The position numbers and the translations under genes are program-made. Positions 1-64,000 of a stretch of 64,000 nucleotides of DNA are shown here, piece after piece. Each line of letters starts with the position of its first letter. Position 1 is the stretch's first letter. A model generated the notes under the pieces. The model saw only the letters and a list, made by a program, of their open reading frames with translations, did not search any database and had not been told where the DNA came from. Origin of the DNA: Nitrosotalea sp. (GTDB lineage: Archaea; Thermoproteota; Nitrososphaeria; Nitrososphaerales; Nitrosopumilaceae); the NCBI GenBank assembly GCA_023252235.1, contig JAHEXH010000003.1, positions 1 to 64,000 on the forward strand, given 5' to 3'.

Positions 1-13
1 CAGTCGTCTCGGT

Positions 14-116
14 AGCCCGATAGTCTAGTGGCCAAACAATTTTGGGTTAGGGATCTCAGGCTCTGGATCTTACGAGAGGACACCTGGGGACGGCAGTTCG
101 AATCTGCCTCGGGCTA
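14..116 (+). tRNA. tRNA-Gln (anticodon CTG), apparently with two introns of about 15 nt (approx. 36-50 in the D-loop and 67-81 at canonical 37/38)
   Basis: Acceptor stem AGCCCGA (14-20) pairs TCGGGCT (109-115); T-arm GGCAG-TTCGAAT-CTGCC; anticodon stem TCAGG/CCTGG with loop CTCTGGA after removing 15 nt. Removing both insertions leaves a 73-nt tRNA. Confidence 0.85.
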
Positions 117-142
117 TCTAATATTATTTTTAAAAAATGCCC

Positions 143-742
143 CTATCTTGAGGCCATTGCGATTCTTTCTAATTCATTCTTCTTCTTAACAGAAGGAGCA
201 TTCATGTCATTTGCTGCAGCAAGTATCAAATGCTCTGCAAGATTTTCCTCTACTGCTTTGGGGTTAGAAAATGAGGCATCTCTGACACCTTCGGCTATGA
301 ATCTTAATGCTAGATCAACTCTTCTTAGCGGAGCAACATCTACTGAAACGTGGTAAACTGTTCCACCATAAACTATTCTAGTTGTATCTTCATTTGGTGC
401 AGAGTGTTCTACTGCTCTTATCAAAACTTCAACGGGATTTTTTCCTGTTTTGAGGTGAATTATTTCAAATGCCGCCTTTACTGTATTGATTGCACGAACT
501 TTCTTTCCGCCCATCCTACCAGTGTTTTTTGCATATTTCTTTCCAAAATGAGATAATTTGTTAATTAGTCGTTCGGCAATATTGACTTCAGATTTATTGA
601 ATCGCTTAAGAGCTGATCTGCCAAAAGATAGAGGCATTATACCTTGTTTAAGAGATATTACATTTTTCAGGCCTGGATCTTTAACATCAATGTTAGAGAT
701 ATCCCATTTTCTAAAAAGTAATAGATTCTGTGTTTCTGTCAT
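143..742 (-). CDS. rps7: 30S ribosomal protein S7
   Basis: ORF 199 aa; S7 family sequence (GGKKVRAINTVKAAFEIIHLKTGKNPVEVLIRAVE) directly downstream of rps12. Confidence 0.95.
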   Translation of the reverse strand: MTETQNLLLFRKWDISNIDVKDPGLKNVISLKQGIMPLSFGRSALKRFNKSEVNIAERLINKLSHFGKKYAKNTGRMGGKKVRAINTVKAAFEIIHLKTGKNPVEVLIRAVEHSAPNEDTTRIVYGGTVYHVSVDVAPLRRVDLALRFIAEGVRDASFSNPKAVEENLAEHLILAAANDMNAPSVKKKNELERIAMASR

Positions 743-745
743 TTT

Positions 746-1183
746 CTATCTCCTTGGTTTTTCTTTCTTTCCATAAACAAGTTCTTTAAGTGAAGTTCCA
801 TTTACCTTAAAGACTTTCCATCTTACACCAGGAATATCACCAAGAGCTCCTCCCATGGATGCGCCCATGCCTTCCACATGTACTTCGTCATGCTCATCAA
901 CAAAGTTTAGTGCACCGTCTCTAGGAAGGAAGGCAGTAACTGTTTTACCATTCTTTATGAGTTGAACTCGAACACATTTTCTTACGGCAGAGTTGGGCTG
1001 CTTTGCTTCTATTCCAACTTTTTCTAAAACGATACCACGAGCCTGTGGTGCACCTCCAAGTGGACTTGCCTTTTTGTCAAGACCTAGTTCTCTTCTCTTG
1101 TAAGTACCTATAGACCACTTTTGTCGCTTTCTCTTATCTTTAAGAACTCTTCCTGCAAATAGACCTAGGGGAGATTTTGCCAT
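746..1183 (-). CDS. rps12: 30S ribosomal protein S12
   Basis: ORF 145 aa with [20 protein letters not shown] typical of S12. Confidence 0.97.
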
Positions 1184-1188
1184 ACCAT

Positions 1189-1680
1189 TTACTCCATTAT
1201 TTTCTCCGGACTTTGTATAAGAACACTAGAAATTTGAAAGTATCTCTTGGCTAATAGTCTTGCTTTTTCGGCATTGCGACCTTCCCGGCCTACTACAATT
1301 CCTTTCTTTTTTGCATCAACTAGAATGATTGCTTGAAGAGAACCATCCAATCTTTTGTTTATTTTTACTTCAGAAACTAACTTTGGATTTAGCATGTTCT
1401 TGAGAAATTCAGTAGGATCTTCAGAGTATTCTACAAGTTCAACATTTCTTTTTACTACATTTTGTAAATTCTTTATTGTAGAACCACCTTTGCCAATAGC
1501 TAATCCCATCTTACCTTGATTTACTACAAATATGACTCTGTCTTGTTTTTCATCTTCAATACAATCTCTTGCAGTAGCTCCGGTCACATTCTGAAAAAGT
1601 GACATTAGTTTTATCTGATCTGTTGTTAGCTTAATTGTTTCCGTCATACCTTTTTTAAACTCGATCTCTTGGTGGGACAT
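1189..1680 (-). CDS. nusA: NusA-like transcription termination factor, KH domains
   Basis: ORF 163 aa, KH motifs ([27 protein letters not shown]) in the rpo operon; the true start may be an internal Met (MTETIKL). Confidence 0.9.
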
Positions 1681-1721
1681 TTAAATCTTGATAGAAAACA
1701 GGTGAGGAAAAGGACATTAGA

Positions 1722-2045
1722 TTATTTCGTCTCTGTTTCAAGCTCTTTTGTTATTGCTTTTAGATTTGTATCGCTTAGAATCTTGAGTGATAATGCAGAA
1801 ATTCGAAATTGTGTTCCACATAACCTACCAAGTTCAACTGAAGATCCATTATAGTTTAGAGTTGGAACCTTTGAGATTTTAGCTACTTCTTGTATCTTTT
1901 CAAGTATTTCTTCTGAAATAGAATGCGACAAGACAATTAGCTTTGTATTTTTTATTGTGCTTATTGCTTCTTTGGTACCAAAAGAGCATTTACCGTCTTC
2001 AATTGCATCTTTGATTACTTTTTCTAATAGTTTAACCATCTTCAA
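1722..2045 (-). CDS. rpl30e: 50S ribosomal protein L30e
   Basis: ORF 107 aa, L7Ae/L30e-like; located between rpoA and nusA as in archaeal operons. Confidence 0.85.
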   Translation of the reverse strand: MKMVKLLEKVIKDAIEDGKCSFGTKEAISTIKNTKLIVLSHSISEEILEKIQEVAKISKVPTLNYNGSSVELGRLCGTQFRISALSLKILSDTNLKAITKELETETK

Positions 2046-5000
2046 CCACCTTCATGTAAAGATCAACTGTTCCTGTACCAATTGGAATATTTGCTCCCAC
2101 TATAACATTTTCTGTTACTCCCTTGAGCTCTTCGACTTCTCCTGCTAATGCAGCTTCGGCAATAGTTGGAACAGTAATTTCAAATGCAGCTCTTGCAAGT
2201 ACACTTGTCTTGGTTCCAGCTATTCCATGTCTTCCAATTTGTTGTAAATATCCTCTAGAACACATCAAGTCAGACACCAGCATAAGATATCTCACATCAA
2301 CTTCCAGACCTTGATCAGTAAGTGTAGAGTTTAATTCATTTATCAATGAGTTTCGTGCAGCCTCTATACCTAAGCTACCTGCTATCTCAAAGATATTGTT
2401 AGTTCGGATATTTTTCTTATCAATACCATCTATTTCCCACACCTTTGCTATATTTGAGCCAGATGTTTGTATAACCCATTCTTCTCCTTGTTGTACAATT
2501 GTAACACGTTCAACATCGGTAACACCTTTGACAGTAGTTGAGAGTATTTTGTTTCTCATTGCAAGAACAGTTTGAGTATCAGATTCTTCTGGTAGTGTCA
2601 AGGTGATCGAATTTCCACTTGGTTCAATTTCGAATTTCTTCTTGGAAGATTGTAATGCATCTACTACATTCTCAATTGTACATGCTCTTTCTCTTAGCTT
2701 GTCTTGATTAAGATTTAGCTTAATCTTTGTAGAGTAATCAGTTTCAGTACTAGAGATTAATGCACTGATTTTAGTATGTAAAATTTCTCTAGCTACTTTG
2801 ATTGCTTTTTCTTTTGATTTCTTGTAATTTTCTTCCAAGTAAATATCCATTGTTGGTGTTACTGGTTTCTTTCTTGCATCTACAAGTTCAATCAATCTTG
2901 GAAGTCCTAGAGTTACGTTTCTTTCTCTAATACCCGCAAAGTGGAATGTTCTAAGAGTCATCTGAGTACCTGGCTCACCTATTGATTGTGCAGTTACAAC
3001 ACCTACAGCTTGGCCAGGTTCGACCTTGGCATTATCATAAAGTTCTAATGCTTTTTTACAGACTTTATCAACACCTTCTCTGCTAAGTTTTGATTCAAGC
3101 AGAGCATCAAGTACAGTTTTTGATAAACGTGGATTGAATGTCTTTGAGTATTTTTTCACTAGTTCGGTTATCTCTTCCTTGGTTGATTTCTTTCCTGAAT
3201 CTATGATACTTTCAGATTCTATCAGTCTTGCAATTCTAAATGCTTCACCATGATCACTTTTTGCTACATCTATCCCATCTTCTCCGTAAAGGAATTGTAT
3301 TATATGACCATGTGGATCTCGTACTGTTCCATCGTATTCTAGTTTTAGATGTTCGAGCGCATTGATGAGTCTTCTTTGCATGTAACCACTTTGCTGTGTT
3401 CTAACTGCAGTATCTACAAGACCTTCCCTTCCTCCCATAGCGTGGAAGAAGAACTCCAAAGTAGACAATCCTTCGCGATAATTAGATTTTACAAATCCCT
3501 TACCATCTGGATTAGGATCATTTTCTTTGAAGTGTGGTAATGCTCTGTTACTGTAACCTTTGAGAATTCTTCTACCTCTAATGGATTGCTGACCTAATGC
3601 GCCTGCCATTTGACCAATGTTTAGTGAAGAACCTCTAGCACCAGTTGTTGCCATGATTCTACCAGCATTAGTCTCATCAAAAGATTTGTCTGCAGAGTTT
3701 CCAGCTTTATCTCTTGCTTTTGAAAGCTCGTTTACAATTTGTGCCTCTAATGCTTCTTCAGCAGAAAGACCTCTGCTGAGTTGTAGAGTACCCTTCTTGG
3801 CCTGAGAAATTAAATCATAGACCTTATCATAAGACTCTTGAATATTTTCAAGAATTCCATCTTTTGTCTTTGTTGCAAGTTCAAGATCAGCATAACCATA
3901 ACTGAATCCATAACCTGTAATGAATTGTTTTAACATTATCAGAATTGAGTTTAGGAAATTCTTTGCCTCTTCATATCCATAATCTTTTGTAATTCTATGT
4001 AGAACACTATCAGGTTCTTCTGCACCTATTGATGCTTTGTCAATTACACCACTTACTAGTTGACCGTTTTTAATTACAACGTCTTTTACGGGACCCTTTG
4101 TACCTTTAGACCACTTTGAAGTTATAACATAGTTGAAGTCTTTTGGTAAGAAAAGTGAGAAGAGTTGTTTACCGCTATAAAGTGAACCGCCTTTTGCTTT
4201 AACTGATGGTTCTGGTAATTCTCCATTGTAACCAGCCAACATTGCAAGGTTTGAAAATTCTTGTGGTGTTAAAGTGGTGTCATCTTTTGTAAGTAAGTAT
4301 GCTCCAGTAATGAAATCACGCAATGCGCCAATTATAGGACCTCCATATCTTGGAGAAATTAATTGGTCTTGTACACGCATTAAGAGTATAGCTTCTGCTC
4401 TTGCCTCTTCACTTTGTGGTACGTGAAGATTCATCTCATCTCCATCAAAGTCAGCGTTGTAAGGAGGACATACTGATGGATGTAATCTAAATGTCTTGCC
4501 AGGTAATACTCGTACATAATGACCCATGATTGACATCTGGTGCAATGATGGTTGTCTGTTAAACATTACAATATCACCATCAGAGAGGTGTCTTTCTACA
4601 AGATATCCAATTTCAATATTATTTGCAATTGTTTCTCGGTCTTCAACAAAATCAAGTCTGATTTTTACTCCATCAGGTCTTACAATATAATTAGCTCCTG
4701 GAAATTTACTTGGTCCGTTTATGACAAGTTTTTTCAGTCTTTCAATATTCCATTCAGTGACTACTTCTGGAATTGTTAGCTTAGTTGCGACAGCTTCTGG
4801 AACTCCTACTTCAGAGATTTGCAAGTTTGGATCAGGTGAGATAACAGTTCTACTTGAAAAGTCAACTCTTTTTCCAGATAACGAACCTCTGAATCTTCCT
4901 TCTTTTCCTTTTAATCTCTGAGTGAGAGTTTTTAGAGGTCTTCCTGATCTGTGATGAGCTTGTGGAATTCCTGATACTTCATTATCAAAGTAAGTTGTAA

Positions 5001-5826
5001 CATGATATTGTAAAAGATCAACCAAGTCTTGTACGATAAGTGGTGGGGTTCCTGCTTCTTTACTTTCTTTGAGTCTTTGATTTACTCTTATGATATCTAC
5101 AAGTTTGTGAGTTAAATCATCTTCAGATCTAATTCCAGTCTCAAGAATGATTGAAGGTCTAACGGTAACTGGAGGAACTGGAAGAACTTGTAAAATAAAC
5201 CACTCTGGTCTAGCTGTTGTAGGATCATATCCTAACAATTTTAGATCTTCATCAATCATGTGTGAGAATCTTTCTCGTATAGTAATTGGAAGTAATCTGT
5301 TCTCACCAAGCTCAGTTCTTTCTATGAAAATTGTTGGTTTTGTAAATATCAATTCATACTGAGATTTACCACAGTGAGGACATGTCTTTTCTTTCTTGGC
5401 TCTTTCAATTATTTCAGTTGGAATATGTTTAATTGAGATTACAGTATAAGCTGCTTCCTTTTTCATAATTTGATGATATTCTTCTAATTCTTCTTGTGGA
5501 AGTTTTAGTCTAGCACATGATCTACATGTTGTCAACAAAAGTTTGTAGATGTTATCAATAAATGCAATATGTAAAACAGGTTCTGCAAGTTCAATGTGAC
5601 CAAAATGACCGGGACATCTTGCAGCTGTATTACCACATGTAAGACATTTCTGTCCTGGCTCTAGTGTACCAAGTCTTCCATCCATCAACCCTCCTTGGAC
5701 TGACATTCCATCTTCATCATAAGTTTCAGGTGCAGTTATCTCGGCAACAGAATATTTTCTAATCTCTGTTGGAGACCATACTGAGAACTTTATTCCATCT
5801 ATTACTTTTATTGTTTCAAGTGCCAT
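2032..5826 (-). CDS. rpoA: DNA-directed RNA polymerase subunit A (A' and A'' in one polypeptide)
   Basis: ORF 1264 aa with NADFDGDEMNLHVPQ active-site motif and A''-type C-terminal half (GEPGTQMTLRTFHFAG). Confidence 0.97.
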   Translation of the reverse strand: MALETIKVIDGIKFSVWSPTEIRKYSVAEITAPETYDEDGMSVQGGLMDGRLGTLEPGQKCLTCGNTAARCPGHFGHIELAEPVLHIAFIDNIYKLLLTTCRSCARLKLPQEELEEYHQIMKKEAAYTVISIKHIPTEIIERAKKEKTCPHCGKSQYELIFTKPTIFIERTELGENRLLPITIRERFSHMIDEDLKLLGYDPTTARPEWFILQVLPVPPVTVRPSIILETGIRSEDDLTHKLVDIIRVNQRLKESKEAGTPPLIVQDLVDLLQYHVTTYFDNEVSGIPQAHHRSGRPLKTLTQRLKGKEGRFRGSLSGKRVDFSSRTVISPDPNLQISEVGVPEAVATKLTIPEVVTEWNIERLKKLVINGPSKFPGANYIVRPDGVKIRLDFVEDRETIANNIEIGYLVERHLSDGDIVMFNRQPSLHQMSIMGHYVRVLPGKTFRLHPSVCPPYNADFDGDEMNLHVPQSEEARAEAILLMRVQDQLISPRYGGPIIGALRDFITGAYLLTKDDTTLTPQEFSNLAMLAGYNGELPEPSVKAKGGSLYSGKQLFSLFLPKDFNYVITSKWSKGTKGPVKDVVIKNGQLVSGVIDKASIGAEEPDSVLHRITKDYGYEEAKNFLNSILIMLKQFITGYGFSYGYADLELATKTKDGILENIQESYDKVYDLISQAKKGTLQLSRGLSAEEALEAQIVNELSKARDKAGNSADKSFDETNAGRIMATTGARGSSLNIGQMAGALGQQSIRGRRILKGYSNRALPHFKENDPNPDGKGFVKSNYREGLSTLEFFFHAMGGREGLVDTAVRTQQSGYMQRRLINALEHLKLEYDGTVRDPHGHIIQFLYGEDGIDVAKSDHGEAFRIARLIESESIIDSGKKSTKEEITELVKKYSKTFNPRLSKTVLDALLESKLSREGVDKVCKKALELYDNAKVEPGQAVGVVTAQSIGEPGTQMTLRTFHFAGIRERNVTLGLPRLIELVDARKKPVTPTMDIYLEENYKKSKEKAIKVAREILHTKISALISSTETDYSTKIKLNLNQDKLRERACTIENVVDALQSSKKKFEIEPSGNSITLTLPEESDTQTVLAMRNKILSTTVKGVTDVERVTIVQQGEEWVIQTSGSNIAKVWEIDGIDKKNIRTNNIFEIAGSLGIEAARNSLINELNSTLTDQGLEVDVRYLMLVSDLMCSRGYLQQIGRHGIAGTKTSVLARAAFEITVPTIAEAALAGEVEELKGVTENVIVGANIPIGTGTVDLYMKVVEDG

Positions 5827-8800
5827 TATACTCTCTCCTTTATCAAAAGTCTTGGTGCTACATCAAGACTCATCATTTCTTGTAAAAGTAACTTAAATGC
5901 ATATGCAACAGAGATTGAGGTAACTTTTGCTTTATCTCCACAGACTCTACATACGAATCTTCTTTGTTTAATATCATAATAGGAAACTAATCCACATCTT
6001 TCACAGATGTAAATATCTGCCTTGTCAGACTCATCAAGTAATCTATCTTTTAGCATCATTGATGCACCATATGCAATGAGACAGTCTCGCTCCATTTCAC
6101 CAAATCTCAAACCACCACCTCTTGCACGTCCCTCAGTTGGTTGTTTTGTTAACATCTGTACTTGACCTCTTGCTCTTGCATGGATCTTGTCTGCAACCAT
6201 GTGGTGAAGTTTCTGATAATATACAACTCCAATGAAAACATCTACTGCGAATGGCTTTCCTGTTCTTCCGTCATACATTACTTCTTTTCCAGAATACTTG
6301 AATCCATTTTGTTCTAAAACACCTTTTACATCTTCAAGCTTTTCTCCAACGAAGGCAGAACCATCCATCTTACTACCACGTAATGCTGCGGCCTTTCCTG
6401 TTACAGATTCTAGAAACATTCCAACTGTCATTCTAGACGGAAAGGCATGCGGGTTAATCATAACATCTGGAACAACTCCATCTGCGGTGTATGGAAGATC
6501 TTCATGATTGACAAGTAATCCGACAACACCCTTCTGACCATGTCTTGATGCAAATTTGTCACCTATTTCTGGAATTCTAAGATCTCTTACTCTAATCTTG
6601 TACATTCTTCCTCCATCATGTGACTGAGTCATGACAACAGTATCAACCACTCCATTTTCAGATGGTCTAACTCCTATTGATGTATCTCTTCTGTATGGTC
6701 CTTTTACTTCAAACTCTCTATACTCTTCCATGAATCTCGGTGGACTTGTTTTCCCAATCAGTATATCTCCACCCTGCACTGTAGATTCAGTTGCAATTAC
6801 TCCATCTTCTTCTAATAATCGGTATGCCTTGTCCCCTCTAAATCCACGAATATTTCCTTCTGCAGTTGGAATCTCGAAATTATCTCTCATGCCTCCAGGA
6901 TATTGTTTTGCTTCAGCCTCATAGATTCTGTAGAAGAATGTTCTTCCAAGTCCCCTATCAATTGAAGATTTACTTAAGACGATAGCGTCTTCAATGTTAT
7001 AACCATCAAAGGGCAATACTGCAACAACACAGTTCTGGCCAGCAGGTCTGTCCTCAAGTCCTAGAAGAGCCATTGCTTTTGTGTTAACAATTGGAGTCTG
7101 TGGATAGAGCATCAGGTGTTGCCTGACATACGTGCTTGCATTCATAAGCGGAGTTGAGAAGCCGAGGCTTTGTTTTGCCATTGCTGATTCATATGTATTT
7201 CTTGGAGATTGATTATGTTCAGGATATGGAATTATTGATGCTCCAGCTCCGAGAATTGCAGATGGGAAAACTTCCATGTGAGTGTGTTTCTTTATTTCAG
7301 TTTCATCAATTGCAATGTAAGAGTTCTCTTCTTCATTAGCATCTACTAATTCAATTATTCCCATATGTAACAAATCTGTCCATGAAAGGAACTTCTTGCT
7401 TACTTTGTCGATTAATTCTTGTGTTAAGAGAATTTTATTATCTTTAATTACAATAAGAGGTCGCAAAACTCTTCCAGCATTACAGTTAACATAGAGTCGT
7501 TTAGTGGATCCTTCAAAACTAGATTGATACAAGAAAATTCCAACGTGTGGGTGAATCTTGAAATTTCTTCTTAGATCTCTTAGCGAGTCAACAAGTTTCT
7601 GTCCATCTTTAAAGTATCCAATCAATCTACCATCAACGAAAACTCTAGTTCCTTCTTTTTTTAGCTCATCTTTTGCATCAGAGACATAAGTAACACCCAA
7701 GTCATAGAGTTTCTCAATTATGTCCTCAGATGGAACGTTGACAGAAATTATTGCTGACAAAGCCAAGTTTTTCACAAGTCCACAGTTTGAACCCTCAGGA
7801 GTTTCACTTGGACATATTCTACCAAAGTGTGTAGCATGAAGATCTCTTGCTTCAAAGTTAGGCTGACTTCTGCTCAAAGGTGATTGAATTCTTCTAAGAT
7901 GGCTAATAGTTGAAAGATAATTGGTTCTATCGAGAAGTTGAGTTACACCGACTCTTCCTCTTCCCCAATTTCCAGTTGCGATAGCATTATTCATTTTATC
8001 AGTGACAATTCCAGGCCTAACAGCAGCTGCTACTGCGTTGATACCTCTCTTCTGACCTGATCTCTCTAGTTGATATTTCATGTCCCGTACTAAGTTTCTA
8101 AATGCAGTTCTGAAAAGGTCAGCAAGCATTTGACCTGCAAATTTTATCACTTTATTTCCATAATGATCTTTATCATCAGGAGAAATCCATCCTAACTTTA
8201 ATTCAATTAATTTGCATGTAGCTTCACCTAAAAAGAGCGCCTTTTCTTTTCGGTTATCAGGATGTTTACCAAGATGTGGAAGAAGACCCCAATCAAGTAA
8301 TGTCTCAGCTCTCTTTATCTGAAACTCTTCGAGCATACCAGGTGCAATTCTTTTACTGATGTAAACAATTGCATCTTTTGCAGTTGGTACGTCACCTGAT
8401 TTTTCAAACGAACCTTCAAGCTCATCTTGAATGTCATCTACTAGAGATACAGAAGCTGCGATTTCTCTATCAGCTTCTAGACCTAATGCTCGCATTAAAG
8501 TAACTACTGGAATATCAACAGGAGAACCAGGAATCTTTGCAACAATAAGGCCGTCATTTTTCATTATCAATTCCAGTTTTGCACGATAACCAACTATAGA
8601 AGAATAAACTTTAGCTTTGAAAACAGTATTACCACCAACAGTTTCTTTGTCTACAATAATTTTATTGTATGAAAGATCTTCTAGTCCTACTATAACTCGC
8701 TCAGATCCATTGATGATAAAGTAACCACCAGGATCACTTGGATCTTCACCATGCTCCACAAGTTTCTGTTCAGAAAGATTATGCAGTATGCAAGCATTAG

Positions 8801-9173
8801 ATCTTACCATCACAGGCATGTCTCCAATGTGAATATATCGTGATTCGAGAATTTTTCCATCTTCTACAACGCTTGCTTCAAGCATGATAGGAGAAGCATA
8901 TGTGACATTTCTTAATCGTGCTTCCATTGGTGCAATATGAGTAATTGAACCATCCAACTCCATCATACGAGGTTGTTGAAGTTTTACTTTGCCAAGCTGA
9001 ATCTTATACGGATATTCAGCACTTTCAATTTCAATATGCCCAACTTCATCTATAATACTTTGAAGTCCTCTTTCAAGAAATTCATCATACGAGTTAAGAT
9101 GTTGTCGTGCAGTTCCTTCCCTCTTTAGAATATCTTGAATGATAGGCCATCGTTTGTTTGAAATGTTTACCAT
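5826..9173 (-). CDS. rpoB: DNA-directed RNA polymerase subunit B
   Basis: ORF 1115 aa; motifs GDKFASRHGQKGV and GGLRFGEMERDCLIAYG. Confidence 0.98.
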   Translation of the reverse strand: MVNISNKRWPIIQDILKREGTARQHLNSYDEFLERGLQSIIDEVGHIEIESAEYPYKIQLGKVKLQQPRMMELDGSITHIAPMEARLRNVTYASPIMLEASVVEDGKILESRYIHIGDMPVMVRSNACILHNLSEQKLVEHGEDPSDPGGYFIINGSERVIVGLEDLSYNKIIVDKETVGGNTVFKAKVYSSIVGYRAKLELIMKNDGLIVAKIPGSPVDIPVVTLMRALGLEADREIAASVSLVDDIQDELEGSFEKSGDVPTAKDAIVYISKRIAPGMLEEFQIKRAETLLDWGLLPHLGKHPDNRKEKALFLGEATCKLIELKLGWISPDDKDHYGNKVIKFAGQMLADLFRTAFRNLVRDMKYQLERSGQKRGINAVAAAVRPGIVTDKMNNAIATGNWGRGRVGVTQLLDRTNYLSTISHLRRIQSPLSRSQPNFEARDLHATHFGRICPSETPEGSNCGLVKNLALSAIISVNVPSEDIIEKLYDLGVTYVSDAKDELKKEGTRVFVDGRLIGYFKDGQKLVDSLRDLRRNFKIHPHVGIFLYQSSFEGSTKRLYVNCNAGRVLRPLIVIKDNKILLTQELIDKVSKKFLSWTDLLHMGIIELVDANEEENSYIAIDETEIKKHTHMEVFPSAILGAGASIIPYPEHNQSPRNTYESAMAKQSLGFSTPLMNASTYVRQHLMLYPQTPIVNTKAMALLGLEDRPAGQNCVVAVLPFDGYNIEDAIVLSKSSIDRGLGRTFFYRIYEAEAKQYPGGMRDNFEIPTAEGNIRGFRGDKAYRLLEEDGVIATESTVQGGDILIGKTSPPRFMEEYREFEVKGPYRRDTSIGVRPSENGVVDTVVMTQSHDGGRMYKIRVRDLRIPEIGDKFASRHGQKGVVGLLVNHEDLPYTADGVVPDVMINPHAFPSRMTVGMFLESVTGKAAALRGSKMDGSAFVGEKLEDVKGVLEQNGFKYSGKEVMYDGRTGKPFAVDVFIGVVYYQKLHHMVADKIHARARGQVQMLTKQPTEGRARGGGLRFGEMERDCLIAYGASMMLKDRLLDESDKADIYICERCGLVSYYDIKQRRFVCRVCGDKAKVTSISVAYAFKLLLQEMMSLDVAPRLLIKERV

Positions 9174-9424
9174 TATTCTTCCACCACGTACCTATAATAC
9201 ACACTCTCACCAGCAGTAGGACTTTTTCTTGTAATCTTTATCATGTCCCCTGGCTTTACTCCCAGACCTCTAATTGCTGGATCACTTACATAGATTAGCG
9301 GCATTTCCGTTGGCTTTGTGTGATATTTTTCAAGAACTTTCATTGCTTCGTCTTTATTGATTATCTCATGTTTTGGAACATAGATATGATCTGGAATGAG
9401 TATTTTCTCTTTTTTACTTATCAT
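9173..9424 (-). CDS. rpoH: DNA-directed RNA polymerase subunit H
   Basis: ORF 83 aa, RPB5-like C-terminal domain (IPDHIYVPKHEIINKDE...), directly upstream of rpoB. Confidence 0.93.
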   Translation of the reverse strand: MISKKEKILIPDHIYVPKHEIINKDEAMKVLEKYHTKPTEMPLIYVSDPAIRGLGVKPGDMIKITRKSPTAGESVYYRYVVEE

Positions 9425-9560
9425 GTTTAAAACCTCCTTTGAACATTAGCTGTAAACGCATGACTAATCCACAAACTAAGATGCATCCACCGAGAGGTTA
9501 ATATATATCTAATCTGAAGCGTGCCAAATTTAGTATCTTTTGTCAATAATTTTTTCCGCA

Positions 9561-9570
9561 ACTTTAAATA
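9561..9570 (+). promoter_or_regulatory. Putative archaeal TATA box (ctttaaata) of PEFG paralog 1
   Basis: AT-rich TATA-like element about 30 nt upstream of the ATG at 9596, consistent with a near-leaderless transcript. Confidence 0.5.
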
Positions 9571-9595
9571 GCAAAAAAAATCATTTCCAACCAGG

Positions 9596-10513
9596 ATGAG
9601 TACTCGCTTTAAAGGATTTGCATTACTTGCAATTCTGCTTTGCGCTATAGGAGTAATGCCTGTTTTTGCTTCTCCATATGCTCTACAGAATCCAGCAGGA
9701 ACAGTAAATTCTACAAATGCTACATCTGGAAATGCGAACCCTTCACCAAGTATGTATAGTAATCCTTCATCCAACGGTGCAATTACCGTAACAACTGACA
9801 AGCCAGTTTACAATGATGGAGACAAGATTATGATATCAGGAAGTACACAAGAGTATATTTCTGACACACCGATCACTGTCAAAATCATTAGCCCAATAGG
9901 AAATCTTGTCAAAGTTGATCAAGTGGGTCTAGGATCAGATAGAACCTTTTCTACATCTATAACGGCTACAGGCACTTTATGGCAAGCCGCAGGTGCATAT
10001 CAGGTAATAGTACAATTTGGCAGTAAGGATAGAACAGCTGAGACAACATTCCAATTCACCGGATCTGCTGGTGGTGTACAGGCAGGAAATACCATGAAAG
10101 TGGACGGTACAGACCTTTCTGTGAAATACAGTATAACCAATGGCAAAGTCCTCGGCATAAAAGCAGACATCCAGTCAAAGTCATTGATAGTATCAATAAA
10201 GACCACTGGAGATGGAGTATTAACAGTAACACTCCCAAGAGGACTGATAAATGCAACAACTGTTGACGGTAAAGATACAGAGTATTTCGTATTGGTAGAT
10301 AGTCAACAAGCTGAATTCCAAGAGACAAGCACAACAACAACCGATAGAACTCTATCAATTCCATTTACAGATGGAACTGAAGAAATAGAAATAATCGGTA
10401 CACAGATAATTCCAGAGTTTGGACCAATCGCAGCTCTAGTACTTGCAATTGCAATTGTATCAATAATTGCAGTTTCAGCAAAGACTGGACTAAGATTTAT
10501 GCCAAAATACTAG
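9596..10513 (+). CDS. Secreted PEFG-CTERM protein, paralog 1
   Basis: N-terminal signal peptide, beta-rich ectodomain (TVTTDKPVYNDGDKIMISG), C-terminal PEFGPIAALVLAIAIVSIIAVSAKTGLRFMPKY. Confidence 0.88.
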   Translation: MSTRFKGFALLAILLCAIGVMPVFASPYALQNPAGTVNSTNATSGNANPSPSMYSNPSSNGAITVTTDKPVYNDGDKIMISGSTQEYISDTPITVKIISPIGNLVKVDQVGLGSDRTFSTSITATGTLWQAAGAYQVIVQFGSKDRTAETTFQFTGSAGGVQAGNTMKVDGTDLSVKYSITNGKVLGIKADIQSKSLIVSIKTTGDGVLTVTLPRGLINATTVDGKDTEYFVLVDSQQAEFQETSTTTTDRTLSIPFTDGTEEIEIIGTQIIPEFGPIAALVLAIAIVSIIAVSAKTGLRFMPKY

Positions 10514-10534
10514 AACTCTCTACTTTTTCATTTT

Positions 10535-10552
10535 TTAAATATACATAAATAT
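10535..10552 (+). promoter_or_regulatory. Putative TATA region (ttaaatatacataaatat) of PEFG paralog 2
   Basis: Same aaatatacataaata segment and cttaatcgcaaataagATG leader recur upstream of paralog 3 (about 11697-11738). Confidence 0.45.
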
Positions 10553-10576
10553 CCATTCTGCTTAATCGCAAATAAG

Positions 10577-11128
10577 ATGAGTACTCATAAAGAATATGCG
10601 TTGATCGCAATTCTTGCTACGGCAGCTATAGTAGGTGTAATACCTGCTTTTGCAGCAAATAACCCATACTTAGCGTGTCCTGACTGTAACGACACCAGCA
10701 ACATTCAACAAATACCGCCAATAGCAATTACGGTGACAACTGACAAGCCAGTTTATGATCACACTTCACAAATCAAGATCACTGGTCATGTTGCAAATCC
10801 ATATCCTGGACAAGATGTGGCTATCAAGGTAACTAGTCCATCAGGCAATGTAGTATCAACAGCTCAAGCAACCCTTGACAGCAATGGAGACTTTACTAAA
10901 ATGGTAAACACCGCTGGCAATCTATGGTTTGAGAATGGACAATACACAGTACAAGTACAGCAAGGAGACGAACAAGCAAGAGTTAATTCAGCTATATTCC
11001 AACTCGCAGGAGAAGCACCGGTAATTCCAGAGTTTGGACCAATCGCAGCTCTAGTACTTGCAATTGCAATTGTATCAATAATTGCAGTTTCAGCAAAGAC
11101 TGGACTAAGATTTATGCCAAAATACTAG
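10577..11128 (+). CDS. Secreted PEFG-CTERM protein, paralog 2 (short, single ectodomain)
   Basis: 183 aa; signal peptide MSTHKEYALIAILATAAIVGVIPAFA; same PEFG C-terminus. Confidence 0.88.
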   Translation: MSTHKEYALIAILATAAIVGVIPAFAANNPYLACPDCNDTSNIQQIPPIAITVTTDKPVYDHTSQIKITGHVANPYPGQDVAIKVTSPSGNVVSTAQATLDSNGDFTKMVNTAGNLWFENGQYTVQVQQGDEQARVNSAIFQLAGEAPVIPEFGPIAALVLAIAIVSIIAVSAKTGLRFMPKY

Positions 11129-11341
11129 AACTCTCTACTTTTTCATTTTTTAAGAAACTTTTACCACATGTGAACATCAACAACAAAATTGAGCAAATAA
11201 ATCTAGAAGATAATAAAAGATAATTCCAACTCACAATACAAGCATAATCCCACAAGTTGCACAACCATAATACATGGTAAGTGTAAAACCACATATTATT
11301 CAAGACTGAATGAAAACATGTTTTATAATATATCACAATAC

Positions 11342-11437
11342 ATTGTAAAAAGAGATATAACAAATAGCGAAAATGCTTACTAGATCAAAATTGTAAAAAG
11401 AGATATAACAAATAGCGAAAATGCTTACTAGATCAAA
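11342..11437. repeat. Perfect tandem duplication of a 48-bp unit
   Basis: attgtaaaaagagatataacaaatagcgaaaatgcttactagatcaaa occurs twice head to tail (11342-11389, 11390-11437). Confidence 0.95.
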
Positions 11438-11738
11438 ATTCTAAAAAAACATCTTTTGTAAATCCAACCATATCAATTGCATCCAAGTATCAACAACATC
11501 TTCAAACATATCATAGAAATGAATTACAAGAAAATCACATAATGAAAAAACTATTCTTTATAATTCTAAAGTGTAAATTAGATCCGAGTAGAAAGAAGAT
11601 CATTGGAAAAGATGATTTTTCATATTTTTATGAAAGCATAATTTATGTCAAATTGACAACATAAACAACAGTCTCTACCAGATAACAAAATCTTTTTTAA
11701 ATATACATAAATAGTCTTGCTTCTTAATCGCAAATAAG

Positions 11739-12617
11739 ATGAGTACTCATAAAGAATATGCGTTGATCGCAATTCTTGCTACAGCAGCTGTAATAGGCAT
11801 TCTGCCTGCATTTGCTCAATCAGCAGCAGATTCAAGCCAAATCAGCCCTAGTACTGGGTCTCAACAAATCCTGCCAATCGCAGTGTCAACTGACAAAGAT
11901 GTTTATGACAGACAGTCAATAGTAATTGTTACAGGACATGTCCAAAATGCAATAGCTGGACAGGCTGTTACAATGAAAGTTTCTGACCCAACAGGAAAGA
12001 TCGTAGAAGTAAATCAGCTAACATTGAACAACAATGGTGACTTTCAAGGTAAAATCAATACTTCAAGTCCATTATGGTCTTCAGGTGGAACATATACCAT
12101 TTATGTTCAAGCCGGAGCTCAACAGGGATTACTTTCTACAACAACACAATTCACACTTCCTGGCGGTGGAGAGATAAATTGTACACCACAGCAGCTTTCA
12201 GCCACATTAGGTGCTGAATTATACTGTATTGACTACAGCATTGATGGAGGAACAGTTTCTGGAGTAACATTGAACACCGCATCTAAGACCCTCGCTGTTA
12301 AAATACAAGCAGATAATGACGGTCAGATCACTCTTAACATTCCAAGATCAGTGCTCGATGCAAAAAGTGGTACAAACGATAGAGTCTTTGCAGTCCTAAT
12401 TGATGGTGATGAAGTACAAGAATTCACTGATTCATCTACAAATGACACAAGGAATATCACAATTCCATTCCAAGCAGGATCTGAAAAGATTGAGATAATC
12501 GGTACACAGATAGTTCCAGAGTTTGGACCAATCGCAGCTCTAGTACTTGCAATTGCAATTGTATCAATAATTGCAGTTTCAGCAAAGACTGGACTAAGAT
12601 TTATGCCAAAATACTAG
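11739..12617 (+). CDS. Secreted PEFG-CTERM protein, paralog 3
   Basis: 292 aa; signal peptide nearly identical to paralog 2; PEFG C-terminus. Confidence 0.88.
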   Translation: MSTHKEYALIAILATAAVIGILPAFAQSAADSSQISPSTGSQQILPIAVSTDKDVYDRQSIVIVTGHVQNAIAGQAVTMKVSDPTGKIVEVNQLTLNNNGDFQGKINTSSPLWSSGGTYTIYVQAGAQQGLLSTTTQFTLPGGGEINCTPQQLSATLGAELYCIDYSIDGGTVSGVTLNTASKTLAVKIQADNDGQITLNIPRSVLDAKSGTNDRVFAVLIDGDEVQEFTDSSTNDTRNITIPFQAGSEKIEIIGTQIVPEFGPIAALVLAIAIVSIIAVSAKTGLRFMPKY

Positions 12618-12686
12618 GACGCTCTACTTTTTCATTTTTTATTACAACATAGTAAAGGAAATATACAACCGAGAGACAAGTCCGAT

Positions 12687-13532
12687 ATGCGTTATGTACC
12701 TATTTTTACTATATTGCTATTTCTAAGCTCAGCATTGTCAATCCCCATTTTGGCAGACGTGTCACCATCTTCCTCTGCCCCCACAGCACCACTAATCACA
12801 ACAAGTACTGACAAATCATCATATTCGATTGGGGATACCATTGTGGTTTCGGGTTCTGTAAGGTCGTTGGTAGTTGGAACCCCATTAACCATCCAGATCC
12901 TTGATTCAAACAATAATCTTGTTCAAGTTGCACAGATTGATGTGTCACAAGATGGCAAGTATACAGACACTATCAAAGCTGTTGGAGGATTATGGAAATC
13001 AAATGGAGTGTACACAGTCAAAGTTCAATATGGTCCTCCGAATGTAACCGCACAGGCTTCTTTTACTTTCCAAAGTTCATTTACTCCTACAAGTAATGCA
13101 TTTCAGCTCAAAGATCCCAACAGTCAACAAACTTTCAATGTAAATTACACCATAAGTGGAGGTACCGTAAAAACTATGACAATAGACGCCCAGAGCTTGT
13201 CTGTAATCGTTTCAGTGAATTCAACAAGCGATGGAACCATTACACTACAATTACCAAGAGCATTAATCGATGCAAAGACAAATGCGGGTCAAGATGACGC
13301 ATTCATAATACTCATAGATGGGGCAGAAGTCAAACCACAAAGCGAATCTGCAGATAACAATTTCAGAAATATAACTATCCAGTTCCTACAAGGAGATCAA
13401 GATATAGAAATAATCGGTACACAGATAGTTCCAGAGTTTGGACCAATCGCAGCTCTAGTACTTGCAATTGCAATTGTATCAATAATTGCAGTTTCAGCAA
13501 AGACTGGACTAAGATTTATGCCAAAATACTAG
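12687..13532 (+). CDS. Secreted PEFG-CTERM protein, paralog 4
   Basis: 281 aa; signal peptide, TDKSSYSIGDTIVVSG ectodomain, PEFG C-terminus. Confidence 0.88.
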   Translation: MRYVPIFTILLFLSSALSIPILADVSPSSSAPTAPLITTSTDKSSYSIGDTIVVSGSVRSLVVGTPLTIQILDSNNNLVQVAQIDVSQDGKYTDTIKAVGGLWKSNGVYTVKVQYGPPNVTAQASFTFQSSFTPTSNAFQLKDPNSQQTFNVNYTISGGTVKTMTIDAQSLSVIVSVNSTSDGTITLQLPRALIDAKTNAGQDDAFIILIDGAEVKPQSESADNNFRNITIQFLQGDQDIEIIGTQIVPEFGPIAALVLAIAIVSIIAVSAKTGLRFMPKY

Positions 13533-13566
13533 AACTAGAAGTCAAATTTTCTTTTATCAATACATA

Positions 13567-13589
13567 AATACTCAAGATCCTTGAGTATT
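13567..13589. repeat. Perfect 10-bp inverted repeat with 3-nt loop upstream of paralog 5
   Basis: aatactcaag-atc-cttgagtatt, 11 nt before the ATG at 13601. Confidence 0.85.
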
Positions 13590-13600
13590 GGCTAGCAGGC

Positions 13601-14578
13601 ATGAGAAGATCAAGTATCTTTATCGCAATTTTAGTAATAGCAATGGTAATTTCCGGACCGATCAGCATACCAGTTTTTGCTACACAGGGAGGTCCAGCTA
13701 ATCCAAACGCAAATGTAACAACAGCATACAAAATACTACATACTAATTCAACTGTCAGCTTATCCACAATACCTCCTCTAAGTATCAAGACAGACTTACC
13801 AACATACAATCAAGGAGACACTGTCGTAATGACAGGTCATGTGAGAGAAGTACAAAATGGAACAGCTGTAACACTTCGAGTTTTTAACACATTAAAGAAT
13901 TTAATTTCAGTTGCTCAATTATCACCAGCTTCAGACGGAAGTTTTACCAAAACTTTTCTAGCCACAGGTCCGCTATGGAAGGATGCTGGAAATTATACAT
14001 TAATAGCTCAATATGGTAAATACACACAAGCAAATGCTACATTCCACTACAACGGTGGAACTGGAACAACTACCATAACACAAGCAATCAATGCAACTTA
14101 TCCATTACAATCTGGAGGTCAGATTTACAACATTCCATACATTATCAAAGGAGCTACTGTTAAAAGTATGGATATTTTTGCATCCAAGTACGCTCTTGAA
14201 ATCACATTAAGCTCTGCTACATCTGATGGTTCCATAACAGTCACATTACCACGTGAAATGATAGATGCAAAGATACCACCGCCACCAAATCCTGATGCAA
14301 ATTTGACAGGAACAAAAGTAAATACAGCTGAATTGGAAGATGATAAATTCCTAGTAACAGTAGGTGATAAAGCAGTTACACAATTCAGTGAGACCAAGAA
14401 CCAAAATGTCAGAATACTCAGCATTCCATTCCACACAGGAGATACCAAGATTGACATCATGGGAACAGTAATAGTTCCAGAGTTTGGACCAATCGCAGCT
14501 CTAGTACTTGCAATTGCAATTGTATCAATAATTGCAGTTTCAGCAAAGACTGGACTAAGATTTATGCCAAAATACTAG
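13601..14578 (+). CDS. Secreted PEFG-CTERM protein, paralog 5
   Basis: 325 aa; signal peptide, TDLPTYNQGDTVVMTG ectodomain, PEFG C-terminus. Confidence 0.88.
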   Translation: MRRSSIFIAILVIAMVISGPISIPVFATQGGPANPNANVTTAYKILHTNSTVSLSTIPPLSIKTDLPTYNQGDTVVMTGHVREVQNGTAVTLRVFNTLKNLISVAQLSPASDGSFTKTFLATGPLWKDAGNYTLIAQYGKYTQANATFHYNGGTGTTTITQAINATYPLQSGGQIYNIPYIIKGATVKSMDIFASKYALEITLSSATSDGSITVTLPREMIDAKIPPPPNPDANLTGTKVNTAELEDDKFLVTVGDKAVTQFSETKNQNVRILSIPFHTGDTKIDIMGTVIVPEFGPIAALVLAIAIVSIIAVSAKTGLRFMPKY

Positions 14579-14736
14579 AAGTCATCCCATCTTTCAAAAT
14601 ATTTTAAAATCATACATGCAACAATATTTTACATCAAATATAATGTAAAAATAAGAAGGTAAATCAGCACATTCATTCTAGGAAATTTAATATCACATAT
14701 CATAGATTATTATACAAGAGTAAAGAAGGACACATA

Positions 14737-15075
14737 TTGGATTTTGAATTTGAGGAATTTGATTCTCCTGAGGACATATTTATTGCCATGTCCACCATGG
14801 CCCCACCAATGAAAAACGTTTTACCAATAAACTCATACAAAGGATATATTTTTTCCATAATACCATTAACTCCAACTTCAGGAAATTCCTACTTGATGAT
14901 ATATTCAAAAGGAAAACTCGATGGAAAATTATTAGAGTTTGACATGAACTTGAAAAAATTCAAAAGTGTAGAAACTGCAGAAAGATCAGACAAGATCTAT
15001 TTTGTTGTTTTAACTCCTAAATCAAACACTATTGCAGATGCTGCAATTAGAACATTAGAGAAAAAATCTATCTAG
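14737..15075 (+). CDS. Conserved hypothetical protein, 112 aa (TTG start)
   Basis: Open frame in an intergenic slot; 3' end overlaps the convergent radical SAM gene by 8 nt. Confidence 0.6.
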   Translation: MDFEFEEFDSPEDIFIAMSTMAPPMKNVLPINSYKGYIFSIIPLTPTSGNSYLMIYSKGKLDGKLLEFDMNLKKFKSVETAERSDKIYFVVLTPKSNTIADAAIRTLEKKSI

Positions 15076-16633
15076 TATAAGAAGGAGCGCTTACAGATCT
15101 ACTTCTTGCATATTTTTCCATTATATCTTCGGGAAGTTTACCGTTGAATAGATCTTTAGACAAACCTCGCAAATATCTCATAATTGCCCAAGTTCCAGCT
15201 TTTATCATGCCATACATGACAAGTTTCATTGGTGGACCAAATGTCTTGTTTCTAATAATTATAGGAATAATATCATTGATTACTCTAAGATTATGCTCCC
15301 AGGATTTCCAGAATAATGTAAACTGTGCTTCATTAAGATTACCAAAATGCATGGAATTCTTTTCATTAAAGTCCTGATATAACAAGGGTGCAACTAGACC
15401 ACGCATTCTTGTTTTCTTAAAGTCTTCAATCAAATCTATTGTATATTGAGTTTCATCAGGTGTCTCATCAGGCCAACCAATTATGATAGTAGCTGCTGGG
15501 AACCAGTGATTCTCGTTCAATATTCTTGCACCTTCTCTTACAACCCATCCCCATTCATCTGTTGAAAATGGTTTTGTCTTAACTCCAAGATGTTTTTTAA
15601 CCATTCTAGGTGCAACTGTCTCAATTCCAAGATTTGTGGCAAGCCATTTTTCATCACTCATACCATTTATGTCAGACATATCGTGTAGAAGTTTGGGATC
15701 AGCACATACAGCAGAGAATGTCATATGAGTAGTTCCAACAAATCTTGCACCCAAAGACTTCAAACCTTTCCATAACTCAATTATAGCGTCATAGTTTGGT
15801 TGGAAATCTCTGTTATCACAACCATAGAGAAGCATTTCATCAGAATGCAACCAAATAGAATCAAATCCATAATCCAGATTCATTCTTGCTTCTTGTTGTA
15901 ATCTTTCTAGCGGCAAGTCTTTTTTTGATCTTTTATTGACATCGCAAAAGTCGCATCCTCGTCCACATCCTCGCATTGCCTCAATCAGTGAGTTAACAGT
16001 TGGTCCCTGAATCATAGGGATATTTTGAATATTCTTAACAAAGCAATGCATTAACTCTGGTGCATCACCCTTTTCTAGATCATGGAAAAGATCTAAAGCC
16101 AATTCATCTGCTTCACCTACTACAACTGTATCAATACCATGAATTTTCATTCTATCAGTTTTTGCAAGTTCCCATGCACCGTTACCACCAACCACTACAT
16201 GAAAATTATACTTCTTCTTTAGTTGAATTATCTTAGCACACATTCTCTTAAATTTCATTGCGACGTAAGAGAGTTTTTCTGGTGACATTGTTGTTGTAAC
16301 TGGAGCCATACCAAGTGGATCCATTACATTTATTCCGACTACCTTGGTATCAGGTCCAACACATTTTTCTAGATAATCAGGATTTGCAATAAACACCTCG
16401 TCTCTTTTGTAACCTTGTAATAGTGCAGATTCTACTCTTCGCAATCCAACTTGAGCTACCTTTGCTTCACCAGTTACTTGATCAGTCTCAACTGGAGGAC
16501 AAAACACTTTATCAAAAACCCATTCTGGAACTACTTCATAAGGACCACATGCAATAAAGCCATACAGGAAATTACCTCTATAATTAGTCATAAGGCTACG
16601 ATCTGCAGTTAGAACTATTCTCCTTCCTGCCAT
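15068..16633 (-). CDS. B12-binding-domain radical SAM protein (possible Grs/tetraether-lipid-modifying family member)
   Basis: 521 aa; cobalamin-binding-like N-terminus (VVGGNGAWELAKTDRMKIHGIDTVVVGEAD) and radical SAM CGRGCDFCDV motif. Confidence 0.85.
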   Translation of the reverse strand: MAGRRIVLTADRSLMTNYRGNFLYGFIACGPYEVVPEWVFDKVFCPPVETDQVTGEAKVAQVGLRRVESALLQGYKRDEVFIANPDYLEKCVGPDTKVVGINVMDPLGMAPVTTTMSPEKLSYVAMKFKRMCAKIIQLKKKYNFHVVVGGNGAWELAKTDRMKIHGIDTVVVGEADELALDLFHDLEKGDAPELMHCFVKNIQNIPMIQGPTVNSLIEAMRGCGRGCDFCDVNKRSKKDLPLERLQQEARMNLDYGFDSIWLHSDEMLLYGCDNRDFQPNYDAIIELWKGLKSLGARFVGTTHMTFSAVCADPKLLHDMSDINGMSDEKWLATNLGIETVAPRMVKKHLGVKTKPFSTDEWGWVVREGARILNENHWFPAATIIIGWPDETPDETQYTIDLIEDFKKTRMRGLVAPLLYQDFNEKNSMHFGNLNEAQFTLFWKSWEHNLRVINDIIPIIIRNKTFGPPMKLVMYGMIKAGTWAIMRYLRGLSKDLFNGKLPEDIMEKYARSRSVSAPSYTR

Positions 16634-16740
16634 TCCTTTCTTCGACTTCTTTCCACTATGATATAAATCGTTTACCTTGTCACATTATTTTTGAAAATTT
16701 TTGCTTTTGACATATAAACAGGCAATACATACTATAGAGA

Positions 16741-17460
16741 ATGGGTGGAGTAGAACCAAGACATGTTGAAGCACATCAAAAAGAAAGTAGTTCGATAAGA
16801 GATTTCGTATTTGGTTTTGGGGACGGTATTAACACATCATTAGGGCTTGTAGCTGGAGTTGGAGGAGCTGCGGTATCTTCCAACATAATCATACTTGCAG
16901 CCATTGTTGCCATGTTTACAGGGGCAAAAGCAATGGCTGTTCAGAATTATCTTGCCGTAAAATCACAAAGACAGATTCTAGATTCAGAGATTGAACGAGA
17001 GAAGTGGGAAATGGATAATGTGCCAGAAGCAGAAAGAAGAGAGATAGAAGACGTATACAAGGCAAAAGGATTCACAGGTCAGGATTTAGAGAAAATTGTA
17101 AACAAGGTAACATCAGACAAGAAAGTTTGGTTAGACACAATGCTTACAGAAGAACTCAAATTGAATTTAGAAATAGTTGGGAGTCCTCTAAAAAGTGCAT
17201 TTCGTATGTTTGGTGCTTTTCTGGTAGGAGGAATCTTACCGATAATTCCTTATTTCTTTTTGAGTGGATATGTTCCACTCTTTGTAGCAATCGGAGTAAG
17301 TCTTTCTGCATCTTTTATCATTGGTGCAATAAAATCAAGGATTGCCAACATCAGTATGTTACGAGGAGGATTAGAGATGGCAGGATTAGGTACTGGTATT
17401 GCCCTCATAGGATATGGAATAGGTTCTGAATTAGGAAGTCTTGGAATTATTAAAACCTAA
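16741..17460 (+). CDS. VIT1/CCC1 family transporter (Fe/Mn)
   Basis: 239 aa; FVFGFGDGINTSLGLVAGVGGA and central cytosolic helix insertion typical of VIT1/CCC1. Confidence 0.88.
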   Translation: MGGVEPRHVEAHQKESSSIRDFVFGFGDGINTSLGLVAGVGGAAVSSNIIILAAIVAMFTGAKAMAVQNYLAVKSQRQILDSEIEREKWEMDNVPEAERREIEDVYKAKGFTGQDLEKIVNKVTSDKKVWLDTMLTEELKLNLEIVGSPLKSAFRMFGAFLVGGILPIIPYFFLSGYVPLFVAIGVSLSASFIIGAIKSRIANISMLRGGLEMAGLGTGIALIGYGIGSELGSLGIIKT

Positions 17461-18231
17461 CTTTTTTCGCATACTCCTATTTGCAATATTAGCTGCAAAT
17501 GCTCCAGCACCTATACCATTATCAATATTAACAACAGAGAGTCCCAGAGTACAGCTTTGTAACATAGATGCCAATGCAGCTACTCCCTTTTGTCCATAAC
17601 CATATCCAACTGATGATGGCACGCCTATTACAGGGATGTCAACCAATGATGATATTATTGATGCAAGTGCTCCTTCCATTCCAGCAACTACTATAATTGC
17701 ATCTACCTCATCACGTATCATTTTTTTAACTATAGGAAATAATCTGTGAATTCCAGCTATTCCAACATCATAACTACAGATACATCGACATCCCATAGCT
17801 TCACACATGAGTCTTGCTTCTTCAGCCACCCCAACATCAGAAGTTCCTGCTGTTAGTATTCCCACCTTTCCTCCCGTAGAAGACAATTTTTTGAAGAAAA
17901 GTATAGTGGTGGTGTTTTTTCCTGTCTGTATTTTTAATTTGTTTCTTCTGGAAAAAGTCAGCATTTTCTTGTAGAAATCTTTGTTGATTCTGGATACAAG
18001 GATAGAATCAGCTTTAGATGTTGTCGCAAGAATTATCTTCTTAAGAACTAAAAATTCTTTTTTTTCAGCAAATATAACCTCCGGTATTCCACGTCGTAAT
18101 TTTCTGCTCATATCGATCTTGGCAAAATCTTCTATTTTTTCTATTGAATATAGAGAAAGCAGTTTCTTGGCTTTAGGTACGCTTATCTTTCCCAGATCAA
18201 GAGATTCTAGTATTTCAGTAAGATCCATCAC
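17431..18231 (-). CDS. larB: Nickel pincer cofactor biosynthesis protein LarB (AIR carboxylase-like)
   Basis: 266 aa; LTAGTSDVGVAEEARLMCEAMGCRC...GMEGALASIISSLVDIPVIGVPSSVGYG. Confidence 0.88.
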   Translation of the reverse strand: MMDLTEILESLDLGKISVPKAKKLLSLYSIEKIEDFAKIDMSRKLRRGIPEVIFAEKKEFLVLKKIILATTSKADSILVSRINKDFYKKMLTFSRRNKLKIQTGKNTTTILFFKKLSSTGGKVGILTAGTSDVGVAEEARLMCEAMGCRCICSYDVGIAGIHRLFPIVKKMIRDEVDAIIVVAGMEGALASIISSLVDIPVIGVPSSVGYGYGQKGVAALASMLQSCTLGLSVVNIDNGIGAGAFAANIANRSMRKKLGFNNSKTS

Positions 18232-18263
18232 TATTAGTAATTATAATACAGTTAAAAATTTAA

Positions 18264-19178
18264 TCAGAGCTCAAGATTTGAGATGGCACCCTTGACACTT
18301 TCTACTCCCTTTTTGAACCACTCTTTTTCACTTGAATCCAAGTCCAATTCCACGATTTTCTCAACACCATTTTTACCTATAACTGCAGGAACACCAATTG
18401 AGACATTAGAGTAATCATATTCTCCATCTAGATATGTTGCAACTGGGATAACCTGTCTTGTGTTGTTTAACACTGCCTCTATGATTGTAGATATCGCATT
18501 ACCTGGAGCATGAACGGTTGCACCTTTTAGTTCAATCACCTTTGCTGCAACCTGTCTTGTACCCTGTACAATTTCCTCAATTTTTTCTTTGGACAAAATT
18601 GAAGATAGTGGAACTCCAGATATTGTAGAGAATCGTGGAAGTGGTAGCATGTTTTCACCATGTTCGCCTATTACAAGTGCACGTATAGAATTTCTCGAGT
18701 AACCAGTAGATTCGTGTATGAATTGTGTAAATCTTGACAAATCAAGCATACCTCCCATTCCAAATACTCTATTTTTTTGAAATCCTGAAACTTTGTATGT
18801 AAGATACGCCATTGGATCTAATGGATTAGTTACTGGAACTATCATGGCATCTTTAGCATATTTTTGGATATTTTCTACAACACCTTTGACTATTGACGCA
18901 TTTATTTTTAGAAGATCCATTCTTGTCATGCCAGGTTTTCTTCCAGAACCAGCAACAACAACTACAATATCAGAGCCTTTCATTTCAGAATAATCGTTTG
19001 ATCCTCTAACGTTTACATCAATTCCTTTTTCTGCCAACATATGATTTATGTCCATGGCCTCTCCTTGTGGAAGACCCTGAACTACATCCAACAAGAGTAT
19101 TTCATCTGTAACTTTTCTAAGAGCTGTAAACAATGCAGCCGCTCCACCCACTTTTCCTGAGCCAATAATAGTAATCAT
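18264..19178 (-). CDS. mdh: Malate dehydrogenase (LDH/MDH superfamily)
   Basis: 304 aa; [10 protein letters not shown] Rossmann start, [28 protein letters not shown]. Confidence 0.92.
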
Positions 19179-19304
19179 AAAATGCCCTCTATCTAATCTC
19201 TAATTAAACTTGACTATCTTTTATCAAAATTAGTAGCTATAATTCTTACAACCAAGTTATGAACCAAATTACAATTTATATGCATTCCAGATGTTTAGAA
19301 AATA

Positions 19305-20537
19305 ATGGTACTTGTAATTGATGCACAGATAGCTGGAATTTCTGGAGATATGTTACTTTCTTCGTTAGTCAGCATAGGTGCAAACAAGTCCAAAGTTATA
19401 GATGGTGTATATTCAGTCGAAGAGTATCTCAAAGGTTCAAAAATTGTAAAACTAGATTTTGACAAGGTTGTAAAACATGGAATAGAGGCAACCCACCTTA
19501 TTTTAGAGACAAGTGAAGATCATCACGAACGAAAAGGAATTGAGATTCAAGAATGCATATTATCAACATCAGATAAGATAGGATTATCTGAAAAAGCTAA
19601 AGTTTTCGCAAAGGAGAGCATTAGATCATTACTTCATGCAGAATCAAAGATACATGGAGAACCTCTAGAAGCAGTACATTTTCATGAAGCATCAAGTATT
19701 GATACTGCCATAGACATCATTGGTTCTGCAATTGCATTAGATGATCTAAAGTTATTTTCAGATGAAATTGTTTCAACCCCAGTGGCAGTTGGTAGTGGTA
19801 CTCTAACGTTTTCTCATGGAACCACATCCAATCCTGCAAGTGCCATACTTGAGATATTCCGTGATTCAGACATTGTAATTTATGGTGGACGTGTAAAAGA
19901 AGAACTTACCACACCTACAGGTGCAAGCCTACTTGTAAATCTGTCAGATAGGTGTTCAGAGTTTTATCCAACAATGAAAATAAAATCAATAGGATATGGT
20001 GCCGGTAACAAGGACTTCGATAGTTTTTCCAATGTTTTGAAAATTGTCAAAGGAGAATCAACAGATGAATTTCAGTTAGATACAGTACAAATTCTTGAAA
20101 CAAATCTAGATGATGTGTCTGGTGAGACAGTTGGACATATGATTGACAAGTTAATTGCAAATGGTGCAAAGGACGTTACTGTAACAAGTGCAATAACAAA
20201 GAAAGGGAGACCAACTAATCTTGTTTCCATAATATGTGATCCATCTGTTACAAATAGATTGATGAGCATACTTGTTTCAGAGACTGGCACTTTAGGCGTA
20301 CGAATCAGATCCTCTAGTCGCTATGTCGTTCCAAGAATAATTGTTTCAGTACCAATTCTCTTACAAGAAAAAAGTTTCATTGTGAAATGTAAAATTGTAA
20401 AACATGGTGAAACAATCAAACATTTCAAAGTAGAATCAGATGAAGTCAAATCAATTGCAGAGTCATTATCATTATCGTTTAAAGCTGCATCAGATTTGAT
20501 ATCAGGTGAAGTCAAACGGAGACTAGACATAAAATGA
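19305..20537 (+). CDS. larC: Nickel insertion/pincer cofactor protein LarC
   Basis: 410 aa; DAQIAGISGDMLLSSLVSIGA, HFHEASSIDTAIDIIGSAIALDDL, ETNLDDVSGE. Confidence 0.9.
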   Translation: MVLVIDAQIAGISGDMLLSSLVSIGANKSKVIDGVYSVEEYLKGSKIVKLDFDKVVKHGIEATHLILETSEDHHERKGIEIQECILSTSDKIGLSEKAKVFAKESIRSLLHAESKIHGEPLEAVHFHEASSIDTAIDIIGSAIALDDLKLFSDEIVSTPVAVGSGTLTFSHGTTSNPASAILEIFRDSDIVIYGGRVKEELTTPTGASLLVNLSDRCSEFYPTMKIKSIGYGAGNKDFDSFSNVLKIVKGESTDEFQLDTVQILETNLDDVSGETVGHMIDKLIANGAKDVTVTSAITKKGRPTNLVSIICDPSVTNRLMSILVSETGTLGVRIRSSSRYVVPRIIVSVPILLQEKSFIVKCKIVKHGETIKHFKVESDEVKSIAESLSLSFKAASDLISGEVKRRLDIK

Positions 20538-21334
20538 AACAGATAGAAGAATTAGTAAATTGGTTTCACGGAAAAGAAAAAGTCATAGTAGCTCTTTCGG
20601 GCGGCGTTGATAGTGCCCTTGTGGCATACGCTGCTCAAAAAGCTCTAGGCAGACAAGCTATTGCAGTAACTGCAGATTACAAGACACTCTCTCAAGAAGA
20701 GTTAGAATCTGCAAAGACAGTGTGTAAGGAGATAGGAATCAGACATATGATTATCGAATACAACGAATTGGACAATCCTAACTTTGTAAAAAATGATCAA
20801 AACAGATGTTTTCATTGTAGGACCGAATTAGCAGAACATCTTCTTAGACTATCAAAAACAGAAAAAATTAATCTCATCGTAGACGGAACTAACCTAGATG
20901 ATCTCACAGAATATCGACCAGGAATAATAGCCCTCAAAAAAAATGGTGTTCAAAATCCACTGGTAGAAAGTAGATTCACAAAATCGGATGTTAGAAAGAT
21001 AGCAAGAGAAGTGGGTCTTTCAATACATGACAAACCATCCAACTCGTGTTTAGCATCTCGTATTCCATGGGGCAATACAGTTACAGCTGAGAAGCTTGCA
21101 AGAATTGAGAAGAGTGAGATGATGATAAAACAACTTTTTGGGGTAAGACAAGTAAGAGTTCGAGATTTTGGAAATAGTGCTAACATAGAAGTAGGTAAAG
21201 ATGAAATCATATTTCTTAATGATGAAAAAAAAATGTCAGCGTTAAAGGAATACATGAATCAGTTTGGATTTGATACTGTTTTAGTAGATCCTAGCGGATA
21301 CAGACCAGGTAAACTCAACGTGATAACAGATTGA
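20534..21334 (+). CDS. larE: ATP-dependent sacrificial sulfur transferase LarE (PP-loop)
   Basis: 266 aa; PP-loop ALSGGVDSALVAY, NRCFHCRTEL, PSNSCLASRIPWG; overlaps larC by 4 nt. Confidence 0.9.
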   Translation: MKQIEELVNWFHGKEKVIVALSGGVDSALVAYAAQKALGRQAIAVTADYKTLSQEELESAKTVCKEIGIRHMIIEYNELDNPNFVKNDQNRCFHCRTELAEHLLRLSKTEKINLIVDGTNLDDLTEYRPGIIALKKNGVQNPLVESRFTKSDVRKIAREVGLSIHDKPSNSCLASRIPWGNTVTAEKLARIEKSEMMIKQLFGVRQVRVRDFGNSANIEVGKDEIIFLNDEKKMSALKEYMNQFGFDTVLVDPSGYRPGKLNVITD

Positions 21335-22488
21335 TCTATTTAGATAATGCAGCATCTACACCAGTTCATGAAAAGGTCGTAGAGGATATGTTACCTTATT
21401 TCAGAGAACAGTATGGAAATCCTTCTTCCATACACAGACATGGTAGGCTTGCAAATACAGCAATTCAAAATGCAAGAAAGCGAATTGCGGCACTTATCAA
21501 TGCAGATAGTAATGAAATACTCTTAACTTCGGGCGGAACAGAGTCAAACAATACCGCAATCTATGGCATGGCATCACAAAGCAAAGGAAGACACATCATA
21601 ACATCATCCATTGAACATGATGCAATACTTGAACCATGTAGACGTCTTGAAAAGGAAGGATACAGAATATCTTTTCTTCCTGTAGACCAACATGGTTTTG
21701 TAAATCCAGAAGATCTTAAAAAAGAGATTTCAAGTGATACTTGTTTGATTACGATAATGTATGCAAATAATGAAGTTGGCACAATACAGTCCATAAAAGA
21801 AATAGCTAAAATTGCAAGAGAGAAAAACATCATTTTTCATACAGATGCTGTTCAAGCAGTAGGAAAGACTCCTGTAGACGTTAAGGAATTAGGAATAGAC
21901 TTGCTTTCAATATCATCTCATAAAATAAACGGTCCAAAAGGTGTAGGTGCATTGTATATCAGAAATGGTGTAAAAATATCCCCTCTAATATTAGGAGGGG
22001 GTCAGGAAAGTGGACTTCGATCCGGTACAGAAAATGTGGCAAGCATTGTAGGATTTGGAATGGCATGCAAACTGGCAAAGGATAACGTAAATGAGAATAT
22101 GACGCACTTCAAAAAATTAACTACTAGATTGATCTCAAGAGTTTTAGCTGAGATACCTTTTACTACTCTTAATGGTCATCCTGATGTGAGAATTCCCAAT
22201 AATACTCACTTTACTTTTCTTGGTGTAAGTGGAGAGGATCTCATAATAAAATTAGATGAAAATAAAATATCCGCGTCTACTGGCTCTGCATGTTCTGTAA
22301 AAATCCAGAAAGCATCGCATGTTCTAAAGGCAATGGGATTTTCGCATGAACAAGTTACAGGTTCTTTACGTCTTACAGTAGGAATAACAAACACAGAACA
22401 AGAAATCGATGAAACGGTAGACGTATTAAAAAAAGTTGTTCAAGAATTGCGTGCGGTATCACCATACAAAAGCAAGTACAACTTTTGA
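21331..22488 (+). CDS. Cysteine desulfurase (NifS/IscS-like)
   Basis: 385 aa; YLDNAASTPVHEKV, SSHKINGPKGVGALYIR, SASTGSACSV; TTG start overlapping larE by 4 nt. Confidence 0.93.
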   Translation: MIYLDNAASTPVHEKVVEDMLPYFREQYGNPSSIHRHGRLANTAIQNARKRIAALINADSNEILLTSGGTESNNTAIYGMASQSKGRHIITSSIEHDAILEPCRRLEKEGYRISFLPVDQHGFVNPEDLKKEISSDTCLITIMYANNEVGTIQSIKEIAKIAREKNIIFHTDAVQAVGKTPVDVKELGIDLLSISSHKINGPKGVGALYIRNGVKISPLILGGGQESGLRSGTENVASIVGFGMACKLAKDNVNENMTHFKKLTTRLISRVLAEIPFTTLNGHPDVRIPNNTHFTFLGVSGEDLIIKLDENKISASTGSACSVKIQKASHVLKAMGFSHEQVTGSLRLTVGITNTEQEIDETVDVLKKVVQELRAVSPYKSKYNF

Positions 22489-22504
22489 AAATTTGAGATT
22501 TCCA

Positions 22505-25500
22505 CTATGGAAGAACTTGAATTTTGTATTGATTACTATCTATAAGCGGTACTAGAGAATCCAGTCCATTCCACACATAGACTTCTGCAGAATAAGACCC
22601 AGATGATGTCGGTATCCAGTGAATTTCCTCATTAGTAGTTGATAAATTCACAAGATTAGATTCTGACCATTTTAGAAAAACCACTTTATTATTACTGTCT
22701 TTTATCTGGACAATGTACGAGATTTTCTGGGAATTTTGATAATATTTGTTTGAGATCATACTCTTAAAATTTATCGTTTGTCCAACATGAGGATTTTGAA
22801 GTAGTGGTCTTCCTGAGTCATCACTGATTTGAGTTGACTTGGAGATCATTGTCTTGTATTGATTAGTAATTGTGGTAGGCTGTGTTGTGGATTGTGTTTT
22901 AGCAGGAACAACGACCGTAGAACTGATCACAGCAGATCTACCAAATTCATCTCTAAAATCATGATACCATGCCTGAACATTTCCTCCAACTGGAGATATC
23001 AGAGCAGTCCCATCTGCATTACATATCTTGGAAGGCATTTTAAAAAGTCCCTTGAATATTCCCGTACCTGGTCCAGTTTCTGTCAGTGTAAAACCAGTGG
23101 ACGCAAGTCCGCCAGATGGAACTCCATTTATAGTACAATGATGAAATCTAAACCCCTTAATCCAAACTTCTAAGAGTATATTTCCATTACTATCTCCAAC
23201 AGTATCATCAGATGTTGAGGTAGGATCATTTACGCTTGTGTAAGTCACAATTGTATTAGCATCAGTAACCAGATCAGGATCATTTACAGTTATTGTTACA
23301 ACTGAGCCAATTCTATAATTGGGCGAATCAAGTATCACTTTACCAGTATGTGTAGGAAGAGGATGTTGTGATGTTACCGTTGTGGATGTTCCACCTTGGG
23401 TACTCAAGATTGAAAAATGAATTGCATTAGCATCTGTAAGTTGATCATTTATAAGAAATTTAATATTACTTCCAAAAGTTCTCAGACTTTTAATCAAATT
23501 AGGATCAAACTGATTTAATTGATTTATTATTGTGTACTCCATTGTACCAGAGAATACGCCTGAATTGGCAGATGTTTCTTGTAGTTCTGCTCTATAGATA
23601 GCATTATTCACTTGTTGGTTGTTATTATTTCCAAAAGAAAATAGATCAAACACAATTGGTTGAGTATTGACAGGATTTGAGAACTTGCCTTGAGTGTTGA
23701 AATTTATTTCTAAGAACACTGGAAGATTGGATGACATTGATTCTATAGATGCTATCGTAGAATCACTTATCTGGACTATACCATTACCTGATACAATTGC
23801 TCCGGGTGTCAAGATTTGTACAGGTGAGCTGCCAACTGTTCCAAAGTATAATGTCATGCGTGTGCCAGAAAATGATGTTATTCCGAGTTGCTGCTGAAAA
23901 GATCTCAGATCATAATTAATCCAGTTAGTTCCCTTTGAGTTTGAATGACTAGTATCAATGAGGATGTCTTTAAGAGATTGTGTTGTAATACCTAGATTTA
24001 ACGTAATTTTCTGGAAACTAGGCATGGATTGTGATCTAGTATCTATCATTAATCTCAATGAATTAGCATCAAATACAGTAGATGGAACAGAAAGAGGATT
24101 TAAAAAATCCATAGAATTTGGATAGAATTTAACACTTGAAGAGCTACTCAATGTAATTGGATTTCCGATCTTCAAAGTTGGAATTTTAGATGAATTTCTA
24201 AAAACATCGAGTTGATCAACCGAAGTAGATTTAAGATTTTGATCATTGTCAACAAGAGTAATTGTTTCTCTTTGTCCGGGATTGAATTGTCCCGGAGTAC
24301 CAACAGTAAGACTTGCCGTTGAGGTACCAGCAACAATAGAAACACCTTTGAGATTATATTGTATGGTACCACTATTGCCTCTTGGTGAATTTGACGATAC
24401 TCCTATTGTAGATACTCCACTATGAGAACTTTCAAAAATTCCGGTATTTGGTCCCGTTTCTACAAAAGTTACTAGCTTGTTGTATGAAGTACTTGGTAAA
24501 GATAAGCTAGTTTGAACAGAGTTAGTTTTCAGGTTAACAACATTTCCTAAATCCATACTGACTTGGCCATTATCCTTAAAACCAAGACTGCTCAGGTAAG
24601 GAATTAGATTTACTAATCCCGAACCACTTGCACCGCTTCCTGATACTCCAAATGCTTGATAAAATGTAGCCAGAGGAGAATTAACATTGAAGGTCCAAGA
24701 GTCTTGCGAAGTAGGATCTATGTTTAACTCTGCATCATTTATTGTTACAAATACTTCAGAGCTACTAGGATATCCACTTCTGTCAAGTTTTAATGAAATA
24801 TTTGGAATTTCGAAATAATTAAGATCTACACTTTGTGTACCCGTTGAGCGATTATATTCTATGTGAACACTATTACTAAAAGTAAAAAGCTGAATGGGAG
24901 GCCAAACATTTGGATTAATTCCTACTTGACCAACTGGAACTTGTGGATTTGTGTTCAAGGATGGAGAATTTCTTATAACATTATTTTGATTTGTAGGAGT
25001 TGTCGGAGTACCACTACATGAGCTAAAACCTGAATTTCCTTGAGTAGTACCAGACAATCCGGCTGAATCTGGAATTGCCACTCCATCAGTCTGTGAAATA
25101 TCTATTCCTAGAACAGATGATGGTGTAGAACCTGAACAAAATACTCCAAAGTCAATACTTTGACCGGGTGACCCAGAAAGTGCAGCTTGATCAGCCTGTT
25201 TTGCTTTATCAGTATTTGCAAAAAAAGCATGCCAATTACCATCAGAGCCCTGAACCATTCTAAGACGTTTTCCATCCACTGAAACACCTGGTTCACCTAT
25301 TGCTTGATCTAATTGAGTATTATCTTCCCGTACTATAACTTCAATTATCATTGGTCCAGAAAAATTATTATTAAAGAGACTATTTTCAGCAGAGACGAAA
25401 AGATTAGGATGATCAGAATACGCATGTACGTTAGGCAGAGTCATTGGTGGTATAATCATCGAAGAAATTAGAAGAATCACAAGAATTTTGTACAACTTTC

Positions 25501-25561
25501 TAATGTGAGTAGATGTACAAGATAATGTTATCGAATAATTCATACCAAAAATGATTGGCAT
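22505..25561 (-). CDS. Large secreted S-layer-like protein
   Basis: 1018 aa; signal region, then NLFVSAENSLFNNNFSGPMIIEVIVRE...GKRLRMVQGSDGNWHAFFA, resembling the N-terminus of thaumarchaeal S-layer proteins (from memory). Confidence 0.75.
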   Translation of the reverse strand: MPIIFGMNYSITLSCTSTHIRKLYKILVILLISSMIIPPMTLPNVHAYSDHPNLFVSAENSLFNNNFSGPMIIEVIVREDNTQLDQAIGEPGVSVDGKRLRMVQGSDGNWHAFFANTDKAKQADQAALSGSPGQSIDFGVFCSGSTPSSVLGIDISQTDGVAIPDSAGLSGTTQGNSGFSSCSGTPTTPTNQNNVIRNSPSLNTNPQVPVGQVGINPNVWPPIQLFTFSNSVHIEYNRSTGTQSVDLNYFEIPNISLKLDRSGYPSSSEVFVTINDAELNIDPTSQDSWTFNVNSPLATFYQAFGVSGSGASGSGLVNLIPYLSSLGFKDNGQVSMDLGNVVNLKTNSVQTSLSLPSTSYNKLVTFVETGPNTGIFESSHSGVSTIGVSSNSPRGNSGTIQYNLKGVSIVAGTSTASLTVGTPGQFNPGQRETITLVDNDQNLKSTSVDQLDVFRNSSKIPTLKIGNPITLSSSSSVKFYPNSMDFLNPLSVPSTVFDANSLRLMIDTRSQSMPSFQKITLNLGITTQSLKDILIDTSHSNSKGTNWINYDLRSFQQQLGITSFSGTRMTLYFGTVGSSPVQILTPGAIVSGNGIVQISDSTIASIESMSSNLPVFLEINFNTQGKFSNPVNTQPIVFDLFSFGNNNNQQVNNAIYRAELQETSANSGVFSGTMEYTIINQLNQFDPNLIKSLRTFGSNIKFLINDQLTDANAIHFSILSTQGGTSTTVTSQHPLPTHTGKVILDSPNYRIGSVVTITVNDPDLVTDANTIVTYTSVNDPTSTSDDTVGDSNGNILLEVWIKGFRFHHCTINGVPSGGLASTGFTLTETGPGTGIFKGLFKMPSKICNADGTALISPVGGNVQAWYHDFRDEFGRSAVISSTVVVPAKTQSTTQPTTITNQYKTMISKSTQISDDSGRPLLQNPHVGQTINFKSMISNKYYQNSQKISYIVQIKDSNNKVVFLKWSESNLVNLSTTNEEIHWIPTSSGSYSAEVYVWNGLDSLVPLIDSNQYKIQVLP

Positions 25562-25603
25562 GTTACACTAAGTTTTAACTAAGGGGCATAATCCAAATGC
25601 GTT

Positions 25604-26110
25604 GTGATAAAACCCAAACCAATCATAATAACAAGCGGCATACTGATATTGATAGGTATTGCAATAACAGCATATCAGTCTCAGACAACTTCTGAAAACC
25701 TTTCAAATCAACAAAAGACTCTAGGTGTTGGAACTCAAATGACCATTACAAAAGGAATGGATCCGAACAATAATCAGAAAGGAGTATATGCTATTCAAGT
25801 AACTGATCTAAAAAACGATGATAATGTCAAAGCAATTGTAATTGATCCTAGCGGTACTACAATAATAACAAAATCTGTAACAAAAAATCCGATTCAAGAA
25901 ATGTTCAAGATCACCTCCTCTGGAAATTACACCTTGCAAATAGAGAACCAAGGAAATAGAGAGATTCAGATTCTTGGAATTATTGGATATTATCCAGAAG
26001 GTATAGAATTAGCAGATATTTCTGGATTTATTGTACTTTTGATTGGTCTTAGCGGACTTGCAGTTGGTATGATGTATCTCATAAAAAATCGTGTCAAGCC
26101 TCAATCTTAG
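25604..26110 (+). CDS. Membrane-anchored hypothetical protein with N- and C-terminal TM helices
   Basis: 168 aa, hydrophobic ends; GTG start; divergent from the S-layer-like gene. Confidence 0.65.
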   Translation: MIKPKPIIITSGILILIGIAITAYQSQTTSENLSNQQKTLGVGTQMTITKGMDPNNNQKGVYAIQVTDLKNDDNVKAIVIDPSGTTIITKSVTKNPIQEMFKITSSGNYTLQIENQGNREIQILGIIGYYPEGIELADISGFIVLLIGLSGLAVGMMYLIKNRVKPQS

Positions 26111-26427
26111 TTAAGATATTGATCTAGTTCGGTCAGTCCATCAACTACATTTTTAAAATTACCATCACTTTCCATGATTTTGTTAAGTTTACTCAAGTCA
26201 ACTTTGAAAATCTCATTTCCATTACTTTGATTGATTGTAACGAAATTATGCTCTATTACGTATGAAAGACGCTCTTTTATCTGATTCAATGATAATTGTA
26301 ATTTATCTGTCAGATATGTAGAATCTTTTTCTCCGCTTTCAAGCTCTGCAAGAATTGATGATATTTCAGGATCTACCAAAGTTTCCATCATTTTTTGTTT
26401 ATCAAAACTTTCACTCAAATCTACCAA
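26107..26427 (-). CDS. Small hypothetical protein, possible winged-helix fold, third gene of the MoxR-VWA operon
   Basis: 106 aa; overlaps the VWA gene by 7 nt. Confidence 0.65.
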   Translation of the reverse strand: MVDLSESFDKQKMMETLVDPEISSILAELESGEKDSTYLTDKLQLSLNQIKERLSYVIEHNFVTINQSNGNEIFKVDLSKLNKIMESDGNFKNVVDGLTELDQYLN

Positions 26428-27761
26428 CCATTCCTAGAATTCAGTATTTTTTTCTTGTTAGATATAAAATCACTGATTAAGACCCTATCAATTTTTTCCG
26501 GATTAATATAATATGCTTTCCCCCGTAGATGTTTTTCAAGACTTTCAACATAACTCAATAGTTCCGCTTCTTCGCTTACCATTATAGTATCAATTTCGAT
26601 ACCTTCTTTTTTGCATTTTTTTGCTTCGTACAGTGTTTTTGATTCCACCGCAGGATCAACTTGTCTATATCGATAACACAGGTATACCATTTCATCACCT
26701 AAATCCAGTTTGACATCTCTCTCATTTTTTATTTTAGAGAGAGTCGTTTCATCTGGTCTGTAAAAATGTGAATATGGTTTATCTGATAGTATTGCATTTT
26801 TTTGTGATTCATCATCAACAAAACAGGCGCTTGGTTGACCATCAGTTATTAGAACAATTCTTTTATTTTGTGATCCATCTTTCTTTAGGATCTTTAACGC
26901 TAGTCTCATGGCAGCTTGATAATTCGTATAATGAAGGAAATTATCATTTGCATCATAAGTTTTCAGATATGGTATGTCATGAGGATCAATTTGTGATGCA
27001 AGTGAACCAAAACCAACAATGTAAATAGAATCATTTGGAAAGAATTTTTTATTCAATACATATAATGCCCACAGAGCCTTTTTTGCTGCTTCTATTCTAG
27101 TTCCTTCTCCTGAACTTAGAGAATATTTCATCGTAGAACTAAGATCTATACAGTAAACTACTGTAACTTTTACTTCTCCCTTTGTCTCAAATTTTTCAAA
27201 ATCATCAAATTCTATTTCAAGTGGGAATTTAATAGGTTCATTTTTAATTTTTTTTCTCTGTATAATATTCAACATGGTCTTTGGTACATTCAGATGTTTG
27301 ATGTCATCTCCTACTTCGAGTTTTTGTGTTGTGTCAAGTATTGTATCACCTGATCCAATATTCTTAGTTTCATGAAAACCAGAACCTCCTTCATTAACTG
27401 CTTTCATAACATCTTCAAGCATTATTTGCCCAATTTCAAAAAAAGCTTTTTTCGTTAACCATTTTTTATCATCTTTGAGATAACCAAGTTTCTGCAAACG
27501 TTTTGTCATCGGTTCATCATTATCAGATACTTCTGTTTCTTGTTGATTTTCATTTTTTTCTTGATTTTCTGATGTTTTCTGCATTGCACCTTTCAATATG
27601 CTTTCCAAATCTTTCATTGATGGTGTTTTTTCTTTTAAGACCTGATTTGCAATTGTTTGAAGAGATTGTTTGAGTTCTTCATTAGATATCTCAGATGAAG
27701 GATTTTCAGATTTATTATTCTCGCTTGGAAAATAGACAAAGTTTGCTGTATTAGCTCGCAA
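26421..27761 (-). CDS. VWA domain-containing protein
   Basis: 446 aa; MIDAS-like VVYCIDLSSTMKYS and LITDGQPSA. Confidence 0.85.
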   Translation of the reverse strand: MRANTANFVYFPSENNKSENPSSEISNEELKQSLQTIANQVLKEKTPSMKDLESILKGAMQKTSENQEKNENQQETEVSDNDEPMTKRLQKLGYLKDDKKWLTKKAFFEIGQIMLEDVMKAVNEGGSGFHETKNIGSGDTILDTTQKLEVGDDIKHLNVPKTMLNIIQRKKIKNEPIKFPLEIEFDDFEKFETKGEVKVTVVYCIDLSSTMKYSLSSGEGTRIEAAKKALWALYVLNKKFFPNDSIYIVGFGSLASQIDPHDIPYLKTYDANDNFLHYTNYQAAMRLALKILKKDGSQNKRIVLITDGQPSACFVDDESQKNAILSDKPYSHFYRPDETTLSKIKNERDVKLDLGDEMVYLCYRYRQVDPAVESKTLYEAKKCKKEGIEIDTIMVSEEAELLSYVESLEKHLRGKAYYINPEKIDRVLISDFISNKKKILNSRNGW

Positions 27762-29385
27762 TGTATGTGCCCTCTTTTCTATCTAGAATTTTAGGCTCTA
27801 GCCAGCAGAGACCATCAAGTACCAATTCTACAACTCCAGCTTTGAGTTCATTATGTGCACTTTCTGAAAACAGTAGAGCATCGTTAGAAATCTCATGCTT
27901 TTTAGTTTCTTTTACAAAGCCCTCCTGATCAGAAATGACTTTTTGATATACATTAGTAATCAAATTTAGAAGAGAATTAAAATTCTTCAATTGATTGTCG
28001 TATGATGTTTGCATACTATTTGAACCAAGTATCATCTGTGATACTTGGAATGATTTACCTAGGAATTCTTTTTTTATCGAGTCTAAAATGCTCGAGTCCA
28101 CACCTGTCAAATATTCAAGCGATGTTTCTTTCATAGCGTTGAAAATTAGACTTTTTAGAACTTTTGTACGATTTTCTGTTATATCATCAAGTTCAGCAAG
28201 TTCAAATTTTACAGATTGAGTAATGGAAAATATATCACATGGTCTTGGTACAGCAAGAATATCATGAGATATAGATCTGGTTCTTTCTGCTTCGCCTACA
28301 AGCAGTTCTAAACTATGAACACCCATTCTGACACTCACACCCTTGTCTTGATTAATTTCATTACTCGAACGAGCTGTTTGAACAATTCTCGTTAAGATTT
28401 TCAATAAGAATATAGGAATAAATGATCTCGGTATTTTCGCTTCCTGTATTATTATAAGCATTTCTTCAATGATTGATCTTGGGTAATGAGTTTGAATGTG
28501 GCTTTTTAATCTGTCATAAAGTGGTTCGATTATTTTTCCAGAGTGAGTATAATCTATAGGGTTTGCAGTTGCAAAAAATACTGTTTTGGGTTCAAAGATG
28601 ACAGGAAATGAACCAGTAGTGAATCTTCCCTCTTGTAAGACAGACAACAGCGCTACTTGTTTTCTTGTATCAAGAACAGGTAATTCATCAATACAAAATA
28701 ATCCATGTTTTGCTTGCATCAGCTGACCTGGGGAATAAGATTCAATTTCATACATTTCTGTACCTTTCTTTGTTATCTTGATTGCATCTATCTGACCAAC
28801 CAAATCCTTTACAGAAATGTCCGGAGTTGCCAATACATACTTGAATCTGTGTCGGCCATTAACCCATTCAATTGGAGTATCAAGTTTATTATTGCGAATT
28901 TTTTCTATGCTTTCACCATCAACATAAAATTTTGGAATTGTCATGTGATTTTCTTTATCCTCCAATAAAGATATCAGATCATTAGGTGGAAGATCTAGGG
29001 GACAATCATTTGTTATACTACCTCTAATTAGTGGCATTGGGGAAAGCAGAGTTTCTGCAATGGTTTGGGCTATCCTAGTCTTTGCCTGCCCTATTTGTCC
29101 TACCAAAATCACATCATGGCATGATAGTATCGCTCTATCCAAAGCAGGAATAACATCATCGTCAAAACCTATTATTCCAGGATATGTAATACTTTTTGAT
29201 TTTATCTTTGAAATTAAATTTCTACGTAGTTGTTCCTTTGCACCAACTACCTTGTAATTAATTTCTAGGAGATCTCTTAATGTCTTAATTTGTTTATAAT
29301 CTTCAGGAACACCAGCTAGGATTTCAGCATACTTTGGTTCTGAACCATAACTTCTAGTAACAAGATTTTCAAGTTCCTGAGTCAA
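27751..29385 (-). CDS. MoxR/magnesium-chelatase-like AAA+ ATPase
   Basis: 544 aa; Walker A VGQIGQAKTR, Walker B GLFCIDEL, FFATANP sensor; overlaps the VWA gene by 11 nt. Confidence 0.88.
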   Translation of the reverse strand: MTQELENLVTRSYGSEPKYAEILAGVPEDYKQIKTLRDLLEINYKVVGAKEQLRRNLISKIKSKSITYPGIIGFDDDVIPALDRAILSCHDVILVGQIGQAKTRIAQTIAETLLSPMPLIRGSITNDCPLDLPPNDLISLLEDKENHMTIPKFYVDGESIEKIRNNKLDTPIEWVNGRHRFKYVLATPDISVKDLVGQIDAIKITKKGTEMYEIESYSPGQLMQAKHGLFCIDELPVLDTRKQVALLSVLQEGRFTTGSFPVIFEPKTVFFATANPIDYTHSGKIIEPLYDRLKSHIQTHYPRSIIEEMLIIIQEAKIPRSFIPIFLLKILTRIVQTARSSNEINQDKGVSVRMGVHSLELLVGEAERTRSISHDILAVPRPCDIFSITQSVKFELAELDDITENRTKVLKSLIFNAMKETSLEYLTGVDSSILDSIKKEFLGKSFQVSQMILGSNSMQTSYDNQLKNFNSLLNLITNVYQKVISDQEGFVKETKKHEISNDALLFSESAHNELKAGVVELVLDGLCWLEPKILDRKEGTYIAS

Positions 29386-29469
29386 TGTGATAAATACTCT
29401 CTAAATCCGATTTAAAGTATTATTATTTTAGTATGGTTTTTATCGGGGATACAGGGGATTTTTTAATAC

Positions 29470-30099
29470 TTGTCTTCACAGGAATTCAGACATATCGTTA
29501 GAATTGCGGGTAAAGATGTTCCCGGTGCTAAAAAGACCATCATAGGAGTTGGTCAAGTAAAGGGTATAGGTTACAATTTTGCTAGATCACTTTTACAAGT
29601 ATTAAAAATTAATCCAGACAGCAATGTGGGTTTTCTCACAGAATCACAAGTAGAGCAAATAGAGAATGCGATGAGAAATCCTTCATCGGTTAACATACCA
29701 TCTTGGTTTCTAAACAGACGAAAAGATATGGACACAGGGAATGATTTTCACCTCATTACTTCAGATGTTGATTTTAATATAAGAAATGATATTGAACGAG
29801 AAAAAGGTATGAACAGTTGGAGAGGATTTCGTCATACATATGGATTAAAAGTTCGTGGACAAAGCACTCGCACTACTGGTAGAAAAGGTGGTGCAGTTGG
29901 AGTAAAGAAAGGTGGCAAGGTTTTACCAGCTGGTTCTCCAGGTGCTCCAGCTGAAGGTGCAGCGGCAGCAGCTCCAAAGGCTGGTGCAGCTCCTGCAGCG
30001 GCAGCAGCTCCAAAGGCTGGTGCAGCTCCTGCAGCGGCAGCAGCTCCAAAGGCTGGTGCAGCTCCTGCAGCAAAACCAGCTGCGGAAAAGAAGAAGTAG
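29470..30099 (+). CDS. rps13: 30S ribosomal protein S13 with Ala/Pro/Lys-rich repetitive C-terminal extension
   Basis: 209 aa; S13 core ([17 protein letters not shown]..., [21 protein letters not shown]) then [11 protein letters not shown] repeats; TTG start. Confidence 0.93.
29959..30066 (+). repeat. Three perfect 36-bp tandem repeats inside rps13 ([12 protein letters not shown] x3)
   Basis: gcagcggcagcagctccaaaggctggtgcagctcct repeated at 29959, 29995 and 30031. Confidence 0.93.
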
Positions 30100-30108
30100 G
30101 TGAATTAG

Positions 30109-30675
30109 ATGGGAGATCATCCAAAGAATTCGCGCAAAATGTGGAGAAAACCAAAACGTCCTCTCAATTATGATTTACTAAATGAAGAATTACATGTTTT
30201 AGGTACTTTCGGACTCAAGAACAAAAGAGAATTATGGAAAGCACACACTGAACTTTCAAGAATAAGAAATCAAGCAAGATCACTCTTAGCATTAACCCAA
30301 GATATCAGAGTTACAAAAGAACCAATACTTATGAAATCACTTGCAAGAGTTGGACTTGTAAAGGAAAATTCAACATTAGATGATGTGCTTAATCTAAAAG
30401 TAGCCGACTTTTTATCTAGACGATTACAGACATTCATTCAGAAAAAAGAATCAATCAAGAGTCCATACTTGGCAAGACAAATAGTTGTTCACGGTCATGT
30501 AATGATTGGAGATAGAGTAGTCAATATTCCGTCATATACAGTAAAAGTTGAGGAAGAAGACCAAATTCACTTATCCCCAGAATTAGACCTTAACAAGGCA
30601 AAGCAGCAACTTACCCAAGAGGTAAAAACTGAACAGCCGGATCAGGAAGTAAAAACTGAACAGCCAACTGAGTAA
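30109..30675 (+). CDS. rps4: 30S ribosomal protein S4
   Basis: 188 aa; S4 domain (SRRLQTFIQKKESIKSPYLARQIVVHGHVMIGDRVVNIPSY); repetitive acidic tail EVKTEQP x2. Confidence 0.95.
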   Translation: MGDHPKNSRKMWRKPKRPLNYDLLNEELHVLGTFGLKNKRELWKAHTELSRIRNQARSLLALTQDIRVTKEPILMKSLARVGLVKENSTLDDVLNLKVADFLSRRLQTFIQKKESIKSPYLARQIVVHGHVMIGDRVVNIPSYTVKVEEEDQIHLSPELDLNKAKQQLTQEVKTEQPDQEVKTEQPTE

Positions 30676-30721
30676 AATACACGCAATCATTATTTATCAA
30701 TAAAATGTATAAAATATCAAC

Positions 30722-32482
30722 ATGTGTTCGATTATAGGATATCTAGGCATCAATTCTGCCGCCCCAATAATAGTCAAGGGGCTAAAAAGAATGGAATATC
30801 GAGGTTACGACAGTGTAGGAGTTGCAACTTTTTCAGAACACCATATCAATGTAAGAAAAGGAGTAGGCAAAGTCTTAGAGGTAAATAAAGCAGTAAAGCT
30901 CGATGAACTTTCTGGCACCATAGGAATAGGCCATACAAGATGGGCTACACATGGAATGGTAACTGATACAAACGCCCATCCACATCCATCAAGTTCAGGA
31001 GAAGTTGCCATTGTACATAATGGAATAATTGAGAATCATGAAGAGTTAAAAAAAGAACTCCAAGAGCGAGGTTATACTTTTAAAAGTCAGACAGACAGCG
31101 AGGTCATTGCAAATCTTCTTCAATACAATTATGACAAGACAAAAGAGATTAAAAAATCTGTAGTAGATACAGTTTCTGAGCTAAAAGGAAATTATGCGTT
31201 TGTGGCAGTTTTTCAAGATGGTACATTAGCTGCCGCTAGACTTCATGAACCGCTCATAATCGGAGTAGGAAAAGAAGGATATTTCATTTCAAGCGATGTG
31301 TTAGGATTTGTAGAATATACAGATGAAGTAATCTATCCAGATAACAGAGAATTTGTTATCATTGACACATCCGGATTGAAGATCTTTGATTTTGATGCAA
31401 ACCCAGTACAACATCAAATAACCAAAGTATCAAAAGAATTTGCCGATGCATATAAGGGACAATATGCTCATTACACTCTAAAAGAAATTTCAGAACAACC
31501 TACAACAATATTAAATGCTGGTAACAATACCAAAATTGAAATTGATTTAGCTTCTGATTTGATAAAGCATGCAAGAAACTTGTACATTACTGGAAGTGGA
31601 ACGAGTTATAATGCTGCATTAATTGCAAAATTTCTCTTTTCAAAATATGCAAAGATAAAGATCGATCCACTAATTTCTAGCGAAGCACAATTTTCTCCAG
31701 ACATATTTGAAGAGAAATCAATTCTAATTGCAATATCTCAAAGCGGAGAGAGTGCGGATGTATTAGAGGCCGTAAGCATTGCAAAAAAGGCAGGATCTAA
31801 AATTATATCAATTGTCAACATGATGACTTCTTCATTAGTTCATCAATCATCCATTTCAATTGGACTTAACTGTGGTCCAGAGATAGGAGTTGCCGCAACT
31901 AAGAGTTTCACTTCCCAACTTGTAGTGCTGTATAAAATGGTCGATAAGATATGCGATGGCTGCATAGGATTAGATCTTACAAAAGTGTCAGAGGCAATCA
32001 AGAAAATTCTTTCTAATGATTCCAAAATCCAAGATGTTGCAAGGAGACTAAAAGACGTTTCAGATATTTACGTATTAGGAAGAGGTATTCATTATCCAAT
32101 TGCTTCAGAAGGTTCATTGAAGCTAAAGGAGCTTACATACATTCATGCAGAAGGACTTCCTGGTGGAGAATTAAAACATGGGCCATTAGCATTGATGGAT
32201 TCTAATTCTTATGTGTTAATCATAAATCCAAATGATTCAACCTATAATGATACGTTAACATCAGCTAGGGAGATAAAAGCTAGAGGTGCCAAGATAATAG
32301 GAATTTCTGATAAACCAAGTGATGTATACGATTACTGGATAGACATTCCCAGCATTACGGAGTCATTGTATCCACTTGTAGAGATAGTACCCATACAACT
32401 TCTTGCATATTATGCAGCACTTGAGAAAGATACAGATCCAGACTACCCAAGAAACTTGGCAAAATCAGTAACAGTCAAGTAA
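30722..32482 (+). CDS. glmS: Glutamine-fructose-6-phosphate aminotransferase (isomerizing)
   Basis: 586 aa; MCSIIGYLG N-terminal glutaminase, GHTRWATHG, two SIS domains. Confidence 0.97.
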   Translation: MCSIIGYLGINSAAPIIVKGLKRMEYRGYDSVGVATFSEHHINVRKGVGKVLEVNKAVKLDELSGTIGIGHTRWATHGMVTDTNAHPHPSSSGEVAIVHNGIIENHEELKKELQERGYTFKSQTDSEVIANLLQYNYDKTKEIKKSVVDTVSELKGNYAFVAVFQDGTLAAARLHEPLIIGVGKEGYFISSDVLGFVEYTDEVIYPDNREFVIIDTSGLKIFDFDANPVQHQITKVSKEFADAYKGQYAHYTLKEISEQPTTILNAGNNTKIEIDLASDLIKHARNLYITGSGTSYNAALIAKFLFSKYAKIKIDPLISSEAQFSPDIFEEKSILIAISQSGESADVLEAVSIAKKAGSKIISIVNMMTSSLVHQSSISIGLNCGPEIGVAATKSFTSQLVVLYKMVDKICDGCIGLDLTKVSEAIKKILSNDSKIQDVARRLKDVSDIYVLGRGIHYPIASEGSLKLKELTYIHAEGLPGGELKHGPLALMDSNSYVLIINPNDSTYNDTLTSAREIKARGAKIIGISDKPSDVYDYWIDIPSITESLYPLVEIVPIQLLAYYAALEKDTDPDYPRNLAKSVTVK

Positions 32483-33539
32483 TTTTTGCATATTCTTTTT
32501 CAGTCAAATCCAAAAGTCCTTTGGCATCAATTCCGGTTTTCAACATACATGCAATAGACGCACCTCCTGCACCAGCTCCTTCTTTGACAAATCCTTCAGC
32601 ATAGGATCGTAATCCAGAAATTTCAGATTCAGCAAGTTTGAGTTTAGCTACCAGTATAGGAATATCCAGTATCTGCGATACAGTCTCAACCAAATTTGCA
32701 GATTTGTCTTCGGTCACATAAGAAGTAGTACCAATAGAGGTATTCTTTCCTTCAAACCCTATGCTTTTTGCAAAAGCAAGTACAGCGGCCATTTGTGTTC
32801 CTCCGGCTAATATCACCCTAGATATTTCTGAAGCTGTACTAAGAATACCTGCAACTGTTGGAATCATTGGATCACCTAATTGTGAAACAATTTCAAAGGG
32901 ATCATTTGATTGCAATCTTTTTAGTGCATCCTTTACGGTTTGAGTTTTAAGTTCTATAGGATTTTCTGGCATGCTACTACTAACAAGTCCTCTAATTCCA
33001 AGTCCTTCAAGCACTCCAAGTGCAGTTGTGGTACCACCCGGAATGCTCTCACCAACAACAACACAATCAGTTGAAGCTCCCAAGAATCTTCCAATTATTC
33101 TGCCATATTCTACCGCTTTCCCAATTTCTTCCATACTCAGTGCCGGTTCTTTTCCGATATTTTTTCCATAGTCCAAGTTCATATCAATGAAAGGAAGTTT
33201 TGGTGATACCTTACTGCCTGCGTTTACAATAATACTTGGAATACTTGCTGCTTCTAGTGCTGTTTTTGTTAACAATGCAGGCGTTGGTTTTCCATCAGGA
33301 GTCATAGGAATTACAGATATGCTTTTGCAATACCCATAGTGAATAAATTCAGCGTCGGCAGGTCCTGTGAATTTTATCAGATCAGGATGCTTTCCAGCCA
33401 TAGTTATTCCCGGTATTTCGGATGTTGCAGTATAAGAAATAACCAAAGAAAAAATAAATTTTTTTTGTTCAGTTTGTTTTATGAATTCTAAACCTTTTTG
33501 CTTGTTTCCGAATATTTCGATGTCTTGCAGATTAATCAC
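32475..33539 (-). CDS. CobT-like nicotinate mononucleotide-dependent phosphoribosyltransferase (archaeal type)
   Basis: 354 aa; GESIPGGTTTALGVLEGLGI, ILAGGTQMAAVLAFA. Confidence 0.8.
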   Translation of the reverse strand: MINLQDIEIFGNKQKGLEFIKQTEQKKFIFSLVISYTATSEIPGITMAGKHPDLIKFTGPADAEFIHYGYCKSISVIPMTPDGKPTPALLTKTALEAASIPSIIVNAGSKVSPKLPFIDMNLDYGKNIGKEPALSMEEIGKAVEYGRIIGRFLGASTDCVVVGESIPGGTTTALGVLEGLGIRGLVSSSMPENPIELKTQTVKDALKRLQSNDPFEIVSQLGDPMIPTVAGILSTASEISRVILAGGTQMAAVLAFAKSIGFEGKNTSIGTTSYVTEDKSANLVETVSQILDIPILVAKLKLAESEISGLRSYAEGFVKEGAGAGGASIACMLKTGIDAKGLLDLTEKEYAKIT

Positions 33540-34146
33540 TGCCCATAAAATTCACAAATTCTTCTTCAGTTCTAGGTTGTAATACAAAATTAGTTTTTTT
33601 TTCTTTACCTATTGTTGAATTTGGAGAGATTCCATAATTATGCCCAGGATACAACACAAAGTTATCATCAAGTCTGTAAATAACATCAAACAAGCTATGA
33701 TAAAGCTCTTTTGCACTCCCTCCAGGCAAATCAACTCTGCCACAATTCCCTACAAAAAGTGCATCTCCTGAAAAAATTTTTCCGTCACCAACTAGACAAA
33801 TACTATCTTTTGAGTGTCCAGGAGTATGAAGTACAATAAGTTCGGAATTACCAAACTTTATTTTTTCTCCATTGGATAATCGTATATCATTTTTCAGGGT
33901 AGAGGATTCATGTTGTAAGATTTTAGATTTTGTATGTTTTACTATCGCATCATTTCCTATTGTATGATCGAAATGATGATGTGTATTTATTATGTATTTG
34001 ACTTTGAGAGAGTTTCTTTCCAATGTTTCAATTACCAAATCTAGATCCCAAGACGGATCAATAATCACTGCTTCTTTAGTCTCTTCATCTTCAATAACAT
34101 AAGTAAAGTTTTGCATATTTCCTACTTCTAGTTGATACACTTTCAT
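33532..34146 (-). CDS. MBL-fold metallo-hydrolase (glyoxalase II-like)
   Basis: 204 aa; NTHHHFDHTIGN, HTPGHSKDSICL, PGHNYG. Confidence 0.88.
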   Translation of the reverse strand: MKVYQLEVGNMQNFTYVIEDEETKEAVIIDPSWDLDLVIETLERNSLKVKYIINTHHHFDHTIGNDAIVKHTKSKILQHESSTLKNDIRLSNGEKIKFGNSELIVLHTPGHSKDSICLVGDGKIFSGDALFVGNCGRVDLPGGSAKELYHSLFDVIYRLDDNFVLYPGHNYGISPNSTIGKEKKTNFVLQPRTEEEFVNFMGSD

Positions 34147-34850
34147 AACACGCCAATCTCCGCTTCTGGAGGTATTCCTATTTTCTCAACGACTATTTTT
34201 CCACACATATCTTTACCTTTTGGCATCCCAATTTTCATTTTGTGAAAAGTTATAGTGATATCAGCTTTTACACACTTGTCATTTACTATTCCGGTATCTG
34301 GATCAAGGCCAGATGGTACATCAACAGCCAATTTGAAAGCATGAGATTTGTTTATGAGATCTATTGCTGATGAATACGGTTCTCGAATATTTCCAAGTAT
34401 ACCAGTGCCAAGTATCCCATCTACTATCATTTCTGCGTCAATTGCATAATCAAGTCCATCAGTGTCAGATGCAAGTACAAGATTCACCGAATTCATTTTC
34501 TCTAAAATTTTCCAGTTAGATCTAGCTTCTTCTGTCTTTATTTTATCTGGATGTCCTAGAAGTATAACGGTAGGTTGAAACCCAAATCCAGCCAAGTGTC
34601 TTGCCACAACAAAAGCATCACCACCATTATTTCCCAGTCCCGCAAAAACGATTATCTTTTTTGACGTTAAATCAGAATAGCGCTCAATAATGTATCTGGC
34701 AGTAGCGGCGCCTGCGTTTTCCATCATTAGTTTTCTAAAAAAACCCATTTGATGCCCATTCTCTTCAATTTGCATCATTTGTTTTACAGTGATTTCCACA
34801 ACAATGTGGAATTTTATGTCAAATATGGGCTTTACCAATGCAGTATTCAT
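34143..34850 (-). CDS. nnrE: NAD(P)H-hydrate epimerase (YjeF N-terminal)
   Basis: 235 aa; MMENAGAATARYI, VFAGLGNNGGDAFVVARHLAGFG, DVPSGLDPDTG; start possibly downstream of 34850. Confidence 0.88.
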   Translation of the reverse strand: MNTALVKPIFDIKFHIVVEITVKQMMQIEENGHQMGFFRKLMMENAGAATARYIIERYSDLTSKKIIVFAGLGNNGGDAFVVARHLAGFGFQPTVILLGHPDKIKTEEARSNWKILEKMNSVNLVLASDTDGLDYAIDAEMIVDGILGTGILGNIREPYSSAIDLINKSHAFKLAVDVPSGLDPDTGIVNDKCVKADITITFHKMKIGMPKGKDMCGKIVVEKIGIPPEAEIGVL

Positions 34851-35112
34851 GTACGAAGTTCGTTGTATTTTGAAAGCGATCTCAAGTTTGCTGAAATCAT
34901 GCTACTACATTATTTGGCAAATTAATTGGAATTTCTTGAACAATAATGATACCACAATGTGATGAGTAGTGGGAATTCAAGACTATTGGACGAATAATCA
35001 AAACATTAAGAGATGAAAAAATAATTTCATCAAATGAAATGTAGAATGTTCCTATCAACACATGATAGTATTTTTTAATCAATTCAGTTTGATAGTGTCT
35101 TTAAATTTTTAA

Positions 35113-35197
35113 TGCGGGAGAAGGGATTCGAACCCTCGAAATCCTAAGATACTAGCCCCTCAAGCTAGCGCCTTTGACCAGGCTGGGCGACTCCCGC
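35113..35197 (-). tRNA. tRNA-Leu (anticodon GAG)
   Basis: Reverse complement GCGGGAG...CTAGC-TTGAGGG-GCTAG...CTCCCGC-A with long variable arm. Confidence 0.93.
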
Positions 35198-35246
35198 ACA
35201 TTTGGTTTTACCCATGTATGGTTTTTATAAGCCTTGATTACTTTTT

Positions 35247-35489
35247 GTGTCTGTGCTGATTCCTGTTAGATGTTTTAGTTGTGGAAATTTGATTGCTGAC
35301 AAGTTTAAAGAATATCAAAATCGTGTAAAAAGCGGCGAAGATCCTAAAAAGGTTTTAGATTCATTTGGCTTCAAAAGATATTGTTGCAGAGCTATGATAT
35401 TGACATCAGTTGAAACAATACATCAAGTTATTCCATTTTACGAAGCAATTAGAAGAAGAGAACAAGAAGTAAGATCCGAACTAGAATAG
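35247..35489 (+). CDS. rpoN: DNA-directed RNA polymerase subunit N
   Basis: 80 aa; IPVRCFSCGNLIADK...YCCRAMILT; GTG start. Confidence 0.93.
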   Translation: MSVLIPVRCFSCGNLIADKFKEYQNRVKSGEDPKKVLDSFGFKRYCCRAMILTSVETIHQVIPFYEAIRRREQEVRSELE

Positions 35490-35490
35490 A

Positions 35491-36729
35491 ATGCCTCTGA
35501 TTACCTCAATTAAAGGTAGAATACTTTACAACAGCAGAGGAAGTCAAACCATAGAAGTCGATGTAATATCAGACAATAAACATCTGGGACGAGTATGTGC
35601 TCCCTCAGGAGCAAGCGTAGGCAAATATGAAGCGAAGAGTTTTCCTCAAGATAAACCAGAAAAGAGTTTAGATATTTTAAAAAAGAACGCGAAGAAATTT
35701 GTTGGTTTTGATTCATCAAACTTAAAAATAATTCATGAAATTTTAAGAGAAATTGATCCAACTCCCAATTATTCTAAAGTTGGAGGTTCGCTAGCATTTG
35801 CATTAACTATTGCATCAATCGAATCTGCTTCAAAATCATTAGACATTCCAATGTTCAGATTATTAGCAAAAGATTCAACTTTTAGATTTCCATTTCCTCT
35901 TGGAAATATTCTAGGAGGTGGTGCACATGCTGGACCTGGTACACCAGACATTCAAGAGATCCTAGTTTGTGCAACAGGATCTAAAACGATTCATGATGCA
36001 ATAGAGATTAACTTGGCAGTGCACAAAGAAGTGGGAAAAATCCTAGCCAAAAAAGATCCAAGTTTTACAAATGGAAGAGGAGATGAAGGCGGTTGGGCAC
36101 CCAAATTAAAAAATGATGAGGCATTAGAAATATCTGCAAAAGCTTGCGAGCAGCTAGGTTTTACACTAGGAAAAGAAGTTTCTTTAGGAGTGGATTTTGC
36201 TTCATCCACTCAATGGAATGAAAAGAAAAAGAAATACGTATACAATAGAGCAGGTTTTGAAAATACTCCACAAAAACAGATCGATTTTGCTTCAGATATA
36301 ATAAAAAAATACAAACTGGTTTATGCTGAAGATGCCGTTCATGAAGAGGCTTTTGAAGACATGGCAGTCTTGACCAAAAAGTTCCCGCGTGTACTGATAA
36401 CTGGAGATGATCTCTTAGTGACAAATACGAAGATTCTCAAAAAAGCAGTAAAAATAAGAGCGTGTAGTGGAGCCATATTGAAAGTAAATCAAGCAGGAAG
36501 CCTCTATGATGCTTTAGAATTTGCAAAAGAGGCAAACAATAACAATGTAAAACTAATCACATCTCATAGATCTGGAGAATCAACTGATTCTCACATATCA
36601 CATATTGGACTTGCAACCAAATCAAAGATGCTCAAGGTTGGGATATTAGGTGGGGAGAGAATAGCCAAGCTTAACGAATTGGTACGACTTTCAGAGTATG
36701 ATTTAATACGTGGAATGGCCGAGATTTAG
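35491..36729 (+). CDS. eno: Enolase
   Basis: 412 aa; NILGGGAHA, GDEGGWAP, LITSHRSGESTDSHISH. Confidence 0.97.
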   Translation: MPLITSIKGRILYNSRGSQTIEVDVISDNKHLGRVCAPSGASVGKYEAKSFPQDKPEKSLDILKKNAKKFVGFDSSNLKIIHEILREIDPTPNYSKVGGSLAFALTIASIESASKSLDIPMFRLLAKDSTFRFPFPLGNILGGGAHAGPGTPDIQEILVCATGSKTIHDAIEINLAVHKEVGKILAKKDPSFTNGRGDEGGWAPKLKNDEALEISAKACEQLGFTLGKEVSLGVDFASSTQWNEKKKKYVYNRAGFENTPQKQIDFASDIIKKYKLVYAEDAVHEEAFEDMAVLTKKFPRVLITGDDLLVTNTKILKKAVKIRACSGAILKVNQAGSLYDALEFAKEANNNNVKLITSHRSGESTDSHISHIGLATKSKMLKVGILGGERIAKLNELVRLSEYDLIRGMAEI

Positions 36730-36738
36730 AAACACACG

Positions 36739-37410
36739 ATGAGTAAACAAGAAGACTTTGAACATATGGAGAAATACGTATTATCTACCGGAATAAGAGT
36801 AGGAACTCAAGTAAAAACAAAATTCATGAATTCGTTTGTTACAAAGGCAACAAATGAAGGTCTTTACATTATAGACAGTAAGAAAACATTATCAAGAATT
36901 CAAACCGCAGCCAAATTTATCAATAGAGCAGATATAACAAAAGTTTTAGTTTGTTCAGGTAGAGAATATGCCAGTACACCAGTTGAGAAATTCTGTGAGA
37001 TCACCGGTGCAACTCCTATGCTTGGAAGATTCATGCCAGGTACTCTGACAAATCCACTATTACCATATTATAGAGAACCAGAATTAGTCTTCATTTCAGA
37101 TCCACAAGTAGACGAACAAGCAATTGTAGAAGCTACTAATGCAGGAATTCCAGTCATAGGTATTTCAAATACGGACAATGTTACTTCCAAAGTTGACTTG
37201 GTAATTCCAGCAAACAACAGAGGAAGAAAATCTTTGGCTGCAACTTATTGGTTATTAGCAAGAGAAATTCTAATGCAGAAAGGCAAACTAAAAGACGCAG
37301 AGTCTATGAAATATCAAATAGATGACTTTGAAACAAAGATAACTGAAGAAGAATTAGAAGAAGAGTCAGAAAGAATGCCACCTTCAAGAATGAGAACACA
37401 GAGGCAATAA
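36739..37410 (+). CDS. rps2: 30S ribosomal protein S2
   Basis: 223 aa; GRFMPGTLTNP, IPVIGISNTDN, VIPANNRGRKSL. Confidence 0.96.
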   Translation: MSKQEDFEHMEKYVLSTGIRVGTQVKTKFMNSFVTKATNEGLYIIDSKKTLSRIQTAAKFINRADITKVLVCSGREYASTPVEKFCEITGATPMLGRFMPGTLTNPLLPYYREPELVFISDPQVDEQAIVEATNAGIPVIGISNTDNVTSKVDLVIPANNRGRKSLAATYWLLAREILMQKGKLKDAESMKYQIDDFETKITEEELEEESERMPPSRMRTQRQ

Positions 37411-37414
37411 CACA

Positions 37415-38251
37415 ATGCAGGTAAGGACACCAGCTGTTGCTGGAATGTTCTATCCAAAAACAAATCAGGAATTAAAATCAAGCATACGAAATTGTTTTCT
37501 ACACAATTATGGTCCTGGAAAATTACCACCTTCTCCTAATGATAAAAAAATTATCGGCGTCATATGTCCTCATGCAGGATACGAGTATTCCGGTCCAATA
37601 GCTGCAAATTCATACTATGCAATATCATCACAAAGACCAGATCTTGTAATAATAATTGGACCAAATCACTGGGGAATAGGACGAGATGTTGCTACAATGA
37701 AAGAAGGAGTATGGAGAACACCACTTGGAGACATCGAAGTAGATACAGAACATGCAATTGAAATCAATAAAATCTGTAATATGATAGAACTAGATTCTTT
37801 TTCTCACACGAGAGATCATTGTTTAGAAGTACAACTTCCAATGCTTCAAGAAACATTTTCTCACAAATTCAAGATCTTACCTTTAATTTTAATTGACCAA
37901 AGATACCATACTGCAATAGAAATTGGTAAAGCTATAGCAAAGATTTCTAAAATTAAAAAGACCACGATAATTGGATCATCTGATTTTACTCATTACGAAT
38001 CAAATGATTTTGCACATGCACAGGACAAATCTTTGATAGAATCGATAGTTAGCTTAGATGTAGACAGATTTTACAGTGTTTTACAAGAAAAACAGATTAG
38101 TGCATGTGGTTATGGAGCGATTGCATCTACCATGATAGCTTGTAAGGAACTGGGAGCAACAAAGGGCATCTTGAAGAAATATGCTACCAGTGGGGACATG
38201 ACAGGCGATAAAAGTTCAGTAGTAGGATATGCATCGATAGTGTTTTCATGA
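37415..38251 (+). CDS. amrB: AmmeMemoRadiSam system protein B (MEMO1 family)
   Basis: 278 aa; VRTPAVAGMFYP, CPHAGYEYSGPIAANSY, SSDFTHY. Confidence 0.9.
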   Translation: MQVRTPAVAGMFYPKTNQELKSSIRNCFLHNYGPGKLPPSPNDKKIIGVICPHAGYEYSGPIAANSYYAISSQRPDLVIIIGPNHWGIGRDVATMKEGVWRTPLGDIEVDTEHAIEINKICNMIELDSFSHTRDHCLEVQLPMLQETFSHKFKILPLILIDQRYHTAIEIGKAIAKISKIKKTTIIGSSDFTHYESNDFAHAQDKSLIESIVSLDVDRFYSVLQEKQISACGYGAIASTMIACKELGATKGILKKYATSGDMTGDKSSVVGYASIVFS

Positions 38252-39201
38252 AATCTGTTGCATCTGCACCTGGGAAAATCATCCTTTTTGGAGAGCATTT
38301 TGTGGTGTATGGTATAAAGGCAATACTCTGTTCCATAGACAAGAGAATAACTGCTACCTCACAATTCTTGGATGAAAAGATAGTCAGAGTAAGTTCTTCA
38401 CTAGGAGAGTCAGAGATGGATCTAAATTCATTAAACAATTTGGAAAAAATACCACAAAAATTTATGAAACCATTTTTTTATGTAGCACAGAAAGCAATAG
38501 AAGAAAATTCCTCAGAACATGGCATAGAAATAATTTTAGAATCACAGATACCGGCAGGAGTAGGACTAGGTTCATCATCTGCAGCATGCGTTGCAGTTAC
38601 AGCTTCAGTCAATGGGTTATTCAATAAACTATCAAAAGAAGAAGTAGTAAAAAGAGCAATACAAGCAGAACGTACTATATTTGAACAGAACTCAGGTGCA
38701 GATTCATCAGTCTCTACATTCGGTGGACTAATGTCATACGATCTAAAGAATGGCTTTCAAGACATACCATCAAGAAATAATTTGAATTTCATAATATCAA
38801 ACTCTGCCCAGATTCATGACACTCAAGATATAGTAAGACAAGTCAGGAATTTTAAAGAAAAAAATGAAGATATGTTTAGGAAATTATGTAAGCAAGAAAT
38901 TGAGATAGTCAAAAATGCAACAACCGCCTTGAAAGACAATAACTTGAATGAATTAGGTTCACTGATGTTAAAAAATCAAGATTTATTAAAACAAATAGGA
39001 ATTTCAACAGAAAAAATTGATCTTTTAGTTAGGGAGGCAAAGAAGACAGCATATGGTGCAAAAATAACAGGAGCTGGTGGAGGTGGATGTATTATTTCTC
39101 TTGTAGACAATTCTAACATGGGAGACACTTTAGATAATTTAAGAAAAATTTCAGACTGTTTTTTGGCAAAAATAGATTACAATGGACTGACATATAGATA
39201 A
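38248..39201 (+). CDS. mvk: Mevalonate kinase
   Basis: 317 aa; SAPGKIILFGEHFVVYG, IPAGVGLGSSSAACVA, KITGAGGGGCI. Confidence 0.94.
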   Translation: MKSVASAPGKIILFGEHFVVYGIKAILCSIDKRITATSQFLDEKIVRVSSSLGESEMDLNSLNNLEKIPQKFMKPFFYVAQKAIEENSSEHGIEIILESQIPAGVGLGSSSAACVAVTASVNGLFNKLSKEEVVKRAIQAERTIFEQNSGADSSVSTFGGLMSYDLKNGFQDIPSRNNLNFIISNSAQIHDTQDIVRQVRNFKEKNEDMFRKLCKQEIEIVKNATTALKDNNLNELGSLMLKNQDLLKQIGISTEKIDLLVREAKKTAYGAKITGAGGGGCIISLVDNSNMGDTLDNLRKISDCFLAKIDYNGLTYR

Positions 39202-39317
39202 AATACAAAATTTAGTTCCAATTCTAATTATTAATAATTTACAAAATAAATATTCATTCAGAAAGGGAAGTAAATATATGATACCTCGTATCAACCAAAA
39301 AGTTTCATAATAACCAC

Positions 39318-40109
39318 ATGATTTCAGTGAGATACTTTTTAAAACCGTTCATAGCACTAGTAAAAATCATGATCTTGATGAAACTTGGAGGTTCAATCAT
39401 CACCAACAAAGAAAAGCCATTGACGCCTAATAGAAATTCAATAAGAAGAATTGCTTCATATCTCAAAAATGTAGACGAACCACTTGTTATCATACATGGT
39501 GGAGGTTCTTTTGGACATTATTGGTCTGTAAAATATGACATGCATACAAAACCACAAAAATACAGCGCTAAAGGAGTAGCTGTTGTCAAAAATTCAATGG
39601 TAGAACTAAACAGTATTGTACTAGAATCATTTCTAGAATCAGGTCTAAAACCATATTGTTTACCTCCTGGTGATTTTATGATAGGAGACAAACCACTTAT
39701 CAAAAAAGTTAAAGAAATTCCCAAAATTGCAAAGACAGGATTAACGCCAATTTCCTATGGAGATGCCATGTGGTTTGGAAAAAACAAGTTTTACATTTTG
39801 TCTGGAGATAGAATTATGGGAGTTCTTTCCAAACTATTACATCCTAGACTTGCGATTTTTGTTACAAATGTAGATGGAGTGTATTCAGATATGAAAAGCA
39901 AGAGGCTTTTGAGCGAGATCAGTAAAGAGAAACCGATTACCTCAGATGTAACAATGGATGTAACTGGAGGAATGTCTCGTAAAATAAAAGAAGCTTTTAG
40001 AATATCAAAGGGCGGAACTGACGTTTTCTTTGTGAACGGAAATATCCCAAGAAGAATAACAAATGCAATAAATGGCAAGAGTTTTGAGGGAACAATATTC
40101 AGTGGATAA
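39318..40109 (+). CDS. ipk: Isopentenyl phosphate kinase
   Basis: 263 aa; MKLGGSIITNKEKP, IIHGGGSFGHYW; start probably at 39369 or 39378. Confidence 0.9.
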   Translation: MISVRYFLKPFIALVKIMILMKLGGSIITNKEKPLTPNRNSIRRIASYLKNVDEPLVIIHGGGSFGHYWSVKYDMHTKPQKYSAKGVAVVKNSMVELNSIVLESFLESGLKPYCLPPGDFMIGDKPLIKKVKEIPKIAKTGLTPISYGDAMWFGKNKFYILSGDRIMGVLSKLLHPRLAIFVTNVDGVYSDMKSKRLLSEISKEKPITSDVTMDVTGGMSRKIKEAFRISKGGTDVFFVNGNIPRRITNAINGKSFEGTIFSG

Positions 40110-40111
40110 CC

Positions 40112-40750
40112 ATGGAATACCTCATTCTTGTAGACAGCAATGATAATCAAATAGGAATTGAAGAAAAAGTAAAATGCCATTTACCAAATGGAAAACTTCA
40201 CAGAGCCTTTACAATATTTTTATTCAATAAAGAAGGTAAACTATTGCTTACGCAAAGAAGTATGGATAAGATGTTGTGGCCCGGAGATTGGGATGGAACA
40301 GTAGCAAGTCACCCAAGACAGTCAGAGAATTACATTTCATCTGCAGAAAGAAGACTACCTGAAGAATTGGGAGTCACATGCAAATTGGATTATTTACACA
40401 AGTTTGAGTATCATGTTCCTTACAAAGACATAGGATCAGAAAATGAAGTTTGCGGTACTCTGGTTGGAATATTAGATGACCCATCCAAAATTAAGCTTGT
40501 AGAAGGTGAAATTTCAGATTTTAAATGGGTTACGCTTGAAGAATTATTATCAGAGATAGAAAATGTTCCTCATATTTTCTGTCCATGGTTACTAGTCGCA
40601 TTGTATTTCATACCAGAATCAAGCCAAAAAATTAACGATAGACATAAAGAAATTCTCAAGATGTGGAACAAAGCCGATCTCAAGAGTAGGCTTGAAGAAT
40701 CATTAAAGTATCATTTTCCAGACCATAGATGGGAGCTAAAAAAAGAATGA
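40112..40750 (+). CDS. idi: Isopentenyl-diphosphate delta-isomerase, type I (Nudix)
   Basis: 212 aa; LHRAFTIFLFNKEGKLLLTQRS, WDGTVASHPRQSE. Confidence 0.9.
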   Translation: MEYLILVDSNDNQIGIEEKVKCHLPNGKLHRAFTIFLFNKEGKLLLTQRSMDKMLWPGDWDGTVASHPRQSENYISSAERRLPEELGVTCKLDYLHKFEYHVPYKDIGSENEVCGTLVGILDDPSKIKLVEGEISDFKWVTLEELLSEIENVPHIFCPWLLVALYFIPESSQKINDRHKEILKMWNKADLKSRLEESLKYHFPDHRWELKKE

Positions 40751-41730
40751 AATTAGAAACACTAGCAAGAACGACATCCAAGATAGACTCATTTCTATCA
40801 TCAAGACTTTCTGGAGAACCCAGAGATCTATACCAAGCAGCAAGTTATTTGATTGATCATGGGGGGAAAAGATTGAGACCATACATGGTCATAAAGAGCT
40901 GTCAACTCTTAGGAGGAACTACAAAGCAGGCTATACCTGCAGCAGCCGCAGTTGAAATGGTGCATAATTTCACACTAGTACATGATGACATCATGGATAA
41001 TGACGAGGTAAGACATGGTGTACCTACAGTTCATGTGAAATTTGGAATGCCAATAGGAATTCTTGCTGGGGATTTATTATTTTCAAGGGCATTTGAAACC
41101 ATTTCAAAACCTTATCTTCACAAGTCAAAAGAGGTGGGTTTGAATCTTGTTACTACATTGGCAAAAGCCTGCACAGATGTATGTGAGGGTCAGGCACTTG
41201 ACATCAGCATGGCAAAATCAAATAAAATACCAAATGAAAGTCAATACATCAAAATGATTGAGAAAAAAACATCATCATTATTTGTAGCATCATGTGCAAT
41301 GGGAGCAATAACTGCAAACAAAAATTTTTCTGATGTAACAAGACTATCCACATTTGGAAGAAATCTAGGAATTGCTTTTCAAATAATTGATGATCTAATT
41401 GGAGTAATAGGTGATCCTAAAATTACAAGAAAACCTGTAGGAAACGATATTAGAGAAGGAAAGAAATCTCTTCCAATTTTAATGGCAATTAAAAAAGCAA
41501 ATAATCAAGAAAAGAAGATAATACTTAATGCATTTGGTAATCCATCTGTTTCAAAAAGTGAAGTAGAAAGAGCCATCTCTACAATTTCTGCTCTTGGCAT
41601 AGAAGAAACAATAAAGCAAAAAGCAGCACATCATTCCAATGCAGCCAAGAATTCCATATCAATATACGATGGATCTGCAAAAAAAGAACTACTCTCTTTG
41701 CTTGATTTCGTGGTAGAGAGGAGTCTTTAA
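40747..41730 (+). CDS. Polyprenyl/geranylgeranyl diphosphate synthase
   Basis: GGKRLRPYM, LVHDDIMDND, FQIIDDLIGVIGD; alternative start at 40729. Confidence 0.93.
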   Translation: MKLETLARTTSKIDSFLSSRLSGEPRDLYQAASYLIDHGGKRLRPYMVIKSCQLLGGTTKQAIPAAAAVEMVHNFTLVHDDIMDNDEVRHGVPTVHVKFGMPIGILAGDLLFSRAFETISKPYLHKSKEVGLNLVTTLAKACTDVCEGQALDISMAKSNKIPNESQYIKMIEKKTSSLFVASCAMGAITANKNFSDVTRLSTFGRNLGIAFQIIDDLIGVIGDPKITRKPVGNDIREGKKSLPILMAIKKANNQEKKIILNAFGNPSVSKSEVERAISTISALGIEETIKQKAAHHSNAAKNSISIYDGSAKKELLSLLDFVVERSL

Positions 41731-43437
41731 TTGGATGAAGAATTAAAAAGAGTAATTCGTGGAATTGCCCTTCTCAATGCATCAGAACATGATGGAAAAA
41801 CTAGAAACGATTCAATCATTTCTAAAGTAATTGGTACTAAGCCAGAACTTCGTTCTAGAATAAAAGATATCATTCCACTCATTTCACAGGAAGTAATTGA
41901 TGTTAACAAATTATCAGTAGAATCACAAAAAGAGGAGCTTGAGAGTAAATATCCAGAATTACTAGTAGTAAAACCAAAGCATGAGAGAATAGGACTTCCG
42001 CCTTTGGAGGGAGCAGAACAAGGTAATGTAATTACACGTTTTCCTCCTGAACCCAATGGTTATCCACATATTGGGCATGCGAAAGCATCGATAATTGATG
42101 AAGAGTATGCAAGGATGTATGGAGGCAAACTCGTTTTAAGATTTGATGACACAAATCCAGAGAAGGAACGTTTAGAGTACTATGCAGCAATCAAGGTTGG
42201 TTTAGACTGGCTGGGTGTAAAATATGATCTTGTAAAAAACACATCTGATGATATGGTGATCATTTACAAGAAAGCTAGAGAACTCATAGATTCTGGTCAT
42301 GCGTATGTTTGTACATGTGATAAGGAAACAATTAGCAAGAACAGAAGAGAGATGCTATCCTGTAAATGTCGAGCAGGAGATCTTAATCAGAATGTCACTC
42401 GTTGGAATAAGATGTTTGACAAATTCAAACCAGGGGAAGCCATAGTTAGATTTCGTGGAAATATGAGTTCAGAGAATACAGTTATGCGAGATCCGACCTT
42501 ATTAAGAATAATAGATGAAGCGCATCCAATACACAAGGACAAGTACAGAGTTTGGCCAAATTATGATTTTGCGGTTTCAATTGAGGACAGCATTGATGGA
42601 ATTACTCATGCGTTCAGAACTAAAGAATACGAACTACGAACTGAACTCTATTATACGCTTTTAGACAAACTGGGTATGCGTAAACCAAAGATGATGGAGT
42701 TTTCAAGACTAGAGTTTGAAGGAATGCCTGTCTCCAAAAGAGTGTTGAAACCTCTAGTAGAAGAAGGAAAAGTATCCGGATTTGATGATCCTAGACTCCC
42801 TACTCTTGAGGGATTACGTAGAAGAGGTATAGTTCCAGAAGCTATTAGGAAATTTGTTATTTCTCTTGGTTTTACTAAATCGGATACTTTACCACCATTT
42901 GAATCACTTGAATCATTTAATCGAAAAATAATTGATCCTACAAGTGTAAGATTATTCATTGTTTTTGAACCTATAAAATTAACAGTTATTAACAATAATC
43001 TTACCGAAGTTGAGATTCCAAATCATCCACAAAACGACATGGGCAAGAGACGAATAAAGATTGATGGGAAATTCTTCATATCTGGTAATGATGTCAAGAC
43101 ATTAAAAATCGGTGATGAGATAAGATTGTTAGAATTATACAACATAAGAATAACAAAAATGGGTTCAGAAATGGAAGGAGAGATTACTAGTAGCAATTAC
43201 AAATCAGATATTCCGAAAACTCAATGGGTTCCAAGAAATAACCCAGTAAACATAGAGGTTTTGATACCAAATACACTCTTCATAAATGACCAATTTAATG
43301 AAAATAGTCTAGAAATTAGACAAGCCATTACAGAGCAATACTACTTAGAGTTAAATGTGGGAGCAGAAATCCAATTCATGAGATTCGGGTATTGTAGAAA
43401 AGATTCTGCAAATCAAGCGATATATACACACAAGTGA
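41731..43437 (+). CDS. gltX: Glutamyl-tRNA synthetase
   Basis: 568 aa; RFPPEPNGYPHIGHAKA and EFSRLEFEGMPVSKR; TTG start. Confidence 0.95.
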   Translation: MDEELKRVIRGIALLNASEHDGKTRNDSIISKVIGTKPELRSRIKDIIPLISQEVIDVNKLSVESQKEELESKYPELLVVKPKHERIGLPPLEGAEQGNVITRFPPEPNGYPHIGHAKASIIDEEYARMYGGKLVLRFDDTNPEKERLEYYAAIKVGLDWLGVKYDLVKNTSDDMVIIYKKARELIDSGHAYVCTCDKETISKNRREMLSCKCRAGDLNQNVTRWNKMFDKFKPGEAIVRFRGNMSSENTVMRDPTLLRIIDEAHPIHKDKYRVWPNYDFAVSIEDSIDGITHAFRTKEYELRTELYYTLLDKLGMRKPKMMEFSRLEFEGMPVSKRVLKPLVEEGKVSGFDDPRLPTLEGLRRRGIVPEAIRKFVISLGFTKSDTLPPFESLESFNRKIIDPTSVRLFIVFEPIKLTVINNNLTEVEIPNHPQNDMGKRRIKIDGKFFISGNDVKTLKIGDEIRLLELYNIRITKMGSEMEGEITSSNYKSDIPKTQWVPRNNPVNIEVLIPNTLFINDQFNENSLEIRQAITEQYYLELNVGAEIQFMRFGYCRKDSANQAIYTHK

Positions 43438-44303
43438 AGAAAATGAAGATTGCCAGATTACTTAGACAAAATATTGAAACATATGCTATTGTTAATGGCG
43501 AAAAGGTTTTGACAAGAGAAAGTATGACATTACAAACTGGAATTCCCATACCACAGAGTATTAAAGATTTTTTATTTGACGGTTGGTACGATGAAATAAA
43601 GACCAATGCAAAAAATTTAACATATAATGAGAATTTATCAGATTTCAAATTTCTTCCTCCTATTCCAAATCCATCTAAGATAATTTGTTTAGCATTCAAT
43701 TACAGAGATCATGCAAAAGAGCAAAATTTGATTCCTCCAGATGAGCCGGCCATAGTTATCAAACCAAGAACAACACTCAATGGAGCTACGTCAGACATAG
43801 TTTGCCCATCATTTGTATCAAAGCTCGATTATGAGATTGAGCTTGCAGTGATAATTGGTAAAGACTGCAAGAACATATCAGAAAAAGAGGCTAAAGAAGC
43901 AGTTTTTGGATACATGGTTTTAAACGATGCTTCTGCACGAGACATACAAGCCAAGGATAAACAGTTTACCAGAGCAAAGGGTTTTGATACTTTTGCACCT
44001 TGTGGTCCTTGGATAACCACTGCAGATGAGATACCTGATCCACAAAATCTCAAGATGATGACCAAAGTAAATGGAGACATTAGACAGAATTCTTCAACAT
44101 CAAATATGCACCTAAAGGTCTATTCCATTGTATCACTGTTAAGCAAAGCAATGACATTGGAGAAGGGGGATATTATATCTACTGGAACTCCTGCAGGAGT
44201 TATGCTCAACAAACCAGATGCCGTCTTTTTGAAAGATGGGGATAAGATAGAGATGGAGATAGAAAATCTTGGCAAGCTACAAAACACAGTAAAATTCGTT
44301 TGA
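43434..44303 (+). CDS. Fumarylacetoacetate hydrolase family protein
   Basis: 289 aa; ICLAFNYRDHAKEQN, LDYEIELAVIIGKD, GDIISTGTPAGV. Confidence 0.92.
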   Translation: MKKMKIARLLRQNIETYAIVNGEKVLTRESMTLQTGIPIPQSIKDFLFDGWYDEIKTNAKNLTYNENLSDFKFLPPIPNPSKIICLAFNYRDHAKEQNLIPPDEPAIVIKPRTTLNGATSDIVCPSFVSKLDYEIELAVIIGKDCKNISEKEAKEAVFGYMVLNDASARDIQAKDKQFTRAKGFDTFAPCGPWITTADEIPDPQNLKMMTKVNGDIRQNSSTSNMHLKVYSIVSLLSKAMTLEKGDIISTGTPAGVMLNKPDAVFLKDGDKIEMEIENLGKLQNTVKFV

Positions 44304-44367
44304 TTCAAGATTCTGAAATTCTAGAACAGACATTAAAATTATTAAGAGTTAGAGTTCCTTATCAAGT

Positions 44368-44676
44368 ATGGGAAAAATAATTGTTGGGAAAGTAAGCGAT
44401 TTCATTCCAGGTAAAATACAAAAGGTGGCAATAGATGGTAAGGATATTCTTGTTGCAAATATTGATGGAAACTACTATGCAATTAATGATACGTGTACAC
44501 ATGCAGGAGCAAGCCTATCAGAAGGAAGTTTGGATGGAACGATTGTAACATGTGGATGGCATGGAGCAAAATTTGATTGTAAAACAGGCAAGCTTTCTGC
44601 GTTTCCTGCCAAGATAAAAGACTTGAATTCGTATAAAGTAGTAATAGAATCAGAAAATATCTTTGTAGAAGTATAA
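44368..44676 (+). CDS. Rieske [2Fe-2S] ferredoxin
   Basis: 102 aa; CTHAGASLSEG and CGWHGAKFDCKTG. Confidence 0.93.
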   Translation: MGKIIVGKVSDFIPGKIQKVAIDGKDILVANIDGNYYAINDTCTHAGASLSEGSLDGTIVTCGWHGAKFDCKTGKLSAFPAKIKDLNSYKVVIESENIFVEV

Positions 44677-44712
44677 TGCAAACTTTATAAAATAAGCACA
44701 ATTAGCATAAGC

Positions 44713-44997
44713 TTGAATGGTATTATGGTCGAAAAAAAGGATCCAAATATTGACACTTTAAACACAGCCATTACTACTTTAGTTGAAATTGCAGTAAATC
44801 CTTCCACTCCAAGAAACATAAAGAAAGATCTGACTGACCTTATTGCAGAATTAAAAAAACAAACTTCTCCCGTTGCAGTAAGGGCGGCAAATGCCATAAG
44901 TGCCCTTGATGACATATCGCAAGACCCCAACATGCCGTCATACGTCAGAGTCACATTGTGGCAAGCAGTTTCTGCTCTAGAAAGAATAAGGGAATAA
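44713..44997 (+). CDS. UPF0147 family protein
   Basis: 94 aa; VNPSTPRNIKKDL, ALDDISQDPNMPSYVRVTLWQAVSALE. Confidence 0.85.
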   Translation: MNGIMVEKKDPNIDTLNTAITTLVEIAVNPSTPRNIKKDLTDLIAELKKQTSPVAVRAANAISALDDISQDPNMPSYVRVTLWQAVSALERIRE

Positions 44998-45022
44998 ATT
45001 TAGTCCAGATTATTCTTATTTA

Positions 45023-45787
45023 GTGAAAATTGAAGATTATCTATCATCACTTCCAAGTTCAATAATTAGTGGTGAGGATGTTGAATTATCAGACAAGACA
45101 TTAAGAGAGATCTTTCGATTTGCGGGACTGACTACAAATGATGTATTTTACCATCTGGGATGCGGCAGTGATAACAGCGTCATGATATCTGTACAGGAAT
45201 TCATGGTAAAGAAAGCTATCGGCATTGACAATAACAAAGACAAGATAACACACGTGCAAAAACTTCTTGAGGAGAAACATCTCTCAAATGGATCGTTTAG
45301 ATGTGAAGATGTCACACTTTCTGACATTAGCGATGCAACTGTAATACTCTTTTGGTTCTCAGATGAAAGGATAATTGAGAAAATGATTTCAAAATTTGAA
45401 GATCTAAGATCCGGCTGTAAAATAATAACCATATGGGGACCCCTCATTGGACACATGCCAGATAAAGTGGATTTTCCATACATTTTAAATGTCACACCAT
45501 TAAAGAAGGCCAATTCTCTGCGAGATCAGATGCTTTCAATATTCAACACTGATTGCATTGATTTTGCTGTTGCATGGGAATTTGCTGATAGATATTCAAA
45601 ATCTATAGGTTCAAAGAATTTAGAAAATGACAGGTTTCTAACTATACTCCAGACACTTGTAATATGGATAAACGCAAAGAATCTTGGGATCGCATGTGGG
45701 GATGACATACCAGATCCAATAAAGAGTTACATGGGAATTCTCAAGACTTTTTTCAATATAGAAGTAGAACACCTGCTTGACCACTAG
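45023..45787 (+). CDS. Putative SAM-dependent methyltransferase-like protein
   Basis: 254 aa; FYHLGCGSDNSVMISVQ...AIGIDNN resembling SAM-binding motifs I/II. Confidence 0.6.
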   Translation: MKIEDYLSSLPSSIISGEDVELSDKTLREIFRFAGLTTNDVFYHLGCGSDNSVMISVQEFMVKKAIGIDNNKDKITHVQKLLEEKHLSNGSFRCEDVTLSDISDATVILFWFSDERIIEKMISKFEDLRSGCKIITIWGPLIGHMPDKVDFPYILNVTPLKKANSLRDQMLSIFNTDCIDFAVAWEFADRYSKSIGSKNLENDRFLTILQTLVIWINAKNLGIACGDDIPDPIKSYMGILKTFFNIEVEHLLDH

Positions 45788-45834
45788 GATTAATTCTCAG
45801 TCATGTTTTTATTTGGAAATACAGTATAAAATAC

Positions 45835-46185
45835 ATGATGCAAGAAAGAATCAACATCAATGTATCAGCTACAGATTATGAAAATACCAGTAAAGCCATC
45901 ATATCAACACTGAGTAATGCAGAGAAAATGGTTCATGGAGAAAATGACTTCATAGTAACAGACTCAGAATTTGCTTTTGGCTGGCATTTTTATGTGGTTT
46001 GTGTCAACAGATCACTAGTAAAACGGTTATCTGATCAAATGGGGTCAGATTTTGAAAAGATAAAAGGAAAAGGTTTAGACCACAAGTTTTTGACATGGTT
46101 GAGTGATAAGGTCAGTCAAAAAAACTTGAAGGTAAAACTAGCCATTAAGGAAGAGATGGAATCAAGCAAATTTGGAATATTTTGA
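45835..46185 (+). CDS. Hypothetical protein, 116 aa
   Basis: Open frame with coding-like composition, nothing antisense. Confidence 0.55.
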   Translation: MMQERININVSATDYENTSKAIISTLSNAEKMVHGENDFIVTDSEFAFGWHFYVVCVNRSLVKRLSDQMGSDFEKIKGKGLDHKFLTWLSDKVSQKNLKVKLAIKEEMESSKFGIF

Positions 46186-46402
46186 TTCCCGTAGTTTTCA
46201 ATTAATTTAGTTACCTCGTTATAAAATATCATTAGAGGCCTTGAGGAGTTTTGTTCACTTGATGTAGTTCCCCCATTTAAAACATGGATAGATTAATTTG
46301 TAGTTTGTTCAGTTTTCTTAATTAGTTCACAAAATAAGAAAAATAATCAGGTTTTCGTCTGAATTCATGATTGGAATCTGTAAGACTCGTTACATTTTTG
46401 TC

Positions 46403-48115
46403 TCAAAACCACAATCTTCTTGCAATATTCATCGCGATTATTTCTGGAATTGACAATTTCGCATTTACTGTTCCCCAATAGAACGGTTCAGTATACTTGT
46501 TCAAAACAGTCTTCATGACATCATTGAGATAATCCTTAATTGGATTAGATTCATGCGTGCCTAGCACGTCATCACTTTCATCCCATTTTCCCCTAAATTG
46601 TATTGCATTAAGTTCCCACATATTCTGAGCTCGTCCAGCAGGATTGTAACTTCCTCCAAACTTTACATATTTTGTCCAGTTTTTTTCATCGTCTTTGAGA
46701 ATTACAACCATCTGTTTTGCGTGTAACATTTGATATTCCATGTTTTGGCTTTTGGCAAAAAATTGTCTTGTTTCAACTATTGGGTTATTTCTAAGATAAT
46801 AAGCATAGTATTTTGACACATCGGCAATAATCACATTTTCTTGTTTGGTAGGAAAGATCACATGGATTTTTTTATCTTTACTTAATTCGTTATCAATATC
46901 CTTTCTTGAGATTGTAGAATCTTTTGATCTAGATTTGAGTTCATTTTCTTTTTCTCTTGCAAGTTTATTGTATAATCTATTTGCCACTTTTACCAATCCT
47001 CTTGCAACTTTATGATCTGAAAAATACGGTACTAAGATAAAGATTTCCTGAACATCTTCTCTTGTCAATAACTCAACATAGTCCTTTTGTGCATCTTGTA
47101 CATATCCTGGGACATTCATAGACAGTCTCAATGTTATATTTCCCTGTTCTGGAATTTCTTTAACAAAGTATTTCATAATTTCATCTTTTATGAAAGACGG
47201 ATTTGGTTTTTTATCAAAATGAGCATCGTAGTCAGCCTTCTGATTTTTCATAAGCAAGAGTGCCATCATGGTCAAGATTCTTACAAACGGTCCCTGTACA
47301 AGATCCATTTCATCATACATCAAACTGCGAAATTGTGATTCTATTCCTATCCCACCAAAAAAAGCAGCCGTTCCATCAAATATCCATAATTTCACATGAT
47401 TTGCCGCAAGAAAATTGGTAGATACAGGATTGAAACTATTGTTGACTATTACTTCAATGCCTGATTTTTCCATTCCTTCAATCATTGTCAAGGTGTTTTG
47501 TTCAAACTGTTCTAAACTGCTAGGAGGTTTTTGCATTAACAGTGATACAAATCCGTCAACAAGTATGCGTATTATCATATCCGGATTAGCCTTTTTTTTG
47601 TCTATGAGTTTCTTGCTTACTTCCAGACCATAATCATCAGCCTTGAATCCCAGTTCAATTCCAAGAATACTTTCTTGGGATTTGTTAGTAATCCAATCAT
47701 AGAATCCATTTTTTGAGTTATTCCAGTTTTCACCAGCAGGACCACCATTCATGAATGGGAGGAGTAAATTAGATCTTACCTCACATATTTTTGTCAATTC
47801 AGAAATTTCTTCTCTAGACAGGTTTTCATCAAACAGTTTGTTTATTGCAATTTTTATGAATTCTTGTGGTTTTATCGGAGTTCTTTTTTTCAACAGACCG
47901 CCCAAAAATCTTATGAGATCACCCAAAATTGGATATACGGATATTTCATCTGAAAAAATTTCAGAAATTGTTCTGGATATGTCATCATCGTAATAGTGAT
48001 TTGGATTACTTTCTTTTTGAATTCCCTTTAAGCTATCAAATTTGTATTGTCTTGCTTTAGAAAGAACATCAGATAGTTCAACCTCTAAATCAGAATTGTT
48101 TATTCTATTTTTCAT
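46403..48115 (-). CDS. Phospholipase D-superfamily-like protein
   Basis: 570 aa; two HKD-like motifs: HVKLWIFDGTAAFFGG and HAKQMVVILKDDEKNW...FGGSYNPAGR. Confidence 0.75.
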   Translation of the reverse strand: MKNRINNSDLEVELSDVLSKARQYKFDSLKGIQKESNPNHYYDDDISRTISEIFSDEISVYPILGDLIRFLGGLLKKRTPIKPQEFIKIAINKLFDENLSREEISELTKICEVRSNLLLPFMNGGPAGENWNNSKNGFYDWITNKSQESILGIELGFKADDYGLEVSKKLIDKKKANPDMIIRILVDGFVSLLMQKPPSSLEQFEQNTLTMIEGMEKSGIEVIVNNSFNPVSTNFLAANHVKLWIFDGTAAFFGGIGIESQFRSLMYDEMDLVQGPFVRILTMMALLLMKNQKADYDAHFDKKPNPSFIKDEIMKYFVKEIPEQGNITLRLSMNVPGYVQDAQKDYVELLTREDVQEIFILVPYFSDHKVARGLVKVANRLYNKLAREKENELKSRSKDSTISRKDIDNELSKDKKIHVIFPTKQENVIIADVSKYYAYYLRNNPIVETRQFFAKSQNMEYQMLHAKQMVVILKDDEKNWTKYVKFGGSYNPAGRAQNMWELNAIQFRGKWDESDDVLGTHESNPIKDYLNDVMKTVLNKYTEPFYWGTVNAKLSIPEIIAMNIARRLWF

Positions 48116-48143
48116 TTTAAAAACTCGTTCGTGATAATTTCTG

Positions 48144-48959
48144 TTACGTCAGAATACCTACCACTACAAAGAGAGTTCCTGATACAAATACCAAGATAAC
48201 TGTGGTGGGATTGATGATATTCAGAACTTGGGTAAGACTGGTACGTGTTTGTTGTAGCATGTTAACAGCGTTTTGAAATCCATTTCTAAGATTTGTGTCA
48301 ATAAAGGGAATTAATCCAGATATATTTGTGGAAATACTTTGTACACCATCAGCAATATTGATCAGTTTTGTATTGATGTCTGAGAGTTTGTTTGCAGCAT
48401 CATGGATGCTGTTTCCAATGGTTGTGCTAGTAGAACTTATTGCGCTTACATGTGTATCGACCACATGCAACTTGCCTACAAAAGTGGCAGGGTTACCTTG
48501 CGTGCCAAATGGATGCCAGTGAATATCCAAGGCATCGACATCCAATCCAATGCTTTGAAGTACTCCATGTCCTTCATGTATTATTGTACTAGAGGTTGTC
48601 AGTGTTGGGGCGACATCGTTAATCATCGTATTTCCTGCCGCATTCATGGTTCCAACCACATCATTTGCAATTATGCTTCCGCCATCTCTTATGCTGGTTT
48701 GAACATCGTTTAGTATGGTGCTGGTTTCATTTAGAATTGATTTGGTTTTATCCAATCCCGCATTATGGTCTAATAGATTAATTTGAATTGCATCTTCTAC
48801 TATCTTAAAACCACTATCAATCGCACCCAGAATGGCCACCAGTCTTCCTCTGAACATCCAAAGTGCAGCTGCAAATGCCAAGAGTGACACTCCAATGATA
48901 ATGAGAATAACTTGTGTCAATACAGGATTTGTACCGTACGTTGATTTAAAGATGATCAA
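48144..48959 (-). CDS. Membrane protein with long Asn/Thr/Ser-rich region between two TM segments
   Basis: 271 aa; TM at both ends; 28 nt upstream of the PLD-like gene on the same strand. Confidence 0.65.
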   Translation of the reverse strand: MIIFKSTYGTNPVLTQVILIIIGVSLLAFAAALWMFRGRLVAILGAIDSGFKIVEDAIQINLLDHNAGLDKTKSILNETSTILNDVQTSIRDGGSIIANDVVGTMNAAGNTMINDVAPTLTTSSTIIHEGHGVLQSIGLDVDALDIHWHPFGTQGNPATFVGKLHVVDTHVSAISSTSTTIGNSIHDAANKLSDINTKLINIADGVQSISTNISGLIPFIDTNLRNGFQNAVNMLQQTRTSLTQVLNIINPTTVILVFVSGTLFVVVGILT

Positions 48960-49169
48960 TGATCTATTCTTGCTATATTAGAAACTCTTTCTTTTCCTTA
49001 ATTTTTTATTTTGAAATTATTTGTTGATAGTCATTTTCTAAAATTCAATTTGTTAATCAAACGCCTTTCACGGCATCATTTGAAAACCTAGGTTAGAGCC
49101 CTGTGAGACTCGGATTCTCACATGTCTAAATCCAAAGACTAGAGTTCTGTACAGCTTGAATTACAAGGT

Positions 49170-50504
49170 TTAATCTTTCAATTCGTTTCCAAGTAATCTA
49201 ACTAGAATTTTTAATGAGCCCACTATAGGGTAAACAATCATGTACTTTATTGCACGTTTGAGATGTCGGTCATTGTTCATCGCTTCTGCTATTGGAGGAC
49301 TGACTTTGTAATAGAATTCGAGTATTTTTTCAAATTGTTCCTTGTTAGACGATTTCAGTAATACAGAATCCCTGAATTCTCTTAAGAATTGCACATGAGG
49401 ATGAATTTCAGAATTCATGGCGGCAGTGGCAATAAAACATCCCTTTTTCTTTTCTGGCTGTACTATTGGATTTGTGTTGGCCAGATTCTTGACTGCCTGT
49501 ATTATGCCATCCGAGTTTTGATAGTCTTGAAAACGCCAAGCTAGAGCCCCTCCATAACCCAATTTACTTGCATCATATAGGAACCCTTTCAATATTGAAA
49601 CTTCTTGATTTGGAACATATGGGCTTGTTTCTGGATGATATCCACATTCACCAATTATGCAATACTTGCCAGAAAAATCAGACGAACTATACGGATCAAG
49701 CGGTATAGGAGTCGTGCTTGATTTGTTATTGTATATGTGAAAATCTGAAAAATCAACACTCGTAGACGATAATGATACAGCCATGCTTTTTCTCATGCAT
49801 CCGACAGACACTTTGATTCCAGACGGTTTTATTTTCTGAGTAGCATATTCCACAAAACTCCGTAACTGCTGGAGAGAAATCATGCTACTTTCAGTCATGC
49901 TTTCTGGTTCATTTATCAGGTCAATTGCATAAACCGCCGGATGATTTTTGATTGCATCCAATAGTAGTACTAACACATTATTGCAAAAATCTAACGGGTT
50001 TTGAAATATGTTTACGATGATCTGTTTTCTTGCCAGAAACAACTTTTGATAATCTGCTAGTCTTGATTGAGGCAATGTTGACGAAGGGTTTGGATTAGTA
50101 TCCCATGAATTAAAAAGTGTAAGATACACTTTGATGTTGTAATTATTTGCAGAATCTAATACCTTGAGGAGATTGTCTGTGAAAGTTCGGTCTAGACCTA
50201 TCAAGTTGTTATTTCCATCTTTGCTGAAAATTATTCCTTCTAATTGTTCAAATAACCACAGTCTGACTACATTAATTCCGCTTATCTTTGAAAAATACTG
50301 ATCTATTGCAGCAGGGTTTTGTGACAAATATGGAGGAGTTTGAGGAATATTGGGTTTTGACAGGTCAATTGTTATTGGAATATCGGGATTGCCCCACAAA
50401 GGAGAATCGTTAAACTCTGATACGCCCAAGTCGGCACCATATTTGTCTTCAAACCAGCCTTGATTAATTCCGACAAGAAATTTTCCGCCAACTGCAGATG
50501 ACAT
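49170..50504 (-). CDS. GH5-like (cellulase-fold) glycoside hydrolase with C-terminal CFI-box domain
   Basis: 444 aa; INVVRLWLFEQ, DLINEPES, IIGECGYHPE; C-terminus KKGCFIATAAMNSEIHPHVQFLREFRDSVLL. Confidence 0.78.
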   Translation of the reverse strand: MSSAVGGKFLVGINQGWFEDKYGADLGVSEFNDSPLWGNPDIPITIDLSKPNIPQTPPYLSQNPAAIDQYFSKISGINVVRLWLFEQLEGIIFSKDGNNNLIGLDRTFTDNLLKVLDSANNYNIKVYLTLFNSWDTNPNPSSTLPQSRLADYQKLFLARKQIIVNIFQNPLDFCNNVLVLLLDAIKNHPAVYAIDLINEPESMTESSMISLQQLRSFVEYATQKIKPSGIKVSVGCMRKSMAVSLSSTSVDFSDFHIYNNKSSTTPIPLDPYSSSDFSGKYCIIGECGYHPETSPYVPNQEVSILKGFLYDASKLGYGGALAWRFQDYQNSDGIIQAVKNLANTNPIVQPEKKKGCFIATAAMNSEIHPHVQFLREFRDSVLLKSSNKEQFEKILEFYYKVSPPIAEAMNNDRHLKRAIKYMIVYPIVGSLKILVRLLGNELKD

Positions 50505-50637
50505 GATTCCCTAGTTTACCATTTGCTATTAAAAATTGTTGAAATGTGTACAAATTAACTTGTTTCCAACCCTAGTCCTGTAAGACACACTATTCATGAA
50601 ATAACTGGAATAATCTGCAGGAGGTTGTAATTTGAGT

Positions 50638-51069
50638 TTATTTTACAATAAGAACTGGTATCTTGGATTCATGAAGTACCCCATTTGAGACACTGCCGAG
50701 GTAAGTAGCATTGGGAGAACTCGTGCCCCGCGAGCCCATTACAATTACATCGAATTTCATTGCATTTGCAAAACCAGAAATTGACTTTACAACGTTAATT
50801 GACGCCGCAACTTTTTCATTGAATTCTATGCCATGTCTTGCTGTGCTATTTCTAGCATCAGTCATAATTTTTTGTGCCTTTTTTACAAAGCCCGCTCTAT
50901 AAGATCTTAATACTTTAGCCATCTTTGGTGAAATGCTTGGCATGAGATAGATTCCAGTTATGGTGCTACCACCCTGTCTTGCAAGAGATATTGCCTCATT
51001 TAGCCCTCTTATGGAATTTAATGAACCATCTAGAGGCACGAGAATTTTTTTGAATCTGTTCTGTAACAA
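50638..51069 (-). CDS. Universal stress protein (UspA family)
   Basis: 143 aa; KILVPLDGSLNSIRGLNEAI, VMGSRGTSSPN...GSVSNGVLHESKIPVLIVK. Confidence 0.93.
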   Translation of the reverse strand: MLQNRFKKILVPLDGSLNSIRGLNEAISLARQGGSTITGIYLMPSISPKMAKVLRSYRAGFVKKAQKIMTDARNSTARHGIEFNEKVAASINVVKSISGFANAMKFDVIVMGSRGTSSPNATYLGSVSNGVLHESKIPVLIVK

Positions 51070-51155
51070 TGATGAATCTTACGGACTCGAATATTTTATA
51101 CCTCTTTTAGATTATCAATGGTGGAAATCTAAAAAAGGTAACAATCTTGCAAGAT

Positions 51156-51878
51156 TTAGATCTTAGTAATCCTTTGGTCACCAGTTGAAAAATTATTCCC
51201 TTCCTTCGATTTTTTTCCGGTCTTCTCCCTTGTAATAACCTGAAGGATGGATTCGGTCAGTCCTGGTCTTCTTGTAGGTGAAAGAAACATTGCAAGATCT
51301 GTAATGGTTATAATTCCGACTACTTTTCCTTGTTGTACTATTGGCAGCTTGTGAATCTTATTCTTGGTCATTAGTTCAGATACTTCTTCCACAGTTTGCC
51401 TTGAAGAGGCATAAATTAGAGGTCGTGAGGCAAACTTTTCCAGAGTTACGTTCTTAACAGAAATATCAAACTTGCCTATTCCTTTTACAATGTCTCTTTC
51501 GGTAATGATGCCAAACGGTTTCCCTTTGGCAGTAACGACTAGACATCCTACTCCTTTTTTAGCCATAAGTACTGATGCATCGTAGACAGTTTTGTGATAT
51601 TCAAGGCTGACAATATTCCTTGTCATGATTTTCTCTACAGGAGTTTTGCTATGTTCAACAAGAACTTCCAATGCCTCTTTCTTTTTCATTTTGTCTATCA
51701 TGCTCTGTACTTGTTTTATGCTCATATCGACTTGATATGATATAGATTCTACTGACAGGTCTGAGTGATGATACAGCGTATCAATGAGATTCTTCTTTCT
51801 TTCCAGATCGGATGGATTACCCTTAGTTACCATGTTCTTGACGATAATTTCTCGCCATATTATTAAAGAACTAGTCAT
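51156..51878 (-). CDS. CBS domain-containing protein
   Basis: 240 aa; two CBS motifs (VGCLVVTAKGKPFGIITERDIV, HKLPIVQQGKVVGIITITDL); start may be at an internal Met (MVTKGNP). Confidence 0.9.
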   Translation of the reverse strand: MTSSLIIWREIIVKNMVTKGNPSDLERKKNLIDTLYHHSDLSVESISYQVDMSIKQVQSMIDKMKKKEALEVLVEHSKTPVEKIMTRNIVSLEYHKTVYDASVLMAKKGVGCLVVTAKGKPFGIITERDIVKGIGKFDISVKNVTLEKFASRPLIYASSRQTVEEVSELMTKNKIHKLPIVQQGKVVGIITITDLAMFLSPTRRPGLTESILQVITREKTGKKSKEGNNFSTGDQRITKI

Positions 51879-52020
51879 GATTATCAGAATTGGAATCCTA
51901 ACCTCTAACGTTATAGAAAGGCGTTTTTTATTATCTTTTAAAATGAATAATTTCTTAGGTTAATCTGCTGTACAATAATTTCGTTCATCTTTATCAGTAA
52001 TGAAAACCTAAACTTACTTG

Positions 52021-52095
52021 ATGAAAAAGAAAAAAGCAAAGAAAAAGAAAAGACCTTCTGAACGACTGTTTGATTATTCACAACTAGAAGATTGA
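52021..52095 (+). CDS. Possible 24-aa Lys-rich microprotein MKKKKAKKKKRPSERLFDYSQLED
   Basis: Short ATG-to-TGA frame in an intergenic gap, below the ORF-track threshold. Confidence 0.3.
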   Translation: MKKKKAKKKKRPSERLFDYSQLED

Positions 52096-52181
52096 CTTTT
52101 ATAGTTCTCTAAAGACTTTTGAAATTCCGTCACGCCATCTCTAAACGTAGTATTTGATCTTTAACTCAGAATCTGTTTATT

Positions 52182-52289
52182 TCATTCATAATTGTCAAGC
52201 ATTTTCAAACAATAATTACATACTGGATATTCATTATTCTCGTCATATTCAGTTTTGCAACGTTTACAGATTCTTTTTGGCATTTTCAT
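52182..52289 (-). CDS. Possible 35-aa zinc-ribbon microprotein (CxxC...CxxC)
   Basis: Reverse strand translation MKMPKRICKRCKTEYDENNEYPVCNYCLKMLDNYE; below the ORF-track threshold. Confidence 0.6.
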   Translation of the reverse strand: MKMPKRICKRCKTEYDENNEYPVCNYCLKMLDNYE

Positions 52290-52337
52290 TATTAATAATA
52301 TTATCACAGACTAAGAGATAAGATCAGAGGGTAAGAA

Positions 52338-52643
52338 TTATTTTTTTGCCATTTTATTCCAAGCCTCAAAGCCGCCTTCTAGATTTAATGCCTCAAAGCC
52401 ACATTTACAGAGCTCTTCGGCAGCTATGTTTCCCCTATATCCTGCTGAACAATGACAGACAATTTTCTTACCTTTTAGGTCGTCAAGTTTTCCTTGTCTT
52501 GCATTTAGTATAGCAAGCCCGAGAGGAATGTTCATCGAATCCTCAATCTGTCTTCCTGGTATTTCGTCTGGTTCACGAACGTCAATTATGATAAATTCAT
52601 CTTTCTGTTCTTTCAGCTTCTCTGCAGTAATTGATTCTGCCAT
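52338..52643 (-). CDS. Rhodanese-like domain protein
   Basis: 101 aa; IIIDVREPDEIPGRQIEDSMNIPL, KKIVCHCSAGYRG. Confidence 0.92.
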   Translation of the reverse strand: MAESITAEKLKEQKDEFIIIDVREPDEIPGRQIEDSMNIPLGLAILNARQGKLDDLKGKKIVCHCSAGYRGNIAAEELCKCGFEALNLEGGFEAWNKMAKK

Positions 52644-52994
52644 GTTATCTGTTCTTTGATAATGAATTTAAACATAATCGACAACGGGGGTTTTCGAGAG
52701 ATAACAAGATAAAGTGTTACAGGTTCTTCGCAATCTTCTTTGATCTCAGGTATCTCAAAACCTTTAGAAATGTTCTCTATTTTGTGTTATAAAAAATCTA
52801 ATCTGAAATCCATTGATGTCACATATCTCATTAACCCATTCTTGTTCCCTTTCCATAGAATTTATCATCGTGATTTCGTACAGAGAAGAAATTTAATCTA
52901 ATTTACTTGTATTATGAATCAGAATCAAATAGTTATGATTCGGTAAAATACTGGGTATAGTTTCTAAACTTAGAAAAAATTATGGGGAAGAGTT

Positions 52995-53669
52995 TTATCT
53001 TCTACTAGATCTTTCTGATGCTCTTTTCACTATTGGAGTAACAACCAAGCCAAGTGCTGCACCAAATGCAATGTGAGAGACAAATGCTCCAGCCAAGATC
53101 ATCGGGAATAGTTTCTGAGTCTCCTCCATCATCATCTTGTCCATTTGTTCCATCTTCATTTTTTCATTCATTGCTGTATTTTCTTTCATCTCAGAATTTC
53201 CGCTCATAGACGATTTCTCATCCATTGATGCACTATTCATATTATTTTCTGCCATTCCAGTGTTTCCCATTGGCATCATTTTCATCAAATCCATCATATG
53301 TGGAGGAAGAATTGTCATTGCTATTGGTACAAAGATTACTGCAAAAGCAATAACTCCTGTAGATATACCTAGACCAATTCCCTTGCGAAATCCCTGAATC
53401 TGTAATTTTTTGACATTTATGATTGCACCAAATGCTACACCTATTGCAATACTAGTAAGAAAGTGTGCAGTGATTCCAGGATATAATGCGTTTTCATAGG
53501 ACTGACCAGTTATCAGACCCATTATTATGGCAAAACAATTTGCACCCATTCCTATTTGAGTCATAAGAGTGCTCATCATTCCATACATTACTGCACCGCC
53601 TGCAATTCCGCCAACTATTCCTGCTCCAAGTGCAACTTTCTTTGGATATAAGATAGGTTCCATTGTCAT
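52995..53669 (-). CDS. Polytopic membrane protein with Met-rich loop
   Basis: 224 aa; multiple TM segments; MMDLMKMMPMGNTGMAENNMNSASMDEKSSMSGNSEMKENTAMNEKMKMEQMDKMMMEE. Confidence 0.75.
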   Translation of the reverse strand: MTMEPILYPKKVALGAGIVGGIAGGAVMYGMMSTLMTQIGMGANCFAIIMGLITGQSYENALYPGITAHFLTSIAIGVAFGAIINVKKLQIQGFRKGIGLGISTGVIAFAVIFVPIAMTILPPHMMDLMKMMPMGNTGMAENNMNSASMDEKSSMSGNSEMKENTAMNEKMKMEQMDKMMMEETQKLFPMILAGAFVSHIAFGAALGLVVTPIVKRASERSSRR

Positions 53670-54024
53670 TATTTTGAAAAATCGGGCTCATCGCTTAAGA
53701 AGATTTTTCCAGATTATATCCAAATCTCACTTGATCCCATTACAGAATACACACTGCTCTAAATAATTACAATCCAGCTAAAAGGTGGATATAATTTCAG
53801 ATCCATTGATGGGAATTAATCAGTTAGTTCAGTACCCTCAATTGTAGATCAGATCTGGTAAGACCGCAATATTATAGTAAAGATAGAATAAAGAAATTTC
53901 CTAGTTTTTCATTTGAATATGAAATTAATATTTGAAATTAGACTTGTTATTGTATTATAACGGATTGATCTTACTGATAACTTACACCTAATTCTTATTA
54001 ATTATTGATTTTAGCTCGATATGA

Positions 54025-55113
54025 TTGAGAAAAATATTGCTTGTTTTAACTGGATTTATTCTATTTCCACTGTATAATTCCGTATGGGCAATCACTGACC
54101 TTGACACACTTGGTAGTCCGGATGTTGTAATATCATCAAACTCTGGACCGCCTGGAACAGAAATAACTATCACTGTATCGCATATTCCAGACATATCTAA
54201 AACAAGTTATCCGTACCCTGATCTCTACATTTATCTACCATTTTCACAGCCCTTTGGTACTCCTTTAGCAAGTCATTGTGGAGGTCAAGACTGTTTTCCA
54301 ATTTATAGACACGATGATGCACTAAATCACGATTTTGCTGACAGGACTATAACATTTTCATTACCTAGCACAAACAACCCTAAACCTATTTTTCTTAATG
54401 GTATGGAGAATGCCATATGCGATATAGTGATAAATGGCAAAGTTGTTGAACGATTTTCTACTTTGTGTAATACAAAAGACGAACCTCAAGGCTCGTATCA
54501 AATCAAACTTGCCTGGGCACTTGAGAGCGACCTTTCACAAACCTATGTTGTAAAGACAATCCCGTTTATTGTGACCCCTGCTGGACTATCTTCATCTTCT
54601 ACTCCTGTTGCAGACAATGGTGATACATTGTTAAAAAAATATCAAAATGGAACCATCAGCCAAGCTAAATTTTATGCTGAGCTCAAATCAAAAGATTGGA
54701 CTGATGAGCAGATAAGACAAGCGCTTGCAGTGATAGGAAAACTTCCACATCAAATGGGTGTTCCAGGTCCTGACAACAAATTGTCTTTTTCTCAAGTCAA
54801 CTCTTCTGTTGATTCTAGTAATACCACAGAGTCTAGTATTAAAAAAATAGAGCCCACACCTCCAGTAATAAAATCTTACATCAATGCTAGTACATCTACC
54901 CTTGAACAAAAACCTGACAATAGTTCTCACACGTCAATACATACAGCAGCATTAACGGTTCAATCCGTACAAACTGATTCAACAATTACACCACCTCAAA
55001 ATAATTTTACTTGGAATGGCATCATAATTGGATTATCTATTTCAGCTGCGGTAATAATGGCTGGTGTTGTAATTTTTGTAAAAACTCAAAGAGGTAAGAC
55101 AAATGCCAGATAA
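54025..55113 (+). CDS. Secreted protein with C-terminal TM anchor and SHOCT-like segment
   Basis: 362 aa; TTG start, signal peptide, LLKKYQNGTISQAKFYAELKSKDWTDEQIRQAL, C-terminal TM. Confidence 0.65.
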   Translation: MRKILLVLTGFILFPLYNSVWAITDLDTLGSPDVVISSNSGPPGTEITITVSHIPDISKTSYPYPDLYIYLPFSQPFGTPLASHCGGQDCFPIYRHDDALNHDFADRTITFSLPSTNNPKPIFLNGMENAICDIVINGKVVERFSTLCNTKDEPQGSYQIKLAWALESDLSQTYVVKTIPFIVTPAGLSSSSTPVADNGDTLLKKYQNGTISQAKFYAELKSKDWTDEQIRQALAVIGKLPHQMGVPGPDNKLSFSQVNSSVDSSNTTESSIKKIEPTPPVIKSYINASTSTLEQKPDNSSHTSIHTAALTVQSVQTDSTITPPQNNFTWNGIIIGLSISAAVIMAGVVIFVKTQRGKTNAR

Positions 55114-55786
55114 ATTATGTAGAACATGTGGAGGAGACCTCATCAAATGGTCTACCTGCACTGAATGCAGAAAAATCACACAAAGAATATGCACAATATG
55201 CAACGCGAAAACATTGGAAGATTTTCATCTTCATCATATCTCCATGGTACAATATTCGATGTTAGAGACAAAAAATACGCTTGCTACCGTTCAGAATTAT
55301 CATGATGTATCAGATGTACAAAAACCTCGAAAAAGTCGTCGTGATAAGAGGCACTTGAGTGTCATACCTGTTGTATTTGGCATTGTGGTGGGAATGATTG
55401 TTTTAGGCATGTCTGGTGTAACTTATCTCAAGTCTTCTTACAATCACGAGTCAACTACTCCTCTTGTAATCACATCGTCTGAGATGCCACAAGTGTTTCA
55501 AATGGTACAGGAAACAAATCCTGTAGATGTGTCACATTCTAGTAATGATGTAAAACCTACCTATAGCAACTGTCTTGGAATTGCAAATGGTGTTGATTTG
55601 ACAGTTACATGTCCTACCGAATATGGTTACGTCTACAAGGCAGTCATAGAAATACCGGCTGAATTAATTTCTCAATTTGAGAATAAAGTATTTAGCTTGA
55701 GAAACATATCCATAACAGAACATGTGGATTCCATATCCATACAATATGAAAAAAGAATGTATGAATCTAAATTTTTTCTAGGTTAG
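55103..55786 (+). CDS. Zinc-ribbon N-terminal, single-TM protein
   Basis: 227 aa; CRTCGG...CTEC...CTIC then TM VVFGIVVGMIVLGMSGVTYL; overlaps the preceding gene by 11 nt. Confidence 0.65.
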   Translation: MPDKLCRTCGGDLIKWSTCTECRKITQRICTICNAKTLEDFHLHHISMVQYSMLETKNTLATVQNYHDVSDVQKPRKSRRDKRHLSVIPVVFGIVVGMIVLGMSGVTYLKSSYNHESTTPLVITSSEMPQVFQMVQETNPVDVSHSSNDVKPTYSNCLGIANGVDLTVTCPTEYGYVYKAVIEIPAELISQFENKVFSLRNISITEHVDSISIQYEKRMYESKFFLG

Positions 55787-55859
55787 TTCTACGCCATTTA
55801 GGGGAATCACTAGTCAGTTTAGTTCTCTTTAAAAAATAAATAAAAAAAGAATAAAGATT

Positions 55860-56195
55860 TTAGAAAATCTTACTTACTTCCATTTTGTTTTTTGCATACA
55901 TTACTAACCAATTATCGACTTGGTATCTGTAATCACCTTCTTGAAAACCAATGTGTATTTTCATTCCATTAGTTTTGTAAAAGGTTACTTCACACTGCTT
56001 ACTTCTAAGTCGAAGTACTTGATTCTCTGTTGGTGCCCATTCTCCAATCGGATTCCATTCTATTGCAACAACTGTGTCCAAGTTGCATCTGATTAGCTTA
56101 TAACCAGAGGGACACGTTATTCCAGTATTTTCTTTTGTTGGAGAAAGAAGCAACCCCTTATCCTTTAGTTCTCGCATTCCTTCTAATGTTTCCAT
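55860..56195 (-). CDS. Hypothetical protein, 111 aa
   Basis: Open frame, no competing ORF. Confidence 0.5.
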   Translation of the reverse strand: METLEGMRELKDKGLLLSPTKENTGITCPSGYKLIRCNLDTVVAIEWNPIGEWAPTENQVLRLRSKQCEVTFYKTNGMKIHIGFQEGDYRYQVDNWLVMYAKNKMEVSKIF

Positions 56196-56270
56196 GTCAA
56201 TTAGTTTACCATTTTTTATATTAGTCTCGCGGATATTTTTGTCAGTTTTATGGACAGATTTGTCAATGGA

Positions 56271-56618
56271 TCAAAATTCAGAAATCAGTGCTGCGAATTC
56301 TCTTCCTTTACTTGTAAGTATTATGCCAACTTTACCTTCTTCAATCACTGACTCAACAAGGTATTTTTTCTCAAGCCAATCTAGATGTTTTAAGAGTCTA
56401 GTATACTGAATATTGGCTTCTTGTGATAAGCTAGTCTTTTTTATGCAATTTTTCTCCAGCATTACATGTATGATGCGTGATAGTATTTTCAAACTGGGTT
56501 TAAATTTAATTTTAATTTCTGCACTATATTCCAAATTTTGGTTAGAAGCTGTACGGTACAACAGATTATGTACCGGACATTTTCTATTTAAGGGATCCGT
56601 ATGTATGATGCCATACAC
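56271..56618 (-). CDS. Winged-helix DNA-binding protein (ArnR1-like)
   Basis: 115 aa; LSQEANIQYTRLLKHLDWLEKKYLVES...GIILTSKGREF. Confidence 0.7.
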   Translation of the reverse strand: MYGIIHTDPLNRKCPVHNLLYRTASNQNLEYSAEIKIKFKPSLKILSRIIHVMLEKNCIKKTSLSQEANIQYTRLLKHLDWLEKKYLVESVIEEGKVGIILTSKGREFAALISEF

Positions 56619-56899
56619 TACTGGAAAACTATAGAAAATATTTCTATTAAATACTACAGGATGGGATCAGTTCGGTAAGACTCATACCATTACAAGAATA
56701 ATTTTCAGGATCATTTAGGGGAATTGTTAGTTGGTTTAATGTTCCTCTTTGACGTAGATGATTGATTTTAGTTCGAGTTTGGGGTCTAAGTGCCGATATA
56801 GGTTCGATTTTGAGATTTATTTCTATCATTTTGCCTGGTTGAGACAATGTCAAACTATCGATAAATAACTAAAGTAAGGGAATTAAACTAAAAGGTGAA

Positions 56900-56972
56900 G
56901 GCCCTTGAGGGGAATCGAACCCCTGTCCGGGGATCCACAGTCCCCTATACTCGCCACTGTACTACAAGGGCC
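56900..56972 (-). tRNA. tRNA-His (anticodon GTG)
   Basis: Reverse complement GGCCCTTG...GGGGA-CTGTGGA-TCCCC...AGGGG-TTCGATT-CCCCT-CAAGGGCC. Confidence 0.93.
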
Positions 56973-57075
56973 ACATAAGGAAAATCTTTGTCAATCCAGT
57001 ATTAATCTTAACTCAACGAGTCAGAATCTAGCTTTTAGTATATCAGACGTTTATTTTTACTGTAATCAGGGAATT

Positions 57076-58128
57076 TTATGGGTTAATAATTCCTCTACCG
57101 ATTATTTTTCCTTCTTTTAGCATTGTTAATGCTTCTGTTGCCTGATTGAGTTTGAACTTGTTTGAGATCATTGGTTTGATTACTCCTCTGCTAGCAAGGG
57201 AAATCAATTCAATCATATCATTCATAGAACCAGTATATGATCCCATCAACTTGTATGCCCTAGTAGGCATAGTTACAAGATTTAGCTGCAAAGAACCACC
57301 AAATAGTCCTACAAGAACAACACGTGCTCTGCGTCTTAGTATTTGCATATCAGTCTCTACGGACTTTGTAGCGTTAACAAAGTCGATTACGGCATCAGCA
57401 CCCAAGTTACCTGTTAATTCCATTATAGCTTTTACAGGATCTTCCTTGGAGGAATTAATTACAATATCTGCACCACTCTGTTTTGCCACTTTTAATTTAT
57501 CATCATTAACATCTAGTGAAATTATTCTTGCACCGCTAATTGCTTTAGCCAATTGAATTCCCATCAATCCAAGTCCTCCAGCACCAACAATCACTACATT
57601 GTCATTTGGATTTAGTTGAGCAGTCTTAATTGCACCATAAGCTGTAAGTGCAGAACATGACAAAGGTGCACATACATCGGTTTCCATATCATTTATTTTT
57701 GCAAGATATTTGTAACTTGGAACGAGAACATATTCTGCATAACCACCATCATTGTAAACACCCAGAGATCTTGGCTTGTCACAAAGATTTTCCTCACCTA
57801 CTCTGCAAGCTGGACACAAACCTTCACCTATCCAAGGAAAGACTAGAACCTTCTCATTTTTTGTAAATCCTTCTACTTCATCACCCATGCTCTCTACTAC
57901 TCCTGCTACTTCATGTCCAGGAGTCAATGGATATTTTACACCCCTATCAGTTGTTTTCATGAATGAACCTGCAGGTCCCTCATATCCACCATCCCAGAGG
58001 TGTATATCACTATGACATACACCGGCAGATTCTACTTTGATGAGAACTTGTGATCCTTTAGGTTTTGGAGTTTCAAGAGATTGAATTTCTAGAGGTTCTT
58101 TTACTTTAATTATTCTAGCAGCATTCAT
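57076..58128 (-). CDS. Zinc-dependent alcohol dehydrogenase (MDR superfamily)
   Basis: 350 aa; GVCHSDIHLWDG, GHEVAGVVESMG, structural-zinc CPACRVGEENLC, GAGGLGLMGIQ. Confidence 0.93.
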   Translation of the reverse strand: MNAARIIKVKEPLEIQSLETPKPKGSQVLIKVESAGVCHSDIHLWDGGYEGPAGSFMKTTDRGVKYPLTPGHEVAGVVESMGDEVEGFTKNEKVLVFPWIGEGLCPACRVGEENLCDKPRSLGVYNDGGYAEYVLVPSYKYLAKINDMETDVCAPLSCSALTAYGAIKTAQLNPNDNVVIVGAGGLGLMGIQLAKAISGARIISLDVNDDKLKVAKQSGADIVINSSKEDPVKAIMELTGNLGADAVIDFVNATKSVETDMQILRRRARVVLVGLFGGSLQLNLVTMPTRAYKLMGSYTGSMNDMIELISLASRGVIKPMISNKFKLNQATEALTMLKEGKIIGRGIINP

Positions 58129-58292
58129 GCTGTGCGTTATCAGTATGTAATATAAGATAGTTTTGTGAGAAATGTCGTATAATCAATAACTAATCTATGA
58201 TATTCATATTTTGAAATTTGCTAAAAGTTAGCAGACATCCCTTCTGAAAATCATGCGTAAGTTTATTAGCAACAAAAAAACAATCCGGACTC

Positions 58293-58421
58293 ATGAAGTT
58301 CAGATGGTGGTATGTTGCCATGGGAATATCAGCAGCACTAGTCTTTGGGAGTATGTTATACCTAGGCACTATATTGTGTGTTCCAATGTCAAATAATCCA
58401 TGTGTGTCACTTTGGAAATAA
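58293..58421 (+). CDS. Possible 42-aa single-TM microprotein
   Basis: MKFRWWYVAMGISAALVFGSMLYLGTILCVPMSNNPCVSLWK; ATG-to-TAA frame in an intergenic gap. Confidence 0.5.
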   Translation: MKFRWWYVAMGISAALVFGSMLYLGTILCVPMSNNPCVSLWK

Positions 58422-58462
58422 CACGCCTTAGATTTAATTAAAACCGTCGCTAAAAATCGGGC

Positions 58463-59491
58463 ATGAGTTGTTCTGGGGAAACAGTTGAAGTTTCAGATGA
58501 TTTTATCCAGATCAAGCCAATGATTCTCAATCAGCTAAAGAAAGCAAAGTACGGAGTCTCAGATCATGGAACTGTAGAATTATGTCATTGGACAAAAAAA
58601 TCATTCAAAGATGACGGTCAGTGTTACAAGCACAAGTTCTATGGAATTTCAACTCACAGATGTATGGAATTCTCACCAGCCGGAATGTTTTGTGAAAATA
58701 GATGCGTTTACTGCTGGAGACCAATGGAGTTTTACAGCTCTTTGGAGATGCCATCTGATAAAGTTGCACCTCCTGAGTTAATCATGTCTAATCTGATGGA
58801 GGAGCGCAAAAAGTTGATCATGGGTCATTACGGAGATCCAAAAAGCAACAAAGAAAAACTAGACGAGTCACTCCTTCCTAGCCATTACGCCATTTCACTA
58901 TCAGGAGAACCTACCATGTATCCGCAATTGCCTGAACTTATCAAATATCTAAAGAAACTCCCTGCTACAAAATCAATATTCCTTGTAACTAACGGTCAAG
59001 AACCGGAAATGTTGCAAAGACTCAGAGATGAAGATGCATTACCAACACAATTGTATCTTTCAACAAATGCCCCAAATGCAGAAATATTTAGCCTAGTAAA
59101 CAGACCAAAATACAAAGATGCTTGGGATAGATGGAATACAAGTCTTGAATTACTTGCAGAACTTGATACAAGAACAGTATTACGATTTACTTTGATTAAA
59201 GACTACAATGTTGATGAAAAATTAATTCCAGAATATGTAAAGTTGATAAATCACGCTAATGCGCATTTCATAGAATTAAAATCATACATGCATGTTGGCA
59301 GATCAAGAAATAGGTTAGAATATTCAAACTCCCCAGACATGTTAGAAATAAGATATTTTTCAAATCAACTTGTAAAACAAAGTGGAGTGTATTCAATCAT
59401 GGATGAAAGTGAAATGTCAAGAATTGTTGTTCTTCAGAATCAGAAAAGATTCATTGATCGTGTAATTTCCTCTTATTCAAATACCAATTAG
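58463..59491 (+). CDS. taw1: 4-demethylwyosine synthase TYW1 (radical SAM)
   Basis: 342 aa; CMEFSPAGMFCENRCVYCWRP, AISLSGEPTMYPQL. Confidence 0.93.
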   Translation: MSCSGETVEVSDDFIQIKPMILNQLKKAKYGVSDHGTVELCHWTKKSFKDDGQCYKHKFYGISTHRCMEFSPAGMFCENRCVYCWRPMEFYSSLEMPSDKVAPPELIMSNLMEERKKLIMGHYGDPKSNKEKLDESLLPSHYAISLSGEPTMYPQLPELIKYLKKLPATKSIFLVTNGQEPEMLQRLRDEDALPTQLYLSTNAPNAEIFSLVNRPKYKDAWDRWNTSLELLAELDTRTVLRFTLIKDYNVDEKLIPEYVKLINHANAHFIELKSYMHVGRSRNRLEYSNSPDMLEIRYFSNQLVKQSGVYSIMDESEMSRIVVLQNQKRFIDRVISSYSNTN

Positions 59492-60014
59492 CAAATTTCT
59501 TCAATGCAAGATATCTGTGGGATATTTGATTTTTTTCCACAAGCTGAGAATAGGATTGGTTTTTTCCATGAGGAATAAAGATAGGATCAAATCCCCATTT
59601 CACACCTTGTTCTTTTTTTGATATTGTTCCCTCCACGTTTGCACTAAAAAGGTGCACATCACCATCTCTTTCACAATATGCTATAATTGATCGGAATAAT
59701 GCATTCCTAGGACGTGATACTAATCGTAAGAGTCCTTTGTTGCCAATCGTATTAAACACAAATGATGAGTACGGTCCAGGAAAACCATTCAATGATTTTA
59801 TGAAAAGACCATCATCTTCTACAATCACAGGTTTTGAACAAATGGAAAATGCATGTATGGCTTTATGTCTTGCAATTTCTTCTAAATTGTCTGCTTGAAT
59901 TTCTTGAAGAGTAGATTTTAGAAATTTCATTTTTAATCCAAATTTGGATGTTATATTTTTTGCCTCCTCAAATTTATTCTTGTTTGAGCTGGCAAAGAAT
60001 AAACTAGACGACAT
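59451..60014 (-). CDS. rdgB: XTP/dITP diphosphatase (RdgB/HAM1)
   Basis: 187 aa; FFASSNKNKFEEAKNI, VEDDGLFIKSLNGFPGPYSSFV. Confidence 0.92.
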   Translation of the reverse strand: MSSSLFFASSNKNKFEEAKNITSKFGLKMKFLKSTLQEIQADNLEEIARHKAIHAFSICSKPVIVEDDGLFIKSLNGFPGPYSSFVFNTIGNKGLLRLVSRPRNALFRSIIAYCERDGDVHLFSANVEGTISKKEQGVKWGFDPIFIPHGKNQSYSQLVEKNQISHRYLALKKFANWYLNKRKLHDQ

Positions 60015-60624
60015 TTGCGTATCTGCCCCTTTTTTCTATCACCAAAACTTGGTTGATGATTTTTTCTGTTATATTTTTTCCAAGTATCTTTTGATATCCT
60101 AGTATGAATAAAGCCCACGCATCGTCTACAATTTGAGCATGGGCACTGTTCAGGACTTCCTTGAATAAACGGAGATCAATTGCATAATCATCAATCTTAT
60201 CGGTTTTTTGTGAAAGTCCAAAATCAAGTATTACCAATCCTTTTTGAGTGAGAATAAAATTTGAAGTGGTCAAGTCTCCGTGCATAACACCATTCTTATG
60301 AAGAATTCCAACTATTCTGCCAATTTCTTTGCATGTTCTTATGATTTGTGTTGCAGGAAGATCTCGAATTAATTTACCATGAATGAACTGAAGATACATC
60401 TCACATTTTTTCTCATCCACAAAATAAACGAGTGGCGTAGGGATTCCAAAGGATTTAACTTCAGAGATCATTTTTGACTCTCTTATTGTTCTCAGCGTTC
60501 TTATTCTAATATCAAGAGAATGAATTCTATAGTCTTTCTTTTTTCTGATTTTTAAAATAGAGTTTTGACCATTCCAAGATGCAGTATAGATATCAGCTTC
60601 TGCACCTTTTTTGAGTAGTTTCAA
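60004..60624 (-). CDS. bud32: Kae1-associated kinase Bud32
   Basis: 206 aa; KKGAEADIY, GVMHGDLTTSNFIL, LVILDFGLSQ. Confidence 0.93.
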   Translation of the reverse strand: MKLLKKGAEADIYTASWNGQNSILKIRKKKDYRIHSLDIRIRTLRTIRESKMISEVKSFGIPTPLVYFVDEKKCEMYLQFIHGKLIRDLPATQIIRTCKEIGRIVGILHKNGVMHGDLTTSNFILTQKGLVILDFGLSQKTDKIDDYAIDLRLFKEVLNSAHAQIVDDAWALFILGYQKILGKNITEKIINQVLVIEKRGRYANVV

Positions 60625-60748
60625 TGAAAACTATTAGAGTCAAACATAATTTAAGTCACAATCATTTCATTTTACAAAATAGTTTTTGAGATAAAATTTA
60701 TGATTCTTCAAATATACAATTATAACATCGGATACAAGAAGAAACCAT

Positions 60749-61072
60749 ATGGAACCAGACGAGAAGCGCATAATGCAAGAGGATTGTTCTGAAGACTCTC
60801 TAGGTCCAGGTATTCTTACGCTAACAAATAAGAGAATTGCCTTTGATAAGACAGAAGGAAGAATAATTGATTTTTCAAAGAAATTTGGAAAAACAGTTCT
60901 TGAGGCCAATCTCAATCAGATAACAGAGGTTGCAAAAGAAGGTAGATTGATAAAAAAAGTAAGAATAAAAATAAAAACAGATGAAAATGAAAAAACCTAC
61001 AAGTTTGGAGTATATAATACAGGCAAATGGGAAAAAGAAGTAAAAGAATCTATTTCCAAATATTTACCCTAG
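60749..61072 (+). CDS. Small PH-like/GRAM-like hypothetical protein
   Basis: 107 aa; GILTLTNKRIAFDKTEGR pattern. Confidence 0.6.
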   Translation: MEPDEKRIMQEDCSEDSLGPGILTLTNKRIAFDKTEGRIIDFSKKFGKTVLEANLNQITEVAKEGRLIKKVRIKIKTDENEKTYKFGVYNTGKWEKEVKESISKYLP

Positions 61073-62052
61073 TAAAGAACTTCAATATTATCTAATCTCC
61101 ATGACTGTTTTACAAAAGTATCTTCCAGATTTGTTCCCATCTTTTTTGATGACTCTAATAATCCAACCCAAGATATTTGAGAACCGCAATCTCCGGCATA
61201 TTCTTTTGGAGCCACAAAAAACTTGCAGTTATGTCTTTTGCATATACTTGAAAGTATGTCAGACAATCTCTTGTTTGCGGCAACTCCTCCAACAACCAAG
61301 AGTTCTGTTTTTCCAGTAAATGAGAGAGCTCTTTCGGTAGCTTCCCCTATCATAGAAAATGCAGTTTCTTGCAATGAAAAGCAAGTGGACTCAATGCCCT
61401 TTGGAATTATTCTTTTTGTTGCAGACAAGAGACCGGAAAATGACACATCATTTCCTTTTACGACATAAGGTAATGGAAGATATTCTTTTGATTTGGATGC
61501 AAGTTCTTCCATCTTTGGACCGCAAGGTGATGCAAATCCGGCATATCTTCCAATCTGATCTAGTAATTGTCCCAAAGTAATATCTAGAGTTTCGCCAAAA
61601 ACTCTCCATTTCTTTGAAAGAAATGCCAAGATCATTGTATGTCCTCCTGAAACAAGCAATACCAAAGGATCTTTTGCACCAGTCAGCATTTTTCCAAGTT
61701 CGATATGACCTAGTGCATGATTTACAGGATATATCGGAATATCATAATACGAAGCTAAAGATCTGGCTACCACCGCACCAATTCTCAAACACGGTCCAAG
61801 ACCTGGGCCTGCTGCATAACAGACAATATCAAGATCATTGATTTTTACATTGGCTTTTTTAAGACACTCCGAAAGAACTTCTGGAGAATTTTCTGCATGG
61901 TGACGTGATGCTTCTCGTGGATGAATTCCTTCTCCTTCTGGAGGTCTGTAGATCTTTCGTATATCAGAGAGAATTGTACCTTGTTTTCCCTTTTTTTCTA
62001 TTACTGCACATGAAAATGTATGAGCAGTGCTTTCTATCCCAAGACTAAGCAT
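61069..62052 (-). CDS. kae1: tRNA t6A threonylcarbamoyltransferase Kae1/TsaD
   Basis: 327 aa; LGIESTAHTFSCAVI, PVNHALGHIELG, LLVSGGHT, GGVAANKRL. Confidence 0.95.
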   Translation of the reverse strand: MLSLGIESTAHTFSCAVIEKKGKQGTILSDIRKIYRPPEGEGIHPREASRHHAENSPEVLSECLKKANVKINDLDIVCYAAGPGLGPCLRIGAVVARSLASYYDIPIYPVNHALGHIELGKMLTGAKDPLVLLVSGGHTMILAFLSKKWRVFGETLDITLGQLLDQIGRYAGFASPCGPKMEELASKSKEYLPLPYVVKGNDVSFSGLLSATKRIIPKGIESTCFSLQETAFSMIGEATERALSFTGKTELLVVGGVAANKRLSDILSSICKRHNCKFFVAPKEYAGDCGSQISWVGLLESSKKMGTNLEDTFVKQSWRLDNIEVLY

Positions 62053-62053
62053 T

Positions 62054-63247
62054 CTATCCCCTACTTAGAGTAGATACAATTTTCAAAACATCTCCATTTT
62101 TGAGTTGATGTTCTGCTCCTACCCTTTGTTTTGTTTTTGCATCAATAGCAAAAAGAAAACCATTTGCAAGATCTTGGTGTATGGATTTTGCCAAGTCTCG
62201 GGCAGTAGCGCCTTGTCGTAAGAGTTTTGCATCAGGTAGCACTTCTCCATTTTTATTAGATAATTTTGTTTCATCTTCTACTGGAAATATCGTAATTAAT
62301 TTTAGAAGATCAAAACATGCGGAATCAAGAATCTGTTGAACGCCTGTTCCACCCAATTTGGATACAACTTTTTCTGCTAGATCAAGTGCATTTTTCTGTT
62401 GAGGGTTTAGATTAATTCCATCTTTTATTTTGAAAGATTTTTCGCCTGGAAGGTATTCTATTATTCCATTCTTTGCTGCTTTTCTTAAAAGAAGTTCCGT
62501 TTCTGCACTACATGCAATAGTTGGATGTATTTTTTTAAATTCATCCAGTATACTGAGATCATGACAAAGATCAGATTTATTTGCAGCTATTATGATCGGT
62601 TTTGTTCGTTTTCTAAGCGTCTTGACAAATGAAAGAAGTTCATCTTCACTCCAATCATGAGGTTTCTTTGAATGTAAATTCAAGTTATGAATTACAGACT
62701 CTACATCATATTCGTCTATTCCAAGTCCGCTAAATCTTTGTGCAATGGCTTGAATTACCTTACCACTTTTACTTTCTAATTCTCTAGTAAGCTTTTGCCA
62801 TTCTCTTTGAAGTATTTGTTGCATCCATTGATCAAATTCTTCTTCAACAAATTTAACATCTTCAAGTGGATTATGAGTTCCAGTTGGCACGGATTGACCT
62901 TGTATGTCTGTAGAACCTGATGCGTCTACTACATGGATTAATACCTCAGATGTTCTTGCATCATCCAAGAATTTGTTACCAAGACCTTTTCCTTCATGAG
63001 CTCCAGGAACCAGACCTGCAACATCTACTAGCTTTACTGCAATATACCTGATTCCATCAATACATAGTGGATGATCGTGATTTATGGCAAAATGTTTGCA
63101 CGCACAGTTAGTTTTCACATAAGCAATTCCTACATTTGGTTCAATAGTTGTAAATGGATAATTTCCAATCTGAGTGGCTGTCTGAGTAGCAGCTGAAAAA
63201 AATGTTGATTTTCCAACATTGGTTTTTCCTAGAAGACCAATTTGCAT
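62054..63247 (-). CDS. ychF: OBG-type GTPase/ATPase YchF
   Basis: 397 aa; GLLGKTNVGKSTFFSAAT, DVAGLVPGAHEGKGLGN, C-terminal TGS. Confidence 0.92.
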   Translation of the reverse strand: MQIGLLGKTNVGKSTFFSAATQTATQIGNYPFTTIEPNVGIAYVKTNCACKHFAINHDHPLCIDGIRYIAVKLVDVAGLVPGAHEGKGLGNKFLDDARTSEVLIHVVDASGSTDIQGQSVPTGTHNPLEDVKFVEEEFDQWMQQILQREWQKLTRELESKSGKVIQAIAQRFSGLGIDEYDVESVIHNLNLHSKKPHDWSEDELLSFVKTLRKRTKPIIIAANKSDLCHDLSILDEFKKIHPTIACSAETELLLRKAAKNGIIEYLPGEKSFKIKDGINLNPQQKNALDLAEKVVSKLGGTGVQQILDSACFDLLKLITIFPVEDETKLSNKNGEVLPDAKLLRQGATARDLAKSIHQDLANGFLFAIDAKTKQRVGAEHQLKNGDVLKIVSTLSRG

Positions 63248-63316
63248 GAAAATTAATCAAAGATATGCTCTTATTAGTATTCCAAAAGTGTTTAATTTCA
63301 TTCCATTTCAGGATAC

Positions 63317-63871
63317 TTGTTGAAAATAATAACCGGAAATCCTGGAACGGGTAAACATACCATAGCAAAATTGATTTCAAGGAAGCTAAACCTTGAGATA
63401 ATCGATATCAACAAAGTTGCAATAAACGAAGGAGTGTTCAAGAAAAATAATGGGACTCTTGACGTTGATGTTGATAAACTAAAGAAAATAATAAACAAAA
63501 AGGATTCAGAGAATTCAGTACTTGTGGGACATCTTGCTCCTTATGTCATATCACCAAAGAATGTAGAAATGGCAGTAGTTTTAAGGAAAAACCCATACAA
63601 ACTTCAATCAACATACAAGAAAAGGAAATACACCAACAAAAAGTCACTTGAGAATACAGGCAGTGAAATATTAGGGATTGTCTATTATGATACGATACGT
63701 GAATTTGGCAGAGAGAAGACCTTCCAAATCGACACAAGCAATAAAGCAATTTCCTTTACAGCAAAGAAGGTTGAATCAATTTTCAAAGGAAATAAAGTAA
63801 AGGAGGATAATGTTGATTGGCTACAACTAGTTTTCAAAAAAAGAGACATGAGAAAATTCTTTCCGTACTAG
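63317..63871 (+). CDS. AK6/Fap7-like adenylate kinase family protein
   Basis: 184 aa; [37 protein letters not shown] start. Confidence 0.85.
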
Positions 63872-63905
63872 ATTCAAATTACGTCATACAGGATTAAGAT
63901 TTAAA

Positions 63906-64000
63906 ATGTTTGAGATAAAAAAATCAGATCTTGCAGGAAGAATAGGAATACTTCATACAAACCATGGTAAAGTTGAAACTCCAGCATATGTTCCTGTTAT
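63906..64000 (+). CDS. tgtA: Archaeosine tRNA-guanine transglycosylase, partial at window end
   Basis: [31 protein letters not shown] matches the TGT N-terminus; runs off the window. Confidence 0.8.

Follow-up and report, generated by a model that had tools for sequence, protein, structure and literature searches.

A leaderless GH5-type glycosidase of Nitrosotalea fused to a CFI-box domain from a branch with exchangeable enzyme heads

A GH5-type glycosidase encoded by ammonia-oxidising archaea of the genus Nitrosotalea lacks a signal peptide and ends in a CFI-box domain. That an ammonia oxidiser carries a GH5 enzyme is the known, ordinary part of this finding. The unexpected part is the tail, since its CFI domain belongs to a leaderless, short-tailed branch with exchangeable enzyme heads, which appears to be undescribed and deserves follow-up. 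The presence of this tail on different enzymes points to a module that is reused for targeting or docking. It is tempting, if still short of probable, to regard the leaderless CFI domain as a portable C-terminal address tag that would bring unrelated enzymes (a GH5 glycosidase, a tyrosinase and a trypsin-like protease) to a common place in the cell: the inner membrane face or, with lower probability, the outside by way of an unrecognised export route. For the protein studied here, the reading put forward, tentatively and with nearly an even chance of being right, is that a competent cytosolic GH5 enzyme would use a predicted four-helix CFI domain to dock to the inner membrane face, or to a membrane-bound partner, for glycan trimming.

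The gene and its start site

The window, i.e. the whole 64,000-nucleotide stretch that was analysed, comes from a Nitrosotalea assembly of 713 kb that is 54% complete. A complete ORF at 49170..50504 (-) encodes a protein of 444 aa without a signal peptide, composed of a GH5-type (beta/alpha)8 domain (residues 1-345; 49470..50504 (-)) and a CFI-box domain plus short tail (residues 354-444; 49173..49445 (-)). An earlier note on this DNA had proposed just this combination of GH5 domain, CFI-box fusion and missing leader, and all three parts were borne out, by profile comparison, by the NF041770 model and by an in-frame TAG, respectively. It had also allowed for a missed upstream start that would add a signal peptide. 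The sequence excludes this: the start codon is ATG, and the TAG stands two codons 5' of it (50511..50513 (-)), so that the ORF has no upstream start. In the AlphaFold2 model the first barrel strand begins at about residue 10, which together with the TAG leaves no room for a signal peptide. All complete orthologues share the same N-terminal start (M-S-x..GxxFxVGIN), immediately before the first barrel strand, and a leader is absent from every complete GH5-CFI orthologue, as called from hydropathy rather than with a dedicated predictor. The fusion is found, always leaderless, in at least seven further Nitrosotalea genomes and is thus not due to chance.

A predicted mannanase-like glycosidase

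A Pfam search with the window protein itself gave no match, including to PF00150 (Cellulase); however, four of the 16 aligned sequences do match this family (best 4.8e-6), which points to divergence rather than an absent feature. A profile built from the 16 sequences matched the beta-mannanases 2c0h, 3vup, 4oou and 5y6t in the PDB at 1e-26 to 1e-17, the best match being the animal-type beta-mannanase 2c0h (E=1.3e-26), with other GH5 mannanases ranking below these four, which we take to be members of subfamily GH5_10. Foldseek with the AlphaFold2 model likewise placed GH5 beta-mannanases on top (E 6.5e-14); the full-length model has a mean pLDDT of 80, and most of the barrel lies above 85. The window protein shares the TIM barrel and the NEPE and GE motifs with the animal GH5 endo-beta-1,4-mannanases, but it is only 16-19% identical to them in structural alignments, is leaderless and carries the C-terminal CFI domain.

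Missing catalytic glutamates, another possibility raised earlier, were checked for, and both residues are present. E199 (codon gaa, 49908..49910 (-)) is the predicted acid/base catalyst, lying in the NEPE of INEPES and aligned with NEPEG of solved mannanases, and E286 (codon gaa, 49647..49649 (-)) is the predicted nucleophile, lying in the GECG of IIGECG and aligned with their GE motif. Both are invariant in the alignment of 16 sequences, as are R81, N198, H256, Y258 and W323. The glycosidase thus appears intact and is predicted to be catalytically competent.

The accessible text of two reports describes GH5 genes, extracellular and predicted intracellular ones, in Nitrososphaerales ammonia oxidisers, as well as a secreted GH5 together with CBM32 in the NS-delta clade, and contains no mention of a CFI fusion (PMC11131427, PMC7603488). 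On the strength of these descriptions, the suggestion that a carbohydrate-active enzyme would be unusual in a chemolithoautotroph was overstated. Relatives of the window gene are also contained in three Nitrososphaera-labelled MAGs (L065-L067).

The CFI domain and its last helix

The NCBIfam model NF041770 (CFI_box_CTERM) matches residues 356-424 of 444 (E=6.1e-21; 74 bits against a 40-bit cut-off), so that the window protein shares a C-terminal CFI box with the NF041770 proteins above the curated threshold. The match includes the CFIATAA motif (49419..49439 (-)) with its invariant Cys356. Among the residues invariant across archaeal and phage/bacterial CFI copies are this Cys, a Thr, the Arg and Asp of LRxxRD, a Tyr and the Pro of SPP. 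The domain is of low confidence inside the full-length AlphaFold2 model; modelled in isolation from 19 sequences, it is predicted to form four helices (pLDDT 88.7, pTM 0.77). Foldseek searches with this model yielded no structural match in the PDB (best E 6) and nothing among viral models, and no open-access paper naming the CFI-box domain was found. The domain was rightly called poorly understood; although CFI-box proteins abound in archaea that oxidise ammonia, no solved structure resembles the model.

The last helix of the domain (about residues 413-443; 49176..49268 (-)), delimited from the AlphaFold2 helices and hydropathy, has the sequence KYMIVYPIVGSLKILVRLLGNELKD in the window protein. 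It is hydrophobic, contains a conserved VYP and is a candidate membrane-contact segment; throughout the leaderless branch, a conserved Pro follows Tyr, Trp or Leu in mid-helix. The best 19-residue Kyte-Doolittle mean of this helix is 1.41-1.96 in the leaderless archaeal branch versus a mean of 0.55 in bacterial/viral CFI domains (Mann-Whitney p=1.2e-5, an optimistic value since the rows are related). At 1.53, the window copy is second lowest among the enzyme members of the branch and falls short of the value usually required of a transmembrane segment. Identity between orthologues amounts to 64-82% in the CFI part compared with 41-63% in the GH5 part, indicating that the tail is under constraint, and more so than the enzyme.

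The main support for membrane docking is this marked excess in hydrophobicity of the last helix over its bacterial counterparts. The protein would be a mannanase-like GH5-type beta-glycosidase, presumably cytosolic, equipped with a CFI domain of the leaderless short-tailed branch; its hydrophobic last helix may attach the enzyme either to the inner face of the membrane or to a membrane-bound partner, where the barrel could trim glycans made or carried there, for example lipid-linked glycans or glycolipid head groups. A glycosidase retained inside a near-autotroph would also be relevant to the question of how these archaea synthesise or recycle glycans of their own. The hydrophobicity of the helix could instead reflect burial within the four-helix domain. 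Moreover, the GH5 relatives in Nitrosopumilus that lack CFI end without any tail, so not every such barrel needs docking. In favour of docking, two further CFI-less relatives (L065 and L066) end instead in short aromatic, amphipathic-looking tails, FWEWLLSLFGIA and FWERFLQALGMWRR.

Two kinds of archaeal CFI protein

CFI-box matches were detected in 172 of 200 genomes of the archaeal family, with a maximum of 16 in one genome; several copies per genome are usual in the family, and few or none in Nitrosotalea (12/37 genomes). Among 74 nitrososphaerotal CFI proteins whose 5' end is complete, 60 combine a hydrophobic N-terminal leader with a hydrophobic segment after the CFI domain; the sample was drawn from high-scoring family matches and matches to the window protein and, being non-random, is not to be read as giving frequencies. 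The others are the GH5 fusions, three fusions to tyrosinase, two proteins cut at a contig end and several that seem incomplete or wrongly started. Most of the sampled Nitrososphaerota NF041770 proteins look like surface proteins, with a signal peptide, an ectodomain, the CFI domain and transmembrane helices, whereas the window protein has neither an N-terminal signal peptide nor a transmembrane segment after its CFI domain, and its short tail falls in a separate branch. In a tree of 73 rows, the leaderless CFI domains of GH5, tyrosinase, protease and small proteins form one branch (96/91) and those of signal-peptide proteins another (99/89); the alignment has only 84 columns, and the finer forks are uncertain. 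Because the domain lies outside the membrane in the signal-peptide proteins, the compartment in which CFI works is not fixed, a point against the docking reading.

A profile of the short-tailed branch picked up 19 places, spread over 18 genomes out of 400 in the order; as the branch's own profile was used, proportions among these places are not frequencies either. Of the 19, 16 are of the short kind: seven GH5 enzymes, four tyrosinases, one trypsin-like protease and four small proteins with unassigned N-termini. The tyrosinase Pfam family PF00264 was confirmed in L037/L006, L038/L008 and L162, and L131 was assigned by similarity; the protease (L163) rests on a weak match to PF13365 (E 0.007). 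An even draw over the phylum returned four matches only, all already known. The tyrosinase-CFI proteins of Nitrosopumilaceae (L006, L008, L131, L162) resemble the window protein in CFI branch, missing leader and short tail, but carry a copper oxidase head where the window protein has GH5. The earlier note had recognised the fusion and missed that this CFI copy sits in a leaderless branch together with tyrosinases and a protease. This branch with swapped heads, set beside the signal-peptide branch, offers a clean comparison for working out the function of the domain, since one tail is joined to varied cargo and occurs both in the presence and in the absence of a signal peptide.

Three small leaderless proteins (L165, L166 and L167), each from a different genome in a second family of this order, combine a conserved, unassigned N-terminus (FHWVEGRY..DDSTVFTRRFY..IEGSCIEVN) with a short CFI domain and measure about 160 aa, leaving aside the extra N-terminus of L165.

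Cytosolic CFI partners and alternative explanations

In plasmids, phages and viral contigs, CFI domains are joined to a cold-shock domain (CSD; L052, and L058 by similarity), to Mrr_cat plus WYL (Haloquadratum, L054), to HNH_3 (L080) and to GYF_2 (L076), and they follow TPR or zinc-ribbon regions in L077 and others. No leader is apparent by hydropathy in 19 of 20 distinct copies. Judged from their CSD, Mrr_cat+WYL, HNH_3 and TPR partners, CFI domains evidently work in the cytosol in these bacterial and haloarchaeal proteins. The gene of the Haloquadratum plasmid protein, which joins an Mrr nuclease to WYL and CFI (L054:2221-3255), adjoins a restriction endonuclease gene, and a use of CFI in defence or DNA-processing is possible there.

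Such contexts agree with the cytosolic location assumed for membrane docking. In a second explanation, plausible if somewhat less so than docking, CFI serves in the cytosol for protein-protein interaction or oligomerisation, with no membrane role, and the enzyme is a soluble cytosolic glycosidase. In its favour, the CFI tails of bacteria, which come after TPR, zinc-ribbon and nucleic-acid domains, are hydrophilic or cationic-amphipathic, and the isolated domain is predicted to be a compact helical unit. However, the last helix is hydrophobic, in the manner of weak transmembrane segments, in nearly all members of the leaderless branch. Membrane docking is ranked as likeliest, at somewhat less than even odds, and a purely soluble interaction module comes close behind.

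The short CFI domain might also be a C-terminal export signal, such that leaderless mannanase, tyrosinase and trypsin-like protease exit by a non-Sec route recognising the CFI tail. Every recognised head domain in the branch is of an often-secreted type and none has a leader, and in the signal-peptide branch of archaeal CFI proteins the domain comes to lie on the outer side of the membrane. Export is nonetheless unlikely, given the cytosolic partners (CSD, Mrr+WYL, HNH) of leaderless bacterial and haloarchaeal CFI proteins, the equally leaderless state of CFI-less GH5 relatives and the lack of any dedicated secretion gene recurring beside the loci.

Finally, the earlier suggestion that the enzyme is displayed on the cell surface through lipidation or covalent attachment at the CFI cysteine draws on the invariance of Cys356 and on the surface-protein appearance of the other archaeal branch, yet is highly improbable: archaeal lipoproteins are defined by a signal peptide and a lipobox ending in Cys, whereas this Cys lies at residue 356 with no leader or lipobox before it and an in-frame stop upstream of the gene, and it is just as invariant in leaderless CFI proteins whose CSD, nuclease (Mrr, HNH), WYL and TPR partners have cytosolic jobs, so that surface lipidation does not explain its conservation. 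A modification of Cys356 other than a lipid anchor is possible.

History of the fusion

In the GH5 tree, fusions occur in two lineages, one comprising the window protein and L059-L062 and the other L063/L064 and L067. The CFI-less, Nitrososphaera-labelled L065 and L066 join the window lineage (91/96), and all GH5-CFI copies group together in the CFI tree (97/86). Both trees are compatible with a single ancient fusion followed by loss, although two fusions are also possible. In the Nitrososphaera-labelled MAG L067 (5977-7360), the GH5 domain is followed by a frameshifted CFI remnant in which the CFIATA motif is missing, either a decaying fusion or an assembly error.

A recent acquisition from bacteria was considered and rejected, as the relatives found are nearly all archaeal. 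The GH5 on a contig labelled Planctomycetaceae (L070) branches from within Nitrosopumilus, so this contig is probably mis-binned, and the only bacterial relative is that from Riflebacteria (L074), in which a hydrophobic stretch at residues 58-76 could be a leader. Viral contigs searched with the whole window protein contained no close relatives.

Gene neighbourhood

A conserved neighbourhood was rejected, as the PLD-domain gene flanking the window gene stands beside none of its relatives. Two candidate partners seen elsewhere were likewise set aside as general ones. An ABC-2 exporter ATPase/permease pair lies near GH5-CFI at L059:3-1563, L060:6515-7979 and L062:4218-5925, and is divergent from and less than 100 bp away from it in L059 and L062; it is confined to these three closely related Nitrosotalea species and absent from the window. 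Two class III nucleotide cyclase-like genes (PF00211) occur at L037:4161-6350 and L064:248-3484, and also in L032. In Nitrosopumilus the pair stands beside one tyrosinase-CFI gene; in two Nitrosotalea sister species it lies at a distance of about 2.5-8 kb from GH5-CFI, and it is absent near the window, G468 and G319 copies. The longer cyclase-like gene is present in 0-2 copies per genome, and an HTH/FilR1-like regulator accompanies the pair in L037 and L064. At 46403-48959 (-) of the window, the PLD-domain protein (PF13091), whose second HKD-like motif looks degenerate, is encoded next to a coiled-coil-like protein that is hydrophobic in a segment at either end.
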